From NCBI RefSeq assembly GCF_008629685.1, contig NZ_VWSF01000010.1, forward strand, positions 62,001-126,000: DNA of 64,000 nt, in the 5' to 3' direction. The DNA comes from Adhaeribacter rhizoryzae. Its GTDB lineage: Bacteria > Bacteroidota > Bacteroidia > Cytophagales > Hymenobacteraceae. Below, piece after piece: positions 1 to 64,000 of this stretch (position 1 is the stretch's first letter; each line of letters opens with the position of its first letter). The position numbers and the translations under genes were made by a program. The notes beneath the pieces were generated by a model, which saw only the letters and a list, made by a program, of their open reading frames with translations, did not search any database and was not told where the DNA came from.

Positions 1-1
1 T

Positions 2-289
2 GAGAACGTACCCGCCGGCATGATTCGGTTTGATATAAAAGAAAATCAGGCGACCATTAGTTATTTATTAGATAAAAATTTCCGGGGCAAAGGCTTTGGT
101 GCGTGGGTGCTAACGGCCGGTGTGGTTCAATTGCAACAACTGCAGCCAGATATAGCGCGGGTAATCGGGCATGTTCAGCAATCTAATATTGCTTCGGTTG
201 TTTCCTTCCAGAAAGCCGGCTTTACCAAAACCAATATTATTCCGCCGGTGGAACCCCATAGCCTGGTTTTTGCGAAAGAATTAAATTAG
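2..289 (+). CDS. GNAT-family N-acetyltransferase, C-terminal part (5' end outside window)
   Basis: The reading frame is open to the left edge: codons for ENVPAG precede the first Met at base 20, so that Met is internal and the gene begins outside the window. The visible 95 residues show the second half of a GNAT fold: a beta-strand IRFDI, a strand ISYLLD, then the acetyl-CoA loop RGKGFG followed by a helix, and the NxxSxxxFxKAGF motif near the end. It ends 48 bases before pseI on the same strand, which suggests the PseH-type N-acetyltransferase of pseudaminic acid synthesis, perhaps fused to PseG. That identity is inferred from the neighbour; the fold assignment is firm. Confidence 0.8.
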   Translation, partial: ENVPAGMIRFDIKENQATISYLLDKNFRGKGFGAWVLTAGVVQLQQLQPDIARVIGHVQQSNIASVVSFQKAGFTKTNIIPPVEPHSLVFAKELN

Positions 290-337
290 CTTAATTTTGT
301 TTTGCCTCCGGAAAGTATATACCCAGGAATTTAGTTC

Positions 338-1378
338 ATGAATATTATAAATATTGGTCCTTACCAGGTTGGTGCAGGCCAGCCGCCATTTATTATTGCC
401 GAAATGTCGGGCAACCACAACCAATCGCTGGAAAAAGCTTTGGCTATTGTGGATGCGGCAGCAAAAGCCGGCGCACACGCGTTAAAGCTCCAAACTTACA
501 CCCCCGATACCATGACCATTGCCGGTGCTTACACCATTCAGGACGAAGGTTCTTTGTGGCAGGGCCGGGAACTGTATGACTTATATAAAGAGGCTTATAC
601 TCCCTGGGAATGGCATCAGGCTATATTTGAACGCGCTACCCAAAAAGGAATGGTGGCGTTTAGCTCGCCTTTCGACGAATCGGCCGTTGATTTTCTGGAA
701 AGCCTGGCGGTGCCTTGCTATAAAATTGCTTCTTTCGAAAATACCGATTTGCCTTTGTTGAAGAAGGTAGCCGCTACCGGTAAACCTGTAATTATGTCGA
801 CGGGCGTAGCTACCCTGGCGGATATTGACGAAGGCGTGAGAACGCTGCGGGAATATGGTTGCCAGCAACTAATATTATTGAAATGCACCAGCACGTACCC
901 GGCTTCGCCCGAAAATACCAACCTGCGCACCATTCCGCACCTGGCGCAACTGTTCAACTGCCCGGTCGGGTTATCGGATCATACCATGGGCGTAGGTGCT
1001 TCGGTAGCGGCTGTTGCCTTGGGTGCTTGTGTAATTGAAAAGCATTTTACTTTAAGCCGGGCCAAAGGTGGCGTAGATGCCGCTTTTTCTTTAGAACCGC
1101 ACGAATTGCAACTACTCGTAACTGAAGCCGAACGGGCACACCTGGCTTTAGGAAAAATTCAGTACGGGGTACAAAAAGCCGAGCAGAAAAGTAGCTTATT
1201 TAAAAGATCGGTTTATGTGGCGGCGGATATAAAAGCCGGCGAAAGCTTTACAAAAAATAACCTGCGGGTAATTCGGCCGGGTAACGGCCTGGCTCCTAAA
1301 TATTACGAGCAAATATTGGGTAAAGTAGCCAAAACTGACCTGAAAGCCGGCACACCCTTAACCTGGGAGTTGCTTTAG
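338..1378 (+). CDS. pseI: Pseudaminic acid synthase (PseI)
   Basis: 346 aa, the usual length. This NeuB-family enzyme condenses phosphoenolpyruvate with a 2,4-diacetamido-trideoxy-altrose to give pseudaminic acid, a nine-carbon sugar for cell-surface glycans. The N-terminal TIM barrel starts with FIIAEMSGNHNQSLEKA, the NeuB/PseI opening, and has KLQTYTPDTMT, the form typical of PseI rather than NeuB. SDHTMG and EKHFTLSR carry the expected metal and substrate residues. A SAF (antifreeze-like) domain occupies about residues 285-346. The start is the first ATG, 48 bases after the GNAT gene. Together with the GNAT, transferase and flippase genes it forms a surface nonulosonate cluster. Legionaminate or sialate synthase is possible but less likely. 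Confidence 0.9.
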   Translation: MNIINIGPYQVGAGQPPFIIAEMSGNHNQSLEKALAIVDAAAKAGAHALKLQTYTPDTMTIAGAYTIQDEGSLWQGRELYDLYKEAYTPWEWHQAIFERATQKGMVAFSSPFDESAVDFLESLAVPCYKIASFENTDLPLLKKVAATGKPVIMSTGVATLADIDEGVRTLREYGCQQLILLKCTSTYPASPENTNLRTIPHLAQLFNCPVGLSDHTMGVGASVAAVALGACVIEKHFTLSRAKGGVDAAFSLEPHELQLLVTEAERAHLALGKIQYGVQKAEQKSSLFKRSVYVAADIKAGESFTKNNLRVIRPGNGLAPKYYEQILGKVAKTDLKAGTPLTWELL

Positions 1379-1379
1379 T

Positions 1380-2672
1380 ATGTTTCGGAAGCTGGTAAAA
1401 GTTTACGCAAACATTTTGCACCTGCGTTTCACCGATGCTTTTGCCAAATTGCCTCCGGCTACGCTCCAGGCTATTTCGCCCAATTCTGTTCTGGGGCGGT
1501 TGCGCTTTATTATTTTATATACCGGCGGGCGCTTGTTCTTAAATATTTTTTTGCCGGTCCGGAAGCCCGAAAATATTAAAGGAAAAATATGGCTGTATGT
1601 AGTAAGTAAAAACAATTACGAATCGCTGCATTTTTTACAGAATAAGCTACCGGACAGCGTTTTTGTAGCTGGCCAGAACAAAGAAATTGGCATTTACAAC
1701 CAAAAGGTTAACCGCCTTTCTACCCGTTTTAAGTTTTTGTATTATTACAAATTTCTGCCATTGAACTGGGGTTTGTACCGCTTAAAAGGCAAAAGAGCCT
1801 TGAGGTTTTTCGATTTAATTTATGTGGCAACGGGTTATTACGAATTATCGATCCGGTACCTGCAAAAATATAAACCTGCTGCCATTATATTCGCCAACGA
1901 CCACAACACCGATCCCCGGGCGCTGCTGCTTGCCGCTAATAAATTAAACATTCCTACAGTCTATATCCAGCATGCGAGTGTCAGTACCAGCTTCCCGCCT
2001 TTGCAGTTTAGCTTAAGCTTACTCGAAGGCCAGGATGCCCTGGATAAATACCAGCAGTGCGGCCCCGTAACCGGCGAAGTTAAACTGATTGGTATGCCCA
2101 AAGCCGATAAATATTTAACACAAAAGAACTTAAGCACAACCATCCGAAGGGTTGGTATTGCTGCTAATATTATTGATGAAATCCAGCCGATAAAAGCGCT
2201 ACTAGAAGCTTTATTCCAGGCGTTACCCGATATAATATTTACCCTGCGGCCGCACCCCGGCGATAAAAGAAATTTTAATTTCGTAAAGGAATTTGGGGCC
2301 AACATTCGCTTTTCGGATGGCAAAAAAGAACAGGCTTTCGATTTTCTGAAACAGCAAGATGCCCTAATTGCAGCTGATTCTTCTATTCACCTGGAAGCCA
2401 CCATGCTTAATATTCTTTGCTTCTATTACCGCTTCAACACCACCGAATTTATTCCGGATTATTACGGGTATGCGCAAAACGGCCTGGTAGAAGAAGTAAA
2501 GGATGCCAACCAACTAATAAATCTGCTCCGGAAATATCAAAATCACCGGCCTTTGGTTTACGAACGGGCCCGCTATTACAATGCCGTTTTAGGCACCGAA
2601 TACGAAGGTAGAAGCCATGAACTTGCTACAACTTATATTCTGGAACATTTAAATAAGTTAAAAACTGTTTAA
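1380..2672 (+). CDS. Putative GT-B-like glycan or glycerophosphate transferase of the pse cluster
   Basis: 430 aa; its ATG lies one base after the pseI stop, so the two are almost certainly co-transcribed and translationally coupled. No signal peptide is visible. The second half looks like the GT-B/CDP-glycerol glycerophosphotransferase superfamily: IPTVYIQHASVS near residue 195, a Rossmann-like segment VGIAANIIDEIQPIKALLEA, RPHPGDKRN near residue 285 and a distal ADSSIHLEA motif resembling the donor-binding region. The first 150 residues are basic and unrecognised. Position between the pseudaminate synthase and a flippase suggests it attaches this sugar, or a neighbouring unit, to a surface glycan. 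The exact donor and acceptor cannot be read from the sequence. Confidence 0.6.
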   Translation: MFRKLVKVYANILHLRFTDAFAKLPPATLQAISPNSVLGRLRFIILYTGGRLFLNIFLPVRKPENIKGKIWLYVVSKNNYESLHFLQNKLPDSVFVAGQNKEIGIYNQKVNRLSTRFKFLYYYKFLPLNWGLYRLKGKRALRFFDLIYVATGYYELSIRYLQKYKPAAIIFANDHNTDPRALLLAANKLNIPTVYIQHASVSTSFPPLQFSLSLLEGQDALDKYQQCGPVTGEVKLIGMPKADKYLTQKNLSTTIRRVGIAANIIDEIQPIKALLEALFQALPDIIFTLRPHPGDKRNFNFVKEFGANIRFSDGKKEQAFDFLKQQDALIAADSSIHLEATMLNILCFYYRFNTTEFIPDYYGYAQNGLVEEVKDANQLINLLRKYQNHRPLVYERARYYNAVLGTEYEGRSHELATTYILEHLNKLKTV

Positions 2673-2768
2673 GCTTACCGCCAGCCTTTCTGCTGCTATA
2701 AAATTTTACACAACTCTCCGGAAAATAGCGAAATTTGCGCCGGCTAAATTTATTTCACCAGCTTCTGC

Positions 2769-4244
2769 ATGGGCATTATTAAACGTCAGGGAATTCAGAA
2801 TACCATTATTTCTTACGCGGGAGTAGTAATTGGGTACATTAATACCGTTTTGTTATTGCCCTGGATTTTGGATGAAGAACAAGTCGGCCTAACCCGGCTC
2901 CTGCTGACCATGGCCGTATTGTACGCGCAGTTTTCGGCTTTAGGTTTTGCCAACGCGGGCGTTAAATTTTTTCCTTATTTCCGCGATAAAACGAATCGGC
3001 ACAACAGTTTTCTAATATTTTTTCTGGGATTACCTTTAGCCGGTTTTCTTACCATAACCCTCCTGTTCTTTCTTTTCCGCGACTTTATCATTAATTATTA
3101 CCTACAGGAATCTCCGCTAATCCTAACTTACTATTACTATATTATTCCGCTCGGTTTATTTACGCTGCTGTTTAATTTATTCAATGCTTATCTTACCTCG
3201 CTCTATAAAACTGTAGTACCCTCTTTTATTCAGGATTTCTTTCTCCGGATTTTAACCACCGTAATAATTCTGGGGTATTCCTGGGGGTTTTACCAATTTG
3301 AAGCATTTCTGCTGCTGTTTGTGGTGGTAAATTGTTCCATGGCTTTGTGCCTGTTGGTTTATATTACCTTTTTGCGGCAATTTTTTATTCGTCCGGAATT
3401 AAAAGCCTTAAAAGAAAAGCCGCTAAAACAAATGGTCCGGTACGGACTGTTCGCCTTACTGGGTAATATTTCCAGCACCATTATTATTTCCATCGATACC
3501 ATGATGATTGGGCATTACCTGGGCTTAAGTGATGTGGGCATTTATACCACCGCCGCTTACATTGCCAGCGTAATTCTAATTCCGGGGCGGTCGTTGTACA
3601 AAATTGCGCTGCCCCAAATTGCTGATTTCTGGAAAAACGAAAATATTGTTGCCCTAGGCAAGTTGTATAAACAGGTTACCCGCATGAACTTGGTTATTGG
3701 GTGTTTGCTGTTTATTGGCATTTGGGCGAATATTGATAATATGTTTGCCTTGCTACCCAAAGATTACAGCCAGGGCCGATACGTTATTTTATTTTTGGGT
3801 TTGGCGCGCCTATTCGATTTAGCCACCGGCATTAACGGGCATATTTTAATCACGTCATCACGGTATCGCTCCGATTTAATTTTGAATATTCTTTTATCGG
3901 TACTCACCATTTTCAGCAACTTAATATTTATACCGGCTTACGGCATTGAAGGCGCAGCTTTGGCCACCATGCTTTCGTACGTGCTTATTAATTTATTAAG
4001 ATTAATATTAGTTTGGTTATGGTTCCGGATGCAGCCATTTGATAAAACATCCCTGCAAATTATTTCCCTGGCAGTTGTTAGTTACCTGGCCGGCGTAGCC
4101 TTACCTTATTTGGTAAATACCCCCATTGATATTGCGGTAAGATCTGCCCTTATTACCTTCATTTACGGCACGGGTATATTACTTTTAAATCTGGCACCCG
4201 AACTCACTAAAAAGCTCCAAGCTATGCTGCTGAAAGCTAAATAA
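2769..4244 (+). CDS. Wzx-type oligosaccharide flippase (MATE/MOP superfamily membrane protein)
   Basis: 491 aa with about 14 hydrophobic segments spread over the whole length and short basic loops, as in polysaccharide-biosynthesis flippases. The N-terminus MGIIKRQGIQNTIISYAGVV is typical of Bacteroidota Wzx proteins. It would move lipid-linked oligosaccharide, here probably nonulosonate-containing, across the inner membrane. It starts 96 bases after the transferase on the same strand and closes the cluster; the next gene is unrelated. No domain is missing. Function in O-antigen versus capsule or S-layer glycan export cannot be distinguished. Confidence 0.85.
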   Translation: MGIIKRQGIQNTIISYAGVVIGYINTVLLLPWILDEEQVGLTRLLLTMAVLYAQFSALGFANAGVKFFPYFRDKTNRHNSFLIFFLGLPLAGFLTITLLFFLFRDFIINYYLQESPLILTYYYYIIPLGLFTLLFNLFNAYLTSLYKTVVPSFIQDFFLRILTTVIILGYSWGFYQFEAFLLLFVVVNCSMALCLLVYITFLRQFFIRPELKALKEKPLKQMVRYGLFALLGNISSTIIISIDTMMIGHYLGLSDVGIYTTAAYIASVILIPGRSLYKIALPQIADFWKNENIVALGKLYKQVTRMNLVIGCLLFIGIWANIDNMFALLPKDYSQGRYVILFLGLARLFDLATGINGHILITSSRYRSDLILNILLSVLTIFSNLIFIPAYGIEGAALATMLSYVLINLLRLILVWLWFRMQPFDKTSLQIISLAVVSYLAGVALPYLVNTPIDIAVRSALITFIYGTGILLLNLAPELTKKLQAMLLKAK

Positions 4245-4371
4245 TGCTCAGGTTCTCTATTGGATTTTTTCTGAAATGTTTAAATCAGGTTTATAATCAT
4301 TTGTAACCCTCCGGCCTTAGAAGCGTTACAAGCAAGTGAAAATCTAATTTTAAACTAAGGAGATTGAAGAG

Positions 4372-4698
4372 ATGAAAAAGATGTTAAAATTTTTACCAGC
4401 CCTCTTTTTTGCAGGAATGGTAAATATATCCGCTGCTGAGGCAACTACCCTAGACAATGCACTGCTAAACAATAAAAATAATTTCACTTCGGTTACGCAG
4501 GATACCATAACCAATAAGCAACGAGCCAAAAAAGGCGTAAACGAAGTTGGCAGTGGTGCGAAAAGTGTAGGTAAAGGCACGAAAGATTTAGCCGTAAGCG
4601 GTGCTAAAGCTACCGGCAAAGGTGCTAAAAAAGCCGGCAAAGCCGTTAAGAATACAGCCGAAAAAGGAGCCCATAAAGCAAAAGATGCTGTAGATTAA
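4372..4698 (+). CDS. Small exported protein with Lys/Ala/Gly-rich LEA-like tail
   Basis: 108 aa. A signal peptide is clear (two Lys, hydrophobic stretch to about residue 20, likely cleavage after AEA at 24). The mature part has a Ser/Thr/Asn-rich linker and then, from about residue 50, a repetitive tail with period near 11 (GAKSVGKGTKDLA, GAKATGKGAKKAGKAV, ekgahKAKDAVD), like LEA group-3 or YtxH-type amphipathic repeats. A purine-rich AAGGAG lies 9 bases before the ATG, a good ribosome site for this phylum. A strong terminator follows directly, so it is monocistronic. A similar tail ends the lipoprotein encoded at 5506-6318. No function is known; a cell-envelope or stress role is only a guess. 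Confidence 0.7.
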   Translation: MKKMLKFLPALFFAGMVNISAAEATTLDNALLNNKNNFTSVTQDTITNKQRAKKGVNEVGSGAKSVGKGTKDLAVSGAKATGKGAKKAGKAVKNTAEKGAHKAKDAVD

Positions 4699-4737
4699 AT
4701 CTAACCAATACTATATTTTTTGCTGCTTACAGCAATT

Positions 4738-4774
4738 AAAAAGTCTTACCTGGTAATTAGGTAAGACTTTTTTT
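4738..4774 (+). terminator. Intrinsic terminator of the 108-aa gene
   Basis: Perfect 10-bp stem AGTCTTACCT/AGGTAAGACT around a 7-base loop, flanked by A and T runs that extend the pairing, and ending in a T tract. Confidence 0.85.
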
Positions 4775-5505
4775 ATGAAGTAAATATTGCTGTCAAAGGT
4801 AAGTTTCAATCTTTAATTAACGCTGCACTAACACCAATAATATTCCATAGGAAGGGGATTCAGTTATTATTTTAAAGTAAAGGTTCTTTGATATCTAGTG
4901 GTGCTTTTGTGGCCTTTTAAGCTTTTGCCGGTGAGGCTTTTCTGCTGGAGTAGCTTAACCCTTCCGCCCTCCGGGCACCTTCCTTAAATTAGGGAAGGAA
5001 CTCCGCCGAACCGGGAAATTGCGAATTTGCTTTGTTGCGCTGGCTTGGTTATTGACTTTTAATAATGATTTATAGAAAAGCAGTAGCTACAGAGCAAACT
5101 ACAGCAGTTTGGGCAGTGAGGGCCTTCTAAGGTTGTGGTGCGTAGCATTCCGAGGTACGAGGAAAACAAGCTTAGACAGCCCGAATGACCAAACGGGGCC
5201 CGCCGGCCGGGAGGCTACTTAGGCTTTTGAAAACAGTTAGCACTTGGGCCTTGAAAGATGCAATCTTTTAAAAGAAAAACAGAAAGACTAGGCTACTTAT
5301 GGAATATCGTTAATAAGCATTGGTATAAATTATTTCCATTTAATAAATATTAGTTTCTTATCAAATATAAATCAAAAAATCCTTATTCTGCATTTTAATT
5401 AACAACAAGGTTATTAAATATTTACATAAAACTTATGGTGTTTAAAATCGTATTATCTAAGTTAATCAACACGGAAAAGTATAAAATTTAACCTATAACA
5501 GAATT
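4775..5505. other. 731-bp gene-free region with repeat-like hairpins
   Basis: No credible coding frame was found. It holds two adjacent hairpins at 4966-4998 (GCCC-tcc-GGGC, then CCTTCC-ttaaatta-GGGAAGG) and a GC-rich segment at about 5090-5230 containing GGGGCCCGCCGGCCGGG, which contrasts with AT-rich flanks from 5270 onward. The AT-rich 5340-5500 part probably carries the promoter of the downstream lipoprotein gene, but no clear TAnnTTTG element was seen there. Confidence 0.5.
4966..4998. repeat. Pair of adjacent small hairpins, repeat-like
   Basis: GCCC/GGGC around three bases at 4966-4976, followed at once by CCTTCC/GGAAGG around an AT-rich loop at 4978-4998. No other copy was seen in this window, so calling it a dispersed repeat rests on its look and intergenic site. 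Confidence 0.4.
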
Positions 5506-6318
5506 ATGAAAAAGCTAATAAATATTTACGCCTTTACTTACCTGCTCCTGGGGAGTTTGGTTTGTACCGGTATAAGTTGTACATCAACTAAACAACAAGA
5601 AATATCGGCCGCCAGCGAAGAAGCTTTCTCTGATTTTAAAAACTATGTGGCCAGCGTCGAGAATTCGGTGAGCGATGAAGTTATTGACGCAGCCGATAAG
5701 TGGCGCGAAGCTACGGCCAATATTGAGACAACATACAAAGAAAAAGAAAGTAAACTGGAGTTGTACGCAGATAAGTGGAACGAGGAACGTAAAGCAGAGA
5801 TTGCCTCTTTAAAAAACCGGTACAAAACATTTCGGGAACAGCAAGAAAGTGCGCGCGAAGCTCGCCTGGCCAGCAAAGCGCAAATGTCAGCCACCTCTAC
5901 CAACGGCGGCGTAGCCGCTGATTTTAACACCACCAGTATTAGTTTAATGCCGGCTACCAGCGTTCGGGTAGCTTTCGAAAACTTTGTTTCGAGGCTGCAG
6001 GAGAATAAAGACAGCTATACCAAGGAAGATTGGCAAACCATTAATGCTTTTTACGCCGCTTTGGAAACGCGCCGGGAAGCAATAGAAGACCAATTAACGA
6101 GCAACGACAAATACGAAATTGCGAAAGCCAAGACCAAGTACGCAGCCATCAAAGGCACTACGCTTGCGGCACCTCACGTAAAAGAAGCTGCTTCTGATGT
6201 AAAAGATGCTACTAAAGCGAGCGCCAAAAAAGTGGGTAATGCCGCTGAAAAAGTTGGCTCAGAAGTCAAATCCGGAACCAAAAAAGCCGTAAAAAAAGTA
6301 GATAATAAACTAGATTAA
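5506..6318 (+). CDS. Predicted lipoprotein, coiled-coil body with Lys/Ala-rich tail
   Basis: 270 aa. Residues 1-25 form a lipoprotein-type signal with Cys25 in a TGISC context. Residues 30-125 are rich in Glu, Lys, Ala and Arg with coiled-coil character (AADKWREATANIETTYKEKE). A Ser/Thr/Asn-rich linker follows, then a second helical region, and from about residue 222 a tail EAASDVKDATKASAKKVGNA that resembles the tail of the 108-aa exported protein upstream. The two genes point the same way but are 0.8 kb apart with a terminator between, so they are not one operon. The family is unrecognised; anchoring in the outer membrane or periplasm is inferred from the signal. Confidence 0.7.
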   Translation: MKKLINIYAFTYLLLGSLVCTGISCTSTKQQEISAASEEAFSDFKNYVASVENSVSDEVIDAADKWREATANIETTYKEKESKLELYADKWNEERKAEIASLKNRYKTFREQQESAREARLASKAQMSATSTNGGVAADFNTTSISLMPATSVRVAFENFVSRLQENKDSYTKEDWQTINAFYAALETRREAIEDQLTSNDKYEIAKAKTKYAAIKGTTLAAPHVKEAASDVKDATKASAKKVGNAAEKVGSEVKSGTKKAVKKVDNKLD

Positions 6319-6336
6319 TATTTTGCCTAATCTGAT

Positions 6337-6380
6337 AAAACAAAAGAGCCTTAGTTAATTAGCTAAGGCTCTTTTGTTTT
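6337..6380. terminator. Bidirectional terminator between the lipoprotein gene and ftsE
   Basis: Perfect 18-bp inverted repeat, AAAACAAAAGAGCCTTAG with its complement, around an 8-base loop. The A/T-rich ends supply U tracts on both strands, fitting the convergent genes on either side. Confidence 0.9.
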
Positions 6381-6396
6381 ATGAAAATTTAATAAA

Positions 6397-7113
6397 TCAG
6401 ATTTCGAAACTATCGGTTAAAGTAAAATTATTACGCACCGAATCTAACACCTGCCCATTTTCGCATTTAAGTACCCGTTTTGGGTAATGCTGAATAATGT
6501 GGTGGTTGTGCGTAGCCATTAATACAGCGGTACCTGAGTTATTTATCTCCAGAAATATCTGCATAATACCTTTGGCTACGTCTGGGTCCAGGTTACCGGT
6601 TGGCTCATCGGCGAGTAAAATAACCGGTTCGTTTAGTAAAGCACGGGCAATTACAATGCGTTGTTGCTCGCCGCCCGATAACTGGTGAGGCATTTTAGAA
6701 CCTGCCGCCCCCATTCCTACCCGCATCAGCACCTCCGAGATACGGTTTTTGATTTTTGACTTTTCTTTCCAGCCGGTGGCTCTTAGTACAAAAGTCAGGT
6801 TCTCGTTTACATTCCGGTCGGTGAGTAACTGAAAATCCTGGAATACAATCCCGATTTTGCGCCGCAAGTACGGAATCTGGTCGCGGGAGATTTTAAATAT
6901 TTTAAACCCGGCTACTTGGGCCAAGCCGCTGCGCAAAGGCAAATCGGCGTAGAGGGTTTTCAGCAATGAGCTTTTTCCACTACCGGTTTTACCTACCAGG
7001 TACACAAATTCGCCTTTTTCTATCTCAAAATTTACCTGGTTTAATACAGTATTTACATCCTGGTAAATAATTACATCTCTTAACGTTACTACCGGCGAAG
7101 AAGAAAATTCCAT
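6397..7113 (-). CDS. ftsE: FtsE-like cell division ABC transporter ATPase
   Basis: 238 aa from the ATG at 7113. A longer frame reaches 7146 but needs a non-ATG start inside the upstream gene. FtsE works with the membrane protein FtsX to couple division to peptidoglycan hydrolysis. Walker A GKTGSGKS is at residues 41-48, then the Q loop VFQDFQLL, signature LSGGEQQR, Walker B with LADEPTGNLDPD, and the switch His in ATHNHHI. NLDPD and the 'Y..LRRKIGIVFQDF' segment are FtsE-like. ftsX is not adjacent in the window, so LolD-like specificity cannot be ruled out, though the short form and these motifs favour FtsE. It follows the 67-aa gene after four bases. Confidence 0.85.
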   Translation of the reverse strand: MEFSSSPVVTLRDVIIYQDVNTVLNQVNFEIEKGEFVYLVGKTGSGKSSLLKTLYADLPLRSGLAQVAGFKIFKISRDQIPYLRRKIGIVFQDFQLLTDRNVNENLTFVLRATGWKEKSKIKNRISEVLMRVGMGAAGSKMPHQLSGGEQQRIVIARALLNEPVILLADEPTGNLDPDVAKGIMQIFLEINNSGTAVLMATHNHHIIQHYPKRVLKCENGQVLDSVRNNFTLTDSFEI

Positions 7114-7117
7114 GCTT

Positions 7118-7321
7118 TTAAATTTCCAATTTCTGCAACTTGCCAAATTCCAGGTTTTGGATTACCTCGGCCAATGCTTCTTCTTTTCCGGCCAAGCCGT
7201 AGCGCTCAATATTCTTAAGCGGACGATCGGCCCGAAAATAAGCAATCAGCACAAAATGCTCATCGCGCAGTTGTATGTAATCCGGAATTTTGGCTTTGCC
7301 TTTAACTTTTATGATGTACAT
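7118..7321 (-). CDS. Small conserved-looking protein encoded directly upstream of ftsE
   Basis: 67 aa with an ATG start, ending four bases before the ftsE start. It is soluble and mixed in charge, with a beta-rich beginning (MYIIKVKGKAKIPDYIQLRD) and a helical end; there is no signal or membrane segment. Tight coupling with ftsE and a plausible globular composition support a real gene. I do not recognise the family, and a role with FtsE is only suggested by position. Confidence 0.65.
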   Translation of the reverse strand: MYIIKVKGKAKIPDYIQLRDEHFVLIAYFRADRPLKNIERYGLAGKEEALAEVIQNLEFGKLQKLEI

Positions 7322-7324
7322 TTA

Positions 7325-7432
7325 TGTAATTATGAATTAGAAATTATGAATTAGAAATTATATACGCCTCTGCAAACTGAAATAAGTTTAGAGGCATTCA
7401 TAATTTCTAATTTATAATTCTTAATTAACCTA
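7325..7432. repeat. AT-rich palindromic repeat (ATTATGAATTAGAA family), copy A
   Basis: Left arm holds two tandem units of ATTATGAATTAGAA; the right arm is an imperfect complement. The arms flank a GC core, GCCTC/GAGGC, with an 18-base loop. It sits between the transaldolase stop and the start of the 67-aa gene, so it may also act as a 3'-end hairpin of the transaldolase transcript. Related copies lie at 20491-20596 and inside rnpB. Confidence 0.75.
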
Positions 7433-8086
7433 AATGTTTACTTTTTTGTGGTCGGCTAAGAATTTGGCTAAACCGCTATCGGTTAAAGGGTGGTTCAGCA
7501 ACGAGGTAATTACGTTCAGCGGGCAAGTAACCACATCGGCTCCTATTTCGGCGCACTGCAACAAGTGCATTACGTGGCGCACCGAAGCGGCTAATACTTC
7601 GGTCTGGAAGCCGTAGTTATCGTAAATCTGTACAATCTGCTGAATTAGCTGCAAACCATCGGTTCCAACATCGTCTAAACGACCCACAAACGGCGATACG
7701 TAGCTAGCGCCGGCTTTGGCGGCTAATAAAGCCTGACCCGCCGAAAATATTAACGTACAGTTGGTGCGGATACCTTTGTCGGAGAAATATTTTATAGCTT
7801 TTACGCCATCCTTAATCATGGGCACTTTTACCACAATATTATTGTGCAGTTCGGCCAAAGCTTCACCTTCCCGGATAATACCTTCATAATCAACAGCAAT
7901 TACTTCGGCGCTGATATCACCATCCACAATATCGCAAATAGCTTTGTAGTGGGCCATTACATTATCGTGGCCGCTGATTCCTTCTTTCGCCATAAGCGAA
8001 GGATTGGTGGTAACACCGTCTAAAACGCCTAAATCGTGGGCCTCCTGAATCTCTTTAAGGTTGGCAGTATCAATAAAAAATTTCAT
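7430..8086 (-). CDS. fsa: Transaldolase / fructose-6-phosphate aldolase family (TalC/FSA type)
   Basis: 218 aa, the short TalC/MipB form, compared with over 300 aa for classical transaldolase. The protein starts [12 protein letters not shown] and has GVTTNPSL, the family signature. The Schiff-base lysine lies in NIVVKVPM near residue 86, and [29 protein letters not shown] is typical. It either moves dihydroxyacetone in the pentose phosphate pathway or cleaves fructose 6-phosphate; members of this subgroup do one or the other and sequence alone does not settle it. A -7 element TAGCTTTG at 8113-8120 lies about 27 bases upstream of the start. Confidence 0.88.
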
Positions 8087-8112
8087 ACAAAAAGTTTTAT
8101 GGGTTCAAACCA

Positions 8113-8120
8113 CAAAGCTA
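8113..8120 (-). promoter_or_regulatory. -7 element for the transaldolase gene
   Basis: TAGCTTTG on the minus strand matches TAnnTTTG and would give a leader of about 23 bases. No clear -33 TTTG is present. Confidence 0.4.
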
Positions 8121-8198
8121 AGGTATATCTTGGGTTTTAAAAGAATATAGCAGGAGAAATTCTGAACGGGAATCGTTGCGAAAAGGGCAAAAAAAAGT

Positions 8199-8289
8199 GG
8201 CAAACCGAGTATCGCGCCGCTCAACCATCTACCCTTGCTTCCTTCCGGGCCTGGGGGAGTTCAATAGGAGCTGGCCGTACCGATTTGCC
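8199..8289 (-). ncRNA. ffs: Signal recognition particle RNA, small bacterial (4.5S) type
   Basis: On the minus strand the apical loop reads CCCAGGCCCGGAAGGAAGCA, matching the universally conserved SRP RNA domain IV tetraloop (GGAA) and its asymmetric loop. The ends GGCAAA and TTTGCC pair to close the hairpin. Downstream on the minus strand is an eight-T run, so the closing stem can act as the terminator. The RNA binds Ffh and targets nascent membrane proteins. Exact ends are estimated from pairing and the upstream promoter. Confidence 0.95.
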
Positions 8290-8293
8290 GATG

Positions 8294-8323
8294 CAAAAGT
8301 AGGAAATATTTTCATTCCGCAAA
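8294..8323 (-). promoter_or_regulatory. Promoter of the SRP RNA gene
   Basis: Minus strand: -33 TTTG at 8323-8320, an 18-base spacer, and -7 TACTTTTG at 8301-8294. Transcription starting about four bases after the -7 element falls at the first base of the SRP RNA. Confidence 0.75.
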
Positions 8324-8432
8324 AATTATTCAGCAGAATATTTTGTTAGGCTCTTGTTAAGATTAATTATTTAGTTCTTAAGTAATTTGTAAACAGGCTT
8401 AAAAAGCCCAGGAAAAGTGGTAAAATAAATAA

Positions 8433-8440
8433 TATCTTTG
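8433..8440 (+). promoter_or_regulatory. -7 element for the ABC-F gene
   Basis: TATCTTTG matches TAnnTTTG, 20 bases before the ATG. No good -33 element is at the right distance. Confidence 0.4.
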
Positions 8441-8460
8441 CGCCTTTATTTTAAATATAT

Positions 8461-10104
8461 ATGATTTCAGTTGACGCGGTTTCGGTTGAATTTAATGGTT
8501 CGGCCTTATTTAAAGATATTTCTTTTAATATTAATGAAAACGACCGGATTGCCCTGATGGGTAAAAACGGGGCCGGAAAATCTACCCTTCTAAAAATTAT
8601 TGCCGGCGAAAGCAAACCAACCCGGGGTAAAGTTTCGGCCCCCAAAGAAGCGGTAATTGCGTATTTGCCCCAGCACTTGCTTACCGAAGACAACAGCACT
8701 GTTTTTGAGGAAGCAGCCAAAGCCTTTGCTAAAATATTGGATATGAAAAAGCAAATGGACGAGCTGAATGCCCAACTGGAAACCCGCACCGATTACGAAT
8801 CTGAAGAATATTACGCCATTATTGAGCAGGTATCGGAGCTAAGCGAAAAATATTACTCCATAGAAGAAATAAACTTTGATGCTGAAGTAGAAAAAACGCT
8901 GAAAGGTTTGGGTTTCTCGCGCGCTGATTTTACCCGCCCTACCAAAGAATTTAGCGGCGGCTGGCGCATGCGCATAGAATTAGCCAAAATATTGCTGCAG
9001 CAACCCGATTTAATATTATTAGATGAACCTACCAACCACTTAGATATTGAATCTATTCAGTGGCTCGAAGATTTTCTGGTAAATAATGCCAAAGCCGTAA
9101 TTGTTATCTCGCACGATAAAACTTTTGTAGATAATATTACCAACCGCACCATTGAAGTAACAATGGGTCGTATTTACGACTACAAAGTTACTTACACCCA
9201 ATATTTACAACTCCGCAAAGAACGCCGCGAACAACAGCAAAAGCAGTACGACGACCAGCAAAAAGAAATTGCCGAGATTCAGGGCTTTATCGATCGGTTT
9301 AAAGGCACTTACTCTAAAACTTTGCAAGTACAATCGCGGGTTAAAATGCTCGAAAAGATTGAACTGGTAGAAGTAGACGAAGTAGACACCTCGGCCCTGA
9401 ACCTGAAATTTCCGCCGGCTCCCCGCTCCGGCAACTACCCGGTTATAGCCGAAGAACTTACTAAAAAATACGGCGACCACACGGTGTTTAAAGATGCTTC
9501 ATTGGTGATTGAACGCGGCCAGAAAATAGCTTTTGTGGGTAAAAACGGCGAAGGAAAATCGACGCTGGTAAAAGCCATTATGGGCGAAATTGACTATGAC
9601 GGCAAACTGCAACTGGGCCACAACTGCATGATTGGTTACTTTGCCCAGAACCAGGCGGCTTTGCTCGACGGCGAATTAACCATTTTCCAAACCATCGATC
9701 AGATTGCAATTGGCGAAATCCGGACGAAGATAAAAGATATTCTGGGCGCCTTTATGTTTAGCGGCGATGCCATCGATAAAAAAGTTAAAATGCTCTCGGG
9801 CGGTGAAAAAACCCGTCTGGCTATGATAAAACTGTTGTTGCAGCCGGTTAACCTTTTAATTCTGGATGAGCCTACCAACCATTTAGATATTAAAACCAAG
9901 GATATTTTAAAAGATGCCCTCAAAGCTTTCGATGGTACTTTAATATTGGTGTCGCATGATCGCGATTTCCTGGATGGCTTAGCCGAAAAAGTTTTTGAGT
10001 TTGGTAATAAGCGCATCAAAGAACATTTCGAAGACATAAACGGCTTTTTGCGCAATAAAAAAATGGAAAATCTGCGCGAGATAGAAAGAACCACCGCTAA
10101 GTAA
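8461..10104 (+). CDS. ABC-F family ATPase (ribosome-associated, EttA/Uup-like)
   Basis: 547 aa with two ABC domains in one chain and no membrane segments, the ABC-F layout. Domain 1: Walker A GKNGAGKST at 34-42, signature FSGGW near 164, Walker B LILLDEPTNHLDIESI. A Gln/Lys/Glu-rich linker helix pair follows (RREQQQKQYDDQQKEIAEIQ). Domain 2: Walker A GKNGEGKST near 360, signature LSGGEKTR at 445, LLILDEPTNHLDIKT. Such proteins act at the ribosomal E site to relieve stalls. Which subfamily it belongs to, and whether it affects antibiotic response, cannot be decided here. It is monocistronic with its own terminator. Confidence 0.92.
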   Translation: MISVDAVSVEFNGSALFKDISFNINENDRIALMGKNGAGKSTLLKIIAGESKPTRGKVSAPKEAVIAYLPQHLLTEDNSTVFEEAAKAFAKILDMKKQMDELNAQLETRTDYESEEYYAIIEQVSELSEKYYSIEEINFDAEVEKTLKGLGFSRADFTRPTKEFSGGWRMRIELAKILLQQPDLILLDEPTNHLDIESIQWLEDFLVNNAKAVIVISHDKTFVDNITNRTIEVTMGRIYDYKVTYTQYLQLRKERREQQQKQYDDQQKEIAEIQGFIDRFKGTYSKTLQVQSRVKMLEKIELVEVDEVDTSALNLKFPPAPRSGNYPVIAEELTKKYGDHTVFKDASLVIERGQKIAFVGKNGEGKSTLVKAIMGEIDYDGKLQLGHNCMIGYFAQNQAALLDGELTIFQTIDQIAIGEIRTKIKDILGAFMFSGDAIDKKVKMLSGGEKTRLAMIKLLLQPVNLLILDEPTNHLDIKTKDILKDALKAFDGTLILVSHDRDFLDGLAEKVFEFGNKRIKEHFEDINGFLRNKKMENLREIERTTAK

Positions 10105-10129
10105 AATTTCTTTTTACTGAATATTTCGG

Positions 10130-10176
10130 AATACCACTCCCGGGAATTTGCTTCCGAAGAGTGGTATTTTTATTTT
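10130..10176 (+). terminator. Intrinsic terminator of the ABC-F gene
   Basis: 10-bp stem AATACCACTC/GAGTGGTATT with a 19-base loop, followed by TTTTTATTTT. Confidence 0.75.
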
Positions 10177-10234
10177 AAATTCATCAATAATATTGTTGTA
10201 AAAATATTGTTTGGTAAAAGAATCTGGTAAATCC

Positions 10235-10265
10235 TTTAATCTGCGGAAATCTGTGTTTAATTTTG
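10235..10265 (+). promoter_or_regulatory. Candidate promoter giving a leaderless guaA mRNA
   Basis: TTTA at 10235-10238 (three of four matches to TTTG), a 19-base spacer, and -7 TAATTTTG at 10258-10265. Only three bases separate it from the guaA ATG, so the predicted start of transcription is at or next to that ATG. Confidence 0.4.
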
Positions 10266-10268
10266 CGC

Positions 10269-11798
10269 ATGCCAGAGAAAATTATCATCCTCGATTTTGG
10301 CTCGCAATACACCCAGTTAATTGCCCGTCGGGTGCGCGAGCTCAATGTTTACTGCGAAATATTTCCTTATAATAAATTACCGGAACTCACCCCGGACGTA
10401 AAAGGGCTGATTTTATCGGGTAGCCCTTGCTCCGTGCGCGATGCCGACCATCCTAACCCGGACATTAGCCAGTACCGCAGCCAGGTGCCGGTATTGGGGG
10501 TTTGTTACGGGGCCCAGTTGCTGGCCCACGAAAATGGCGGCGAAGTTTTGCCTTCAACCATCCGGGAATACGGCCGGGCCCGTTTGGGTGAGGTGCATGC
10601 CACGAGCCGCCTGATGAAAGAAATTACCATTGGTTCGCAGGTTTGGATGTCGCACGGCGATACCATTAAACATATTCCGGGCAATTTCGAAATTATTGCC
10701 AGCACCGATTCGGTAGCGGTGGCCGCTTATAAAATAGCCGACGAAGAAACGTACGGCATTCAGTTTCACCCGGAAGTAACGCACTCCACCGAAGGTAAAA
10801 CGGTATTGCGGAATTTTGTGGTACATATTTGCGCTTGCTCCCAGGACTGGACGCCCGACCAATTTATTGAAACCACAGTAGCGGATCTGCAAAACCAGAT
10901 TGGCGACGACAAAGTAGTTTTAGGCTTATCGGGCGGTGTAGATTCGTCGGTAGCGGCCATGCTCATTCACCAGGCTATTGGTAAAAATTTGTACTGCATA
11001 TTCGTAGACAACGGCTTGCTCCGCAAAGATGAGTTCGAAACGGTTTTGGAATCGTATAAGCACATGGGCCTAAACGTGAAAGGCGTAGATGCCCGCGACC
11101 GGTTTTACAGTGCTTTGGCCGGCATTTCAGACCCTGAATTAAAGCGCAAAGCCATTGGCCGGGTCTTTATAGAAGTGTTCGATGACGAAGCGCACCAGCT
11201 GACCGATGTAAAATGGCTGGCGCAAGGCACCATTTACCCCGATGTAATTGAGTCGGTATCGGTAAAAGGGCCATCGGCTACCATTAAATCGCACCACAAC
11301 GTAGGGGGTCTGCCCGACTTTATGAAGCTGAAAGTAGTAGAGCCCCTCAAGGCTTTATTTAAAGATGAAGTGCGGTTGGTAGGAAAAACCCTTAAAATTG
11401 ATGACTTGATTCTGAGCCGCCATCCTTTTCCAGGGCCTGGTTTGGCGATTAGGATTATTGGCGATATTACCCCGCAAAAAGTAGCTGTGCTGCAGGAAGT
11501 AGATCATATATTTATTTCTAACTTACGTAAGTATGAGTTATACAACGAGGTATGGCAGGCCGGCGCTATCTTGTTGCCCATCCAAACGGTGGGCGTAATG
11601 GGCGACGAACGTACCTACGAAAACGTGGTAAGCCTGCGGGCCGTAACTAGCGTTGATGGCATGACAGCCGACTGGGCGCATTTGCCGTATGAGTTTTTAG
11701 CGAATGTTTCTAACGAAATTATAAATAAAGTGAAAGGCGTAAACCGGGTGGTTTACGATATTAGTTCCAAACCCCCTGCCACCATCGAATGGGAATAA
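10269..11798 (+). CDS. guaA: GMP synthase (glutamine-hydrolysing)
   Basis: 509 aa from ATG 10269; a TTG two codons earlier is unlikely because the family begins with this [20 protein letters not shown] segment. It makes GMP from XMP, ATP and glutamine. Class I amidotransferase domain: nucleophile Cys79 in GVCYGAQ, His167 and Glu169 in FHPE. ATP pyrophosphatase domain: PP loop LSGGVDSS at 220-227. The C-terminal dimerisation and XMP-binding domain ends with the usual KPPATIEWE. The downstream binding-protein gene begins at the stop codon, and hemL follows, so the three probably form an operon. Confidence 0.97.
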
Positions 11799-11800
11799 AA

Positions 11801-13504
11801 ATGTATCAATGTTCTTTCTTAAAAGCCAGGCCGGTAATTTACTGGCTGGCTTTTTTGTTCTTACCCGTAACCGTAATAGCGCAATCGGCCGGAGAATTAG
11901 ATACGCGACTGCAAAACGGGCGTTTGCTCCTGGATCAGCAAAAATATGAAATGGCGATGGCCGAATTTGTGCCGGTGGTGAATGCGCAAAAAAATTACCG
12001 GAATTTACCGCAGGCACTTTATTTATATAGTGTAGCGGCTTTAAATGCCAAACGCATCCGGGAAGCGGGCGGCCGCATCGATCAGTTGTTGCAGCAATTC
12101 CCGGCGTGGGAAAATCTGGATGAAGCCCGGTACGTGGGTGCTGCGATTGCGTTTGAACAAAAAGATAATGCCAAAGCTATGGCCTTGTTAGAGGCGATTA
12201 AGGCCAAAGAATTTGATGATGAAAAAGCGCAAATTAAAAGCCTTTACCTGCCCCGCATAACTGAAAAAGACGTTTTTACCCAGCTTTACCGTCAGTACCC
12301 CGATGACCGCGAATTAGCTGTTGTTTACGCCGATAAATTAGCCGGCGGTTGGTACACCGAAGCAGATAAAGAAACTTTGGAAAATATTGTTTCTAAATTT
12401 AAACTCGATAAAAAGAAATATTCGGGCAAGGCTTTGGCCAGCGGCCGTAAAACCCAGTATAATGTGGCGGTGCTGCTGCCTTTTGGCTTAAACGAGCCCA
12501 ACAGCTCCCAGGCTTTACGCAAAAACCAGTTTGTTTCGGATTTATACGCCGGTATGCAAATGGCTAAAGACTCCCTGGCACGTAACAACATTATTTTAAA
12601 CTTATATGCCTACGATGCTCCCGCCGATACCAATCGGGTAAAAAAGGTTCTTAATTTACCCGAAATGGCCAACATGGATTTAATTATTGGCCCCGTTTAT
12701 AAATCGGCTAATAAAATTATATCGCGTTTTGCTCAACAGCACCAGATTATTGCGGTAAACCCCTTATCAGATGATATTAGTTTAATCCGCAACAATCCTT
12801 ACCTCTATTTATTTCAGCCTTCAATAGCTACGCAGGCCCGTAAAAGCGCCAATTTTGCCTATGATAATTTCGGACCCAAAGGTGCGGTTATTGTTTACAG
12901 CAACACCACCGACGGCATGGAGTTTGCGCGGGTTTACCGGTCAGAATTTGAAAAGCGCGGCGGTAAAGTTTTATTATCGAAAGCTGTTAGTCCCAGCAGT
13001 ACCGCTTCCGGTTTATATACCGGCGTCGATTTTGCCAATGTTGGTCATTTAATGATTGCCTCCAACAGCATGCCGGTAGCGGTAAACACCATTAGTACCC
13101 TCGAACGTCTGAACAATAAAATTCCGGTTATTACCTTTTCTTCCTGGCTGGAGGTTAGCCAAATAAATCTGAACCAACTAGATAATCAGGAAATTTATTT
13201 TTTAAGTCCTAAGTTTGTAGATACCTCTTTGCCAACGGTTCGGGAGTTTAAAAAAGATTATTCGGCTCGCTACCATATTCCGCCTTCGGTATATGCTTAC
13301 ACCGGTTTCGATTTGCTTTATTATTTTGGCAATATTCTGGCACGGCACGGGGCTCATTTTAACAGTACCCTCGCTACCGAAGGCCCTATATCGGGCGCTT
13401 TTTTTCAAGGCATTGGCTTTACCGCTGAGCGCGATAACCAATATATTCCTTTATTAAAGCTGGATAATCTGCAGTTAAACGTAGTGAATCCGGTTTTTAA
13501 ATAA
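11801..13504 (+). CDS. Periplasmic ligand-binding-like protein (LppC/amino-acid-binding fold) with helical-repeat N-terminus
   Basis: 567 aa from ATG 11801, which has GGGA seven bases upstream; another ATG at 11789 overlaps the end of guaA. The signal peptide ends near VTVIAQS. Residues 30-190 look like TPR-type helical repeats (DQQKYEMAMAEFVPVV). From about 215 a type-I periplasmic-binding fold begins, NVAVLLPFGLNEP, with DLIIGPVYKSA and AVNPLSDD, resembling LppC/LpoA and branched-chain amino acid receptors. No permease or ATPase genes are nearby, so a transport role is doubtful; an envelope or peptidoglycan-related role as in LpoA is possible. Confidence 0.8.
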   Translation: MYQCSFLKARPVIYWLAFLFLPVTVIAQSAGELDTRLQNGRLLLDQQKYEMAMAEFVPVVNAQKNYRNLPQALYLYSVAALNAKRIREAGGRIDQLLQQFPAWENLDEARYVGAAIAFEQKDNAKAMALLEAIKAKEFDDEKAQIKSLYLPRITEKDVFTQLYRQYPDDRELAVVYADKLAGGWYTEADKETLENIVSKFKLDKKKYSGKALASGRKTQYNVAVLLPFGLNEPNSSQALRKNQFVSDLYAGMQMAKDSLARNNIILNLYAYDAPADTNRVKKVLNLPEMANMDLIIGPVYKSANKIISRFAQQHQIIAVNPLSDDISLIRNNPYLYLFQPSIATQARKSANFAYDNFGPKGAVIVYSNTTDGMEFARVYRSEFEKRGGKVLLSKAVSPSSTASGLYTGVDFANVGHLMIASNSMPVAVNTISTLERLNNKIPVITFSSWLEVSQINLNQLDNQEIYFLSPKFVDTSLPTVREFKKDYSARYHIPPSVYAYTGFDLLYYFGNILARHGAHFNSTLATEGPISGAFFQGIGFTAERDNQYIPLLKLDNLQLNVVNPVFK

Positions 13505-13522
13505 TCAACTTTTATTTATTGC

Positions 13523-14830
13523 ATGAACGAACGATCTAATTCTAATAGCCTTAAATTATTTGAGCAGGCCCAGGAGCTTATTCCGGGTGGAGTAAATTCG
13601 CCAGTCCGGGCTTTTAAAGCCGTGGGCGGCAACCCGGTTTTTATGAAATCGGCCAAAGGTGCTTTTTTGTACGATGAAGACGGCAACGATTACCTGGATT
13701 TAATTAATTCCTGGGGCCCCATGATTATGGGCCATGCCTGCGAAATGGTGCAGGATGCGGTAAAAGAAGTATTGCCCCACTCCTTTTCTTACGGCGCTCC
13801 TACCCGCCGCGAAGTTGAAATGGCGGAGTTAATTATCAGCATGGTTCCTTCCATTGAAAAAGTGCGGATGGTAAACTCTGGCACCGAAGCCACAATGTCG
13901 GCCATTAGGGTAGCGCGCGGCTTTACCGGCCGCGATAAAATTATTAAGTTCGAAGGTTGTTACCACGGCCACGGCGATTCTTTTTTAATTTCGGCGGGTA
14001 GCGGCGCTATTACCTTGGGCGTACCCGATAGCCCCGGCGTAACCAAAGGCGTAGCGCAAGATACCATTACGGTGCCTTACAATAACTTAGAAGCCGTAAA
14101 GCAAGCCGTAGAAGCTGCTCCAGGGCAAATTGCCGCCATTATTATTGAGCCGGTAGTAGGCAATATGGGCTTGGTAGCGCCGGTGCGCGGGTTTCTGGAA
14201 GGTTTACGGGAAATTTGTACCAGAGAAAATATTGTTTTAATATTCGATGAAGTAATGACCGGTTTCCGGTTGGCCAAAGGCGGTGCGCAGGAACGTTTTG
14301 GCGTTATGCCGGATATGACTACGTTGGGTAAAATTATTGGGGGCGGTTTTCCGGTAGGCGCTTACGGTGGCCGGAAAGACATTATGGATGCCGTAGCGCC
14401 GGCCGGACCAGTTTACCAGGCGGGTACTTTATCGGGCAATCCGGTAGCCATGGCAGCCGGTTTAGCCATGCTGCGCTACTTAAACGAACACGACGAAGTT
14501 TATAATTACCTAGAAAATATTTCGGATAAGCTGGTAACCGGCATGCGCGAGAACATGGATAAACTGGGCTTAAATTATACCATTAACCGGGTCGGCTCTA
14601 TGTTCAGTATATTCTTTACCCGCCAGCCCGTTACAGATTTCGAATCGGCTAAAAAATCGGACCTGAAGTTATTCGGGCAATATTTTAACAATATGCTGAA
14701 CCGCGGAATTTACCTGGCTCCTTCCCAGTTCGAAACATTGTTTATCTCTACCGCTATTACCGACGAACTCGCCGATAAATATTTAAAAGCTAATTTTGAA
14801 TCGTTGCAGGAACTTAAAAATCAACGCTAG
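13523..14830 (+). CDS. hemL: Glutamate-1-semialdehyde 2,1-aminomutase
   Basis: 435 aa, full length. It converts glutamate-1-semialdehyde to 5-aminolevulinate in C5-pathway heme synthesis, using PLP. It opens with LFEQAQELIPGGVNSPVRAF, the HemL start. NSGTEATMSAIRVARG binds cofactor phosphate, FDEVMTGFR holds the PLP-nitrogen Asp, and Lys270 in TLGKIIGGG is the Schiff-base lysine. It begins 18 bases after the binding-protein gene. The flexible Gly-rich lid and YQAGTLSGNPVAMAAG are intact. Confidence 0.96.
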   Translation: MNERSNSNSLKLFEQAQELIPGGVNSPVRAFKAVGGNPVFMKSAKGAFLYDEDGNDYLDLINSWGPMIMGHACEMVQDAVKEVLPHSFSYGAPTRREVEMAELIISMVPSIEKVRMVNSGTEATMSAIRVARGFTGRDKIIKFEGCYHGHGDSFLISAGSGAITLGVPDSPGVTKGVAQDTITVPYNNLEAVKQAVEAAPGQIAAIIIEPVVGNMGLVAPVRGFLEGLREICTRENIVLIFDEVMTGFRLAKGGAQERFGVMPDMTTLGKIIGGGFPVGAYGGRKDIMDAVAPAGPVYQAGTLSGNPVAMAAGLAMLRYLNEHDEVYNYLENISDKLVTGMRENMDKLGLNYTINRVGSMFSIFFTRQPVTDFESAKKSDLKLFGQYFNNMLNRGIYLAPSQFETLFISTAITDELADKYLKANFESLQELKNQR

Positions 14831-14851
14831 CAACAGCACATATAATATTTT

Positions 14852-14881
14852 AAAAAGGCTCCTTAAACCGGAGCTTTTTTG
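14852..14881 (+). terminator. Probable terminator of the guaA-hemL operon
   Basis: Short GCTCC/GGAGC stem extended by A-T pairs with one bulge, ending in six Ts. Confidence 0.6.
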
Positions 14882-14970
14882 CTTTAGCAGCAGGTTTCTT
14901 CTATAAGCAGCACGCAAGCCAATATTTAGCTTCTTACCCATGTGGCTTGAATTTAGCCTTAACCCGGCGA

Positions 14971-15000
14971 TTTGATAATAACTAATTATTTATAATTTTA
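14971..15000 (+). promoter_or_regulatory. Candidate promoter of dcd
   Basis: TTTG at 14971-14974, an 18-base spacer and TAATTTTA at 14993-15000, one mismatch from TAnnTTTG. It leaves a leader of about 18 bases. Confidence 0.45.
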
Positions 15001-15022
15001 CATAAGATACTAGCAGCACCCC

Positions 15023-15559
15023 ATGATTTTAACTGATAAAGAGATACTAGCCCAGATTGCCAAAGGAAATATTTTAATAGAACCCTTTGACCGCGCTTTT
15101 TTGGGTACCAACTCTTACGATGTGCATTTAGGCAAATATTTAGCTACTTACAAAGACCCTATTATTGATGCCCGTAAACACAACGAAATAGCCGTATTTG
15201 AAATACCTGACGAAGGATTCGTATTGCAGCCCAACACTTTGTATTTAGGTGTAACCCAGGAATATACCGAATCGCATGCCCATGTTCCTTTTCTGGAAGG
15301 TAAATCCAGTGTAGGACGTTTAGGCATTGATATTCATGCTACAGCCGGTAAAGGCGATGTAGGTTTCTGCAACACCTGGACTTTAGAAATTTCGGTTACG
15401 CAGCAAGTAAAAGTTTACTATGGTATGCCCATTGGGCAATTAATTTACTTTGAAGTAAAAGGCGAAATAGAAAATTTATACAACAAGAAATCTTCTGCCA
15501 AATACAACGAACGCACCGTAAAACCCGTTGAATCAATGATGTGGAAGAATAAATGGTAA
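15023..15559 (+). CDS. dcd: dCTP deaminase (or bifunctional dCTP deaminase/dUTPase)
   Basis: 178 aa, the normal size. It deaminates dCTP to dUTP for thymidylate synthesis. The trimeric dUTPase fold is visible: NSYDVHLGKYLATY, LQPNTLYLGVTQEYTE, EGKSSVGRLGIDIHATAG (phosphate motif with SSVGR), and the catalytic Glu within TWTLEISV. The C-terminal KYNERTVKPVES resembles the lid. No neighbours share its pathway. Distinguishing a monofunctional enzyme from one with dUTPase activity would need alignment of the motif-4 region. Confidence 0.92.
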   Translation: MILTDKEILAQIAKGNILIEPFDRAFLGTNSYDVHLGKYLATYKDPIIDARKHNEIAVFEIPDEGFVLQPNTLYLGVTQEYTESHAHVPFLEGKSSVGRLGIDIHATAGKGDVGFCNTWTLEISVTQQVKVYYGMPIGQLIYFEVKGEIENLYNKKSSAKYNERTVKPVESMMWKNKW

Positions 15560-15723
15560 TAACACCAATATTTATTGCCTTAGAAAATTTACAATTTTAC
15601 TTTTAATATTTTAGGTATTACTGCTGGCGTTTTCGTATGCTTTATAGTAAGCGGCAACTTTTTTAGCCTAACGGGTGTTTTTAAGTAGTCGTGCCAGTAC
15701 TGAACCTAAACTAAGATAAAGAT

Positions 15724-16206
15724 ATGAAAAAGATAATTGTAATGTCCTGCCTGGTTTTTGTTTCGGCCTTTAGTGCCATAGCTCAAGATAACAAAGGTAC
15801 AGCAGCCGAAAGAGCTAAACGTTTGTCGGACCACATGATTCAGGAATTAAAACTGAATAATTATCAGGCCAACCGTTTACGCGAAATAAACGAAGAGAAG
15901 GTTAGCAAAATGGTTGACATCGAAAAGAAATATGCCAGTGACCCTGCTTTGGTTGATAAAAACTGTTTGGGTGTTTGTAAAGAGCGTGATCAGGAATTAG
16001 AAAGCTTCTTGAGTTCTGACCAATATAGCATGTATTACGGCGCCCGTAGTAAATATTATAAATACGACAAAGATTTTGCTGCCCAAATTGGGGCTAAACC
16101 CACCATTGCGGGTAAACAAAATAAAACTGTTTTACCAGTAGGCGAAACAAAAGTAGTTCCGGTTAAAAAGACTACCGCTGTTATTTCTGCCGATGATTCT
16201 AAATAA
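15724..16206 (+). CDS. Small secreted protein, Spy/CpxP-like helical hairpin
   Basis: 160 aa with a signal peptide cleaved near AIAQDN (residue 21). The mature helical region AERAKRLSDHMIQELKLNNY then QANRLREINEEK resembles the LTxxQ motif of Spy/CpxP-type periplasmic proteins, which are often found as unnamed proteins in Bacteroidota. Two Cys (KNCLGVCKE) could form a disulfide. The tail from about residue 125 is Lys/Val/Thr-rich and probably disordered. It stands alone with a terminator behind it. A periplasmic chaperone role is inferred only from the motif. Confidence 0.65.
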   Translation: MKKIIVMSCLVFVSAFSAIAQDNKGTAAERAKRLSDHMIQELKLNNYQANRLREINEEKVSKMVDIEKKYASDPALVDKNCLGVCKERDQELESFLSSDQYSMYYGARSKYYKYDKDFAAQIGAKPTIAGKQNKTVLPVGETKVVPVKKTTAVISADDSK

Positions 16207-16237
16207 TATTATTGCCCCAATATTAAGGCAGTAAACA

Positions 16238-16276
16238 AAAAGGCCTCACTTCTAATAAAGTGAGGCCTTTTTTTTA
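16238..16276. terminator. Bidirectional terminator between the 160-aa gene and gldC
   Basis: Perfect 14-bp stem AAAAGGCCTCACTT and complement with a six-base loop, T tract on the plus strand and A run on the left serving the convergent gldC. Confidence 0.9.
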
Positions 16277-16302
16277 ATAAAACAGGGCTAAGTATACGCA
16301 GA

Positions 16303-16647
16303 TTATTGTTGTGGTTGTACCTGACCTTCTTCTTCCAGGTGTTTTCCTAATTCCTCACACAAGGCCCGCATTTTTTTTGCCATTACTTCGTCGCCGGTGG
16401 CGGTTAAAATGGTTTGGGCCATAGACCCAATGGTATCTAAATAAAAATGCTTCATTTCGTCAACGGGCATGTCTTTGGTCCAAAGATCCATTTTCATGGT
16501 ACCCTCCTGGTTGCGGTCCCAAAGGGCAATATTTATAGCTTTCGCAAAATGTATTTGTTCACCGGCATCAGTGGCCCGCCAGCTAATGGCTTCCGGAATA
16601 TTCTGATCATCAAGGGCTACGCTGAAATATATTTCTGATTTTTTCAT
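16303..16647 (-). CDS. gldC: Gliding motility protein GldC
   Basis: 114 aa from ATG 16647; the frame runs further upstream but the family starts with KKSEIYFSVALDDQNIPE, and a -7 element lies between. No signal peptide. The body WRATDAGEQIHFAKAINIAL and LWTKDMPVDEMKHF is typical of GldC. GldC is a small protein required for or supporting gliding in Flavobacterium, with unknown chemistry. It lies next to dnaN and near gldA/F/G on the same strand. The C-terminus is Glu/Gln-rich. Confidence 0.88.
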   Translation of the reverse strand: MKKSEIYFSVALDDQNIPEAISWRATDAGEQIHFAKAINIALWDRNQEGTMKMDLWTKDMPVDEMKHFYLDTIGSMAQTILTATGDEVMAKKMRALCEELGKHLEEEGQVQPQQ

Positions 16648-16671
16648 GACAATTTTACCTAAATTTTTGCG

Positions 16672-16679
16672 CAAAGGTA
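16672..16679 (-). promoter_or_regulatory. -7 element for gldC
   Basis: TACCTTTG on the minus strand fits TAnnTTTG and lies 24 bases before the gldC ATG; no clear -33. It supports the shorter gldC start. Confidence 0.4.
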
Positions 16680-16713
16680 AAGTAAAAGCCGGGTAATACC
16701 AGAAGTAAGAACA

Positions 16714-16740
16714 CAAAAAAAGGGGAACTCCTCCCCTTTT
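16714..16740 (-). terminator. Terminator downstream of dnaN
   Basis: On the minus strand AAAAGGGGA pairs with TCCCCTTTT across a short loop and runs into seven Ts. Confidence 0.75.
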
Positions 16741-16762
16741 CTGTTATAGCGATATTTTAAAC

Positions 16763-17887
16763 TTACACGTAATTATTCAACATAACCGGCATTACCAGCA
16801 TCAGAATATTTTCACTTTCATCGTTAGAAGTTGGCATAAGCAAGCCGGCCCGGTTAGGCGTAGAAAGTTCCAGCGATATTTCGTCGGAATCAATATTATT
16901 CAGCATCTCAATTAAGAAGCGGGCATTAAAGCCAATCTCCATGTCTTCGCCGTCGTACTGGCACGAAAGCCGCTCGTTAGCTTCGTTCGAGAAATCTAAA
17001 TCTTCGGCCGAAACATGCAGTTCGCTGCCGGCAATCCGCAACCGAACCTGGTGCGTGGTCTTATTTGAATAAATTGAAATACGCTTAATAGAGCTTAATA
17101 AATCGTAGCGGTCAATTACCAACCGGTTCGGGTTCTGGGCCGGAATAACGTTTTCGTAATCCGGGTAACGCTCATCAATCAGGCGGCAAACCATCCGGAT
17201 GTTCTCAAAACTGAAAAACGCGTTAGAAGTATTAAACTCAACCCGCACCGTAGTAGGCTCGGACGGCAACGTAGCCTTCAATAAAGTAAACGCTTTGCGC
17301 GGAATAATAATAGAAGCCGAATTACCAGTCGGAACATCGAACCGGCGATAACGCAGCAAACGGTGGCCATCGGTGGCTACAAACGTAATATTGTTATCGT
17401 TTAGCTGCACAAAAATACCGGTCATGGCGGGGCGCAACTCATCGGTACTAACGGCAAAAATGGTTTTGTTAATCGCCCGGGCCAGCAAATTAGATGGCAC
17501 TTCAATGGAGTTGTTGCTTTTTACCACCGGTACCCGCGGGAAATCGGTGGCGTTTTCGCCGGAAAGTTTGTAGCGGCCGTTGGCGGAACTTAATTCAATG
17601 GTATAAGTTTCTTCATCGATGGTAAAAGTTACCGGCTGGTCGGGTAAGTTCTTCAACGTATCGAGTAAAATACGGGCAGGGGCAGCAATCCGGCCATTCT
17701 CCTTTGCCTCTACGTGCATTTCGGTTATCATCGACGTTTCCAGGTCGCTGGCCGTAATGGTGAGGGTACCATCGTTTATCTCGAAAAGAAAGTTTTCCAG
17801 AATGGGAACAACCGGATTAGAGGCAATAACACCGTTGATGCTCTGTAGCTGTTTTAATAAAGCCGAAGACGATACAATAAATTTCAT
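16763..17887 (-). CDS. dnaN: DNA polymerase III beta subunit (sliding clamp)
   Basis: 374 aa, the expected length for the three-domain clamp. It begins MKFIVSSSALLKQLQSINGV and ends with NILMLVMPVMLNNYV, the family's C-terminal P-M-(L/R) region that contacts polymerase clients. ILDTLKNLPDQPVTF, ATDGHRLLRYR and RRGR-like IIPRKAFTLLK segments mark domains 1 and 2. It encircles DNA and tethers the replicase. dnaA and oriC-like boxes are not adjacent, so this is not the origin arrangement seen in many other bacteria. Confidence 0.97.
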   Translation of the reverse strand: MKFIVSSSALLKQLQSINGVIASNPVVPILENFLFEINDGTLTITASDLETSMITEMHVEAKENGRIAAPARILLDTLKNLPDQPVTFTIDEETYTIELSSANGRYKLSGENATDFPRVPVVKSNNSIEVPSNLLARAINKTIFAVSTDELRPAMTGIFVQLNDNNITFVATDGHRLLRYRRFDVPTGNSASIIIPRKAFTLLKATLPSEPTTVRVEFNTSNAFFSFENIRMVCRLIDERYPDYENVIPAQNPNRLVIDRYDLLSSIKRISIYSNKTTHQVRLRIAGSELHVSAEDLDFSNEANERLSCQYDGEDMEIGFNARFLIEMLNNIDSDEISLELSTPNRAGLLMPTSNDESENILMLVMPVMLNNYV

Positions 17888-18057
17888 TCCGATCAGTCGT
17901 TTATATTTTTAAATTAATCTTTATCAGGGAATTATTAACTAAACCGCAGGGGCCAGTAAGCAACCAATCTTTTGCCGCTATTTTGATGAAGCAAATTAGG
18001 TTAATTTACCTAATAATTAAAAATAATCTTTTAGAAAATAAGCTGGACGCTTAACTA

Positions 18058-19761
18058 TTAAGAACCGGCATATTTCCGTTTGCGGAGGTAATAACGCCCT
18101 ATACCAAAGCTGACCAGCAAAATTAAAGGCAATACCAGGTTAATTAATTGCCACTTTTGTTTTTCTTCTTTGGCCTTAACTCTATCCAGCGGCCTGAGTA
18201 CAATTTCTTTTGCCCGCAACGAAACCAGATTGGTTTCATCTAGTAAATAATCTACGGCATTGGTAGCAAAATCTTTATTGGCGTAAGTCGCGCCGGAATA
18301 ACGGTCGAAGCCCAACCGGAAAGGTTGTTTGGTTTTAGGGTTTACTTCGTTCCGGATTAAATCACCATCGGCTACCACTACCAATTTGCTTGGCTTGCCT
18401 TCACTTTGAATATTTACGTTTGTAATACCGGCTGGCAGCGGGCGATTGGCAAACACCGAACGAAACTGGCCTTCGAGTAAATAACCCAATACCTGCGGAC
18501 CAGCGGTAAATTCTTCGGGTTTAGGTGGAACGCGGGCCTCGTTTAAATTTATACTGGCCGGCATTTGCACCACCCGCGAGTAAGGCGACGTTGCTATTAA
18601 AGGCGTTTTCTTAATATTCTTAGCCCGCACCGAATCTATGTTACTCACAAATTTGCTGTACAAAGCATCCAGGTTGCGCGTAATAGTGTGCTTGTTAAAC
18701 CCGTTTATAATGGGGTAATAACGCCAGTTCATAAGCTGGGTTTGCGGCTGGTTGCCCAACATGCCTACCACCATCGGAATTTGGCCCGCATTAATATCCT
18801 GCACCAGATTGCCGTTTAAACGTACCCCGTAATTAAATAATAAATCCTGCAAATTCAGTTCCAGCGGTAAAGCTACGGTTCCTTCGGTCCGGATACTGTC
18901 CAGGGAAATATTAACCGGATCAATAAAAAATAAAGCCCTGCCGCCGCCAACAATAAACTGATCAAGTTTGAATTTTTCGGCTTCGGAATATTTGAGCAAA
19001 GGCTTGGCTACCACAACGGCATCCAGGGCTTTTAAATCTTTAACTTTGGTTAAATCGACCCAGAATACATCGTACGTTTTTTGTAAAGTAGTAATGAAAT
19101 CGGCGGCTTCCAGCATCCCCAGTTCGCCGTGGCCTTCTATAAAGCCAATGCGCTTGCGCTGGGTTTGGGTAAGTTGCCGAATGGCCGATGCCAATTCAAA
19201 TTCCAAACCTTCAATCGATTGGTTTAGCTGTTCGTCGGGCGGCGCTGCCTGGTTGCCTTTCAAAAATATTACCGGTACTTCTTTGCCTTTGCTGGAAACA
19301 ATGCCGCCCGGAAATATTATTTTCTCTACAGTTTTATCACCCTCCGTCGAAACCAGGTTGGTGGGCTGCAAACCTTTGGCAATAAGTTGCTGGTAATAAT
19401 TATTGCGTTTTTCCGGATTAGTATTGCTGCTGGGATTTATAAAATTAAACTGAACCCGGTCATCGGAGTAAACCCGGAATTCTTCCAGCGTTTCGCGCAC
19501 AGAATTTTGCAGGCGTTTAAAACGCGCCGGGAAATCGCCGGCCAGGTAAACATCGACCGTAATATCTTCTTTTAAATTGGCTAGTAATTGCTTGGTAACC
19601 GGCGCAATAGAATAGCGTTTGTCTTCGGTTAAATCTACCCGGAAATATACATTTGCCAGCAAAATATTCAGGAGCAGCAAAATGCCGACCGCTCCTATAA
19701 ACAAATAAATATCCTTTTTTTTCCGGGACGTGCTGGCGCTGGTTGTTTTTTCTTCTACCAT
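18058..19761 (-). CDS. gldG: Gliding motility-associated ABC transporter component GldG
   Basis: 567 aa. One N-terminal membrane helix (about residues 17-40) after a basic start, a long periplasmic region, and one C-terminal helix (LVLPLILLVSFGIGRYYLRKR). The interior has the GldG/ABC-type uncharacterised domain features: DLTEDKRYSIAPVTKQLLANL near the start and IGFIEGHGELGM, plus VVAKPLLKYSEAEKFKLDQF. It forms with GldA and GldF an ABC complex needed for gliding and probably type IX secretion-linked functions in some species. Its start overlaps the gldF end by seven bases, indicating coupling. Confidence 0.92.
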   Translation of the reverse strand: MVEEKTTSASTSRKKKDIYLFIGAVGILLLLNILLANVYFRVDLTEDKRYSIAPVTKQLLANLKEDITVDVYLAGDFPARFKRLQNSVRETLEEFRVYSDDRVQFNFINPSSNTNPEKRNNYYQQLIAKGLQPTNLVSTEGDKTVEKIIFPGGIVSSKGKEVPVIFLKGNQAAPPDEQLNQSIEGLEFELASAIRQLTQTQRKRIGFIEGHGELGMLEAADFITTLQKTYDVFWVDLTKVKDLKALDAVVVAKPLLKYSEAEKFKLDQFIVGGGRALFFIDPVNISLDSIRTEGTVALPLELNLQDLLFNYGVRLNGNLVQDINAGQIPMVVGMLGNQPQTQLMNWRYYPIINGFNKHTITRNLDALYSKFVSNIDSVRAKNIKKTPLIATSPYSRVVQMPASINLNEARVPPKPEEFTAGPQVLGYLLEGQFRSVFANRPLPAGITNVNIQSEGKPSKLVVVADGDLIRNEVNPKTKQPFRLGFDRYSGATYANKDFATNAVDYLLDETNLVSLRAKEIVLRPLDRVKAKEEKQKWQLINLVLPLILLVSFGIGRYYLRKRKYAGS

Positions 19762-20483
19762 TTCCGGCTCTCCAGCACTAATTTAGTTCCTAACAACAAA
19801 AGCACAATTACACTTAAAAAATACAAAATATCCCTCGAATCGATTAAGCCTTTACTTAAAGCATTGTAGTGAAAAGAAATACCTAACGAACTGATAATGT
19901 ATTGTATATCGCCGCCCATTTCTATAGTAGCAATATAATCGAAACCAATATAAATCAGGAAACTCAGAAATACCGCCAGGATAAAAGAAACAATTTGGTT
20001 TTCTGTAATGGCCGAAGAAAATACCCCAATAGCGGTAAATATAGCCGCTAGAAAAACCAAGCCAATGTAAGAGCCCGTTACCGCCGCCGAATCGATATTG
20101 CCCTCCGGATTACCCAACGAATACACACTGTAATAATAAAGCAAAGTAGGCACCAGCGAAAATATTACTAGCAGCAAACAAGCAAAGTATTTGCCCAGAA
20201 TTAATTGCAAATCCGTAATAGGTTTGGTAAGGAGTAATTCCAGCGTACCGGCTTTCTTTTCTTCGGAAAAGCTGCGCATGGTTATGGCCGGAATCAAAAA
20301 CAAGAAAACCCAAGGCGCCATACTGAACAAGGTTTGCATATCGGCGTAACCGTATTCCAGCACGCTGGTTTCCGGAAAGACCCACATAAACAAGCCTATT
20401 GCTACCAGAAAAACCCCGATAACAATGTAGGCAATCATGGAATTTAAAAAACTATTTATTTCTTTTTGCAGAATTGCAAACAT
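19755..20483 (-). CDS. gldF: Gliding motility ABC transporter permease GldF
   Basis: 242 aa with six hydrophobic segments, an ABC-2 type permease. It opens MFAILQKEINSFLNSMIAYIV, as GldF does, and has SMAPWVFLFLIPAITMRSFS followed by EEKKAGTLELLLTKPI, the conserved cytoplasmic loop of this permease family that docks the ATPase. gldG overlaps its end; gldA lies 112 bases upstream with an AT-rich palindrome between. Confidence 0.93.
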   Translation of the reverse strand: MFAILQKEINSFLNSMIAYIVIGVFLVAIGLFMWVFPETSVLEYGYADMQTLFSMAPWVFLFLIPAITMRSFSEEKKAGTLELLLTKPITDLQLILGKYFACLLLVIFSLVPTLLYYYSVYSLGNPEGNIDSAAVTGSYIGLVFLAAIFTAIGVFSSAITENQIVSFILAVFLSFLIYIGFDYIATIEMGGDIQYIISSLGISFHYNALSKGLIDSRDILYFLSVIVLLLLGTKLVLESRKW

Positions 20484-20490
20484 GGTTTTT

Positions 20491-20596
20491 GAATTATGAA
20501 TTAAAAATTATGAATTAGAGATAAGGCGTTTTTAAGAAGAACTTAAAGTCAAAAAGGAACTTATAATTCATAATTTTTAATTTCTAATTTTAAATT
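20491..20596. repeat. AT-rich palindromic repeat (ATTATGAATTAGAA family), copy B, between gldA and gldF
   Basis: Left arm has two units around ATTATGAATTA; the right arm ATTCATAATTTTTAATT is its near complement; GTTTTT and AAAAAG pair toward the core. It fills the gap between gldA and gldF within one transcription unit. Confidence 0.75.
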
Positions 20597-21510
20597 TATT
20601 TACTGGTTAGTTGTTTAAATATTTGTTCCAGTGAATTTTCTTCCTGCCGTAAACCAACCAGGCTCCATTGCTGATTACCGGCCAAAGTAAATATTGCCGA
20701 ACGCACATCCTGACCGGGCAAAGAACGAATCCGATATTTATTATTGGTTAGTGTTTCGACGTTTGAAATTGCCGGTATAGATGAAAACAAACTAATATCT
20801 ATGGGGCTTTCAAATTCCGCAATAGTCAGGACTTCGTTTTTATTTAAGTTTTCCAGCTCTCTTACCTCCGCATCGGCCACTACCGCTCCTTGGTTTATTA
20901 TTACTACCCGGTCGCAAATGGCGGTTACTTCCTGCATAATATGCGTTGAGAAAATAACTGTTTTTTCACGGCCAATATTTTTAATCAAGCCGCGGATTTC
21001 GCTTAACTGGTTGGGGTCCAAACCGGTGGTAGGTTCATCCAGAATTAAAACTTCAGGGTCATGAATCAGGGCCTGAGCCAAACCCACCCGCTGCCGGTAT
21101 CCTTTCGATAGAGACCCTATTTTTTTGCCCTGTTCAATTGTTAAGCCGCAAAGGTCTACCATTTCTGCAGTCCGTGCTTTCAGTTGGCTACCTTTAAGGC
21201 CGTTTACCGAACCGGCAAATTGCAGGTATTCTTTCACGTACATATCCAGGTAAAGCGGGTTGTGCTCGGGCAAATAGCCTACCTGCCGCCTTACCTGAAT
21301 AGGATCGGTAATTACATCGTAACCATTTACCAGAATGGTACCGGCGGTGGGTGGCAGAAAACAAGTGGCAATTTTCATGGTGGTAGATTTACCCGCGCCG
21401 TTTGGCCCCAGAAAACCCAAAATTTGCCCTTTGTTTACTTTAAACGAAATATTATCAACTGCCCGCTGGCTGCCAAAAAGTTTTGTAAGACCCTTTACTT
21501 CTACCGACAT
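20596..21510 (-). CDS. gldA: Gliding motility ABC transporter ATPase GldA
   Basis: 304 aa. ABC ATPase with Walker A GPNGAGKSTT near residue 35, Q loop GYLPEHNPLY, signature SKGYRQRVGLAQ, Walker B LILDEPTTGLDPNQ and switch His in STHIMQE. The C-terminal 80 residues form the accessory domain found in GldA and other ABC-2 ATPases. NPLYLDMYVKEYLQF is typical of GldA. It leads the gldA-gldF-gldG set; a -7 element sits about 40 bases upstream. Confidence 0.92.
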   Translation of the reverse strand: MSVEVKGLTKLFGSQRAVDNISFKVNKGQILGFLGPNGAGKSTTMKIATCFLPPTAGTILVNGYDVITDPIQVRRQVGYLPEHNPLYLDMYVKEYLQFAGSVNGLKGSQLKARTAEMVDLCGLTIEQGKKIGSLSKGYRQRVGLAQALIHDPEVLILDEPTTGLDPNQLSEIRGLIKNIGREKTVIFSTHIMQEVTAICDRVVIINQGAVVADAEVRELENLNKNEVLTIAEFESPIDISLFSSIPAISNVETLTNNKYRIRSLPGQDVRSAIFTLAGNQQWSLVGLRQEENSLEQIFKQLTSK

Positions 21511-21549
21511 TAAATATTCTTCTGGGATTTAACCTGGTTTTAAAACGTG

Positions 21550-21557
21550 CAAAGATA
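21550..21557 (-). promoter_or_regulatory. -7 element for gldA
   Basis: TATCTTTG on the minus strand, leader of about 36 bases; no clear -33. It implies gldA is transcribed separately from the SDR gene upstream. Confidence 0.4.
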
Positions 21558-21565
21558 AAGATAAA

Positions 21566-22276
21566 TTACTTGGGTCTTTGGGGTTTTCCTTTGGGTTGTA
21601 AAGGCCGCACCTCAATATCTACGTGGTGGTAATTAGGCGGCGATTGCAAGGCGTGTAAAATAGTTGAGGCAATATCTTCGGGTTGCATCATGTTTTCGGG
21701 AGCGGTGGCATTATCAAAATCACTGAAAAAATTGGTGTTAACCGAACCCGGGTAAATGCAGGTAACTTTCACGCCAAACTCCCGCACTTCTTTGTACAAA
21801 GCCTGCGACATGCCCCGTACGGCAAATTTGGTGGCGCAATAACCCGATGCTTTTTCTACGCCGTTTAAACCCGCCAAAGACACAATATTTACAATGTGCC
21901 CTTCCTCCTGCTTTTTCATGTCGGGCAAAACTGCTCTGGTGCAATAAAAAAGCCCGTGCACATTCGTATCAAACATCAGGTGCCAATCCTCTACTGATTG
22001 TTCATCGAATAAACCTTGCTTACCCAAACCCGCATTATTTACCAGCACCGATATTGGTTTACCAGCCTTTTCTATTGTCTGAAGTTGCGCCCGTTCTACG
22101 GCATCTTGCTTACGCACATCTACTTCAACAAAGAAAAAATTAGGATGATCCAGTGGGGCAGCGCGCCGGCCCCAACCGGCTACTGTCGCGCCTTTTTCTA
22201 AAGCGGCCTTTGCTGTTGCTAATCCAATGCCGGAACTTACCCCGGTAATTACTACTAATTTGTTTTCCAGATTCAT
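21566..22276 (-). CDS. Short-chain dehydrogenase/reductase (YdfG-like)
   Basis: 236 aa, classical SDR. Cofactor motif TGVSSGIGLA at residues 11-20, NNAGLG near 85, catalytic Ser in VSLAGLNG and YxxxK as YCATK near 150. WGRRAAP after beta-2 carries Arg residues that favour NADP(H). The C-terminal IASTILHALQSPPNYHHVDIE segment resembles YdfG/serine dehydrogenase-like SDRs. Substrate unknown. It is followed 55 bases later by gldA, which seems to have its own promoter. Confidence 0.85.
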   Translation of the reverse strand: MNLENKLVVITGVSSGIGLATAKAALEKGATVAGWGRRAAPLDHPNFFFVEVDVRKQDAVERAQLQTIEKAGKPISVLVNNAGLGKQGLFDEQSVEDWHLMFDTNVHGLFYCTRAVLPDMKKQEEGHIVNIVSLAGLNGVEKASGYCATKFAVRGMSQALYKEVREFGVKVTCIYPGSVNTNFFSDFDNATAPENMMQPEDIASTILHALQSPPNYHHVDIEVRPLQPKGKPQRPK

Positions 22277-22634
22277 AGTTTTATTTTTTTATTTCGAGTT
22301 CATCGTTTAATACTGATGCCGACAAATTATGGTGTGTTTATGGTATAATTTTATAGCTAATAGACAATAAGTTAAAGACTGTTTTTTATAAACATTATTC
22401 ATCGATAAAATCAAATATCCATATTTTAAATAACTGGTTTTAAGTTAATTATTTTATAAATTTATATTATTCCTTAAACCTCACTCAAGTCATTCAGGAG
22501 GAAGCTATTTGGCTACTTGCTAAATAGTTTCCTCCTGAATGACAGAGATAGGCTTTAAGAACTAATTGAAAGTATACACTTTAGTTTGCGTACCATCAGG
22601 TAATATGTAAATCCAGATTTTGTAAATCACTACT
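22277..22634. other. 358-bp intergenic region between two SDR genes
   Basis: AT-rich, without a credible coding frame. Its one clear structure is the 55-bp palindrome at 22489-22543. Confidence 0.5.
22489..22543. repeat. 55-bp palindromic repeat (GTCATTCAGGAGGAA), copy 1
   Basis: Perfect 15-bp terminal inverted repeat GTCATTCAGGAGGAA/TTCCTCCTGAATGAC, with inner arms CTATTT/AAATAG. Flanking CTTAAA-CCT and AGGCTTTAAG extend the stem with a bulge. A second copy of the same length lies at 39361-39415. Confidence 0.85.
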
Positions 22635-23348
22635 TTAACTTTCAATATCGCCTAGCTGCGGGCGAATCAATATTTCTTCTACTACGGTGCTGGCCGACAT
22701 ACCGTACGCATTGCTAACGGCACAAGCCACATCTTCTGATTTCATAAACCGTTCGGCAGGCAAATCTACGCCTTCCCAACTGGCCGTTAAAGTGGCACCG
22801 GGTAAAATGGCGGTTACTTTTACATCGTGTTTTTTCAGTTCTTCGCGTAAAACTTTGGTTAAGCCATACAAGGCGTATTTGGCTACGCAATAAGAGCCGC
22901 CATTGGTATAAGGTGTAATACTGGCCGTAGAACACATCATAAATATATGCCCTGACTTTCTTTTCATCATATCCTCTACCAAACCTTTGGTAATGCGGTA
23001 AGCACTTAACAAATGGTTATCCAGCATAAACGGCAAAGCGGTACTATCTTCTTCGGTAATTTTACCCGGAATAAATACGCCGGCATTATTTACCAAAACA
23101 TCAATTTTAACCTTTAAACCTTTTACATAATTAATAAACGCTTCTACGGCTATGGGATCGGCAATATCGGTAGCCAAATAAAATACTTTAGAAAACGTAT
23201 ATTGCTGTTCAATTTTTAATTTAAGTGCTTTTAAATCGCGCTCTGTTCTGGCACAGGTAATAATATGAAAGCCATCGGCGGCAAATTTTTCGATGATTGC
23301 CCGGCCAATGCCTTTCGTTCCGCCTGTTACCAATATATATTTTTCCAT
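22635..23348 (-). CDS. Short-chain dehydrogenase/reductase (FabG-like)
   Basis: 237 aa from ATG 23348, which puts ILVTGGTKGIGRA at residues 4-16 as usual; another ATG at 23390 would add 14 residues. NNAGVF, catalytic Ser in MMCSTASIT and YCVAK (YxxxK) are present. CARTERDL after beta-2 suggests NADP(H). The tail VVEEILIRPQLGDI resembles the SDR encoded 0.4 kb downstream, so the two may be distant paralogues, but a 358-bp gap separates them. Substrate unknown. Confidence 0.85.
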   Translation of the reverse strand: MEKYILVTGGTKGIGRAIIEKFAADGFHIITCARTERDLKALKLKIEQQYTFSKVFYLATDIADPIAVEAFINYVKGLKVKIDVLVNNAGVFIPGKITEEDSTALPFMLDNHLLSAYRITKGLVEDMMKRKSGHIFMMCSTASITPYTNGGSYCVAKYALYGLTKVLREELKKHDVKVTAILPGATLTASWEGVDLPAERFMKSEDVACAVSNAYGMSASTVVEEILIRPQLGDIES

Positions 23349-23435
23349 ATTAGTTAGGTTGTTTATCAATTTTCCCCGTAATATAGTCATAACAAAATAG
23401 ACACCGATATTTTAGTTATTTCGTACATCCCCTTT

Positions 23436-24164
23436 ATGAAAACATTAGGTAGTTATTTACTTTTTCTGAATACATTAATACGCCGGGGCGAATCGTTCCG
23501 GATTTTATTTAACCGAACCATGGACGAGGCTATTTTAATTGGCATTAACTCCGTGTTTATTGTAGGTATTGTATCTACGTTTATTGGGGCGGTAACCTGC
23601 GTCCAAATTTCTTATAACCTCACCAATGCTTTAATTCCGCGTTCTACCATTGGCTTTATGGTACGTGAAATGACCATCCTGGAGTTGGCTCCCACCATTA
23701 CTTCTATTGTACTGGCCGGTAAAGTAGGCTCTAATATTGCCGGTGGTTTAGGTACCATGCGCATAACCGAACAAATTGATGCGTTAGAAGTTATGGGTAT
23801 AAATTCGGCTTCTTACCTGGTTTTGCCTAAAATCATTGCCTCTTTATTAATGTTTCCGCTGCTGGTAATTTTGGCGATGACCCTTTCCATATTGGGCGGT
23901 TATGTAGCCGGTAGTTTATCGGGTGCTTTATCGGCGCAGGAATACGTAGAAGGCTTGCGGAGTGAGTTTATTCCTTACAACATTGTTTTTGCCTTAATAA
24001 AATCTTTTGTTTTTGCCTTTTTAATATCTTCTATCTCGTCTTATTTGGGCTATAATACCAAAGGCGGCGCATTAGAAGTAGGCGCAGCCAGTACCAAAGC
24101 CGTTACCAACAGCATTATAGCGGTTTTAATTGCCGACTTTGTTTGTGCGTATGTGTTGTTGTAA
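23436..24164 (+). CDS. mlaE: MlaE-type lipid ABC transporter permease
   Basis: 242 aa with five to six membrane segments. The MlaE family core is visible: REMTILELAPTITSIVLAGKVGSNIAGGLGTMRITEQIDALEVMGIN, of which LGTMRITEQIDALEVMGI is the hallmark. Such permeases work with MlaF and an MCE protein to move phospholipid between the membranes. mlaF follows 112 bases downstream. No MlaD/MCE gene is in the neighbourhood. Confidence 0.9.
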   Translation: MKTLGSYLLFLNTLIRRGESFRILFNRTMDEAILIGINSVFIVGIVSTFIGAVTCVQISYNLTNALIPRSTIGFMVREMTILELAPTITSIVLAGKVGSNIAGGLGTMRITEQIDALEVMGINSASYLVLPKIIASLLMFPLLVILAMTLSILGGYVAGSLSGALSAQEYVEGLRSEFIPYNIVFALIKSFVFAFLISSISSYLGYNTKGGALEVGAASTKAVTNSIIAVLIADFVCAYVLL

Positions 24165-24276
24165 GCAATAATATTTACAAAAATAATTGGCAATATTCTG
24201 AATTTAAAAGCAATTATTCAGTAACCGGGCAGTTTACTTACCTGGCTTTTGCTGAAGCAAATTATTGATAATAGAA

Positions 24277-25104
24277 ATGATTGAAATTCATAACATACAA
24301 AAATCCTTTAATGGTGTAAAAGTACTCAACGGCATTTCGGGCATTTTTGAATCTGGTAGAACCAACCTGCTTTTAGGAGCCAGCGGTACCGGAAAAAGTG
24401 TGTTGCTGCAATGCATTGTGGGCCTGATAAAACCAGATTTAGGCAGCATTACCTACGATGGCAAAGTTTTTACAAACAACAAACTAGATTTAAAACAGGA
24501 AATCCGGCGTAAAATAGGCATGCTTTTTCAGGGTAGCGCCTTATTCGACTCGATGAACGTAGAAGAAAACGTGGAATTCCCGTTGCGGATGCTTACCAAA
24601 ATGGGCCGGGAAGAACGCCGGGAACGGGTAGAATTCTGCCTGAAGCGGGTAGGTTTGGAAAATGCCGGTAAAAAAATGCCTTCGGAAATAAGCGGCGGTA
24701 TGAAAAAACGCGTGGGTATTGCCCGCGCCATTGCACCTAACTCCCGGTATTTGTTCTGCGATGAACCCAATTCGGGCCTCGACCCGCTTACCGCTATTAA
24801 GATTGATGAATTAATTTACGAATTAACCAAAGAATACGACATTACCACCGTAATTGTAACCCACGATATGAACTCAGTTATGGAAATAGGCGATAATATT
24901 ATGTTTTTGCACAAAGGCAATAAATTGTGGGAAGGCGGTCGGGAAGAAATAATGGACACATCGGTTCCGGAACTAAAAGAATTTATTTTTGCCAGCAGCC
25001 TCATGCGGGCCGCTAAAAAAGTAGACGAAGAACTAGGTTCTTTAGATGAATTATCTACTATCCAAACCAACCGGGAACCAGAAGAAGAAAAGCCCCAGGA
25101 ATAA
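24277..25104 (+). CDS. mlaF: MlaF-type lipid ABC transporter ATPase
   Basis: 275 aa from ATG 24277; a TTG four codons earlier is less likely. Walker A GASGTGKSV near residue 36, Q loop MLFQGSALFDSMNVEENVEF, signature SGGMKKRVGIAR, Walker B YLFCDEPNSGLDPLT and VTHDMNSVMEIGD. QGSALFDS and the GMKKR signature are MlaF markers. The last 30 residues are Glu-rich and dispensable-looking. Pairs with the MlaE-type permease upstream. Confidence 0.9.
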   Translation: MIEIHNIQKSFNGVKVLNGISGIFESGRTNLLLGASGTGKSVLLQCIVGLIKPDLGSITYDGKVFTNNKLDLKQEIRRKIGMLFQGSALFDSMNVEENVEFPLRMLTKMGREERRERVEFCLKRVGLENAGKKMPSEISGGMKKRVGIARAIAPNSRYLFCDEPNSGLDPLTAIKIDELIYELTKEYDITTVIVTHDMNSVMEIGDNIMFLHKGNKLWEGGREEIMDTSVPELKEFIFASSLMRAAKKVDEELGSLDELSTIQTNREPEEEKPQE

Positions 25105-25143
25105 AAAAAGCAGAGCCTGTATTTAAAGCTAAATACAGGCTCT
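25103..25143 (-). terminator. Terminator of the etf-nuclease operon
   Basis: 14-bp perfect stem AGAGCCTGTATTTA and complement with a four-base loop. On the minus strand it is followed by seven Ts; on the plus strand it has no T tract, so it mainly serves genes read from the right. Confidence 0.8.
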
Positions 25144-25202
25144 TAGAATATTATGTAATTGTATATAAACTAATACTTACCTATATACTTATTACTTTAA
25201 GA

Positions 25203-25805
25203 TTAATTTCTTTTATTCAGCTCATCGCGAATTTTGGCAGCTCTTTCGTAATCTTCTTTCTCCAGGGCCTCGTCCAACAACTTATTTAGTTCATCTACAG
25301 ATACATCGCGTAAATTACTTTTAGCTTCGGCACTAATAGCGCTGGTAGCAGATGTTTCAATCTCGTCGGTTTCTTCTTCGTCGTCTTCTTCTAAATCGCT
25401 TAAAATAATACCAGCTTCCGATAAAACACTTTCAACAGTATAAATCGGCACACCAAACCTAAGGCCAATGGCTATGGCATCCGAAGGTCGCGCATCCAAA
25501 TCAAACTGCCGTTCGCCGTCGGAGCAAACAATTTTAGAATAAAAAACGCCTTCTTTTAAATCCGATATTAATACCTCCAATACACTTACTTGCAGATGCT
25601 GCGCAAAAGATTTAAATAAATCGTGCGTAAGTGGCCGGTTGGGGCTGATTTTTTCGATTTGAATGGCAATGGATTGCGCCTCGAACATGCCAATAATAAT
25701 GGGTAACCGACGGTTGCCATCTTTTTCGCCGAGAACCAGCGCAAAAGAACCTGTTTGGGATTGGCTTGATGATAAGCCTAATATTTCTAATTGAATTTTT
25801 TTCAC
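25203..25805 (-). CDS. Bifunctional nuclease domain (BFN/DUF151) protein with C-terminal UVR motif
   Basis: 200 aa. Residues 1-130 form the BFN/DUF151 domain: LPIIIGMFEAQSIAIQIEK, RPLTHDLFKSF, DARPSDAIAIGLRFGVPIY. An acidic linker (EEDDEEETDEIE) follows, then a UVR motif, NKLLDEALEKEDYERAAKIR, as in UvrB/UvrC and Clp-associated proteins. BFN proteins in plants have nuclease activity; the bacterial role is unsettled. Last gene of the etfB-etfA operon, ten bases after etfA. Confidence 0.88.
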   Translation of the reverse strand: MKKIQLEILGLSSSQSQTGSFALVLGEKDGNRRLPIIIGMFEAQSIAIQIEKISPNRPLTHDLFKSFAQHLQVSVLEVLISDLKEGVFYSKIVCSDGERQFDLDARPSDAIAIGLRFGVPIYTVESVLSEAGIILSDLEEDDEEETDEIETSATSAISAEAKSNLRDVSVDELNKLLDEALEKEDYERAAKIRDELNKRN

Positions 25806-25815
25806 TGTATAAGTT

Positions 25816-26787
25816 CTATTGATTCAAAGCTCTTGCTGCTTCTGTTAATTTTGGTAAAACTTCAGCAACATCCCCTACTATGCCATAATCTGCCGCCTTA
25901 AAAAAGGGTGCTTCCGGATCTTTGTTGATAACGACAATTACTTTAGAAGAGTTAACGCCGGCTAAATGCTGAATAGCGCCGGAGATGCCGGCTGCAATAT
26001 ACAGATTTGGGCTGATAGTAGTACCGGTTTGGCCCACGTGCTCGTGGTGCGGGCGCCAACCCACATCGGCAACCGGTTTAGAACAAGCCGTAGCCGCCCC
26101 TAAAGCATCCGCTAAGTCTTCAATTAAATGCCAGTTTTCGGGTCCACGCAAACCGCGGCCACCCGAAACTACCACTTCTGCTTCGGTTAACAATATTTTA
26201 CCAGTTGTTTTAATGGTTTCCTGCGGCGCACCGGCTAAATCGGCACTGGAAAAAGTTAAGGATAGTTGTTCTGTTTCGGCGGTACCTTCCTGCTCTACAA
26301 TATCGAAGGTGTTTTTCTTAACAGCTATAATTTTGCGGTCGCCGGTTAAGTTTACATCGGCAAAAGCTTTGCCGGAGAAAACACCCCGTTGCACTTTAAA
26401 GGATTCGCCGCTTATTTCGGGTAAAGAAACTACGTTGGTGGCAAAGCTGGCGTTAAGTCGTACGGCCAAACGGGCTCCTACGGCACTGCCAATGGTGCTG
26501 TTGGCTAAAATTATTACCTTAGCCTGACTCGTTTCGGCCGCTTGGGCTATCACGTTCACATAAGCCGCAGGTACAAAATTTTTCACCTCCGGCTGATTAT
26601 TGTAGTATACCTTAGTTATTCCTTGTTTGCCTAGTGCTGTTAAAGCTTCCGGGTTTATATCGCCTATGGCTACCGCCGCAGCGGTGGTGCCAAGTGTTTG
26701 CGCCACCTGAAAGCCGTAAGAAGCTACTTCTAACGCTGATTTTTTAATTTGCCCTTCGGCGCATTCAATTAAAACTAATACCGCCAT
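25816..26787 (-). CDS. etfA: Electron transfer flavoprotein alpha subunit
   Basis: 323 aa. The alpha-subunit FAD domain is clear: VVSGGRGLRGPENWHLIEDLADALGAA, GCSRPVAD-like ACSKPVADVGW, VGQTGTTISPNLYIAAGISGAIQHLAG and INKDPEAPFFKAADYGIVGD. It carries electrons from acyl-CoA dehydrogenases to the quinone pool. etfB lies six bases upstream, bifunctional nuclease ten bases downstream. Confidence 0.95.
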   Translation of the reverse strand: MAVLVLIECAEGQIKKSALEVASYGFQVAQTLGTTAAAVAIGDINPEALTALGKQGITKVYYNNQPEVKNFVPAAYVNVIAQAAETSQAKVIILANSTIGSAVGARLAVRLNASFATNVVSLPEISGESFKVQRGVFSGKAFADVNLTGDRKIIAVKKNTFDIVEQEGTAETEQLSLTFSSADLAGAPQETIKTTGKILLTEAEVVVSGGRGLRGPENWHLIEDLADALGAATACSKPVADVGWRPHHEHVGQTGTTISPNLYIAAGISGAIQHLAGVNSSKVIVVINKDPEAPFFKAADYGIVGDVAEVLPKLTEAARALNQ

Positions 26788-26793
26788 CGTTCT

Positions 26794-27531
26794 TTAAATT
26801 ACTTTCGCTTCGTTTCTTAACAACCTGATTAATTCACCCGCGTTGGCCGGATCAATCAGTTTTACGCCGGTTTTCTTTTCGGGTAAGCTATAACTTTCGT
26901 AAGAGGTAGCTGGCTGGGCTTCTATAGCGGGAACTACTTTTAGGGGTTTGGTGCGGGCCGTCATGATGCCGCGCATATTGGGTATGCGGGGCTCGGCCAT
27001 GGGTTGCTGGCAACTAGCTACCAACGGCAAATTAACCGTAATAATTTCTTTGCCGCCTTCAATTTCCCGCTCCAGGGTTGCCGCCGTACCGTTCACGTCT
27101 AATTTAATGGCCGGTACAATGGCCGGTATACCTAATATTTCGGCTACCATGCCATGCACCTGAAAACCATTATAATCTACCGATTCTTTTCCCATTAAGA
27201 TTAAATCGTAGCCACCTTCCTGTGCGTAATGGGCAATTTGCCGGGCCACAAACAAGGCATCAACCGGTTTGGCATCTACCCGAATGGCTTCATCGGCCCC
27301 AATGGCCAGGGCTTTTCTAATATTTGCATCAGAATCGGCTTCACCTACGTTTATAACCGTAACGGTTCCGCCCTGTGCTTCTTTAAGTTCAATGGCCCGG
27401 GTTAACGCGTATTCGTCATAAGGATTTATAACAAATTGCACCCCAGCCATATTGAAATTTTTATTATCAGGCGTAAATGTAATTTTTGTTGTGGTATCCG
27501 GAACGTTACTTATACAAACTAATATCCTCAT
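26794..27531 (-). CDS. etfB: Electron transfer flavoprotein beta subunit
   Basis: 245 aa. It begins MRILVCISNVPDTTTKITF and has FVINPYDEYALTRAIELKE, ADEAIRVDAKPVDALFVARQ and GKESVDYNGFQVHGMVAE, all conserved in EtfB, with AMP-binding loop residues. It forms the heterodimer with EtfA and is first in the operon. No good TAnnTTTG promoter was seen in the 64 bases to the divergent TPR gene. Confidence 0.95.
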   Translation of the reverse strand: MRILVCISNVPDTTTKITFTPDNKNFNMAGVQFVINPYDEYALTRAIELKEAQGGTVTVINVGEADSDANIRKALAIGADEAIRVDAKPVDALFVARQIAHYAQEGGYDLILMGKESVDYNGFQVHGMVAEILGIPAIVPAIKLDVNGTAATLEREIEGGKEIITVNLPLVASCQQPMAEPRIPNMRGIMTARTKPLKVVPAIEAQPATSYESYSLPEKKTGVKLIDPANAGELIRLLRNEAKVI

Positions 27532-27533
27532 CC

Positions 27534-27563
27534 TTGAAATATTACGTTATACCTATAAATTTG
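27534..27563 (+). promoter_or_regulatory. Promoter of the TPR-protein gene
   Basis: TTG at 27534-27536, a 19-base spacer and TAAATTTG at 27556-27563. Leader of about 29 bases before the ATG at 27596. It lies across the start of the divergent etfB. Confidence 0.55.
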
Positions 27564-27595
27564 GGCGAAGTTAAATAATTTTATATCAAATAGAA

Positions 27596-27928
27596 ATGAC
27601 ACCTACCCGTTTAGAGCAACTTTTGGAATTTTATAAAGAAGATCCGTCTGACGCTTTTACTGTTTATGCCTTAGCCACCGAATACTTAAAAATAGATACC
27701 CAGAAATCAAAAGAATATTATGAGCAACTGCTCGCCGAGCACCCCAACTACGTGGGTACTTACTACCATGCTGCCAAACTGTACGATGAATTGGGCCAAA
27801 AAGATGAGGCCGAACAGGTTTATAAGAAAGGAATGCAAATTAGCCGGCAGGAAGGCAACATGCACGCTTTCTCAGAATTACAGCAAGCTTACAACAAATT
27901 TATGGGCCTGGATTACGAAGATGATTAA
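27596..27928 (+). CDS. Small tetratricopeptide-repeat protein
   Basis: 110 aa, cytoplasmic, no signal. Two to three TPR helices: DAFTVYALATEYLK near residue 19, EQLLAEHPNYVGTYYHAAKL and YDELGQKDEAEQVYKKGM with the canonical G-Y/A-A-P spacing, then a last helix. It is divergent to etfB, 64 bases apart. Partners are unknown. Confidence 0.82.
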   Translation: MTPTRLEQLLEFYKEDPSDAFTVYALATEYLKIDTQKSKEYYEQLLAEHPNYVGTYYHAAKLYDELGQKDEAEQVYKKGMQISRQEGNMHAFSELQQAYNKFMGLDYEDD

Positions 27929-28007
27929 TCATCTTCTACCCTATTTTTCTTCTCCGCTAGCTTCAGAAATCTAACTGTAAACTTTTTACCAGGCCTCCCA
28001 CCAATAG

Positions 28008-29303
28008 TTAATCGGTTAAAGGTGGAATTCTGGTGGGCGTATCGGCACCCGAAATAATGCTGGTTGCGCCTTTCGCAATAGCTTTAATAATTTGCGTCAT
28101 GTTGCTGATATTCAAGCTTTCAAACTCATCGTCTACGGAGTGATATAATTTATCGGTATCTAATTTATCGGAAGATATGCTGTGCGCAGGTACGCCTAAG
28201 CGGGCTAACGTGGCATTATCGGAACGGTAAAATAAATTTTGCTGGGTGTACGGGTCCGGATGAAACTGGTAAGGGCTGCCGGCCAGGTTCTTTTGCAGAA
28301 TAGTGCCAAAATCGGAACGTTCGAAACCCGTAATAAAACCCGCATTTGGCCCGAACTGCGATTCTTTACCAATCATTTCAATGTTAAACATGGCTGAGAT
28401 TTTAAGCGGGTCTAGTTGCTTCGAGAAATATTGGGAACCAAAACCGCCTACTTCTTCGGCGGTGAAAGCCACAAATATTAAGGTGCGTTCGTTGTTTTTC
28501 TGCTTTTTAAAATGTTTCGCTAATTCTATAACCGCCGTGGTGCCCGAAGCATCATCGTCGGCGCCATTGGCAATAGAATCGCCGTTAATCGGCTCTAAAA
28601 TGCCAATATGATCGTAGTGGGCCGAAAATATAACGAATTCTTCTTTCCGGGATTTGCCCGGCAGCACCCCAACCACATTATTTAGTGTCTGTTCGGTTAC
28701 CTTGTTTTTTATGGCCACCGTAAATGTATTTATTTGGGGTAAGTCCGTTAAAATAAATATTACGCCGTTTGGCTGTTTTTGCAGTTTAATATTGGAATGC
28801 TCCAGGTAATTTTTGTAGCGTTTAAAGATGGCGGCATGCGCGGGATCTACCAAAACCAGCGTGTTTTCGGTCTGGTTTAAATATTTACCGGCTTCGGCCA
28901 CAAAATTGGCAGAAGCAGTAATATTTGCCTGCTTAACGGCCGGATTGTTCTGGGTTAGGTTAAGTTCTTCTGTTGCAACACTGGCAATCACCGCTTCGGC
29001 GGGTATAATATCGCCGTTTAAAGTTACCTGCTGACTGGTAGGTTTAATCTGGTAAGTAGTAAAAGATTGCTCGTAAGTATTTAAACCCGACAAATGTTCT
29101 AAGCCAATTTTTTTAAACTCCTGCTGAATAAAGCTGCTGGCTTTTTGAATACCCGCCGTAAACACTTGCCGGCCCTGCATATCATCCGCAGATAAAGTCC
29201 GGACAATCCGGGCTACTTCTTTCTCTTTAATTTTTATTTTCTGAGCCGTTGCCGGCCCTAAAAAGCCTAAAGACAGACCTAAGATTAAATAGCGTTTTTG
29301 CAT
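28008..29303 (-). CDS. M28 family zinc metallopeptidase, exported
   Basis: 431 aa with a signal peptide (cleavage near PATAQ, residue 21). The M28 catalytic domain is in the second half: zinc ligands His229 and Asp231 in SAHYDHIG, bridging Asp near 250 in GADDDASG, catalytic Glu pair at 283-284 in TAEEVGG, later ligands Asp in YRSDNATLARLGV and His in HSVDDEFE. Residues 95-210 form a PA-like insert. It is probably a periplasmic or secreted aminopeptidase. It is monocistronic and convergent with the TPR gene. Confidence 0.9.
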   Translation of the reverse strand: MQKRYLILGLSLGFLGPATAQKIKIKEKEVARIVRTLSADDMQGRQVFTAGIQKASSFIQQEFKKIGLEHLSGLNTYEQSFTTYQIKPTSQQVTLNGDIIPAEAVIASVATEELNLTQNNPAVKQANITASANFVAEAGKYLNQTENTLVLVDPAHAAIFKRYKNYLEHSNIKLQKQPNGVIFILTDLPQINTFTVAIKNKVTEQTLNNVVGVLPGKSRKEEFVIFSAHYDHIGILEPINGDSIANGADDDASGTTAVIELAKHFKKQKNNERTLIFVAFTAEEVGGFGSQYFSKQLDPLKISAMFNIEMIGKESQFGPNAGFITGFERSDFGTILQKNLAGSPYQFHPDPYTQQNLFYRSDNATLARLGVPAHSISSDKLDTDKLYHSVDDEFESLNISNMTQIIKAIAKGATSIISGADTPTRIPPLTD

Positions 29304-29657
29304 AGTTTTATTCGGTATTAAATGGCATAAGGCCTTCCGGCCTGGTAAAAATTGTAATTGCGTATATTAATATTGGCTGTTGCAATTACGTAATTTTAAA
29401 CAAGATTTTGTTTCTTCTGGAATATTTGAATACAGCAACTCATTTAAAACATCAAGTGCCCAAACTAACTATACCCGGAGAAGAACTATTAGACGAAAAC
29501 TTTACAATAATTCTAATATAATATTTACCCCCAACTCGTTATAAAAATAACATTACCTACAGTTTCACTTGCTTTAAAATATCTACAAATATTCCTACAA
29601 TTAATAAACTTCCATTACACTAATTTGCGTACATACCCCACGGAAAATTTATTCTTT
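29304..29657. other. 354-bp divergent intergenic region
   Basis: Lies between the starts of the M28 peptidase and the dienelactone hydrolase, so it should hold both promoters. An imperfect inverted repeat TAATTGC/GCAATTA is at about 29357-29390. No TAnnTTTG element with good spacing and no coding frame was seen. Confidence 0.45.
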
Positions 29658-30557
29658 ATGAAAAAGCTTTTAATTACCTGTTTATTTTTAGTCCTGGGTC
29701 TGGCCTATAGTTTTGCCCAAACGGCACACAGCCATACCCCAAACCATAGCTGCTGCACCAACCCCTACCAGGCCCCAACCGCTTTTGCTATGCTAACCCA
29801 TGATAAACAATTTGTAAGCGGCCACGCCTCGCCGTTGCCTTACGTACACGTGAGTGCGGTTGGCAAAATGATAACCTTTAGTACACCCGATGGTAAAACC
29901 GGACGCGCTTACGAGTTAAAGCCAGCTAAAAAATCGAATAAATATTTATTTGTTTTCCAGGAATGGTGGGGTTTGAACGACCACATTAAAAAAGAAGCCG
30001 AAAGCTATTTTAATGATTTAGGTGAAGTAAACGTAATTGCCCTGGATTTATACGATGGCAAAGTTGCTACCAATTCGGAGGAAGCTGTTAAACTGGTGCA
30101 AGCTGTTAATTCTGAACGAGCAGAAGCCATTATTAAAGGTGCCCAGGAATACGCGGGTAAAAAAGCCGAAATTGCAACCATTGGTTGGTGCTTTGGCGGA
30201 AGCTGGTCTTTGCAGGCAGCCATTATTGGGGGTAAGAAAACAGTGGGGTGTGTTATGTTCTACGGCATGCCTGAGAAAAATGTAGATCGTTTAAAAATGC
30301 TAAATTCTGATGTACTGGGATTTTTTGCCGGAAAGGAAAAAAATATTAACCCCGAAGTAGTTAAAGAATTTGAAGCCAACATGAAAGCTGCCGGCAAAAA
30401 AATAAGAACCCGCATTTACGATGCCGAGCACGCTTTTGCCAATCCTAGCAACCCTAACTACCACCAGAAATTTGCCGCCGAAACCCACCGCTTAGCAGCC
30501 AGCTACTTACGTGATCGTTTCGATTTAAAAGAACAATTCAACCTAAAGAATAACTAA
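29658..30557 (+). CDS. Dienelactone hydrolase family protein, exported
   Basis: 299 aa from ATG 29658; a TTG 33 bases earlier would spoil the signal peptide KKLLITCLFLVLGLAYSFAQ. The alpha/beta-hydrolase domain follows a His-rich segment (HSHTPNHSCC). The nucleophile is Cys in GWCFGGSW, and the catalytic His is in DAEHAFANPSNP. At the acid position the sequence reads FFAGKEKNIN, with Glu where Asp is usual. Substrate unknown; many secreted Bacteroidota members are not true dienelactone hydrolases. Confidence 0.85.
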   Translation: MKKLLITCLFLVLGLAYSFAQTAHSHTPNHSCCTNPYQAPTAFAMLTHDKQFVSGHASPLPYVHVSAVGKMITFSTPDGKTGRAYELKPAKKSNKYLFVFQEWWGLNDHIKKEAESYFNDLGEVNVIALDLYDGKVATNSEEAVKLVQAVNSERAEAIIKGAQEYAGKKAEIATIGWCFGGSWSLQAAIIGGKKTVGCVMFYGMPEKNVDRLKMLNSDVLGFFAGKEKNINPEVVKEFEANMKAAGKKIRTRIYDAEHAFANPSNPNYHQKFAAETHRLAASYLRDRFDLKEQFNLKNN

Positions 30558-30578
30558 GGGTAAGGAAATATTTTTAGT

Positions 30579-30626
30579 AAAAAAGAGGAGGTTAACAGTT
30601 GTGTTAACCTCCTCTTTCTTTTTTGA
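30579..30626. terminator. Bidirectional terminator between dienelactone hydrolase and aroF
   Basis: Perfect 16-bp stem AAAGAGGAGGTTAACA and complement with a four-base loop, A run on the left and T run on the right, serving convergent genes. Confidence 0.9.
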
Positions 30627-30651
30627 GTATTTTACAAACGCTTATTTTAAT

Positions 30652-31668
30652 TTATAAACCCAACTGCTCCCTCAATTCATAAGTAGCCCGTAATTTATTT
30701 ACTAATCTTTCCGATTCGGCAAAGTTTAAAGTTTGGGCACCATCGGAGGCGGCCTCTTCGGGTTTTTCGTGGGTCTCGTAAATAATACCGTCGGCACCAG
30801 CCATAACGGCGGCCAAAGCCATTGGCTCAATGTACTCCCGTATACCGATACCGTGCGAAGGATCTACAATAACCGGCAAATGGGTTTTATCTTTTAAAAT
30901 CGGAACTGCGTTTAAATCTAGAGTATTGCGGCTGGCCGTTTCGTAGGTCCGGATGCCGCGTTCGCACAAAATCAGTTTTTCGTTACCGGCTGAAAAAACG
31001 TACTCTGCCGAATACAACAATTCATCAATGGTGCCGGAAATGCCACGTTTAATCATCACGGGTTTATCAACTTTGCCCAGCTCATCCAGTAAATTAAAGT
31101 TTTGAGTGTTGCGGGCACCCACCTGAAATATATCTACATAATCCAGCATGGGCGCAATCTGCGACACCTGCATTACTTCGGTAATAATTTTAATCCCGTT
31201 CTCGCGGCACATGCGGTAAAATAACTTTAAGCCATCTATGCCCAAGCCACGGAAAGAATAAGGTGAACTCCGGGGTTTAAACACACCGCCCCGCATAATT
31301 TGAATATTATTGGCCTTTAAATGGTCGATGGTTTTCTGAATCTGGGTCTCATCTTCGATGGAGCAAGGACCGGCCATAATGGCAAAATTGCCTTGTTTAA
31401 TTTGCAGCCCATTGCCTAAATCTACTACCGACGGATTTACTTTCCACTTCCGCGAAACCAGTTTAAAATCGTCAGAAACCCGGTGTAAATCTTTAATGCC
31501 AGGCATGTGGCCGATGGTCCGGATATCAAATTCACTTTTCCCGATGCCCACCAAATAATTGCAGCATTGGGTGTTCACCTCCGTTACTTTGTATTTCACC
31601 GACTTTAATCTGGAAACAATAGCGGCTTTTTCCTGCTGCTGTATTCCTTCCTTTAACTGAACAATCAT
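30652..31668 (-). CDS. aroF: 3-deoxy-7-phosphoheptulonate (DAHP) synthase, AroA-beta type with N-terminal regulatory domain
   Basis: 338 aa. Residues 1-70 form a ferredoxin/ACT-like domain (MIVQLKEGIQQQEKAAIVSR), as in Thermotoga-type enzymes, where it gives feedback control by aromatic amino acids. The barrel has GPCSIEDETQI, RGGVFKPRSSPYSFRGLG, IKRGISGTIDE and VDPSHGIG with its metal His. It catalyses the first step of the shikimate pathway. Placed after trpA in the same direction, so tryptophan-limited cells may raise the pathway entry together with trp genes; 144 bases separate them. No chorismate mutase domain is fused. Confidence 0.93.
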   Translation of the reverse strand: MIVQLKEGIQQQEKAAIVSRLKSVKYKVTEVNTQCCNYLVGIGKSEFDIRTIGHMPGIKDLHRVSDDFKLVSRKWKVNPSVVDLGNGLQIKQGNFAIMAGPCSIEDETQIQKTIDHLKANNIQIMRGGVFKPRSSPYSFRGLGIDGLKLFYRMCRENGIKIITEVMQVSQIAPMLDYVDIFQVGARNTQNFNLLDELGKVDKPVMIKRGISGTIDELLYSAEYVFSAGNEKLILCERGIRTYETASRNTLDLNAVPILKDKTHLPVIVDPSHGIGIREYIEPMALAAVMAGADGIIYETHEKPEEAASDGAQTLNFAESERLVNKLRATYELREQLGL

Positions 31669-31812
31669 TTTTTAAGCGGTTAGCTTTTAGTGGATAGTTT
31701 TAGCAATTCAAGATTTAAAAGGATACAACTAAGAAATAAATACTCGTAGTTAGTATTCTAATTATTAAATACTTAAATATGCCTTACTAAATAAATTATT
31801 CAAACTTAAGAT

Positions 31813-32607
31813 TTAAGCAGAAACAGACTCCGGAGCTTTTACTTCCTGGATGAATTGCCTGATATTTTGCTCCAGGTTTTCTTTCTCCTGAATTACTTTG
31901 ATAAAGGCACTACCAATAATGGCACCCTCAGCGTATTTACAAGCCAACTGGAAAGAAGAACGGTCGGAAATGCCAAAACCTATTAGCTTCGGATTTTTCA
32001 GGTTTAGGTTTTGAATGCGTTGGAAATATTGTAGCTGCTTGCTATCGCCGCCCACCTTTATACCGGTGGTGCTGGCCGAAGAAACCAGGTAAATGAAAGA
32101 ATTAGTTAAATCGTCAATTTTCCGGATGCGTTCTTCGGCGGTTTGGGGTGTTACCAGGAAAATAAGGCTAAGGTTATATTTCTGGAACAAAGGCAGATAT
32201 TCTTCTTCATATTCGTGCAAAGGCATATCCGGCAAAATTAGACCGTCAACGCCTACCCGCGCTGCTTCCTGGCAAAACTGCTCTATCCCAAACTGTAGTA
32301 CTGGGTTCAGATAGCCCATTAGAATAATCGGCAAACTTACCTGGGCGCGTACTTCTGCCAATTGACTGAATAATTTTCGGATAGACATACCGTTGCGCAA
32401 AGCCTCTGTATTACTCGCCTGAATAGTGGGACCATCGGCTAAAGGGTCGGAATAAGGCATGCCAATTTCTACAATATCAGCGCCGGCGGCTTCCAGGGTT
32501 TTCAGCACTACGCCGGTGCTTTCGAGTTCGGGGAAACCGGCGGTAAAATATACGTTCAGGAGATTCTCCCGCTTCTCCCGGAATAAGGTAACTAATCTAT
32601 TCTCCAT
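31813..32607 (-). CDS. trpA: Tryptophan synthase alpha chain
   Basis: 264 aa. Catalytic Glu in [20 protein letters not shown] (Glu and Asp of the indole-glycerol-phosphate lyase site), [21 protein letters not shown] and phosphate-binding GFGISD are present. Its start overlaps the end of trpB by 11 bases, consistent with coupled synthesis of the alpha2-beta2 complex. Confidence 0.96.
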
Positions 32608-33799
32608 TTGGTTTTTCGATATCTTCGAGGTAATTAATAATAGTCGCTAAATCTTTGTCGCCGCGGCCCGAAAGGTTAAGCACCACCACATCAGTTGGCT
32701 TCAGTTCCATTTTATTTAAAGCCGATAATGCATGGGCCGATTCTATGGCCGGAATAATGCCTTCCAGTCGGCTTAGCAACACCACGCTTTGCATGGCTTC
32801 GTCGTCGGTGATGCTGAAAAACTTGGCCCGGCCGGTTTCCCACAAATGTGCGTGCATGGGCCCAATACCCGGGTAATCCAGACCAGCCGATATAGAATGC
32901 GGTTCAACTATTTGGCCGTCTTCAGTTTGCATAAGCAAAGTTTTGCTACCATGAATAATTCCCAGCGTACCTAATACCGAAGTAGCCGCCGAAAAGCCTG
33001 TTTCTACCCCGTGGCCGGCGGCTTCTACGGCTACTAATTTTACATCGGGCTCGTTCAAGTAATGATAGAAAGCACCGGCGGCATTGCTCCCACCACCTAC
33101 ACAAGCCACCACGTAATCCGGATTAGCACGACCTTCTTTTTCCTGCAACTGTTGCTTTACTTCTTCGCTTATAACTGCTTGAAAACGAGCCACCATATCA
33201 GGGTAAGGATGCGGACCTACTACCGAACCAATAATGTAATGGGTATCTTCCGGATTGCTGATCCAATCCCGGATGGCTTCGTTTGTCGCGTCTTTTAAAG
33301 TCTGGCTGCCGGATGTTACGGGCACTACGGTAGCACCCAATAATTGCATGCGGGCCACGTTTGGCTTTTGGCGCTCCGTATCTATCTTGCCCATGTATAC
33401 CACGCATTCTAAACCGGCCAAGGCGCAAACCGTAGCCGTAGCCACGCCATGCTGACCAGCCCCGGTTTCAGCAATGATACGGGTTTTGCCTAAGCGTTTA
33501 GCCAATAATATTTGCCCAACCGTGTTATTTATTTTGTGTGCACCGGTGTGGGCTAAGTCTTCGCGCTTTAAATAAATTTTGGCTTTAAACTTTTCGGATA
33601 ACCGTTGGGCGTAGTACAAAGGTGTGGGCCGGCCTACATAATCGCGCAGCAAACCTTGCAATTCTTCCTGGAAACCCGGTTCATAAATAATCTCCAGGTA
33701 TTTTTGCCGAAGTTCTTCTACGTTCGGGTACAGCATTTCCGGAATATAAGCGCCGCCATAATTACCATAGTACCCGCGTTCATCAACTGAATATTTCAT
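32597..33799 (-). CDS. trpB: Tryptophan synthase beta chain
   Basis: 400 aa, standard TrpB1 type. PLP lysine is in [18 protein letters not shown], followed by [28 protein letters not shown] for cofactor phosphate and [10 protein letters not shown]-like [12 protein letters not shown]. It makes tryptophan from indole and serine. The 111-bp gap to trpF holds a small hairpin (GTCAG/CTGAC). Confidence 0.97.
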
Positions 33800-33910
33800 T
33801 AATTTAGGATTTATAGCCAGTTTTTCCAGCCAAGCTTAAGTCTTTTATATCATTAATTTACGTCAGCTAAAGTACTGACTCACAGTAATATTTATCTTTT
33901 CATCTAAATA

Positions 33911-34594
33911 TTAGGTTGTGGTTTCTGGCTCCCGTATTTGTCGGAAAAACGATGCTACTTTGTTGCTGTCTTTCAAGGCCGGGCTTAATTCAAACCGGCT
34001 GTTAATATCGATACCTTTTAGCAAGGGCAATTCTAAAGCTTTTATTTGCGCTGCATGCTCCAGATCGATGCCGCCACTCATGAAAAAAGGTGTTTCGCCG
34101 GAATAATTTTTTAATATTTCCCAATTAAACCGCACGCCATTGCCGCCGTATTCTTTTCCTTTAGTATCGAATAAATAATAATGGCAGGTTCCTTCGTAAG
34201 GCTTTAACGTATTAAAATCAAACGCATCATCAACCGAAAAAGCCTTTAACACTATCAAAGAAGCCGCTTTGAGTTCCTGACACATTGCCGGCGATTCCTC
34301 TCCGTGTAGTTGTACCGCATCCAGCTTATATTTTCTTACTTTTTCGAGAATATTTGCAACCGGTTCATTTACAAAAACCCCAACTTTTTGGGTACTCGTT
34401 GGTATCTGGTTTAAAATTTCTGCCGGAAGTTCTTCGCCTACAAACCGGCTTGATTTCGGGTAAAAAATAAAACCGAGGTAGTCTGGTTTTAAAGCCAGAA
34501 TTGCTTCAATATTTTCTGCTTGCCGCATGCCGCACACCTTCAACCGGAGGGTATCCTGGGTTAATCTATTATCCAGATTAGCAGCAGCTTGCAT
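33911..34594 (-). CDS. trpF: Phosphoribosylanthranilate isomerase
   Basis: 227 aa. LKVCGMRQAENI carries the catalytic Cys, KPDYLGFIFYPKSSRFV and VQLHGEES follow, and FDTKGKEYGGNGVRFNWEIL holds the catalytic Asp. FMSGGIDLEHAAQI binds phosphate. It begins two bases after the trpC stop. The N-terminal 15 residues before LRLKVCGM are extra and could be trimmed by a later start, but no other ATG is suitably placed. Confidence 0.95.
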   Translation of the reverse strand: MQAAANLDNRLTQDTLRLKVCGMRQAENIEAILALKPDYLGFIFYPKSSRFVGEELPAEILNQIPTSTQKVGVFVNEPVANILEKVRKYKLDAVQLHGEESPAMCQELKAASLIVLKAFSVDDAFDFNTLKPYEGTCHYYLFDTKGKEYGGNGVRFNWEILKNYSGETPFFMSGGIDLEHAAQIKALELPLLKGIDINSRFELSPALKDSNKVASFFRQIREPETTT

Positions 34595-34596
34595 AC

Positions 34597-35397
34597 TTAA
34601 ACTTCAGTTGTTTGTTGTAGCGCATGAATAAAATCGGCACAAGCTTTCTCGGGGCGGCTGGTTTTCATAAAGGCTTCGCCCATTAAAAATCCTTGGTAAC
34701 CAAATTGGCGCAAATCCCGGATGGTTTCGGGTTTGCCAATGCCACTCTCCGATACTTTAATAAAGCTATCCGGAATAAGGGCGGCCAGTTCTTTAGAGGT
34801 TTCGATGCTGACGGTAAAATCTTTCAGGTTGCGGTTGTTTACGCCAATTACATCTACTTTGTCGCTGAGGGTGCGCTCCAGTTCTTCCCGGTCGTGTACT
34901 TCCAGCAATATTTCCAGCCCTAGCGAGCGGGCAAAATCTGCCAGTTGGTTAAGCTTAGGTGTTTCCAGAATACCGGCAATCAGCAATATTACATCGGCCC
35001 CAATTGATTTGGCCTCTATAATTTGGTATTCATCCACGATAAAATCTTTGCGCAGAATGGGACAGAAATTATACTTGCGGGCAGTAGTTAAGTCTTCGTT
35101 TTTGCCGCCGAAATAATTCTGGTCGGTTAGTACCGAAAGCGCCGAAGCACCCGCCTGCATGTAACCCATGGTTGTTTTCTCGACGGAAGCATGAGGGTTT
35201 ATCATACCCAAGGACGGCGACTTGCGTTTAAACTCCGCAATAATGCCACTTAAATTTGGCCGCAAGAGATATTTTTTTAAAGAAACGGGCTGCGTTTCGA
35301 AGTAGATGCTCCGCTCCAGTAATTTTACCGGCACAATACTTTTGCGGTCGGCTACTTCTGTTTGTTTATACGCCGCAATTTCTTCCAGAATATTCAT
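34597..35397 (-). CDS. trpC: Indole-3-glycerol phosphate synthase
   Basis: 266 aa, monofunctional TrpC. It starts MNILEEIAAYKQTEVADRK and has IAEFKRKSPSLG with the catalytic Lys, SVLTDQNYFGG, RKDFIVDEYQI with the second Lys and VIGVNNRNLKDF. SESGIGKPE closes the phosphate site. It is preceded by a 119-bp gap with a small hairpin (CTATGG/CCATAG). Confidence 0.96.
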   Translation of the reverse strand: MNILEEIAAYKQTEVADRKSIVPVKLLERSIYFETQPVSLKKYLLRPNLSGIIAEFKRKSPSLGMINPHASVEKTTMGYMQAGASALSVLTDQNYFGGKNEDLTTARKYNFCPILRKDFIVDEYQIIEAKSIGADVILLIAGILETPKLNQLADFARSLGLEILLEVHDREELERTLSDKVDVIGVNNRNLKDFTVSIETSKELAALIPDSFIKVSESGIGKPETIRDLRQFGYQGFLMGEAFMKTSRPEKACADFIHALQQTTEV

Positions 35398-35516
35398 TTT
35401 TGTTACGTTAACTATGGCTTAAAACCATAGATGAAAAGTTTAAGTAAAACTTAATATTATATTTAAAATAAGCAACTTAATTTAATTGCAGATAAATATT
35501 ACTTGTACCTTTAAAA

Positions 35517-36503
35517 TTAAGCAAGCAACTTTTTAAAGGCCTGCAAAGCATTGCCCGATTCCAAGGATTCGCGAGCGGCGGCGATGGCCTCCGGCACCTT
35601 TAATTTAGGGTTAGCGCAAAATATTGCCATGCCGGCGTTGGCGATTACCGCATTTTTCTGCGTTTCGGTTCCTTTGTTTTCCAGCACATTTTTAAAAATT
35701 GCCGCCGATTCTTCTACGGTGTCACCCCCTTTTAATTCAGCCTGATTAACGGTTTTAAACCCTAACGATTCCGGCGTAAGCAGGTGTTCGCCTTCGGCCA
35801 TTACCATTTTAAACGGCGAGGTTAGAGATATTTCGTCGTAGCCATCCAGCGAATGCAGTATAATATAGCGCTTGTTGGTTTGCTGATATAAATAATTATA
35901 TAGCCGCAATAGTTCGAGGTTAAACACGCCTACCATCTGAAAATTAGGCAGCGCCGGATTTACCATGGGGCCCAGAATATTAAAAAATGTTTTCAGTCCA
36001 AGTTCTTTCCGGATCGGGCCAAAGTTTTTCATGGCCGGGTGGAAAACCTGGGCGTGTAAAAAACAAATATTGGCTTCGTCGAGTTTACGGCGCAAAAAAT
36101 CCGAATCATTGGTAAACTGATAACCAAAGTGTGCCATTATATTGGAAGAGCCGCAGATAGACGATACCCCGAAGTTACCGTGTTTGGCTACTTTGTAACC
36201 GGCTCCGGCCACTACAAAAGAAGCCAGCGTGGAAATATTAAAAGTATCTTTGCTGTCGCCGCCGGTGCCGCATAAATCTATTACATCGTGGGTACCCAAA
36301 TCCGGCTTGATGCACAATTCGAGCATGGCATCGCGAAAACCTTCCAGTTCACTTACGGTAATATTCCGCATCAGGAAAACCGTAATAAAAGCCGCCATTT
36401 CGCTTTGGTTATAACGGCCCTGACTCAAGTCCATTAAAACCTGCCGGGCAGTTTCTTTTGTAAGGGCCTTTTGCTCAATTAAATGAATTAATATTTCTTT
36501 CAT
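35517..36503 (-). CDS. trpD: Anthranilate phosphoribosyltransferase
   Basis: 328 aa. Conserved PRPP and anthranilate motifs: DLCGTGGDSKDTFNISTLASFV, KHGNFGVSSICGSSN, FLHAQVFHPAMKNFGPIRKELG and FNILGPMVNP. It transfers phosphoribosyl to anthranilate. It is separate from trpG, as in most Bacteroidota. The 181-bp gap from trpG contains a perfect three-copy tandem repeat. Confidence 0.96.
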   Translation of the reverse strand: MKEILIHLIEQKALTKETARQVLMDLSQGRYNQSEMAAFITVFLMRNITVSELEGFRDAMLELCIKPDLGTHDVIDLCGTGGDSKDTFNISTLASFVVAGAGYKVAKHGNFGVSSICGSSNIMAHFGYQFTNDSDFLRRKLDEANICFLHAQVFHPAMKNFGPIRKELGLKTFFNILGPMVNPALPNFQMVGVFNLELLRLYNYLYQQTNKRYIILHSLDGYDEISLTSPFKMVMAEGEHLLTPESLGFKTVNQAELKGGDTVEESAAIFKNVLENKGTETQKNAVIANAGMAIFCANPKLKVPEAIAAARESLESGNALQAFKKLLA

Positions 36504-36522
36504 AATAATTTAAGGTGCTGCT

Positions 36523-36570
36523 TTGCTAATGTGCTGATGTGCTAATGTGCTGATGTGCTAATGTGCTGAT
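36523..36570. repeat. Tandem repeat, three 16-bp units, between trpG and trpD
   Basis: Unit GTGCTAATGTGCTGAT three times in a row (first copy begins TT instead of GT). Each unit is itself two similar octamers, GTGCTAAT and GTGCTGAT. It is 20 bases upstream of the trpD start. Confidence 0.9.
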
Positions 36571-36684
36571 TTGTTAATTTAAAAATGTAGCAATAATAGG
36601 TTGTTTTCCAAAGCTTTAAACATAAGGCTACTAGCTAAAAAACAAATCCTAACAACTAATTACTAATTGCTAACAACTTAAAAA

Positions 36685-37284
36685 TCAAATCCAGCTTTTT
36701 TTAGGCGTAATAGAGCCTTTCAGCCAGGTACGCATCATGGTATCGCCATGCTCAGTTAAGATAGATTCGGGGTGAAACTGCACGCCTTTTACATTGTATT
36801 CGCGGTGGCGCAAGGCCATTATTTGTCCTTCATTATCTACGGCCGTAACTTCCAGTTCGTGGGGCATTGATTTAGGTACTACTACCCAGGAATGATAGCG
36901 GGCGGCTTTAAATTCGTGGGGTAAACCCCGGAATATTGGTTCGTTGTTGGAAGAAACCCGGATGGGTGTAGCTACGCCGTGCACGGGTTCCGGTAAATTC
37001 AGGAGCGAACCACCAAAAGCTTCGGCAATGGCCTGGTGCCCCAGGCAAACGCCAAATATTTTCTTGGTAGGTGCGTAGCGTTTAATTAATTCGGGCATAA
37101 TACCGGCTTCGGCAGGTACGCCCGGACCCGGCGAAAGCAGAATATTATCGTATTCCTCCACCGCATTCAGCTCAATTTTATCGTTCCGGTAGACATCCAT
37201 CTTCGAACCGTAACCTAGCTTCTTAATTAATTGCACCAGGTTATAAGTAAACGAATCGTAATTATCCAACACTAATATTTTCAT
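36685..37284 (-). CDS. trpG: Anthranilate synthase glutamine amidotransferase subunit
   Basis: 199 aa class I amidotransferase. LVLDNYDSFTYNLVQLI opening, LLSPGPGVPAEAG oxyanion region, nucleophile Cys in GVCLGHQAIAEAFGG, and His/Glu in GVQFHPESILTEHG. It supplies ammonia to TrpE. It may also serve 4-amino-4-deoxychorismate synthase, as amphibolic TrpG proteins do elsewhere; no second copy is seen here. Confidence 0.95.
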   Translation of the reverse strand: MKILVLDNYDSFTYNLVQLIKKLGYGSKMDVYRNDKIELNAVEEYDNILLSPGPGVPAEAGIMPELIKRYAPTKKIFGVCLGHQAIAEAFGGSLLNLPEPVHGVATPIRVSSNNEPIFRGLPHEFKAARYHSWVVVPKSMPHELEVTAVDNEGQIMALRHREYNVKGVQFHPESILTEHGDTMMRTWLKGSITPKKSWI

Positions 37285-37290
37285 CTTCTG

Positions 37291-37411
37291 AAAAGTTTAA
37301 AGTTTAAGGTTAAAAGTTGAAGGTTATCCACTATTGCCTTAAACCTTTAATATTTACTTTATTTTATTCCGGTAATCTTTAATGTATTTAAACTTTCAAC
37401 CATTAACCTTA
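37291..37411. repeat. AT-rich inverted repeat between trpE and trpG
   Basis: Left arm AAGTTTAAGGTTAAAAGTTG at about 37293-37312; right arm near 37385-37410 is its imperfect complement (CTTTCAACCATTAACCTTAT). It occupies nearly the whole intercistronic gap. Confidence 0.6.
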
Positions 37412-38824
37412 TTAAATATCTGCGGCTAAAATTAAGGCTTTGCGGAGGGCTGCTAGTTTGTGGTTTACTTCGTTTAGTTCCGACTCCAGCACCGATTTAG
37501 CTACCACCCCGGCACCCGCCTGGTAATACAAACGGTTTTGCACGCTTAGGAAAGATCGGATCATAATGGCGTGGTTAAAGTCGCCGTTGAAACCAATAAA
37601 GCCAATGCAACCACCATAATAGCCCCGGCCGGTTGGTTCCAGTTCATCTATAATGCTCATGGCTTTATATTTAGGCGCGCCCGATAAGGTGCCGGCCGGG
37701 AAAGTATCGGCCACCATTAACATGGGGGCTACTTCTTTGCTGCGGTTGCTCGTAACTTTAGAAACCAGGTGAATAACGTGCGAATAATATTGCACTTCTT
37801 TAAATACCTCCACGTTTACATCGTCGCCGTGGCGGCCCAGGTCGTTACGGGCCAAATCTACGAGCATTACGTGTTCGGCATTTTCTTTGGGGTCTTCGTA
37901 AAGTTTGCGGGCCAGTTCGGCGTCTTTGGCATCGTCGCCGGTGCGCCGGAAAGTACCGGCAATCGGGAAAATACTGGCTTTATTGCCTTTTAATAATATC
38001 TGAGCTTCCGGCGAAGAACCGAAAATTTTAAAATTGCCGTAATCGAAATAAAATAAATAAGGCGAAGGATTAATGGAGCGCAGCGCCCGGTAGGCATTAA
38101 ATTCATCGCCTTTAAAACCTTGCGAGAACCGGCGCGAAAGCACAATCTGGAACACATTGCCAATATTACAATGGTGCTGCCCTTGTTCAATTACTTTTAA
38201 AAATTCTTCGTCGGTATAGTTAGACGTTTCGTCGTCGTTGGCTTTAAAAGAAAAAGAAGGAATATTTTTATTGCGGATAAGCGCTTCCAGATTAGCCAAA
38301 CCTTTGCCGTCGTTGTTTTCGTCGATGCTGTGTTCAAAAATATACAGGTCGTTTTTGAAATGATCCACCACAATTACGTAGCGGTACAGGCTATAGTATA
38401 TTTCGGGTAAACCTTCGTAAGCCGTTTCTTTAGGCCGGAAATTTATATCTTCGTAATACGTTACGGCATCATAAGCCATGTAACCAAACAAGCCGTTGTT
38501 TACAAAATTATAATCGTGCTTTTTAACGTAGAAGCAGTTTACAAACTCTTGCAGGTGCCTTACGGCTTCGCGCCGGTCTTCTAAAGCAATTTGCTCTACT
38601 TTGCCATCCGGAAAATATTGGCTGATTACGCCATTCTTTAATTCAAATCCACCAATCGGATCGCAACAAATATACGAGAAGCTATTTTCATGACCATGAT
38701 AATCAGAGCTTTCCAGCATAATGCAGTTGCGGTATTTATCGCGCAATTGTAAATAAATACCCACCGGGGTAACGGTATCGGCTAATAAATGCTTGTGAAC
38801 CGTATAGAGTTTAAACTTATCCAT
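37412..38824 (-). CDS. trpE: Anthranilate synthase component I
   Basis: 470 aa. C-terminal chorismate-binding domain: VFQIVLSRRFSQGF, PSPYLFYFDYGNFKIFGSSPE, FPIAGTFRRTGDD, ARNDLGRHGDDVNVEVF, FPAGTLSGAPKYKAM and AGAGVVAKSVLESE. The N-terminal half carries a feedback site; YICCDPIGGF with LESSDYHG is at the place of the LLES tryptophan-binding motif. It heads the operon trpE-G-D-C-F-B-A-aroF and is preceded by a trp leader with attenuator. Confidence 0.95.
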   Translation of the reverse strand: MDKFKLYTVHKHLLADTVTPVGIYLQLRDKYRNCIMLESSDYHGHENSFSYICCDPIGGFELKNGVISQYFPDGKVEQIALEDRREAVRHLQEFVNCFYVKKHDYNFVNNGLFGYMAYDAVTYYEDINFRPKETAYEGLPEIYYSLYRYVIVVDHFKNDLYIFEHSIDENNDGKGLANLEALIRNKNIPSFSFKANDDETSNYTDEEFLKVIEQGQHHCNIGNVFQIVLSRRFSQGFKGDEFNAYRALRSINPSPYLFYFDYGNFKIFGSSPEAQILLKGNKASIFPIAGTFRRTGDDAKDAELARKLYEDPKENAEHVMLVDLARNDLGRHGDDVNVEVFKEVQYYSHVIHLVSKVTSNRSKEVAPMLMVADTFPAGTLSGAPKYKAMSIIDELEPTGRGYYGGCIGFIGFNGDFNHAIMIRSFLSVQNRLYYQAGAGVVAKSVLESELNEVNHKLAALRKALILAADI

Positions 38825-38852
38825 TTAAAAAGATTCGTTGATGTAAGTAAAC

Positions 38853-38881
38853 AAAAAAGCCCAAGTGTGAACTTGGGCTTT
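38853..38881 (-). terminator. Attenuator terminator in the trp leader
   Basis: Minus strand: AAAGCCCAAGT pairs with ACTTGGGCTTT across loop TCAC, followed by six Ts, ending 28 bases before the trpE ATG. A competing antiterminator is visible: GTGAAC (38923-38918) and GGC (38915-38913), just after the leader-peptide stop, can pair with GTTCAC (38872-38867) and GCC (38878-38876) inside the terminator. Confidence 0.85.
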
Positions 38882-38927
38882 CTTTTATGCGCTATGATAA
38901 AATTACAGGTATGCCGCGTTCACGCTC

Positions 38928-38981
38928 TTAGTTTTCTAAAAGGTGCCACCAACCAGCAGTATGTAATGTTATGTTCTTCAT
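38928..38981 (-). CDS. trpL: trp operon leader peptide with tandem Trp codons
   Basis: 17 codons plus TAA: MKNITLHTAGWWHLLEN. Trp codons 11 and 12 (38951-38946) are adjacent. The stop at 38928 is five bases before the predicted antiterminator strand. A ribosome stalled at the Trp codons would leave that strand free and allow trpE expression; one reaching the stop would cover it and let the terminator form. A promoter lies directly upstream. This is the classic arrangement of ribosome-mediated attenuation, deduced here from sequence alone. Confidence 0.85.
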   Translation of the reverse strand: MKNITLHTAGWWHLLEN

Positions 38982-38988
38982 TCTGTCG

Positions 38989-39020
38989 CAAATATAAAGG
39001 TGCTTTTGGTTTATCCAAAA
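38989..39020 (-). promoter_or_regulatory. trp operon promoter
   Basis: Minus strand: TTTTG at 39020-39016, a 19-base spacer, and -7 TATATTTG at 38996-38989, an exact match to TAnnTTTG. The leader-peptide ATG follows after only seven bases, so the mRNA would be nearly leaderless for trpL. Confidence 0.75.
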
Positions 39021-39585
39021 TATTTTAATTTAAAATTGAGCGAAGGCAGGTTTAAGTTGTAGCCTGCTAATTAATTAGTTTTTGTATCCGGAATATTACG
39101 CCATTTACGGCTGCTTGCTTATAGCTTAACTTTTATTCTGATCCTACTACTTTACCTTTCCCCGCTAATACTGCTTGGCGGCTCGAATTTCAGAAATAAA
39201 TCAATTTCAGCTAACCAAATATTACTCCAATTTAGCAGCAATATGGATTTTAGTAGTAGCACAATAAAATTTGCCCCGTTAAATATTTACTTTTGTTAAT
39301 ATTTAAATTAATGCTACGCTAGTGTTTAAATTTAAATAGAAGTTCAAGCAGTCCATTTATGTCATTCAGGAGGAACCTATTTGGTTGCCTGCTAAATAGT
39401 TTCATCCTGAATGACACGAGTGGACTGCTTAGACCAAAAATCTGTTTCGTTTTAATCTTGTGGAACACGCAAATTATAATACTACTTTTTCCCCCACCTT
39501 AACTTTATTTCATTATTAAAGGCTTTATTTGCTGCTAATAGGAATATTCAACCTGAGTAAAAATTTATTACCTGAAACTGGTTTA
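39021..39585. other. 565-bp intergenic region between trp promoter and GH65 gene
   Basis: Besides the palindromic repeat at 39346-39430 nothing recognisable is present: no coding frame and no convincing promoter for the GH65 gene. Confidence 0.5.
39346..39430. repeat. Palindromic repeat (GTCATTCAGGAGGAA), copy 2, with extended arms
   Basis: The 55-bp core at 39361-39415 has the same arms as the copy at 22489-22543 (one mismatch, TTCATCCTGAATGAC). Here a further perfect 10-bp outer arm is present: AAGCAGTCCA at 39346-39355 and TGGACTGCTT at 39421-39430. The inner CTATTT/AAATAG arms are conserved. Confidence 0.85.
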
Positions 39586-41805
39586 ATGAAAAGATATTTA
39601 ACGCTTAACGAGTGGTCGCTAATTGAAGAGGGCTTTTACCCGGAGTACAATAAAATAACCGAAAGTGTTTGCAGCCTCGGCAACGGCCGCATGGGCCACC
39701 GGGCTAGTTTCGAAGAAAAATATTCCGGCGAAACCCAGCCAGGCCATTATGTAGCCGGCATTTCTGACCAGAATACCGGAACATCTGAATATTCTAACCA
39801 ACTACGCAACGCACCCAATTGGATAGGAATTAATGTAGAAATAGACGGAGAAGAACTCGATTTAGCTACTTGTCAGGTGCTGGATTTCCGGCGGGAACTA
39901 AATATGCGGGAAGGTTACTTGGAACGAACTTTTCAAGCGCAGCTGCCTAGCGGCAAAACCGTAGAAGTTTCTGCGTTGCGGTTTACGAGCATTGCCGACG
40001 ATGAACTGGGTGCTATCCGGTTTGCTATAATGCCTTTAAATTTTAGCGGGGCTATTTCGCTTACACCTTATATAGATGCCCATGTTAATACCACAAATAT
40101 TAATACAGAACAAAAATGGCAGGAGATTGACCGCGAAGTAGAACCGGGCGCTGGGTTTATTATTACCGAAACCCCCAATATCCCTTTCCAGGTTTGTACC
40201 GGCATGCGCCTGCAATTAGAAAAAGATAATGCCGGCGTAGAAACCACCGTGGCCCTGATTAGCCAGAATAATTATATTGGCAACCGCTTAACAGCTACCG
40301 TAAACGAAAACGAGCAACTGGTGCTCTATAAATACGCCGCCGTAGTAACTTCCGAAAATTACCCCACAGAAAAATTAGCTATTGCCTGTAATTTAGCCCT
40401 GGAACGCGCCAAGCAAATTGGTTTTGCCGAAATGTTGGATGTCCAATCGGCGGTTTGGGCCGAAAAGTGGCAACTCAGCGACCTGGTGATTAAAGGAGAT
40501 TTAGCGGCGCAGCAAGCCATCCGGTTTAATATTTTCAGTTTAAACCAAGCGTATACCGGCGAAGATGAAAGGCTGAATATTAGCCCGAGCGGGTTTACCG
40601 GTGAAACTTACGGCGATGCTACTACCTGGCCTACCGAAGTTTACTGCCTGCCCTTCTACCTGGCTACTACCGAGCCGCACGTGGCCCGCAACTTACTCGT
40701 TTACCAATACCAGCATTTGCCCAAAGCTATCGAAAATGCGCAAAAGTCAGGTTTTAACAATGGTGCTGCCCTGTTTTCCGAAAGTACCTTAAATGGAGGA
40801 GAAAACCTTGATAACCTGGAACTTATTGCTGCCGGAATTCACCGGAATGGCGCTATTGCTTTGGCCATTTACGATTACATCTGTTACACCGGCGATACAG
40901 AATATTTATACCAACACGGCTTAGAAATATTGGTGGGCATTGCTCGCTTTGGGGCACAACAGGTAAACTGGTCGGAGAAGAAAAACAAATACGAGCTTAA
41001 TCCTAATAATTGGTACACCAACGCACTAGCCGCCTGGACTTTGGAATATACTTTAGCCGCTTTGCAAGAGGTAAAACAAACCGCACCTACTCGTTACGAA
41101 GCTTTAAAAGAAATATTAAACTTCGACGAAGAAAAGGAAACTGCCAATTGGCTGGAAATATCAAATAAAATGTATTTCCCGGTAGACGAAGAAAAAGGTA
41201 TTTTTCTGCCACAGGATGGCTATTTAGAAAATGAACAAATATTAGAAACAAAACCCGAAACCAACGAGCAGCAGATAATACCGCACCCAGATGTGCTGGA
41301 AGGCTTATATTTTTTAGAAGAACGCTACGACTTAGCTGCCATTCGCCGGAATTACGATTTTTACGCAGCCCGCACCGGACAAAAAGCTGCTTCCTTACTG
41401 GGCATACACGCTGTTCTGGCTGCCAAACTAGGCTATTTAGAACAGGCTTACGATTATTTCATGCGTTCGGCCCGCTATAATTTAGACGATTACCGCCACG
41501 AAACCGAAAAAAGCTGCGACCTAACCAGCATGGCTGGTGCCTGGTTAGCGGTAGTAAAAGGTTTTGGCGGAATGCGCGTCCTTAATAATCAGCTTTATTT
41601 AAATCCAATTAAACCCGAGCAATGGCAATCTTACACTTTTAAAATCCGGTTCCAGGGCCATTTACTCGATATTACCGTTGCTCAATCTACTATTAAAATC
41701 CTGAACCAAGACGACCAACCGTTCACTTTTTACCTCTATGGCAAAGCAGAAAATATTCCGGCAAATAATATAGGCAGCTTTAAGCGGCAGCCTGAAAAGG
41801 TTTAA
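39586..41805 (+). CDS. Glycoside hydrolase family 65-like protein with degraded active site
   Basis: 739 aa from ATG 39586; a TTG 57 bases upstream is unlikely. Overall it is a full GH65 protein (maltose/kojibiose phosphorylase type): N-terminal beta-sandwich, helical barrel with RNLLVYQYQHLPKAIENAQK, IHRNGAIALAIYDY and TSMAGAWLAVVKGFGGMRVL, and C-terminal beta domain. The known functional motifs are altered: WDTE reads WPTE (348-351); the GPxEY loop with the catalytic acid Glu is absent between L471 and N475; KQADV reads PHPDV (566-570); HxSS reads QKAA (599-602). Phosphorolysis by the known mechanism is therefore unlikely. It heads a gene run with GH13, a sugar transporter and a kinase. Confidence 0.85.
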   Translation: MKRYLTLNEWSLIEEGFYPEYNKITESVCSLGNGRMGHRASFEEKYSGETQPGHYVAGISDQNTGTSEYSNQLRNAPNWIGINVEIDGEELDLATCQVLDFRRELNMREGYLERTFQAQLPSGKTVEVSALRFTSIADDELGAIRFAIMPLNFSGAISLTPYIDAHVNTTNINTEQKWQEIDREVEPGAGFIITETPNIPFQVCTGMRLQLEKDNAGVETTVALISQNNYIGNRLTATVNENEQLVLYKYAAVVTSENYPTEKLAIACNLALERAKQIGFAEMLDVQSAVWAEKWQLSDLVIKGDLAAQQAIRFNIFSLNQAYTGEDERLNISPSGFTGETYGDATTWPTEVYCLPFYLATTEPHVARNLLVYQYQHLPKAIENAQKSGFNNGAALFSESTLNGGENLDNLELIAAGIHRNGAIALAIYDYICYTGDTEYLYQHGLEILVGIARFGAQQVNWSEKKNKYELNPNNWYTNALAAWTLEYTLAALQEVKQTAPTRYEALKEILNFDEEKETANWLEISNKMYFPVDEEKGIFLPQDGYLENEQILETKPETNEQQIIPHPDVLEGLYFLEERYDLAAIRRNYDFYAARTGQKAASLLGIHAVLAAKLGYLEQAYDYFMRSARYNLDDYRHETEKSCDLTSMAGAWLAVVKGFGGMRVLNNQLYLNPIKPEQWQSYTFKIRFQGHLLDITVAQSTIKILNQDDQPFTFYLYGKAENIPANNIGSFKRQPEKV

Positions 41806-41961
41806 GGCATTTCGTCCGGTTAATTATTTGTGGTTAGCGCTACTTCTAAAAAAACATTCAGATTAAAACGCCCTTTGCCTTTACAAAATGTTTTTTAAGC
41901 CGTACAAACACCAATTTTATTCTTTTTAACAATTATCACCCAGCAAGTTTCCTGTAAACCT

Positions 41962-43800
41962 ATGTCGTTGCCTACTACTAATACTTTAATGCCGAAGTCC
42001 AATGAAACAATAACGCTTCCGCTTTCGCCGGATAATTACTCTGATGAACTTATAATCGATAATAAATTTATTATTTACCAGATATTTACCCGGCTTTTCG
42101 GCAATAAAAATACGACTAACAAAACTTACGGCAGCCTCGAAGAAAACGGCGTTGGCAAATTCAACGACATCACCGAAAAAGCTTTAGCCGAAATAAAAAA
42201 GCTAGGCACGACGCACGTTTGGTACACCGGCATTATCGAGCACGCCACCATGACCGACTATACTGCCTTTAATATTAAAACCGACGCTATTGATGTAGTG
42301 AAAGGCCGGGCCGGCTCGCCGTACGCCATAAAAGATTATTACGATGTAAATCCTGATTTAGCAGAAGATGTAAAAAACCGGATGGCCGAGTTCGAAGCCT
42401 TGGTGGACCGGACGCATCAACAAGGTTTAAAAGTAATAATTGATTTTGTGCCAAACCATGTAGCCCGCACTTACCATTCTGATGCGCGCCCCCCAGGAGT
42501 AGAAGATTTTGGTGCGCACGATAATACCCACGTTTCTTTTAGTCCGCAGAATAATTTTTACTACATACCGGGCCAGCAACTGGTTGTGCCCAAAGCATAT
42601 AATCCCTTAAGTAAAAATGAAAAAGGCCAGCAGGAAGAGGTAAAATTTGTAGAGAATCCCGCTAAAGTAACCGGTAACGATGTTTTCTCCGCCACACCTA
42701 CTATAAACGATTGGTTCGAAACCATTAAACTCAATTACGGGGTAGATATTCAGCACCACCGCACCAAGCACTTCGATCCTATACCAGATACCTGGTTAAA
42801 GATGCGCAACATTCTTTTATTCTGGGCTAAAAAAGGCGTAGATGGTTTCCGGTGCGATATGGCCGAAATGGTGCCGGTGGAGTTCTGGGCCTGGCTGATT
42901 CCGCAGATAAAGAGTTTTAACCAGGATATTATTTTTATTGCCGAAATCTACAATCCGCACGAATATCACAACTACATTCAACAAGGTAAATTCGATTTCT
43001 TGTACGATAAAGTAGGTTTATACGACAGCCTTCGGCGCTTAATGGAAGGTAAGGGAAACACCGCCGATATTACCAGGTCGTGGAAAGAAGAAACGCGGGG
43101 TATAGGCTCGCACATGCTGCGTTTTCTGGAAAACCACGATGAGCAGCGCATTGCCTCTAATCATTTTGCCGGCAATCCTTGGGCAGCCGTTCCGGCCATG
43201 ACCGTTTCGGCTACGCTGGCCTCAGGACCAATTATGCTATATTTTGGCCAGGAAGTTGGCGAACCGGGTAAAGGTACCGAAGGTTTCCAGGGCGAAGACG
43301 GGCGTACCACTATTTTTGATTATTGGGGCGTGCCCGAACACCAAAAATGGATGAACAACGGCCAATTTGATGGCGGCGGCTTAAGCCCCGAACAACGCAG
43401 TTTAAGAAATTTCTACCGCCAGTTATTAAGCCTGGTGCGGGAAGAAGAAGTCCTCCGAACCGGTCAGTTTTACCAATTACACCCGCACTCGGTCGGCGAC
43501 CATGGCCACGGCACTCATAAAATATATGCTTACCTGCGGCATACGCCCCAAAAGAAAATATTAGTAGTCGTTAACTTCGATCGCAATCAAACCATTCAGG
43601 CCAATATTCCCATTCACGAACCTGAACTAAAGCTTGTGGCTGCAAACCATAACCATTTAAAAATAAACGAAATATTAACAGTTTCGCCAGACCCGGAAGC
43701 AAAATATATTACCACAGACAGAACGAGCCACGTTGTAGGCTACATTAACTTAAAGCTACCGCCGTTCAGCGCCTATATTTTTAATTTAACTGGAGAATAA
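41962..43800 (+). CDS. Cytoplasmic GH13 alpha-amylase-family enzyme
   Basis: 612 aa, no signal peptide. The four GH13 regions are intact: DFVPNH at 161-166, GFRCDMAE with nucleophile Asp299, FIAEIY with acid/base Glu328, and ENHDEQR with transition-state Asp393. The start KFIIYQIFTRLFGNKN and a long insert around residues 170-260 fit the alpha-amylase/neopullulanase-like group common in Bacteroidota. The C-terminal beta domain (KKILVVVNFDRNQ) is present. It probably acts on imported malto-oligosaccharides, together with the transporter encoded 75 bases downstream. Exact specificity is open. Confidence 0.88.
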   Translation: MSLPTTNTLMPKSNETITLPLSPDNYSDELIIDNKFIIYQIFTRLFGNKNTTNKTYGSLEENGVGKFNDITEKALAEIKKLGTTHVWYTGIIEHATMTDYTAFNIKTDAIDVVKGRAGSPYAIKDYYDVNPDLAEDVKNRMAEFEALVDRTHQQGLKVIIDFVPNHVARTYHSDARPPGVEDFGAHDNTHVSFSPQNNFYYIPGQQLVVPKAYNPLSKNEKGQQEEVKFVENPAKVTGNDVFSATPTINDWFETIKLNYGVDIQHHRTKHFDPIPDTWLKMRNILLFWAKKGVDGFRCDMAEMVPVEFWAWLIPQIKSFNQDIIFIAEIYNPHEYHNYIQQGKFDFLYDKVGLYDSLRRLMEGKGNTADITRSWKEETRGIGSHMLRFLENHDEQRIASNHFAGNPWAAVPAMTVSATLASGPIMLYFGQEVGEPGKGTEGFQGEDGRTTIFDYWGVPEHQKWMNNGQFDGGGLSPEQRSLRNFYRQLLSLVREEEVLRTGQFYQLHPHSVGDHGHGTHKIYAYLRHTPQKKILVVVNFDRNQTIQANIPIHEPELKLVAANHNHLKINEILTVSPDPEAKYITTDRTSHVVGYINLKLPPFSAYIFNLTGE

Positions 43801-43821
43801 AGGCTTAAAATTTAAGCCTTT
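43799..43821 (+). terminator. Weak hairpin after the GH13 gene
   Basis: AAAGGCTT/AAGCCTTT with a short AT loop and a broken T tract. It could attenuate transcription into the transporter gene. Confidence 0.35.
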
Positions 43822-43875
43822 ATCCTTATTATAGGTAAATATTAAGACCAGATTAAATACGCCTCACCCACCCCC

Positions 43876-45198
43876 ATGCATACCCAAACATCAACCCTGC
43901 CCTTGCCTACTAAACCAAGGCTTAGTTTCTGGCAAATCTGGAATATGAGCTTTGGCTTTTTAGGCATTCAGTTTGGCTTTGCCCTACAAAACGCCAATAC
44001 CAGCCGTATTTTCGAAACGTTAGGGGGCACCGAAATTGCCTTATACTGGCTGGCCGCTCCGGTTACGGGTTTGGTGGTGCAGCCTATTATTGGTTACCTC
44101 AGCGACCGAACCTGGAGCCCAACCTGGGGCCGGCGTCGTCCTTTCTTTATGATTGGTGCTGTATTGGCTTCGCTGGCGCTCATTTTAATGCCTAATTCGT
44201 CGGTGCTTTGGATGGCGGTGGGCATGCTCTGGATTATGGATACCTCTATTAATATTTCGATGGAACCCTTCCGGGCTTTGGTGGGCGATCTTTTACCCTC
44301 GGAGCAACGGACTACCGGCTTTGCGGCCCAAACCTTTTTTATTGGAATAGGTGCGGTAGTTGCCTCCATGTTGCCCTGGATGTTTACCAATTGGTTTGGG
44401 GTAGATAATACCGCACCGGCCGGCGAAATCCCGGATTCCGTAAAATGGTCGTTTTACATGGGGGCATTTGCCTTTTTTACCGCCGTACTCTGGACCGTTA
44501 TTAAAACCAAAGAATACCCGCCCCACGACATGGCAGCCTTTGCCGCTGAAAAAGCGCAAACCAGCTTTATGCACGGGGTACAGGAAACTTTAAGTGGCAT
44601 TGTAACCATGCCCAAAACCATGCGGCAACTGGCGGTGGTACAATTTTTTTCGTGGTTTGCGCTATTTTCTTTGTGGATTTACACCACCAAAGCCGTTACG
44701 CAGCACGTGTATGGCACCTCTGATCCCATCTCAGCTTTATACAACGAAGGAGCCGATTGGGTAGGTGTCTGTTTCGCGGTGTATAATGGCGTTTCGGCGC
44801 TAGCGGCCTTGTTATTGCCGCTACTGGCCCGGGTTACTAACCGGAAAATAACGCACTTAATTTGTTTGTGCTGCGGTGGTATTGGCCTGATATCTACCTA
44901 CTTTATTTCTGATCCTAACTTATTGTTAATATCTATGGTGGGTGTGGGCGTTGCCTGGTCGAGTATTTTATCTATGCCTTATGCTATTCTGGCGGGTGCC
45001 TTACCAGCGCATAAAATGGGGTTTTATATGGGGGTGTTTAACTTTTTTATTGTAATTCCGCAAATTGTGGCTGGTTCTGTCCTGGGCTTTTTTACCGAAA
45101 AATTATTTGACGGACAGGCCATTTACACCTTAATAGTAGGCGGTTGCGCCATGATTATATCGGGTTTTTTAACCTTGCTGGTACAGGATTCCGATTAA
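43876..45198 (+). CDS. SLC45-like MFS sugar transporter
   Basis: 440 aa with 12 predicted membrane helices. The start LSFWQIWNMSFGFLGIQFGFALQNANTSRIF is characteristic of the bacterial sucrose/maltose (SLC45/GPH-like) group; GYLSDRTWSPTWGRRRPFF is the MFS loop-2 motif and EPFRALVGDLLPSEQR follows. It is likely a proton-coupled importer for maltose, sucrose or larger glucosides. Genomic context (GH65-like and GH13 upstream) favours alpha-glucosides. Confidence 0.87.
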   Translation: MHTQTSTLPLPTKPRLSFWQIWNMSFGFLGIQFGFALQNANTSRIFETLGGTEIALYWLAAPVTGLVVQPIIGYLSDRTWSPTWGRRRPFFMIGAVLASLALILMPNSSVLWMAVGMLWIMDTSINISMEPFRALVGDLLPSEQRTTGFAAQTFFIGIGAVVASMLPWMFTNWFGVDNTAPAGEIPDSVKWSFYMGAFAFFTAVLWTVIKTKEYPPHDMAAFAAEKAQTSFMHGVQETLSGIVTMPKTMRQLAVVQFFSWFALFSLWIYTTKAVTQHVYGTSDPISALYNEGADWVGVCFAVYNGVSALAALLLPLLARVTNRKITHLICLCCGGIGLISTYFISDPNLLLISMVGVGVAWSSILSMPYAILAGALPAHKMGFYMGVFNFFIVIPQIVAGSVLGFFTEKLFDGQAIYTLIVGGCAMIISGFLTLLVQDSD

Positions 45199-45424
45199 TT
45201 TAAACTAAAAAAGCACCAGCTTAGGGTTAGTTTTAAGTTTAAAAATGAGTAGCTTTATTCAAATTATTACAGAATTGTTATACATTTATTAATAATTTAA
45301 ATAAGTTTACAAGCCCATTAATTTATACTAGCTGTTTACAAGGTCAGCCACAATAACCAATGGGGTTAAAAAGGATAGTACTTTAATTTAAAATATTCAC
45401 CCAAAAATATTTTTAAGACAATCT

Positions 45425-46282
45425 ATGATTATTATTGCTGATGGTGGTTCAACCAAAACGAGCTGGTGCTTAATTACAGAATCTAATTCTAAAGTCTATT
45501 TCAATACCGAAGGGTATAACCCATATTTTTCCGACACCCCTACCATTATTTCTTCCCTGCAAAAAAACTTACCCGAAAACTTACAGAAAACAGCTGTATC
45601 GGAGGTATATTATTATGGGGCAGGATGTTCTACGCCGGAAAATAACGAAATAGTAGCGGCTGCCATGCGCGCTGTTTTCACCACAGCAAAAGTAAAAGTA
45701 GGTCACGATTTGCTGGCTGCGGCCCGCGCGTTGCTGGGCGTTGATGCCGGCTTTGCGGCTATCTTGGGTACTGGTACCAACACCTGCTTTTACGACGGCC
45801 ATGACGTAACCATGAACATCGACTCGCTGGGTTATTTCCTGGGCGACGAAGGCAGTGGGTCTTCTTTGGGCAAGCGCTTACTACGCGATTATATGCGGGG
45901 TTATTTACCCGAAGGCATGTCTAAAATATTTAAAGATACTTACGAACTCGATAACGAAGCAATATTCGATCATCTTTACAACAAACCTTTACCCAACCGC
46001 TTTTTAGCTAGTTTCAGCAAATTCTTATACGAAAACAATAACTTTTCTTATTCCCGCGAAGTGGTGAAAGAATCGTTCGATGCTTTCTTTAGAAACTTAG
46101 TTTGCCACTACCCCGGTTATCAGGATCATACTTTTAATTGCGTAGGTTCCGTAGCTTACAATTTCCGCGATATTCTGGAAGAAGTAGCTTTGGAGCACGG
46201 CATGGAAATGGGTACCATTATCAGATCCCCAATAGATAATTTGGTTTATTACCACCAAGTATTAGCCAAAAGCGATTTATAA
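45425..46282 (+). CDS. BadF/BadG-type ATPase, probable N-acetylglucosamine kinase
   Basis: 285 aa ASKHA-fold kinase. Phosphate-1 motif IIIADGGSTKTSW at the start, YYYGAGCSTPEN, second phosphate loop AILGTGTNTCFYDG, and GYFLGDEGSGSSLGKRLLRDY, which is highly typical of glucosamine/N-acetylglucosamine kinases of this family. It would phosphorylate amino sugars from cell-wall recycling or diet. It is 226 bases downstream of the transporter, so it may be separately transcribed. Confidence 0.85.
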   Translation: MIIIADGGSTKTSWCLITESNSKVYFNTEGYNPYFSDTPTIISSLQKNLPENLQKTAVSEVYYYGAGCSTPENNEIVAAAMRAVFTTAKVKVGHDLLAAARALLGVDAGFAAILGTGTNTCFYDGHDVTMNIDSLGYFLGDEGSGSSLGKRLLRDYMRGYLPEGMSKIFKDTYELDNEAIFDHLYNKPLPNRFLASFSKFLYENNNFSYSREVVKESFDAFFRNLVCHYPGYQDHTFNCVGSVAYNFRDILEEVALEHGMEMGTIIRSPIDNLVYYHQVLAKSDL

Positions 46283-46301
46283 TATTTAAGCTAAATTATT
46301 T

Positions 46302-46334
46302 AAAGGCTTCTGTTTACCGGCAGAAGCCTTTTTT
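46302..46334 (+). terminator. Terminator of the amino-sugar kinase gene
   Basis: 11-bp stem AAAGGCTTCTG/CAGAAGCCTTT with an eight-base loop and a following T tract. Confidence 0.9.
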
Positions 46335-46352
46335 ATTTACTAGCCGCTTACC

Positions 46353-46360
46353 TACCTTTG
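46353..46360 (+). promoter_or_regulatory. -7 element for the DUF2279 gene
   Basis: TACCTTTG, 24 bases before the TTG start codon at 46384; no -33 match. It supports translation from that TTG. Confidence 0.4.
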
Positions 46361-46383
46361 CTCCTTTCCTGGCATTATCTGGC

Positions 46384-47355
46384 TTGAAGCTAAAAAATCT
46401 TTTTTTCCCGCATAGCTCCCTTTATACCCGTTTAAAGAAATTAAGCTGGTTGCTTTTGTTTTGCCCAATATATTCTTACCAAACATTTGCCCAGCCAACT
46501 ACTACTATTGTTGCTGATACGATTACACCTGCTCTCGATAAGCTTAAGCCTGCCAAAGGTCTGAAATTAGCCGCGGCCGGACTAGCCATAGGCTATACGG
46601 GTATGTTAGTGGGCCTGAGCCAAACCTGGTACGATAAATCCGAAAAAACAAAATTCCATTTTTTTAACGATAACCCGGAATGGCAGCAACTAGACAAAGT
46701 GGGGCATTTTTGGGGCGCTTTCCACGAGAGCCGCTTAGGCATTGATGCCCTGCGCGCCGCCAGGGTACCCGAGCAAAAAGCTATCATTTACGGCAGCTTA
46801 CTGGGTTTTGCCTTACAATCGCCGATAGAACTACTGGATGGTTACGCCGCCGAATACGGCGCTTCGGTGGGCGATTTAGGAGCCAATGCAGCGGGTTCTT
46901 TGGCGGTACTGGTTCAGCAGTTGGCCTGGGGCGAGTTAAAAATAATGCCTAAGTTTTCTTTTCACCGGACACCTTACGCCCGGCTGCGGCCAAATATTTT
47001 GGGCAGCAATTTACCCGAAGAAATATTAAAGGATTATAATGGGCAAACGTATTGGCTCGCTGCAGATATTGCTGCGTTTTTAACATCCCAAAGCCGCTAT
47101 CCCAAATGGCTGAATCTGGCGTTGGGCTACGGTGGGCAGCGCATGGTTTACGGCATGCCTCAAGAAAATAACCAGAACGGCTTTGATGCTTACCGGCAAT
47201 ATTATTTGGCTTTAGATTTAAATTTATTGCATGTAAAAACCCGGCATAAATTATTGCGCACGGCCTTCAGCGTTATCAGCATGGTTCATTTGCCAGCCCC
47301 TACCCTGGAGTATAACCGGAAAAAAGGTTTACGCTTTCACCCCGTTTATTTTTAA
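46384..47355 (+). CDS. DUF2279 family exported protein
   Basis: 323 aa. The start is taken as TTG 46384, because the next ATG lies inside the mature domain and would remove the signal peptide (SWLLLFCPIYSYQTFAQ). The DUF2279/YfiM-like core is WYDKSEKTKFHFFNDNPEWQ, QLDKVGHFWGAFHESRLG, then SLLGFALQSPIELLDG and GDLGANAAGSLAV; the DK-x-GH and GxxGANxxGS motifs are shared with YfiM-type membrane proteins. Likely an envelope protein; function unknown. Confidence 0.75.
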   Translation: MKLKNLFFPHSSLYTRLKKLSWLLLFCPIYSYQTFAQPTTTIVADTITPALDKLKPAKGLKLAAAGLAIGYTGMLVGLSQTWYDKSEKTKFHFFNDNPEWQQLDKVGHFWGAFHESRLGIDALRAARVPEQKAIIYGSLLGFALQSPIELLDGYAAEYGASVGDLGANAAGSLAVLVQQLAWGELKIMPKFSFHRTPYARLRPNILGSNLPEEILKDYNGQTYWLAADIAAFLTSQSRYPKWLNLALGYGGQRMVYGMPQENNQNGFDAYRQYYLALDLNLLHVKTRHKLLRTAFSVISMVHLPAPTLEYNRKKGLRFHPVYF

Positions 47356-47466
47356 GAATATTCCTTAACAGGTAAATGCGGGCGCATTTCATTTATTAAA
47401 TATTCTGTTTATCAAATAAAAGCCTGTAAAAACCACAGAAACTACAGAACATAAATTTTAACCCAT

Positions 47467-47474
47467 TACTTTTG
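47467..47474 (+). promoter_or_regulatory. -7 element upstream of the Smr-domain gene
   Basis: TACTTTTG, exact TAnnTTTG match, giving a leader of about 95 bases; no -33 match seen. Confidence 0.35.
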
Positions 47475-47572
47475 CCCGAATAAATCGTTATAAAAAAGCT
47501 TTAACAATGGTTTAAAAAACTACTTTGTTCTAAGCAAAAGATTTAAAAAATTTAAAAGAGAAGCTAAACAAG

Positions 47573-48538
47573 ATGAATATAGGTGACCGGGTACGTTTGC
47601 TGTACGGCAAAGAAGAAGGAATAATTACCCGCTTTCTGGATAATAACCAGGTAGAAGTGGCCATAGATAATGAATTTACGATTCCGGTTTTACGCCGCGA
47701 AGTGGTAGTGGTAGCTCCGGAAGAAGATAAATTTTTCGGAAATAATGCGGGTTTTGCGCCCGAAACCATTATCCCCAGAGCAACTACGGGTACCCAGCCC
47801 ATTCCGGCCAGCTTGGGAATTTACGTGGCCCTCACCCACCAGTCGCCGGAACTGCTAGCAGTTACCATTATTAATAATTCTGATTATGATTTGCTGTTTA
47901 CTTACGGCGAAGAAAAAGAGGAATACAAAGGCATTATTAACGATAAATTAAATCAGAAATCATTTAAAGTAGTAAGCCACCTGCATTTAAACGATTTTGA
48001 TAAATGGCCGTCCTTGGTACTGCAATATTTACAGCATCGGGCCAGCGCCAAAACCTTGCTCGAACCGGGTTTAAAGCGGTTTCGGTTTAAAGCCAGTTCG
48101 TTCTACAAAAGCAAAAAGATGGCGCCGCTGGTAAAAAAAGAAGCATATTTATTTCAGGTAGATGCGAAGCCCGAAGCAGTGGATTTGAAGAAATTACAGG
48201 ATAAGCTTACTGAGCCGGAGCAATCTACGGGTGAAAATTACATCCTAAAAGCGCCTTCCCACGAAATTGATTTGCACATCGAAAAGCTAACCAATGCGGA
48301 TTTCAGCAAAATGAGTAATTCCGAAATATTAAAGCTGCAACTAAATACTTTTCAGGATAACCTGGACCGGGCACTGGCGGCCAATATGCACGAAATAATA
48401 TTTATACACGGCACCGGCAACGGCGTGCTGCGCAACGAAATACAAAAACTGCTGAGCCGGAATAAAAATATTAAATATTTCGAGGATGCCCGTAAAGAAA
48501 AATTTGGTTACGGAGCTACCCTGGTGCGGCTTAAGTAA
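47573..48538 (+). CDS. Smr-domain protein with N-terminal DUF2027-type region
   Basis: 321 aa. The start NIGDRVRLLYGKEEGIITR is an SH3-like/KOW-like fold of DUF2027. A middle beta-rich part is followed by the Smr domain from about residue 240: EIDLHIEKLTNADFSKMS, and IIFIHGTGNGVLRNEIQKLL with the HGxGxG-like motif, ending KEKFGYGATLVRLK. Smr domains nick nucleic acids and can cleave mRNA at collided ribosomes in other bacteria; whether this protein does so is not known. Confidence 0.88.
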   Translation: MNIGDRVRLLYGKEEGIITRFLDNNQVEVAIDNEFTIPVLRREVVVVAPEEDKFFGNNAGFAPETIIPRATTGTQPIPASLGIYVALTHQSPELLAVTIINNSDYDLLFTYGEEKEEYKGIINDKLNQKSFKVVSHLHLNDFDKWPSLVLQYLQHRASAKTLLEPGLKRFRFKASSFYKSKKMAPLVKKEAYLFQVDAKPEAVDLKKLQDKLTEPEQSTGENYILKAPSHEIDLHIEKLTNADFSKMSNSEILKLQLNTFQDNLDRALAANMHEIIFIHGTGNGVLRNEIQKLLSRNKNIKYFEDARKEKFGYGATLVRLK

Positions 48539-48614
48539 ATTGGCAACAGCAGATTAAGCTAACCGGATTAATTTTTGGAGAAAAGCACAAGAACCAAAAC
48601 CGGAAAATATTAGT

Positions 48615-48622
48615 TAATTTTG
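48615..48622 (+). promoter_or_regulatory. -7 element of rnpB
   Basis: TAATTTTG, with the RNA's first paired base nine bases downstream. No -33 TTTG at the right distance. Confidence 0.5.
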
Positions 48623-48631
48623 CATAAGAAT

Positions 48632-49087
48632 ATAGCAAGCTGTCTTATCGCTGCGCCGCAAGGCGGAGAGGAAAGTCCGGGCAACACAGAGCATCCTACT
48701 TCCTAACGGGAAGGGTCTTTTCGGGGAACGGAAAAGATACAGCCAGTGCCACAGAAAATTACCGCCTTATTTAATTATGAATTAGAAATTCAAAATTAGA
48801 AATTACCCAATTTATAATTCATAATTTTTTTATTTCTAATTAAATAAGGTAAGGGTGAAAAGGTGCGGTAAGAGCGCACCAGTACGTCCGGCGACGGCGT
48901 AGCTGGGTAAACCTTAGGAGTTGAAAGACCAAATAGGTTCCGAACGTGGAGTTGCTCGCTCCCTGGCAGCTTCGGCTGCTTGTCGGGATGGGTAGGTTGA
49001 TGGAGCCTTGGCGCGAGCCCTGGCCTAGATAAATGATAAGAGCTGCAGCATGGCTGCAACACAGAACCCGGCTTACAGGCTTGCTAT
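48632..49087 (+). ncRNA. rnpB: RNase P RNA (type A) with extended, repeat-derived P12
   Basis: P1 pairs ATAGCAAGC with GCTTGCTAT at the two ends. GAGGAAAGTCCGGGC (5' strand of P4 and J3/4), the CCAGTGCCACAGAAA segment, GGTGCGGTAAGAGCGCACC (P11-P13 area) and 3' ACAGAACCCGGCTTA (P4 3' strand) are diagnostic. Between CCGCC and GGTAAGGGTG the P12 arm is about 85 bases of AT-rich palindrome. T-rich sequence follows P1, acting as terminator. It processes tRNA 5' ends together with RnpA. Confidence 0.97.
48765..48849 (+). repeat. AT-rich palindromic repeat (ATTATGAATTAGAA family), copy C, inside rnpB
   Basis: The arms CCTTATTTAATTA (48765-48777) and TAATTAAATAAGG (48837-48849) pair perfectly. Inside are AATTATGAATTAGAAATT on the left and its near complement on the right. 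The same units occur at 7325-7432 and 20491-20596. Confidence 0.8.
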
Positions 49088-49222
49088 ATTTTTATTTTTT
49101 CCTTTCTGTTTGCAGCCTTATATTACCGCCAAAACATTGTTAGGTTAAACTTCTTGCGTATTTACACGTCTAATCGGAATATTTTTCTCAATTTGTACGC
49201 TTACGTTTCTATTTAAAATAAA

Positions 49223-50389
49223 ATGCCCAAAATATTAATCATCGACGACGAACGCGCCATCCGGAGTACCCTGAAGGAAATTCTTGAATACGAAAGTTAT
49301 ACCGTAGACGAAGCCGAAAACGGAGAAGTTGGATTGGATTTATTAACTAAAACCAAATACGACGTGGTGCTTTGCGATATTAAAATGCCTAAAATAGACG
49401 GCCTCGAAGTGTTGAACCGAGCCATGGAATTTGTACCAGATACGCCTTTTATTATGATATCGGCGCACGGCACCATCGATACCGCCGTAGAAGCCACCAA
49501 AAAAGGAGCTTATGACTTTTTACAGAAGCCACCCGATCTAAACCGGCTGCTCATAACAGTTCGCAACGCCATCGATAAAATAAACCTGGTTACCGAAACC
49601 AAAAAGCTGAAGAAAAAAATATCGAAGAACTACGAAATGGTAGGTAATTCGCCTGCGCTGGAAAAAGTGCGCCGCGCCATTGAAAAAGTAGCCAAAACCG
49701 ATGCCCGCGTATTAATAACCGGACCCAATGGGGCCGGCAAAGAAATGGTTGCCCGCATGTTGCACGAGCAAAGCAGTCGGGCTACTGGTCCGTTGGTAGA
49801 GGTAAACTGTGCGGCCATTCCCAGCGAATTAATCGAAAGTGAATTGTTCGGCCACGAAAAGGGTTCGTTTACTTCGGCGGTAAAGCAACGAATTGGCAAA
49901 TTTGAGCAAGCCAACGGCGGCACTTTGTTCTTAGACGAAATCGGCGATATGAGTTTATCGGCGCAGGCCAAAGTGCTGCGCGCCTTACAGGAAAACAAAA
50001 TTACCCGGGTTGGCGGCGAAAAAGAAATATCGGTGGATGTGCGCGTGGTGGCCGCTACGAACAAAGATTTAATTAAAGAAATAGAAGCCCGGAATTTCCG
50101 CGAGGACTTATATCACCGGCTAGGGGTTATTTTAATTCACGTGCCGCCGCTAAACGAACGGCGCGAAGATATTCCGGATTTGGTAAATAAATTTTTGCAG
50201 GATATTGCCAACGATTACGGCAATAAACCCAAAACCATTTCGCCGGCGGCCCTAACTTTTCTGCAAACCCTGGATTGGCGCGGCAATATTAGGCAATTGC
50301 GCAATGTGGTAGAACGTTTAGTTATCATGAGCGATGATAATATTACCGAAGAAGATGCCCGCACCTTCGCCCTACCCGCTACTGCTTAA
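49223..50389 (+). CDS. Response regulator: receiver plus sigma-54-type AAA+ domain, no DNA-binding domain
   Basis: 388 aa. Receiver 1-120 with acidic pair Asp8/Asp9, phospho-acceptor Asp52 in LCDIKMP and Lys near 102. AAA+ domain from 138: Walker A GPNGAGKE at 167-174, Walker B GGTLFLDEI at 232-240, R-finger region and sensor II in DWRGNIRQLRNVVERL. Two departures from NtrC-type proteins: the sigma-54-contact loop GAFTGA reads GSFTSA (214-219), and the protein ends about 25 residues after sensor II, so the Fis-like HTH is absent. No histidine kinase is adjacent. It may act without site-specific DNA binding. Confidence 0.88.
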   Translation: MPKILIIDDERAIRSTLKEILEYESYTVDEAENGEVGLDLLTKTKYDVVLCDIKMPKIDGLEVLNRAMEFVPDTPFIMISAHGTIDTAVEATKKGAYDFLQKPPDLNRLLITVRNAIDKINLVTETKKLKKKISKNYEMVGNSPALEKVRRAIEKVAKTDARVLITGPNGAGKEMVARMLHEQSSRATGPLVEVNCAAIPSELIESELFGHEKGSFTSAVKQRIGKFEQANGGTLFLDEIGDMSLSAQAKVLRALQENKITRVGGEKEISVDVRVVAATNKDLIKEIEARNFREDLYHRLGVILIHVPPLNERREDIPDLVNKFLQDIANDYGNKPKTISPAALTFLQTLDWRGNIRQLRNVVERLVIMSDDNITEEDARTFALPATA

Positions 50390-50404
50390 TAATACCATTA
50401 TTAA

Positions 50405-50519
50405 ACTGCGGTTACATTATTGGTCATCCTGAGCTTGTCGAAGGATCTATTACAGCATTGTAAAAGTAGATTCAGCTATTTCGAAAAGCTCAATAGGACT
50501 ACAATAATGTAAGTGCAGT
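50405..50519. repeat. 115-bp palindromic repeat (GTCATCCTGAGCTT type)
   Basis: Outer arms ACTGC/GCAGT and TTACATTATTG/CAATAATGTAA (50412-50422 with 50502-50512) pair perfectly. Inner arms GTCATCCTGAGCTTGTCGAA and a diverged complement near 50480-50500 continue the stem. It lies in the gap between convergent genes. Confidence 0.75.
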
Positions 50520-50566
50520 ACCCAAATAATAATGGCATAATATTTCTGGTATAGATATATATAATG

Positions 50567-50600
50567 AAGAAGCCACCTTTAAACAAGGTGGCTTCTTTTA
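50567..50600 (+). terminator. Terminator downstream of the response regulator
   Basis: 13-bp perfect stem AAGAAGCCACCTT/AAGGTGGCTTCTT, five-base loop, then TTTATATTT. Confidence 0.8.
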
Positions 50601-50637
50601 TATTTGCTTCAGCTATAGATATTTATTGTCCATTATT

Positions 50638-51630
50638 TTAACCAACCATTAAATTACAACCACGAATATCTGAATTATCGAAGCGGCCTAGTACTTCAAA
50701 GGAGCCGTCCGGGTAAAGTTTGCCAATGTCTTTCGTTTCTAAAAATGCGCAGGAATCTACATTGGCTAAATCAATAACGTTTATGCCGCCGGTTTTCAGT
50801 TGGTTATTAATGGTAAGCGGGTCGTTCATATCCCGGAGCAATATTTTAAGGGTAGATGCCGGTTTAAATATTCCCTCTCCCAAGGAGTAAGCCTGCGACA
50901 ACAGTTCGGTCATGCCGTATTCCGAATAAATAGCCGATACCCCAAAAGCTAGCTTTAATATTTCGTGCAGTTCGGCCCGTACCATTTCCCGCCGCCGACC
51001 TTTCATGCCGCCCGTTTCCATAATAATAATATCGGGTAAACTTCCCGGTGTTATCGTTTCGGCCAAATCTAGTAAGGCGTAAGTTACACCTAGCAATATT
51101 ATTTTCTTTTTGGTTTTGTGGGCTTCTTCAATATTCTGGAGCAATAAAGCAATATCGTTCAAATAAAAGCCGGGCACCTGCTGACCCGAGTTTTGAACAA
51201 AATAATCTACCATAGCCACCAGCGACGATTCGCCTTGCTCCAGGTAAGAGGGCAATAAGGCCAGAAATATATAATCGGTCAGCGGCCCGTAATAAGTTTC
51301 GAAAATGTTAGCGGCGTGCTGCTTATAAAAAATATCGTCGGGTAAATAATGCTTGCTGCGCGTTTGCTGGGTTGTGCCGCTGCTCTGGTAAATTATTTTT
51401 GAGGTAAATTCACCGGTAACAATGCGATGGGTTTTAAATAATTCAATCGGCAGAAAAGGAATCTGATTTATTTCTGTTACCTGGCTGGGGTCAATTCCGC
51501 GTAAATAGATATATTGCCGGTAAACCGGGTTATGTTCGGCCTGGTATTGGAATAAAGCCAAAGCATGTTTTTCCCAATTAGCCGGGGTTAATTGCCGTAG
51601 CGCACTTTTAAAAAAAGAATTCGTTAACAT
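50638..51630 (-). CDS. LuxE/PaaK-family acyl-protein synthetase-like protein
   Basis: 330 aa from ATG 51630; a TTG start 21 bases earlier is less likely. IPFLPIELFKTHRIVTGEF, YQSSGTTQQTRSKHYL (adenylate-type P-loop SSGTT) and IYSEYGMTELLSQAYSLG (adenylate-forming motif) match LuxE and phenylacetate-CoA ligase relatives. METGGMKGRRREM is conserved in the LuxE group. It presumably activates a carboxylic acid, but partner LuxC/LuxD genes are absent; substrate unknown. Confidence 0.85.
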   Translation of the reverse strand: MLTNSFFKSALRQLTPANWEKHALALFQYQAEHNPVYRQYIYLRGIDPSQVTEINQIPFLPIELFKTHRIVTGEFTSKIIYQSSGTTQQTRSKHYLPDDIFYKQHAANIFETYYGPLTDYIFLALLPSYLEQGESSLVAMVDYFVQNSGQQVPGFYLNDIALLLQNIEEAHKTKKKIILLGVTYALLDLAETITPGSLPDIIIMETGGMKGRRREMVRAELHEILKLAFGVSAIYSEYGMTELLSQAYSLGEGIFKPASTLKILLRDMNDPLTINNQLKTGGINVIDLANVDSCAFLETKDIGKLYPDGSFEVLGRFDNSDIRGCNLMVG

Positions 51631-51705
51631 TCTAAAATAACCATATAACAATTGCGGGTGTCAATCGTTAGATTTAGTAAAATTACCTTAATTTTTTCTT
51701 ATAGA

Positions 51706-52233
51706 ATGAAAAGTTTACTCCTTCTTAAACTCTTGTTGTTTTCAGGGGTTCTGCTGGTCCTGAATGCCTGTCAGCATCCGCCGGATTACGACGATAAACC
51801 AAGCCTGGAATTTAAAAATGTGGAGAAGTGGTCTTCGCTGGAAAATGGTGTAAAAAAAGACTCCTTGATATTGGTTACCCGTTTTGAAGATGGTGACGGA
51901 GATTTGGGTTTGAGTAATGAAGATATTAGCCAGCCGCCATTTAACGAGGGTAATAATAACATTAATTACTTTGTAGATATTTTAATTAAAAAAGATGGCG
52001 TTTTTAGAACGCTGCAACTTCCTTCTGGTTTTACTTTTAACGGCCGCTTTTTCCGGCTGGCCCCGGATGGCCGGGTTGGCCCTATTGAAGGCGACTTACG
52101 CTACAGCATTGTGGTACGGGATAACCCTTTAATTACTACGGGCGATATTTTAAAGTTCCGGGTTCGGGTTCGCGACCGGGCTTTACGCGAAAGCAATACC
52201 GTAGAATCTAATGAAGTTAAGGTTTTAGAGTAG
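51706..52233 (+). CDS. Predicted lipoprotein of unknown function
   Basis: 175 aa from ATG 51706, chosen because it gives a standard lipoprotein signal: KSLLLLKLLLFSGVLLVLNAC with lipobox LNAC. The mature protein is beta-rich: RFEDGDGDLGL (Asp-rich, perhaps calcium-binding), YFVDILIKKDG, FRLAPDGRVGPIEGDLRYSIVVRD and FRVRVRDRALRESNTVES, resembling a single Ig-like or cadherin-like fold. Divergent from the LuxE-like gene. No family name recognised. Confidence 0.7.
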   Translation: MKSLLLLKLLLFSGVLLVLNACQHPPDYDDKPSLEFKNVEKWSSLENGVKKDSLILVTRFEDGDGDLGLSNEDISQPPFNEGNNNINYFVDILIKKDGVFRTLQLPSGFTFNGRFFRLAPDGRVGPIEGDLRYSIVVRDNPLITTGDILKFRVRVRDRALRESNTVESNEVKVLE

Positions 52234-52255
52234 GCATCAAATAATTCTTATACCT

Positions 52256-52298
52256 AACAGAGAAGGCCCCGTAATAATATTGCGGGGCCTTCTCTGTT
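52256..52298. terminator. Bidirectional terminator between lipoprotein and E1 genes
   Basis: Perfect 16-bp stem AACAGAGAAGGCCCCG and complement, loop of 11 bases. It lies between convergent genes; T tracts are weak on both sides. Confidence 0.7.
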
Positions 52299-52323
52299 AT
52301 TAGAATATTAGTTGGGGCAATTA

Positions 52324-54738
52324 TTAATAAATAGCCGGATATTTAGCTGGATTGGCTTCGTGCATTATTTCGTAAACCGCATCAAAAATATCTTCGGGGT
52401 TTGGTTTAGAAAAATAATCGCCATCAGAAGAATAAGAAGGCCGGTGCTCCTGAGCTGGCACAGTGCGCGGCGGAGAATCGAGCCAATGGTAAGCTTCCTG
52501 TTCTTCTAATACTTTCTGCATCATAAAGGCCGTGCCACCACCCGGTACATCTTCATCGGTAAATATTACCCGGTTGGTTTTCCGGATAGAATCTGTTATG
52601 TAATGGTTTAAATCAAAAGGCAATAAAGTCTGAACATCAATAACTTCGCAGTGAATATCAAATTCTTCGAGTTGTCGGGCGGCTTCCATTACTACCCGGC
52701 ACATAGAGCCATAAGTAACTATGGTAATATCTGCACCGGATTTTAAAATTTCGGGTACGCCCAGCGGAACCGTGAACTCGCCAACGTTAACCGGGAGCCG
52801 CTCTTTTAAACGATAGCCGTTTAAACTTTCGATTACTAAAGCGGGATCATCGCCTTTAAACAACGTATTATAAAAACCGGCCGCCTGGGTCATATCGCGG
52901 GGTACTACAATGTGCATGCCGCGCAAAGTACTTAGGCAAAGGGCAATCTGCGAGCCAGAGTGCCATACCCCTTCCAGCCGGTGGCCGCGCGTCCGGACAA
53001 TAACCGGTGCTTTTTGGCCACCCTTGGTCCGGTACTGCAAACAAGCTAAATCATCGGATAATATTTGAATGGCATACAATAAATAATCCAGGTACTGGAT
53101 TTCGGTAATTGGCCGAAGGCCGCGTAAGGCAGCACCAATTCCCTGCCCCACAATGGTACACTCCCGGATGCCGGTATCGGTAACACGCCACTCGCCATAT
53201 TTATCCTGCAGGCCAGCAAAAGCCTGGTTTACATCACCAATTTTACCAACATCTTCGCCAATGGCAAATATGCGCGGATCGCGCGCCAGGGCAGCATCAA
53301 AACAAGCCTGCAATACTTCCCGACCGTCTACCAAGGGGCTATCGGGCGTATATTCGGGCTTCACTTCGGGCACCAGCAACGGCGATTCTTCAGATTGACT
53401 GATTACATAGGAATTATAGCGGTCGGCATTTTCGCCGGTTACTTTTTCTACCCAGCCATTTAAATCTCTTTTGGCTTGGTTTTTATCGTTACGAATAAAC
53501 CGCAGCGCTTTTTTAACGGCTTTAATAGCATCGTACCGGTTGGGCGTTATGGTTTTGCGTAGTTCCAGCACAATATCGGTAATTTTACCAGCGTTTCCGC
53601 TGGTAGTATGGGCAATAACCTGTTCCAGCAAAACTAAAGCTTCTTCCTGGTCGGCTTTTATTTCGCCAATGTAAGCGGCCCAGGCTTCGTTGCGAGCTAA
53701 GCGCACGGTTTCTTTCGCTTCGTTTTCCAGCGCATTCAGGGCATCGGAAGTGGCATATTCATTGGCCAGAATCCATTCCCGCATTTTTTTAATGCAGTCG
53801 TATTCTTCTTCCCACTGCAGGCGTTCTTTTGATTTATACCGTTCATGCGACCCCGAAGTAGAATGGCCTTGCGGCTGTGTCATTTCTTCTACATGTATTA
53901 AAACCGGCACATGTTCTTCGCGGCACAATGGTACGGCTTTGGCATAAACCTCCAGCAAACCCGCGTAATCCCAGCCCTTTACTTTAAATATTTCGTACCC
54001 TTGTTCGCCTTTGCTGTTGCGCTGAAAACCCGCTAATGCATCAGAAATACTGCCTTTGGTAGTCTGATATTCCGATGGAACCGAAATGCCGTAACCATCG
54101 TCCCAAACCGAAACCAGCATGGGAATCTGCAACACGCCGGCGGCATTTATTGCCTCAAAAAACGGCCCTTCGGAAGTAGAAGCATTGCCAATAGTACCAA
54201 AAGCTACCTCGTTTCCATTAACCGAAAATTGGTCCAGGTGTTTTAAGTCCGGGTTATGGCGGTAAAGTTTAGAAGCATACGCCAGGCCTACCAGCCGAGG
54301 CATTTGCGCAGCCGTTGGGGAAATATCGGCACTGGAGTTTTTACTGTTAACCTGGTTTTTCCAGTTACCGTCTTCGTCGAGTAAGCGGGTGCCAAAATGC
54401 CCGGTCATGCAACGGCCAGCGGTAGCCGGTTCGTATTTTTCGTCGGCGTGGGCATATAATTGGGCAAAAAACTGCTGCAAGGTTAACTCGCCAATCGCAA
54501 ACATGAACGTTTGGTCGCGGTAATAACCCGAACGGTGATCGCCGGGCTGAAAAAAACGAGCCATAGCCAACTGTGCCACTTCTTTCCCGTCGCCAAAGAT
54601 TCCGAACTTGGCCTTGCCCATAAACACTTCTTTGCGTCCGACCAGGCTGGCCTGCCGGCTTTCGCAGGCAATCCGGTAATCTTTTAAAATCTCTTCTCTG
54701 CTAAGCTTTTCCGTTCTTACCAGTTGTTCTATGTGCAT
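52324..54738 (-). CDS. Fused alpha-beta E1 subunit of a 2-oxoacid dehydrogenase
   Basis: 804 aa: E1-alpha-like residues about 1-375, a linker, and E1-beta-like residues about 480-800. The alpha part has MTGHFGTRLL, SADISPTAAQMPRLVGLAYA and TQPQGHSTSGSHERYKS. The TPP motif is GNASTSEG (184-191) followed by WDDGYGIS, where GDG...NN is usual. The beta part has REVLQACFDAALARDPRIFAIGEDVG, RGLRPITEIQYLDYL and PRDMTQAAGFYNTLFKGDDPALVIE. It decarboxylates branched-chain 2-oxoacids, pyruvate or a relative and passes the acyl group to E2. No E2/E3 gene is adjacent. Single-chain E1 of this kind is common in Bacteroidota. Confidence 0.9.
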   Translation of the reverse strand: MHIEQLVRTEKLSREEILKDYRIACESRQASLVGRKEVFMGKAKFGIFGDGKEVAQLAMARFFQPGDHRSGYYRDQTFMFAIGELTLQQFFAQLYAHADEKYEPATAGRCMTGHFGTRLLDEDGNWKNQVNSKNSSADISPTAAQMPRLVGLAYASKLYRHNPDLKHLDQFSVNGNEVAFGTIGNASTSEGPFFEAINAAGVLQIPMLVSVWDDGYGISVPSEYQTTKGSISDALAGFQRNSKGEQGYEIFKVKGWDYAGLLEVYAKAVPLCREEHVPVLIHVEEMTQPQGHSTSGSHERYKSKERLQWEEEYDCIKKMREWILANEYATSDALNALENEAKETVRLARNEAWAAYIGEIKADQEEALVLLEQVIAHTTSGNAGKITDIVLELRKTITPNRYDAIKAVKKALRFIRNDKNQAKRDLNGWVEKVTGENADRYNSYVISQSEESPLLVPEVKPEYTPDSPLVDGREVLQACFDAALARDPRIFAIGEDVGKIGDVNQAFAGLQDKYGEWRVTDTGIRECTIVGQGIGAALRGLRPITEIQYLDYLLYAIQILSDDLACLQYRTKGGQKAPVIVRTRGHRLEGVWHSGSQIALCLSTLRGMHIVVPRDMTQAAGFYNTLFKGDDPALVIESLNGYRLKERLPVNVGEFTVPLGVPEILKSGADITIVTYGSMCRVVMEAARQLEEFDIHCEVIDVQTLLPFDLNHYITDSIRKTNRVIFTDEDVPGGGTAFMMQKVLEEQEAYHWLDSPPRTVPAQEHRPSYSSDGDYFSKPNPEDIFDAVYEIMHEANPAKYPAIY

Positions 54739-54852
54739 GTTGTTCTATAAGTATCTTGGGTAAAATATATACAATATTAAGGAAAAGGTTCAGTTTATCA
54801 AATTAGCTACTTTTTTGGCTTTTTTCAGATAAAATATGCTTCAAAATTGAAC

Positions 54853-54881
54853 TTGTTTTTTATCTTTTTTATTTATATTTG
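54853..54881 (+). promoter_or_regulatory. Promoter of the DUF1573 gene
   Basis: TTG at 54853-54855, an 18-base spacer and TATATTTG at 54874-54881. Leader of about 32 bases. Confidence 0.6.
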
Positions 54882-54916
54882 TGTGTACACAAGTTTAAAA
54901 CTTTAAGTCTTTCGGA

Positions 54917-55702
54917 ATGAAAACGAAATCAATACTTTTCCTGATATGCTTTTGTTTTGTTACAATGGCTCACCAGCTTTATGCCCAAGGAACACTTAAG
55001 TTCGAGAATGAAACGCATGATTTTGGTAAAGTAGCGCAAGGCGTTCCCGTATCGTATCAATTCAAATTTAAAAATACCGGTACTGCCCCTGTTGTAATTT
55101 CAAATGTGCAAGCTTCTTGCGGTTGTACTACCCCCGAGTGGACTAATACGCCCGTGCTGCCTGGTAAATCTGGTTTTATAAAAGCCTCTTACAACGCAGC
55201 GGCCATGGGTGCTTTTAACAAGAGCATTACTGTTACTTCAAACGGAACTAACGGCACCCAGGTTTTATACATAAAAGGAACGGTGGTAGATAAAGCGGAA
55301 CTGAAAGCCTCTTTAACACCCGCGCAAAAAGCCCAGTCGCCGCGTGCTACCCTTACCAAAGATGCGCATAATTTTGGCAAGTTAGAAAGCGGACAAAAAG
55401 CGGTTACCAAGGTTACTGTTAAAAATACCGGTAAAAACGATTTAGTTATCGAAGGTATTCAGTCGGCTTGCAACTGTATTACCTATAAATCTTTAACTCC
55501 AAAAATAAAGCCCGGAACTGAAGGAATTGTGGAACTAACTTATATTCCACGTGTGTTAGGAGATCAAACAGAAGTAGTAAAATTCTCATCTAACGATGTT
55601 GTATCGCCGGAATTATCTTTTAATTTAAAGGCGAAAGTAGTACAGAGTTTAGCTACGCAAAGTGTATTAAAGGAGAACAGCGCCGCTGTTCCATTTAAAT
55701 AG
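54917..55702 (+). CDS. Exported protein with two DUF1573 (MSP/ASPM-type) domains
   Basis: 261 aa with a signal peptide (cleavage near LYAQG, residue 25). Two related domains: residues about 30-125 (HDFGKVAQGVPVSYQFKFKN, then VQASCGCTTPEW) and about 145-240 (HNFGKLESGQKAVTKVTVKN, then IQSACNCITYK). Each has the DUF1573 signature HDFG...G...F.N.G..P and SxCGC. Often abundant, periplasmic or outer-membrane linked in Bacteroidota; function unsettled. It has its own promoter and terminator. Confidence 0.9.
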   Translation: MKTKSILFLICFCFVTMAHQLYAQGTLKFENETHDFGKVAQGVPVSYQFKFKNTGTAPVVISNVQASCGCTTPEWTNTPVLPGKSGFIKASYNAAAMGAFNKSITVTSNGTNGTQVLYIKGTVVDKAELKASLTPAQKAQSPRATLTKDAHNFGKLESGQKAVTKVTVKNTGKNDLVIEGIQSACNCITYKSLTPKIKPGTEGIVELTYIPRVLGDQTEVVKFSSNDVVSPELSFNLKAKVVQSLATQSVLKENSAAVPFK

Positions 55703-55730
55703 ATTTTTTCATAGTTTTATTTTGACTAAT

Positions 55731-55758
55731 GGCAGTGATGATATCGCTGCCTTTTTTT
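55731..55758 (+). terminator. Terminator of the DUF1573 gene
   Basis: GGCAGTGA pairs with TCGCTGCC (one G-U pair) and is followed by seven Ts. Confidence 0.85.
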
Positions 55759-55951
55759 ATTTTATCCCTACCCTAATTTTCTGCCACCCTAATCTACGGA
55801 GGCACTTTTTAATATTTCCTGATTTCTAAACCGCCGGCATTAAATATTATTTTTTATAATATTACAATTACAATATCTGTCTAAATAAAAAATCAGGTTG
55901 CTATTTAGTCTTATCAGATATCATAATCTGATTATTATGCGTAAGCAATAG

Positions 55952-55959
55952 TATATTTG
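55952..55959 (+). promoter_or_regulatory. -7 element of ald
   Basis: TATATTTG, leader of about 28 bases before the ald ATG; the best -33 candidate, TCTG at 55927-55930, is poor. Confidence 0.45.
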
Positions 55960-55990
55960 CCGTCCGTTAAAAGATTAACCATTTATATTA

Positions 55991-57115
55991 ATGATAATAG
56001 GACTTCCCAAAGAAATAAAAAATAATGAAAACCGCGTTGCGCTTACCCCAAGCGGCGTATCAGAATTAAAAAAATACGGCCATACCATATACGTGCAAGC
56101 CTCGGCGGGCTTAGGCAGTGGCTTTAAAGATACCGAATACGAAGCTGCCGGGGCAACCATTTTACCTGCTATAGAAGCTGTATATGCCCAGGCCGAGATG
56201 ATAGTAAAGGTGAAAGAACCCATTGCGCCCGAATATTCCATGATAAAAGAAGATCAGCTTCTTTTTACTTATTTCCATTTTGCTTCATCGGAAGAATTAA
56301 CCCAAGCCATGATAGCGCGAAAAGCCATTTGCCTGGCCTACGAAACAGTTGAGAAAAACGACCGCAGTTTGCCCTTGCTTATTCCTATGTCGGAGGTAGC
56401 AGGTCGCATGGCTCCGCAAGAAGGTGCTAAATACCTGGAGAAACCTATGCAGGGTCGGGGTATTTTATTGGGTGGCGTACCGGGCGTTAAACCCGCTAAT
56501 GTTTTAATATTAGGCGGCGGCGTGGTTGGCACGCAGGCGGCTAAAATTGCCGCTGGTTTAGGTGCCCATGTTACCATTATGGATATTAACCTGACCCGGT
56601 TGCGCGAACTCGATGATATAATGCCGGCTAATGTAGATACCCAAATGTCGAACACTTACAACATACGGGAAGCCATTAAAACCGCCGATTTAATTATTGG
56701 GGCTGTATTAATTCCGGGAGCTAAGGCTCCGCACCTGATTACCCGCGACATGCTGAAAGAGATGCGCCCCGGCACCGTAATGGTAGACGTTGCCGTGGAC
56801 CAGGGCGGCTGCATTGAAACCTGCAAACCTACCACCCACGAAGATCCTATTTTTGTAATAGATGAGGTGGTTCATTATTGTGTGGCCAATATGCCGGGCG
56901 CGGTGCCTTATACTTCTACCCTGGCACTAACCAATGCGACGCTGCCTTACGTTATTCAGGTGGCTAACAAAGGCTGGAAAGGTGCCTGCCTGTTTAACGA
57001 AGAATTAAAACGGGGCTTAAACGTGGTGAAAGGCGAAGTGGTATACAAGGGCGTAGCGGATGCCTGGAACCTGAAGGTAACCGATGTAAACGAAGTACTG
57101 GCCGCGGCTTTATAA
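55991..57115 (+). CDS. ald: Alanine dehydrogenase
   Basis: 374 aa, the usual length. MIIGLPKEIKNNENRVALTPSGV has the pyruvate-site Arg, MIVKVKEP the catalytic Lys region, and YFHFASSEELTQAMI the catalytic His segment. The Rossmann motif is LGGGVVGTQAAKIAAGLG near 175, then MDINLTRLRELD; MVDVAVDQGGCIET follows. It interconverts alanine and pyruvate with NAD. Substrate-site residues look complete. Confidence 0.95.
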   Translation: MIIGLPKEIKNNENRVALTPSGVSELKKYGHTIYVQASAGLGSGFKDTEYEAAGATILPAIEAVYAQAEMIVKVKEPIAPEYSMIKEDQLLFTYFHFASSEELTQAMIARKAICLAYETVEKNDRSLPLLIPMSEVAGRMAPQEGAKYLEKPMQGRGILLGGVPGVKPANVLILGGGVVGTQAAKIAAGLGAHVTIMDINLTRLRELDDIMPANVDTQMSNTYNIREAIKTADLIIGAVLIPGAKAPHLITRDMLKEMRPGTVMVDVAVDQGGCIETCKPTTHEDPIFVIDEVVHYCVANMPGAVPYTSTLALTNATLPYVIQVANKGWKGACLFNEELKRGLNVVKGEVVYKGVADAWNLKVTDVNEVLAAAL

Positions 57116-57140
57116 ACTTTATATCTTTCCGTACTTTTGC

Positions 57141-57176
57141 AAAAGCCTTTCTTTTAATTTAAGAAAGGCTTTTGTT
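57141..57176 (+). terminator. Terminator of ald
   Basis: 13-bp perfect stem AAAAGCCTTTCTT/AAGAAAGGCTTTT with a seven-base loop. It ends about 50 bases before the next gene's ATG. Confidence 0.85.
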
Positions 57177-57228
57177 CTGTATTGTCGCACTAATTTTCTT
57201 TATTGTACTCCTCCGGATACAGGTTTGC

Positions 57229-59148
57229 ATGTTTCATTACTCTCTAAAAATTACGCTGCAGCGGTTAAGTCTTTTATTGCTCTTTTACCTGGGGCTGCGT
57301 TTTGCCTTTTATTTTTTTAATCAGGATATTTTTGAAGCGGCTCCGCCGGCGCAAATATTACTGGCTTTTCTGCATGGCTTGCGCTTCGATGTGGCAGCCT
57401 TGCTAACCATTAATTTACCATTTATTGCGCTTTCGGTTTTCCCGAATAGTGCATTTATACAGAAGAAAAATTACCAGCATTTTTTACGCTGGCTGTTTGT
57501 GCTGGTAAACACGCTTTTTTTCTTTGTGAATTTAATTGACATTGAATATTTCAAATTTATTGGCCGCCGTACTTCCAACGAACTCTTAATTATTACCCAG
57601 GATATTGCTGACCAAGCGGGCCATTTAGTTGTTGATTATTGGTATTTTATTTTTTTTACTTTCCTGCTGGGAATCATTTTATACCAATTATACCCGACGC
57701 AACAATCAAATAAAACGCAAGTAGCCGTTAATTGGGATCTGCAAAGAATATTTGGAATATTGTTTTTAGCTGTACTGTGCACATTGGGCATCCGGGGCGG
57801 TACGCAATACAAGCCTTTGCGGGTAAGTCATGCTTTTGTACAGGAGCCGGCCATTTTGGGGAACCTGGCCCTAAACAGTTCTTTTACTTTCTTGCGCAGC
57901 TTAAATAATGCCCCGCTGGAGCCTTTCCGCTATTTTAAAGACCAGGCGGCAGTTGCCCGGCACTTAAACTTTAACCCAACCCAATACCAGCAGAATACGC
58001 TCCCTGCCACCCCCGAAAATGTAGTAATCATTATTCTGGAAAGCTTTGCTTCTGAGTACATTGGCTACGAAAATAAGGGCAAAGGCTTTACACCTTTTTT
58101 CGATTCGCTGGCGACCCAGGGCACTTTATTCCGGCATAACTACGCCAATGGCAAACGCTCTATACTGGCTTTGCCTTCTATTCTGGCCGGGCTGCCCTCC
58201 CTCATGGATGATCCTTATATTTCGTCGGTGTACGAATCGAACAAATTATTTGGGCTGGGCAATATTTTAAACCCGGCCGGTTATACCACTTCATTTTTTC
58301 ACGGGGCAGCCAACGGCACCATGGGTTTTAACGCCTTTACCAAAACCATTGGCATTCAATATTACTACGGTTTAAACGAATATCCGGAAGCGCAGAAAGA
58401 AAAAGATTATGATGGTTTATGGGGCATTGTAGATGAGCCTTATCTGCAGTACGTGGTTAAACAACTAACCCGGCAAAAAGCGCCATTTGCCGCTACCGTT
58501 TTTACCTTAAGTTCCCACGATCCTTTTTTCGTACCCGAAGAATACCGCGGAAAGTTTCCGAAAGGTTCTTTACCCATACACGAAACCATTGGCTACACCG
58601 ATTTTGCGTTGCAGCAATTTTTTAAAGCGGCGGCTAAACAGCCCTGGTACTCCAATACCTTGTTTGTGTTAACCGGCGATCATACTCATAAAAGCAAGGT
58701 AAAAGGCTATAAAAATATAGTGGGCATGCACAAAGTACCTTTGCTTTTTTATCATCCTACCAAAAAATTTCCGGATTATAATACGGGGAAAATTACCCAG
58801 CACGCCGATATTTTGCCTACCCTGGTAGATTATCTGCAAGTACCAACAAATAAATTATTGCCTTTCGGGCACTCGCTCCTGGACTCGGCGACCACCGGCA
58901 AAGCGCTGTTTTACCTCGAAGGGGTTGCTACCCTCCTGCACCAGGATTATATTACCCAGCTTTTACCAAACGATAAGGTTAAATTTTACCAGTACAACCT
59001 ACCCGGCTTAAAACCGGTAAAAGTAGTACCTGAAAAGGTTAAACAACAATATACCAGCGAACTAAAAGCTTATTTGCAATATTTCCGGAACGGGTTAATC
59101 CAGAATAATTTTTATTACTGGATTCCTTCTAAACTGCCGACCAAATAA
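57229..59148 (+). CDS. LTA synthase-like sulfatase-superfamily membrane phosphotransferase
   Basis: 639 aa from ATG 57229; an upstream TTG overlaps the terminator hairpin. Four or five N-terminal membrane segments (to about residue 185), then an alkaline-phosphatase-superfamily domain: NVVIIILESFASEYIG (metal Glu), NYANGKRSILALPSILAG with the likely Ser nucleophile, and LTGDHTHKS with metal Asp/His. In this phylum such proteins probably transfer phosphoglycerol or phosphoethanolamine to envelope lipids or glycans, since lipoteichoic acid is absent. The exact acceptor is unknown. Confidence 0.87.
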   Translation: MFHYSLKITLQRLSLLLLFYLGLRFAFYFFNQDIFEAAPPAQILLAFLHGLRFDVAALLTINLPFIALSVFPNSAFIQKKNYQHFLRWLFVLVNTLFFFVNLIDIEYFKFIGRRTSNELLIITQDIADQAGHLVVDYWYFIFFTFLLGIILYQLYPTQQSNKTQVAVNWDLQRIFGILFLAVLCTLGIRGGTQYKPLRVSHAFVQEPAILGNLALNSSFTFLRSLNNAPLEPFRYFKDQAAVARHLNFNPTQYQQNTLPATPENVVIIILESFASEYIGYENKGKGFTPFFDSLATQGTLFRHNYANGKRSILALPSILAGLPSLMDDPYISSVYESNKLFGLGNILNPAGYTTSFFHGAANGTMGFNAFTKTIGIQYYYGLNEYPEAQKEKDYDGLWGIVDEPYLQYVVKQLTRQKAPFAATVFTLSSHDPFFVPEEYRGKFPKGSLPIHETIGYTDFALQQFFKAAAKQPWYSNTLFVLTGDHTHKSKVKGYKNIVGMHKVPLLFYHPTKKFPDYNTGKITQHADILPTLVDYLQVPTNKLLPFGHSLLDSATTGKALFYLEGVATLLHQDYITQLLPNDKVKFYQYNLPGLKPVKVVPEKVKQQYTSELKAYLQYFRNGLIQNNFYYWIPSKLPTK

Positions 59149-59152
59149 ATAT

Positions 59153-59614
59153 TCAGCTATTATTTTCTAATGCCGTAAATAGCGGAATCTGAGAAAGCGG
59201 CAGGTATTGTCGGGTTACGAAATCAACCTCCCAGCAATAATGCTCTAAACCATTGGTTAACACTACGTAGCGGGCTTTCACTTGCTGGTTATATAAACTG
59301 GCCTGTTTTACGGTGGCCGCCGAAATTGGTACTTGCGCTGCTTTGCACTCTACCAGCATAACTGGCCGGCCATGGGTGCCGTACACGCACAAATCTGTTC
59401 TTTTGGCTAATTGGTTGTAGGTAGTTCCGCGTTCAACGGCCAGCAAACTTTTGGGGTAATGCAGGTAAGCAATTAAATAATTAATAAAATGCTGCCGCAC
59501 CCATTCTTCGGGCGTTAAGGTTACGTACTTCCGGCGAATAGCATCAAAAATGAGGCTGGTGCCGGCAGAATTTTTAAGTTTGTAATCGTAAGCGGGTAAG
59601 TTAAGCTGCTGCAT
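59153..59614 (-). CDS. HsdR-N-type PD-(D/E)xK domain protein
   Basis: 153 aa. It corresponds to the N-terminal nuclease domain of type I restriction enzyme HsdR alone: RTDLCVYG supplies the Asp and PVMLVECKAAQ the ExK of a PD-(D/E)xK site. EEWVRQHFINYLI and YPKSLLAVERG are typical of these stand-alone Bacteroidota proteins. No helicase, HsdM or HsdS genes are near, so it is not a restriction system. Convergent with the LTA-synthase-like gene, only four bases apart. Confidence 0.82.
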   Translation of the reverse strand: MQQLNLPAYDYKLKNSAGTSLIFDAIRRKYVTLTPEEWVRQHFINYLIAYLHYPKSLLAVERGTTYNQLAKRTDLCVYGTHGRPVMLVECKAAQVPISAATVKQASLYNQQVKARYVVLTNGLEHYCWEVDFVTRQYLPLSQIPLFTALENNS

Positions 59615-59684
59615 TTTTTAAAATTAAACAAAAGAAATTTAAGGCCAACTTAGTATTTAGGCTAAAACAACACATTAAATATAC

Positions 59685-60458
59685 ATGAAATCGAAAGACG
59701 ATATTGTTAAAAACTGGCTTCCCCGTTATACGGGTACGCCTTTAAAAGAATTTGGCGAGTATATTTTACTTACTAATTTTCAAAATTATTTAACCTCTTT
59801 TTCAGAGCGTTACAACACACCTATTAAAGGAATAGATAAACCCATGCAAACAGCCACTGCTGAGAATATTACCATTATTAATTTTGGTATGGGTAGCGCC
59901 ATGGCCGCAACCGTAATGGATTTATTATCGGCGGTAAAACCGAAAGCGGCTTTATTTTTAGGTAAGTGCGGTGGCTTAAAAGACAAAGTAAAAGTAGGCG
60001 ATATTATTCTGCCCATTGCGGCCATTCGCGGCGAAGGTACATCCGACGACTACTTGCCCCCCGAAATTCCGGCGCTACCCTCCTTCCGTTTACAACGCGC
60101 GGTTTCTTCGATGATTAAAAAATACGAACTCGATTACTGGACCGGCACCGTTTATACCACTAACCGGCGCGTTTGGGAACACGACGACGAGTTTAAAGAA
60201 TATTTGCGCAAAGTGAGGGCCCTGGGCATTGATATGGAAACCGCTACCATTTTTGTAGTAGGCTTCATGAATAATATTCCGCACGGTGCTTTGTTGCTGG
60301 TTTCGGATAGCCCCATGACACCCGACGGCGTAAAAACAGCCGAAAGCGATTTAAAGGTTACGTCTAATTACGTAGAAAAGCATTTAAATATTGGCATCGA
60401 TGCTATGATTGAGTTGCGCGATTCCGGCGAATCGGTTAAGCACCTGCGGTATGAGTAA
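59685..60458 (+). CDS. amn: AMP nucleosidase (short form)
   Basis: 257 aa, much shorter than the roughly 480-aa E. coli Amn. The nucleoside phosphorylase-type domain has NFGMGSAMAATVMDLL, FLGKCGGLKDKVKVGDIILP, AIRGEGTSDDYLP, IDMETATIFVVGF (catalytic region with Glu) and VSDSPMTPDG with the catalytic Asp. It cleaves AMP to adenine and ribose 5-phosphate. The amidohydrolase gene overlaps its last eight bases. Confidence 0.9.
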   Translation: MKSKDDIVKNWLPRYTGTPLKEFGEYILLTNFQNYLTSFSERYNTPIKGIDKPMQTATAENITIINFGMGSAMAATVMDLLSAVKPKAALFLGKCGGLKDKVKVGDIILPIAAIRGEGTSDDYLPPEIPALPSFRLQRAVSSMIKKYELDYWTGTVYTTNRRVWEHDDEFKEYLRKVRALGIDMETATIFVVGFMNNIPHGALLLVSDSPMTPDGVKTAESDLKVTSNYVEKHLNIGIDAMIELRDSGESVKHLRYE

Positions 60459-62100
60459 AAACCGGTTGCTGCTAACTTTTGGTTGGGGCTGCTTTTTAGG
60501 GTTTACCAGTTGCCGGGAACCTGAACCCGCTGATCTGCTCATTTACAATGCAAAGGTATACACCGCCGATATGGACTCGACGGTAGTTGAAGCATTTGCC
60601 ATTAAAGACGGTAAATTCCTGGAAGTAGGCGGTTCTTCTTTTATCCGGACCAAGTACAAAGCCCGACGGGAATTAGATTTAAAAGGTAAGCCCGTGTACC
60701 CGGGCTTTATTGATGCCCATGCTCATTTTGTGGGATATGCGCAAAATTTAATGCAGGCCGATTTAGTAGGTACAAAATCGTTTGCCGAAGTAGTACAGCG
60801 GTTAGTTGCCCATCGTAAAAAATATCCGGCGGCACCTTGGTTGTTGGGCCGCGGCTGGGACCAGAACGACTGGCCGGTAAAAGATTTCCCGACCAACGAT
60901 ACCCTTAACCAATTATTCCCCGAGTTACCGGTTTTAATTACCCGCATAGACGGGCACGCGGCGCTGGTTAATGCCAAAGCTTTAGCATTAGCCCAGGTAA
61001 CGCCCGCTACAACTGTTTCGGGCGGCATAATTCAGAAAGTAAATGGCCGCCTCACGGGTATATTAATAGATAATGCCGAAGAATTGGTAGCTAGAAAAAT
61101 ACCACCTATGCAAACTTCTGAACTGGCCAAGGTTTTACTGGCTGCCCAGGAAAAATGCTTTGCCGTAGGTTTAACTAGTGTGGTAGATGCCGGCTTGGAA
61201 AAGCCCGTAATAGATTTAATAGATTCGCTGCAAAAAGCAAAAGCTTTAAAAATGCGCATTTATGCCATGCTGAGCCCTTCGGAAGAAAACAAAAATTATT
61301 ACTTTAAAAACGGCCCTTACCACTCGCCTTACTTAAATGTACGGTCATTTAAAGTTTATGCCGATGGGGCTTTGGGTTCCAGAGGCGCTTGCTTGTTGCA
61401 CCCGTACCACGACCAGCCCAACCAAACCGGCTTTTTACTGCAAAACCAGGAATATTACCGCCAACTTGCCAAACAATTAAATCAACTGGGTTTCCAGATG
61501 AACACCCATGCCATTGGCGACTCGGCGAACCGGCTAATGCTGAATATTTATGGCGAGGTACTAAAAGGTAAAAATAACAAGCGGTGGCGCATTGAACACG
61601 CCCAGGTTGTTAACCCCACCGATGTGCCAAAATTTGGTAGGTATAATATTATTCCGTCGGTGCAGCCCACCCACGCCACTTCCGATATGTACTGGGCCGC
61701 TGATCGCTTGGGTCCGGAACGCATTGCCCATGCTTACGCGTACAAATATTTACTTAAACAAAATGGTTTTTTGGCATTAGGCAGTGATTTTCCGGTAGAA
61801 GCGATAAACCCTCTGTATGGCTTTCATGCGGCAGTGGCCCGGCAGGATGCTAAAAATTACCCAGCTGGCGGTTTTCAGAAAAATAATGCACTTACCCGGG
61901 TGCAGGCGCTGTATGGCATGACCCGCTGGGCCGCTTACGCCAACTTCGAAGAAAAAGAAAAAGGCAGCATCGAAAGAAATAAATATGCCGATTTCGTAAT
62001 TCTGAGCCAGGATATTATTACGGCTGATTTATCTGCCATCAGAAATACAAAAGTTTTAGCGACCTATCCTAACGGCGAAGTAGTTTATCAGCCGAAATAA
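60451..62100 (+). CDS. YtcJ-like amidohydrolase, predicted lipoprotein
   Basis: 549 aa from ATG 60451, overlapping amn by eight bases; this start gives a lipoprotein signal (LTFGWGCFLGFTSC). The D-aminoacylase/YtcJ-type amidohydrolase-3 fold: GFIDAHAHFVG (HxH metal site), GRGWDQNDW, TRIDGHAALVN, then VYADGALGSRGACLL, MNTHAIGDSANR, RIEHAQVV and LGSDFPVEAINPL with the last metal Asp. It would hydrolyse an N-acyl or cyclic amide bond in the periplasm; substrate unknown. Confidence 0.88.
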   Translation: MSKNRLLLTFGWGCFLGFTSCREPEPADLLIYNAKVYTADMDSTVVEAFAIKDGKFLEVGGSSFIRTKYKARRELDLKGKPVYPGFIDAHAHFVGYAQNLMQADLVGTKSFAEVVQRLVAHRKKYPAAPWLLGRGWDQNDWPVKDFPTNDTLNQLFPELPVLITRIDGHAALVNAKALALAQVTPATTVSGGIIQKVNGRLTGILIDNAEELVARKIPPMQTSELAKVLLAAQEKCFAVGLTSVVDAGLEKPVIDLIDSLQKAKALKMRIYAMLSPSEENKNYYFKNGPYHSPYLNVRSFKVYADGALGSRGACLLHPYHDQPNQTGFLLQNQEYYRQLAKQLNQLGFQMNTHAIGDSANRLMLNIYGEVLKGKNNKRWRIEHAQVVNPTDVPKFGRYNIIPSVQPTHATSDMYWAADRLGPERIAHAYAYKYLLKQNGFLALGSDFPVEAINPLYGFHAAVARQDAKNYPAGGFQKNNALTRVQALYGMTRWAAYANFEEKEKGSIERNKYADFVILSQDIITADLSAIRNTKVLATYPNGEVVYQPK

Positions 62101-62140
62101 TGAATGTGAAACCCATCACCGAGATTTATAGGTGTGTTCC

Positions 62141-62173
62141 GGCGGCTTAAAATTATTCTAGTTTTAAGCCGCC
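62141..62173. terminator. Bidirectional hairpin terminator overlapping the MFS gene end
   Basis: 12-bp perfect stem GGCGGCTTAAAA and complement around nine bases. The right arm overlaps the last codons of the UMF1-type gene. Confidence 0.7.
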
Positions 62174-63480
62174 AATAATTTTTCCTGGCTTTCGGTTTTT
62201 TGTTCTTTAATGGTTAACAGGCAAATTAATCCCAGAATAAAGAATATCATTAAAGCCAGCACACTATTCCGCATCGAACCGGTTACCTGGGCAATAGCGC
62301 CGTAAGAAAAAGTACCTAAAATAATGGCCAGCTTTTCGGTAATATCATAAAAACTGAAAAAAGAAGCTGTATCGGTTGTATGGGCCGGAATAAGCTTGCT
62401 GTAAGTAGACCGTGACATAGATTGTATGCCACCCATTACTAAACCAACCACCGCTGCCAGCAAGTAAAAAGCATATTCGGTATAAACAAAATAAGCTCCC
62501 AGGCATATACCCACCCAAATTACCACGGCTACCAATAAGGTTTTAAAATTGCCGATTTTACCGGAAAGCCGGGCAAAACCATAAGCCCCCGCAATGGCTA
62601 CCAACTGCAAAATCAGAATAGTTAATATTAATTTACTTGCTTCCAGGTGCAGTTCTTTGTCGCCGAAAACGGTAGCCACGTACATAACGGTTTGTACACC
62701 CATGCTGTAAAAGAAAAACGATAACAGAAACCGCTTTAAAAGCGCCATCTGCTGCACCTGTCCCAAAACATTCTTTAATTCTTTAAAACCGTTGAGCAAC
62801 CAACTGCCCGTACGGGGCTTGCGATGGGTATATTTAGGTAAGTAATATAAAGTATAATGCGCAAAACCAAACCACCAGATGCCGGTAGTTAAAAAAGCAA
62901 TGCGGGGCGGCAAACTCGTATTTGCGGGGTCTAGGCCAAACAAAGCCGGTTGCAATACCAAAGCAAGATTAAAAATTAATAAAAGCACGCTACCCAAATA
63001 ACCGATGGCAAAACCACGGGCACTTAACTTATCAAACTGGTCTTCGGTGGCAATATCGGGTAAGTAAGAGTTGTAAAAAACAATACTGCCGGTCCAGCCC
63101 ATCGCCGACAGCATAAACAAAAACATAGAAGTGGTAAAGGTTTCGCGGGTAAAGAAAAATAACCCGGCGCAAGAAATAGAACCCAGGTAACAGAATATTT
63201 GCAAAAACATTTTTTTGCGGCCACTATAGTCGGCGATAGCGGTTAACAACGGATTAATTAAAGCAATTACCAGGTACGAAAACGAAATACAATAAGAAAA
63301 AAGCACGGAAGAATCGAGGTGCCAGCCTAAAAAATTAACCATGTTGGTGCCATCGGGCTGCTGGGCTACTGCCCCGTAGTAAATCGGGAATATGGTAGAT
63401 ATAATTACCAGTGAATGAACCGAATTGGCCCAATCGTAGAAACACCAGGCACGTGTTATTTTAGGGTTATTCTTTTCCAT
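62164..63480 (-). CDS. UMF1-type MFS transporter
   Basis: 438 aa with 12 membrane segments. It begins NPKITRAWCFYDWANSVHSLVI, the signature start of the UMF1/Atg22-like family (RAWxxYDWANS). NPLLTAIADYSGRKKMFLQIF is the MFS loop motif. Yeast Atg22 effluxes amino acids from the vacuole; bacterial substrates are not known. No functional link with its neighbours is visible. Confidence 0.88.
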   Translation of the reverse strand: MEKNNPKITRAWCFYDWANSVHSLVIISTIFPIYYGAVAQQPDGTNMVNFLGWHLDSSVLFSYCISFSYLVIALINPLLTAIADYSGRKKMFLQIFCYLGSISCAGLFFFTRETFTTSMFLFMLSAMGWTGSIVFYNSYLPDIATEDQFDKLSARGFAIGYLGSVLLLIFNLALVLQPALFGLDPANTSLPPRIAFLTTGIWWFGFAHYTLYYLPKYTHRKPRTGSWLLNGFKELKNVLGQVQQMALLKRFLLSFFFYSMGVQTVMYVATVFGDKELHLEASKLILTILILQLVAIAGAYGFARLSGKIGNFKTLLVAVVIWVGICLGAYFVYTEYAFYLLAAVVGLVMGGIQSMSRSTYSKLIPAHTTDTASFFSFYDITEKLAIILGTFSYGAIAQVTGSMRNSVLALMIFFILGLICLLTIKEQKTESQEKLLAA

Positions 63481-63691
63481 GCATAATGGCTTTTTATTGC
63501 TTAAAGATATTCATAATAACGCGCTGCCCAAATTAATTTTATCAGCTTTCCGGAATAATTTCCAGCTATCAGCACTAAGCTAAAATCAGCTAACTGCTTC
63601 ATATTAATACATTTATAAACTGACAACACCTTTTTAAATAGTATATTTACCTTTAAGTATTTATAAAAATTATTGCAATACTTACTAAAAC

Positions 63692-63712
63692 AAAAAAACC
63701 GGGCAAACCCGG
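63692..63712 (-). terminator. Terminator of the sugar isomerase gene
   Basis: Minus strand CCGGG-TTTG-CCCGG followed by seven Ts. Confidence 0.85.
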
Positions 63713-63740
63713 CCTTTATTAATATTCTATTTTCAGCTTT

Positions 63741-64000
63741 TTACGCCAGCATACGGAAAACACCTCTGGTATAACCAACCGATTCGGCGAGGCCTGGAAC
63801 TGGATCATTGGCATCTTTTTCGTACTCTAATCCCAAAACGCCCTGGTATTTTATTTTAACTAAAGTCCGGAGAAAACCCGGAATATCTATGACTCCGCGG
63901 CCTATCTCCAGCGGAGAATCTTTGCCAGTGTTGCCGGTTACATCTTTAAGGTGTACATCATACAACCTATCGGCGTATTTCTGGGCCATTTTAGCCGGGT
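63741..64000 (-). CDS. Sugar phosphate isomerase/epimerase-like protein, C-terminal part (5' end outside window)
   Basis: At least 86 residues; the frame is open to the right edge (codons for P-A-K precede the Met at 63989), so the gene starts outside. It is the end of a xylose-isomerase-like TIM barrel: RLYDVHLKDV with a metal/substrate His, PLEIGRGVIDIPGFLRTL, then KYQGVLGLEYEKDANDPVPGL with the metal Glu. Oxidised-sugar or inositol metabolism is typical, but the substrate is unknown. Confidence 0.82.
   Translation of the reverse strand, partial: PAKMAQKYADRLYDVHLKDVTGNTGKDSPLEIGRGVIDIPGFLRTLVKIKYQGVLGLEYEKDANDPVPGLAESVGYTRGVFRMLA

Follow-up and report, generated by a model that had tools for sequence, protein, structure and literature searches.

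A maltose phosphorylase-type GH65 protein of Adhaeribacter that has lost nearly all known active-site residues is probably a pseudoenzyme under purifying selection

Pseudoenzymes are usually thought to arise beside an active duplicate. In the genome of Adhaeribacter rhizoryzae, the sole GH65 found appears to have been disarmed, and the enzyme that acts next in its pathway has been lost as well; the question is whether such a gene is decaying or is kept in another role. The gene lies at 39586-41805 on the + strand of a 64,000-nucleotide stretch of contig NZ_VWSF01000010.1 (the window). An earlier note, made from the sequence alone, had described a 739-aa GH65 frame with every active-site motif lost and had proposed, in preference to random decay, either a pseudoenzyme that senses sugar or partners the adjacent GH13 enzyme or transporter, or else a different chemistry. 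We compared the gene with its orthologues, including those of the sister species (G001) and the next congener (G007); the genus sample comprised eight genomes, the window genome (G000) included. Intact, partly altered, and fully altered GH65 proteins across these related species provide a tractable series for the question of how an enzyme becomes a non-enzyme.

The frame and its length are as first described; the longest open frame starts at TTG 39529, and the starts of the orthologues line up with the ATG at 39586. The protein carries the N-terminal, central, and C-terminal GH65 Pfam domains, each above cut-off: PF03636 (209.9 bits, model positions 2-233 of 233), PF03632 (254.8 bits, 1-370 of 371), and PF03633 (55.5 bits, 1-58 of 62). 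By sequence, its closest solved structure is the Lactobacillus brevis maltose phosphorylase 1h54 (EC 2.4.1.8; phmmer, E=2.7e-134, residues 1-719), and its score against the maltose phosphorylase-type model NCBIfam PRK13807 was 721.3 bits, under the curated cut-off of 838. A scan of genome contigs yielded three matching loci, L047 (in G007), L048 (42%), and L049 (26%), which were used solely in the structure-prediction alignment, while a scan of viral contigs for relatives found none. AlphaFold2 reached a pLDDT of 34 on the single sequence and a mean pLDDT of 61 (pTM 0.53) with four sequences. Foldseek's best PDB match for the latter, low-confidence model was again 1h54 (TM 0.73), which supports retention of the GH65 fold at the level of the overall fold only, not of pocket geometry.

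The available sections of PMC8626586 describe the GH65 active site as a -1 subsite of Trp, Asp, Lys, and Gln, a general acid, and a phosphate site of two Ser, His, and Lys. Those of PMC8537180 place a maltose-recognition HNE motif in loop 3 and report that an N-terminal loop of the L. brevis enzyme takes part in the active site, which we infer to be the GWWKNG loop. The reference residues in the G007 orthologue are W357, D358, K601, Q602, E488, S636, S637, H680, K344, and H417-N418-E419; K344 and H680, the probable phosphate-site Lys and His, were placed by spacing, following the accessible text of PMC8626586. The orthologue search matched 105 of 390 genomes; 30 matches were developed into loci, and 21 of these (L086-L106) were added to 30 earlier canonical orthologues. 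The full-length alignment therefore held 53 orthologues: the window protein, that of G001, and 51 others termed canonical, a split set after the alignment had been viewed. Distant GH65 homologues (L018-L030) are outside the counts, and a 541-aa frame (L075) was excluded from trees and counts. All 12 active-site columns were invariant in the 51 canonical orthologues. At the same positions the window protein has W, P, P, H, Lys or a gap, A, A, D, S, and L-D-N, a loss of 11 of the 12 residues. The claim that every motif was lost is thus slightly too strong, as the Trp of the -1 subsite is retained.

Along the gene (all positions on the + strand), five gaps of 8, 1, 11, 1, and 14 aa were found, and no stop codon. 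The 8-aa deletion cuts into the GWWKNG loop, leaving a remnant at 39763-39786 (YYPDKTRVGWWKNGYP in the G007 orthologue, also given as DKTRVGWWKNGYP), and Ser stands at the probable phosphate-site Lys (40588-40590). WDTE has become WPTE (W348-P-T-E, 40627-40638), so that the -1 Asp is replaced by Pro beside the retained Trp, and LDN replaces the HNE maltose motif at 40807-40815. The general-acid loop is reduced to a remnant at 40975-41010 by the 11-aa deletion (L032 476-486) and a further 1-aa gap (493). At 41269-41295, the 14-aa deletion cuts into the NQKWSWDRILRSCF segment (L032 586-599), and the Lys-Gln of the -1 subsite has become Pro-His (P566-H-P-D-V in place of KQADV). QKAA (Q599-K-A-A, 41380-41391) replaces HESS, with Ala at both phosphate-binding Ser, and Asp replaces the probable phosphate-site His (D645, 41518-41520).

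The WPTE, PHPDV, and QKAA substitutions and the loss of the acid loop had been named in the earlier note, and the alignment bears them out. The exact position of the 11-residue gap, near 466-475, depends on the aligner, as phmmer and MAFFT place it differently; neither aligns a Glu with the acid position, where all 51 canonical orthologues have one. The N-terminal and 14-aa deletions, the change from HNE to LDN, and the replacement of the phosphate-site Lys and His by Ser and Asp had been missed. Overall, 95 of the 251 columns invariant in the canonical orthologues are altered in the window protein. When 15 canonical orthologues were each left out in turn, they showed 0-34 changes in the 315-349 columns invariant among the others, which places the loss in the window protein beyond chance. 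A protein altered in this way would be incapable of phosphorolysis or of GH65-type inverting hydrolysis.

The next enzyme of the pathway, beta-phosphoglucomutase, was sought in 15 genomes with the curated model TIGR01990 (cut-off 189.4 bits). All 13 of these genomes that have an intact GH65 passed the cut-off, whereas neither of the two with an altered one did; the best matches in G000 and G001 scored 135.1 and 135.2 bits. By this cut-off, the maltose phosphorolysis pathway of G000 lacks its beta-phosphoglucomutase. No remnant of the enzyme was detected in the 760-bp spacer upstream of the window GH65 gene (tblastn, up to E 10). HAD proteins were considered as replacements and rejected, as all scored below the cut-off and similar ones co-occur with the true enzyme elsewhere. 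Almost all known active-site residues were lost in a lineage of which both known members are also without beta-phosphoglucomutase, while the protein remained under purifying selection overall, as described below.

The altered form was found in two genomes, G000 and G001, at different stages. Identity between the two is 94-98% for the trp and response-regulator genes, 83% for a DUF2279 protein, 77% for the neighbouring GH13 protein, and 63% for GH65. The G001 protein retains the acid, the Trp-Asp pair, one Ser, and two His; it lacks the GWWKNG sequence, K344, KQ (now QP), one Ser, and two residues of HNE, so that 6 of the 12 residues are lost. With the acid and WDTE retained, the G001 protein may yet have activity, or it may be in the course of being lost. 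The G007 orthologue is canonical, with a short branch of 0.056. In the tree, the window and G001 branches measured 0.48 and 0.37 on a common stem of 0.25, and their clade had 100/100 support; both were flagged by the tree tool as long branches, and neighbour identity and gene order yield the same pairing. Of the 251 invariant columns, 95 are changed in the window protein and 69 in that of G001; 48 are changed in both (hypergeometric P 3e-10), 8 of them to an identical residue. These data show that the acceleration of GH65 began on the common stem, before the two species split.

We estimated selection with a branch model on nine sequences, using our own implementation. The ratio dN/dS (omega), an estimate that the earlier note had called for, was 0.159 on the window branch (773 codons), 0.212 on the G001 branch, 0.217 on the common stem, and 0.074 on the remainder. 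The window value is significantly below 1: fixing that branch at 1 gave a 2dlnL of 69.7 and fixing it at the background value gave 20.4, while fixing the G001 branch at 1 gave 31.9. In columns invariant in 30 canonical orthologues, window-branch omega was 0.179 against a background of 0.003 and still below 1 (2dlnL 29.1); in other columns it was 0.149, not clearly above background (2dlnL 3.2). Constraint at the formerly invariant sites has thus fallen to the level of ordinary sites and has not gone. Inside the altered segments, which were picked after the alignment had been viewed, omega was 0.317 against a background of 0.025, and outside them 0.113 against 0.086; a repeat used columns defined by the canonical set. 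Pairwise GH65 values were 0.165 (G000-G001), 0.122 (G000-G007), and 0.150 (G001-G007), at a dS of 1.3-1.8. Among the neighbours, the trp genes, the NagK-like gene, and Smr gave 0.02-0.10, GH13 0.12-0.13, and DUF2279 0.12-0.16, as high as GH65. The GH65 omega may be underestimated, because the G000-G001 dS of GH65 (1.39) exceeds that of six neighbours (0.445-0.956; GH13, 1.09); dividing the GH65 dN of 0.229 by the neighbours' dS arithmetically gives an omega of 0.24-0.51. Judged from sequence, the protein would fit the description of a pseudoenzyme in part, as an enzyme homologue that lacks catalytic residues under purifying selection, while the absence of stop codons and an omega well separated from 1 set the gene apart from a pseudogene.

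We favour, with a probability of roughly two in three, the reading that the window gene encodes a GH65 pseudoenzyme which purifying selection has preserved since the phosphorolysis pathway was taken apart, and which most likely acts without catalysis, as a partner or a regulator of the GH13 protein encoded downstream. Purifying selection, the intact frame, the single GH65, and beta-phosphoglucomutase loss in both genomes support the earlier suggestion of a pseudoenzyme as opposed to random decay. A heterodimer with an active GH65 was ruled out, as a protein search and a Pfam model found one GH65 in G000.

Slow loss under weak constraint is the main rival, and we consider it unlikely. The pathway would have been abandoned with the loss of beta-phosphoglucomutase, leaving a gene whose constraint is weak and fading, for example acting solely against misfolding, and which has yet to acquire a stop. 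Such a history is consistent with the missing beta-phosphoglucomutase in both genomes, with the lack of a match in G001 to the transporter of the window locus, and with the length of the two altered branches compared to that of G007. Formerly invariant columns also change about as readily as others, both in omega and in that family conservation barely predicts which residues are retained: the AUC was 0.55 for the window protein and 0.60 for that of G001, compared to 0.88-0.97 for nine canonical controls, a chosen part of the 50 available. This pattern is likewise expected under broad relaxation. Against slow loss, omega is below 1 on both branches, and both frames have stayed open despite an acceleration that predates the species split. 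In 300 neutral simulations of the G007 gene, about 31 stops were predicted at 0.81 substitutions per site, the fitted length of the window branch, compared to none observed; stop-free runs made up 5% at 0.03 substitutions per site and did not occur at 0.1 or more. On this basis, no more than a small, recent part of the window branch can have gone unconstrained.

Recombination or transfer from an unsampled relative, which would detach the fast change from this lineage, seems quite unlikely, and it would be compatible with the other readings. The raised dS of GH65 and GH13 relative to the six neighbours, and the near-equidistance of the three GH65 pairs, point in that direction. Against this, GH65 occupies an identical location between the trp genes and a NagK-like gene in G000, G001, and G007, and the closest sequences found are those of its two congeners. 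A leader segment at 39522-39554 (+) is also common to G000 and G001 and was not seen upstream of GH65 in G007. Moreover, such an event would not restore the active site.

A new chemistry, with the pocket remade around other catalytic residues to give a different enzyme, is very unlikely in our view. Selection does act on residues unlike those of the GH65 family, and nine Asp or Glu residues of the window protein occupy positions that have neither in any canonical orthologue, several of them inside altered segments (D344, 40615-40617; E399, 40780-40782; D409, 40810-40812; D645). There is also a precedent: according to the available sections of PMC8626586, GH65 has switched from phosphorolysis to hydrolysis with a Glu base replacing the phosphate site. 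However, the hydrolases described there retain the acid and the -1 subsite, which here are largely gone together with parts of three loops, and none of the four new acids is common to G001; the Asp and Glu residues that are common to both altered proteins and present in under 10% of the canonical set lie outside those four sites. An assembly or sequencing artefact is practically negligible and found no support, given that the frame is open, the neighbouring genes are intact, and a second genome carries a related altered form.

Returning to the pseudoenzyme reading, a preserved GH65 scaffold would now serve in a non-catalytic role, most likely, though with less confidence, by binding or regulating the GH13 protein encoded directly downstream. 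This alpha-amylase-type protein (41962-43800, +; PF00128) has its conserved positions intact and is the candidate partner because it alone of the usual maltose cluster stays beside GH65 in both altered genomes. GFRCDMAEM, IAEIYN, and ENHDEQR are present, which we take to be motifs of catalytic meaning. Fully conserved GH13 columns are retained at 238 of 240 in the window and 231 of 240 in G001, compared to 272 and 302 of 412 for GH65. Family conservation predicted which residues are retained somewhat less well in these two GH13 proteins (AUC 0.88 and 0.85) than in other GH13s (0.92-0.97), and far better than in the GH65 proteins (0.55 and 0.58). A terminator-like hairpin with a 12-pair stem and a T-rich tail (43797-43823, +) begins at the GH13 stop codon, and no such site was detected on the + strand between GH65 and GH13 by a consensus-only scan that was barely above shuffles (12 sites in the region, 9.0 in shuffles); this arrangement suggests that the two genes may be cotranscribed.

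Farther downstream lies an MFS/GPH-type transporter (43876-45198, +) for which neither G001 nor G007 (78% complete) yielded a match at E<=0.001, and because of its lack in G001 a partnership of GH65 with this transporter is less likely. In 10 of 16 relative loci, GH65 is followed directly by GH13 and the MFS transporter; three (G001, G007, and G004) have GH13 and lack that MFS gene at the locus, and three from other families of the order have a different layout; the NagK-like gene is also nearby in G000, G001, and G007. A remodelled GH65 pocket could possibly still sense an alpha-glucoside. A more specific scenario, in which a metabolic phosphorylase became a dedicated non-catalytic subunit or sensor controlling GH13 without an active duplicate, with G001 as a living intermediate, we regard as tentative and rather doubtful.

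The window protein resembles maltose phosphorylase by sequence and fold match, and canonical orthologues of that type occupy the same locus in relatives. It differs in lacking the general acid, the phosphate site, HNE, and most of the -1 subsite, in a genome without beta-phosphoglucomutase above the curated cut-off. The kojibiose hydrolase/alpha-1,2-glucosidase FjGH65A likewise has its phosphate-site serines replaced; as described in the accessible part of PMC8626586, it carries a Glu base and has kept both the general acid and the -1 subsite, whereas the window protein lacks the acid and most of that subsite. The accessible part of PMC8537180 mentions 59 acid-less GH65 sequences from CAZy that were dropped ahead of a family analysis; these likewise lack the acid and may include relatives of the window protein. 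In Arabidopsis, BAM4 and BAM9 are members of a starch-degrading family without measurable hydrolysis that act as pathway regulators, according to PMC8774843. They belong to another family and kingdom and stand beside active paralogues, whereas the altered GH65 is the only one found in its genome. No GH65 pseudoenzyme or catalytically inactive maltose phosphorylase was found in the literature searched, which left most subscription journals outside. Pseudoenzymes themselves are known, and what would be new is one derived from GH65, a family without a described case in that literature. Family-level annotation would assign G000 a maltose phosphorylase that is very probably absent.

Several further features of these loci were observed. 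Upstream of GH65, a palindromic element of about 85 bases (39346-39430) recurs at 22482-22580 (56 bases, 91% identity) and resembles a small dispersed repeat. In G001 (L031 4701-9429), four genes lie between trpE and GH65, by eye two esterase-like, one NUDIX-like, and one SGNH-hydrolase-like, where the window has a spacer alone. By eye, the N terminus of the GH13 protein carries a signal- or lipobox-like segment in several relatives and none in the window, G001, or G007, which suggests that the protein may have changed compartment. GH65 is seemingly incomplete in G178 (L075), where the 541-aa frame matches residues 275 onward, and lies in two separate pieces at G352:C153:19726-22024; an assembly error is possible in both cases. 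A DUF2279 protein (46384-47355) is fast-evolving among more conserved neighbours (dN 0.20, G000-G007). The kinase-like protein at 45425-46282, a weak match to a NagK model, shows 95% identity among the three close genomes, in each of which it comes after the sugar genes.
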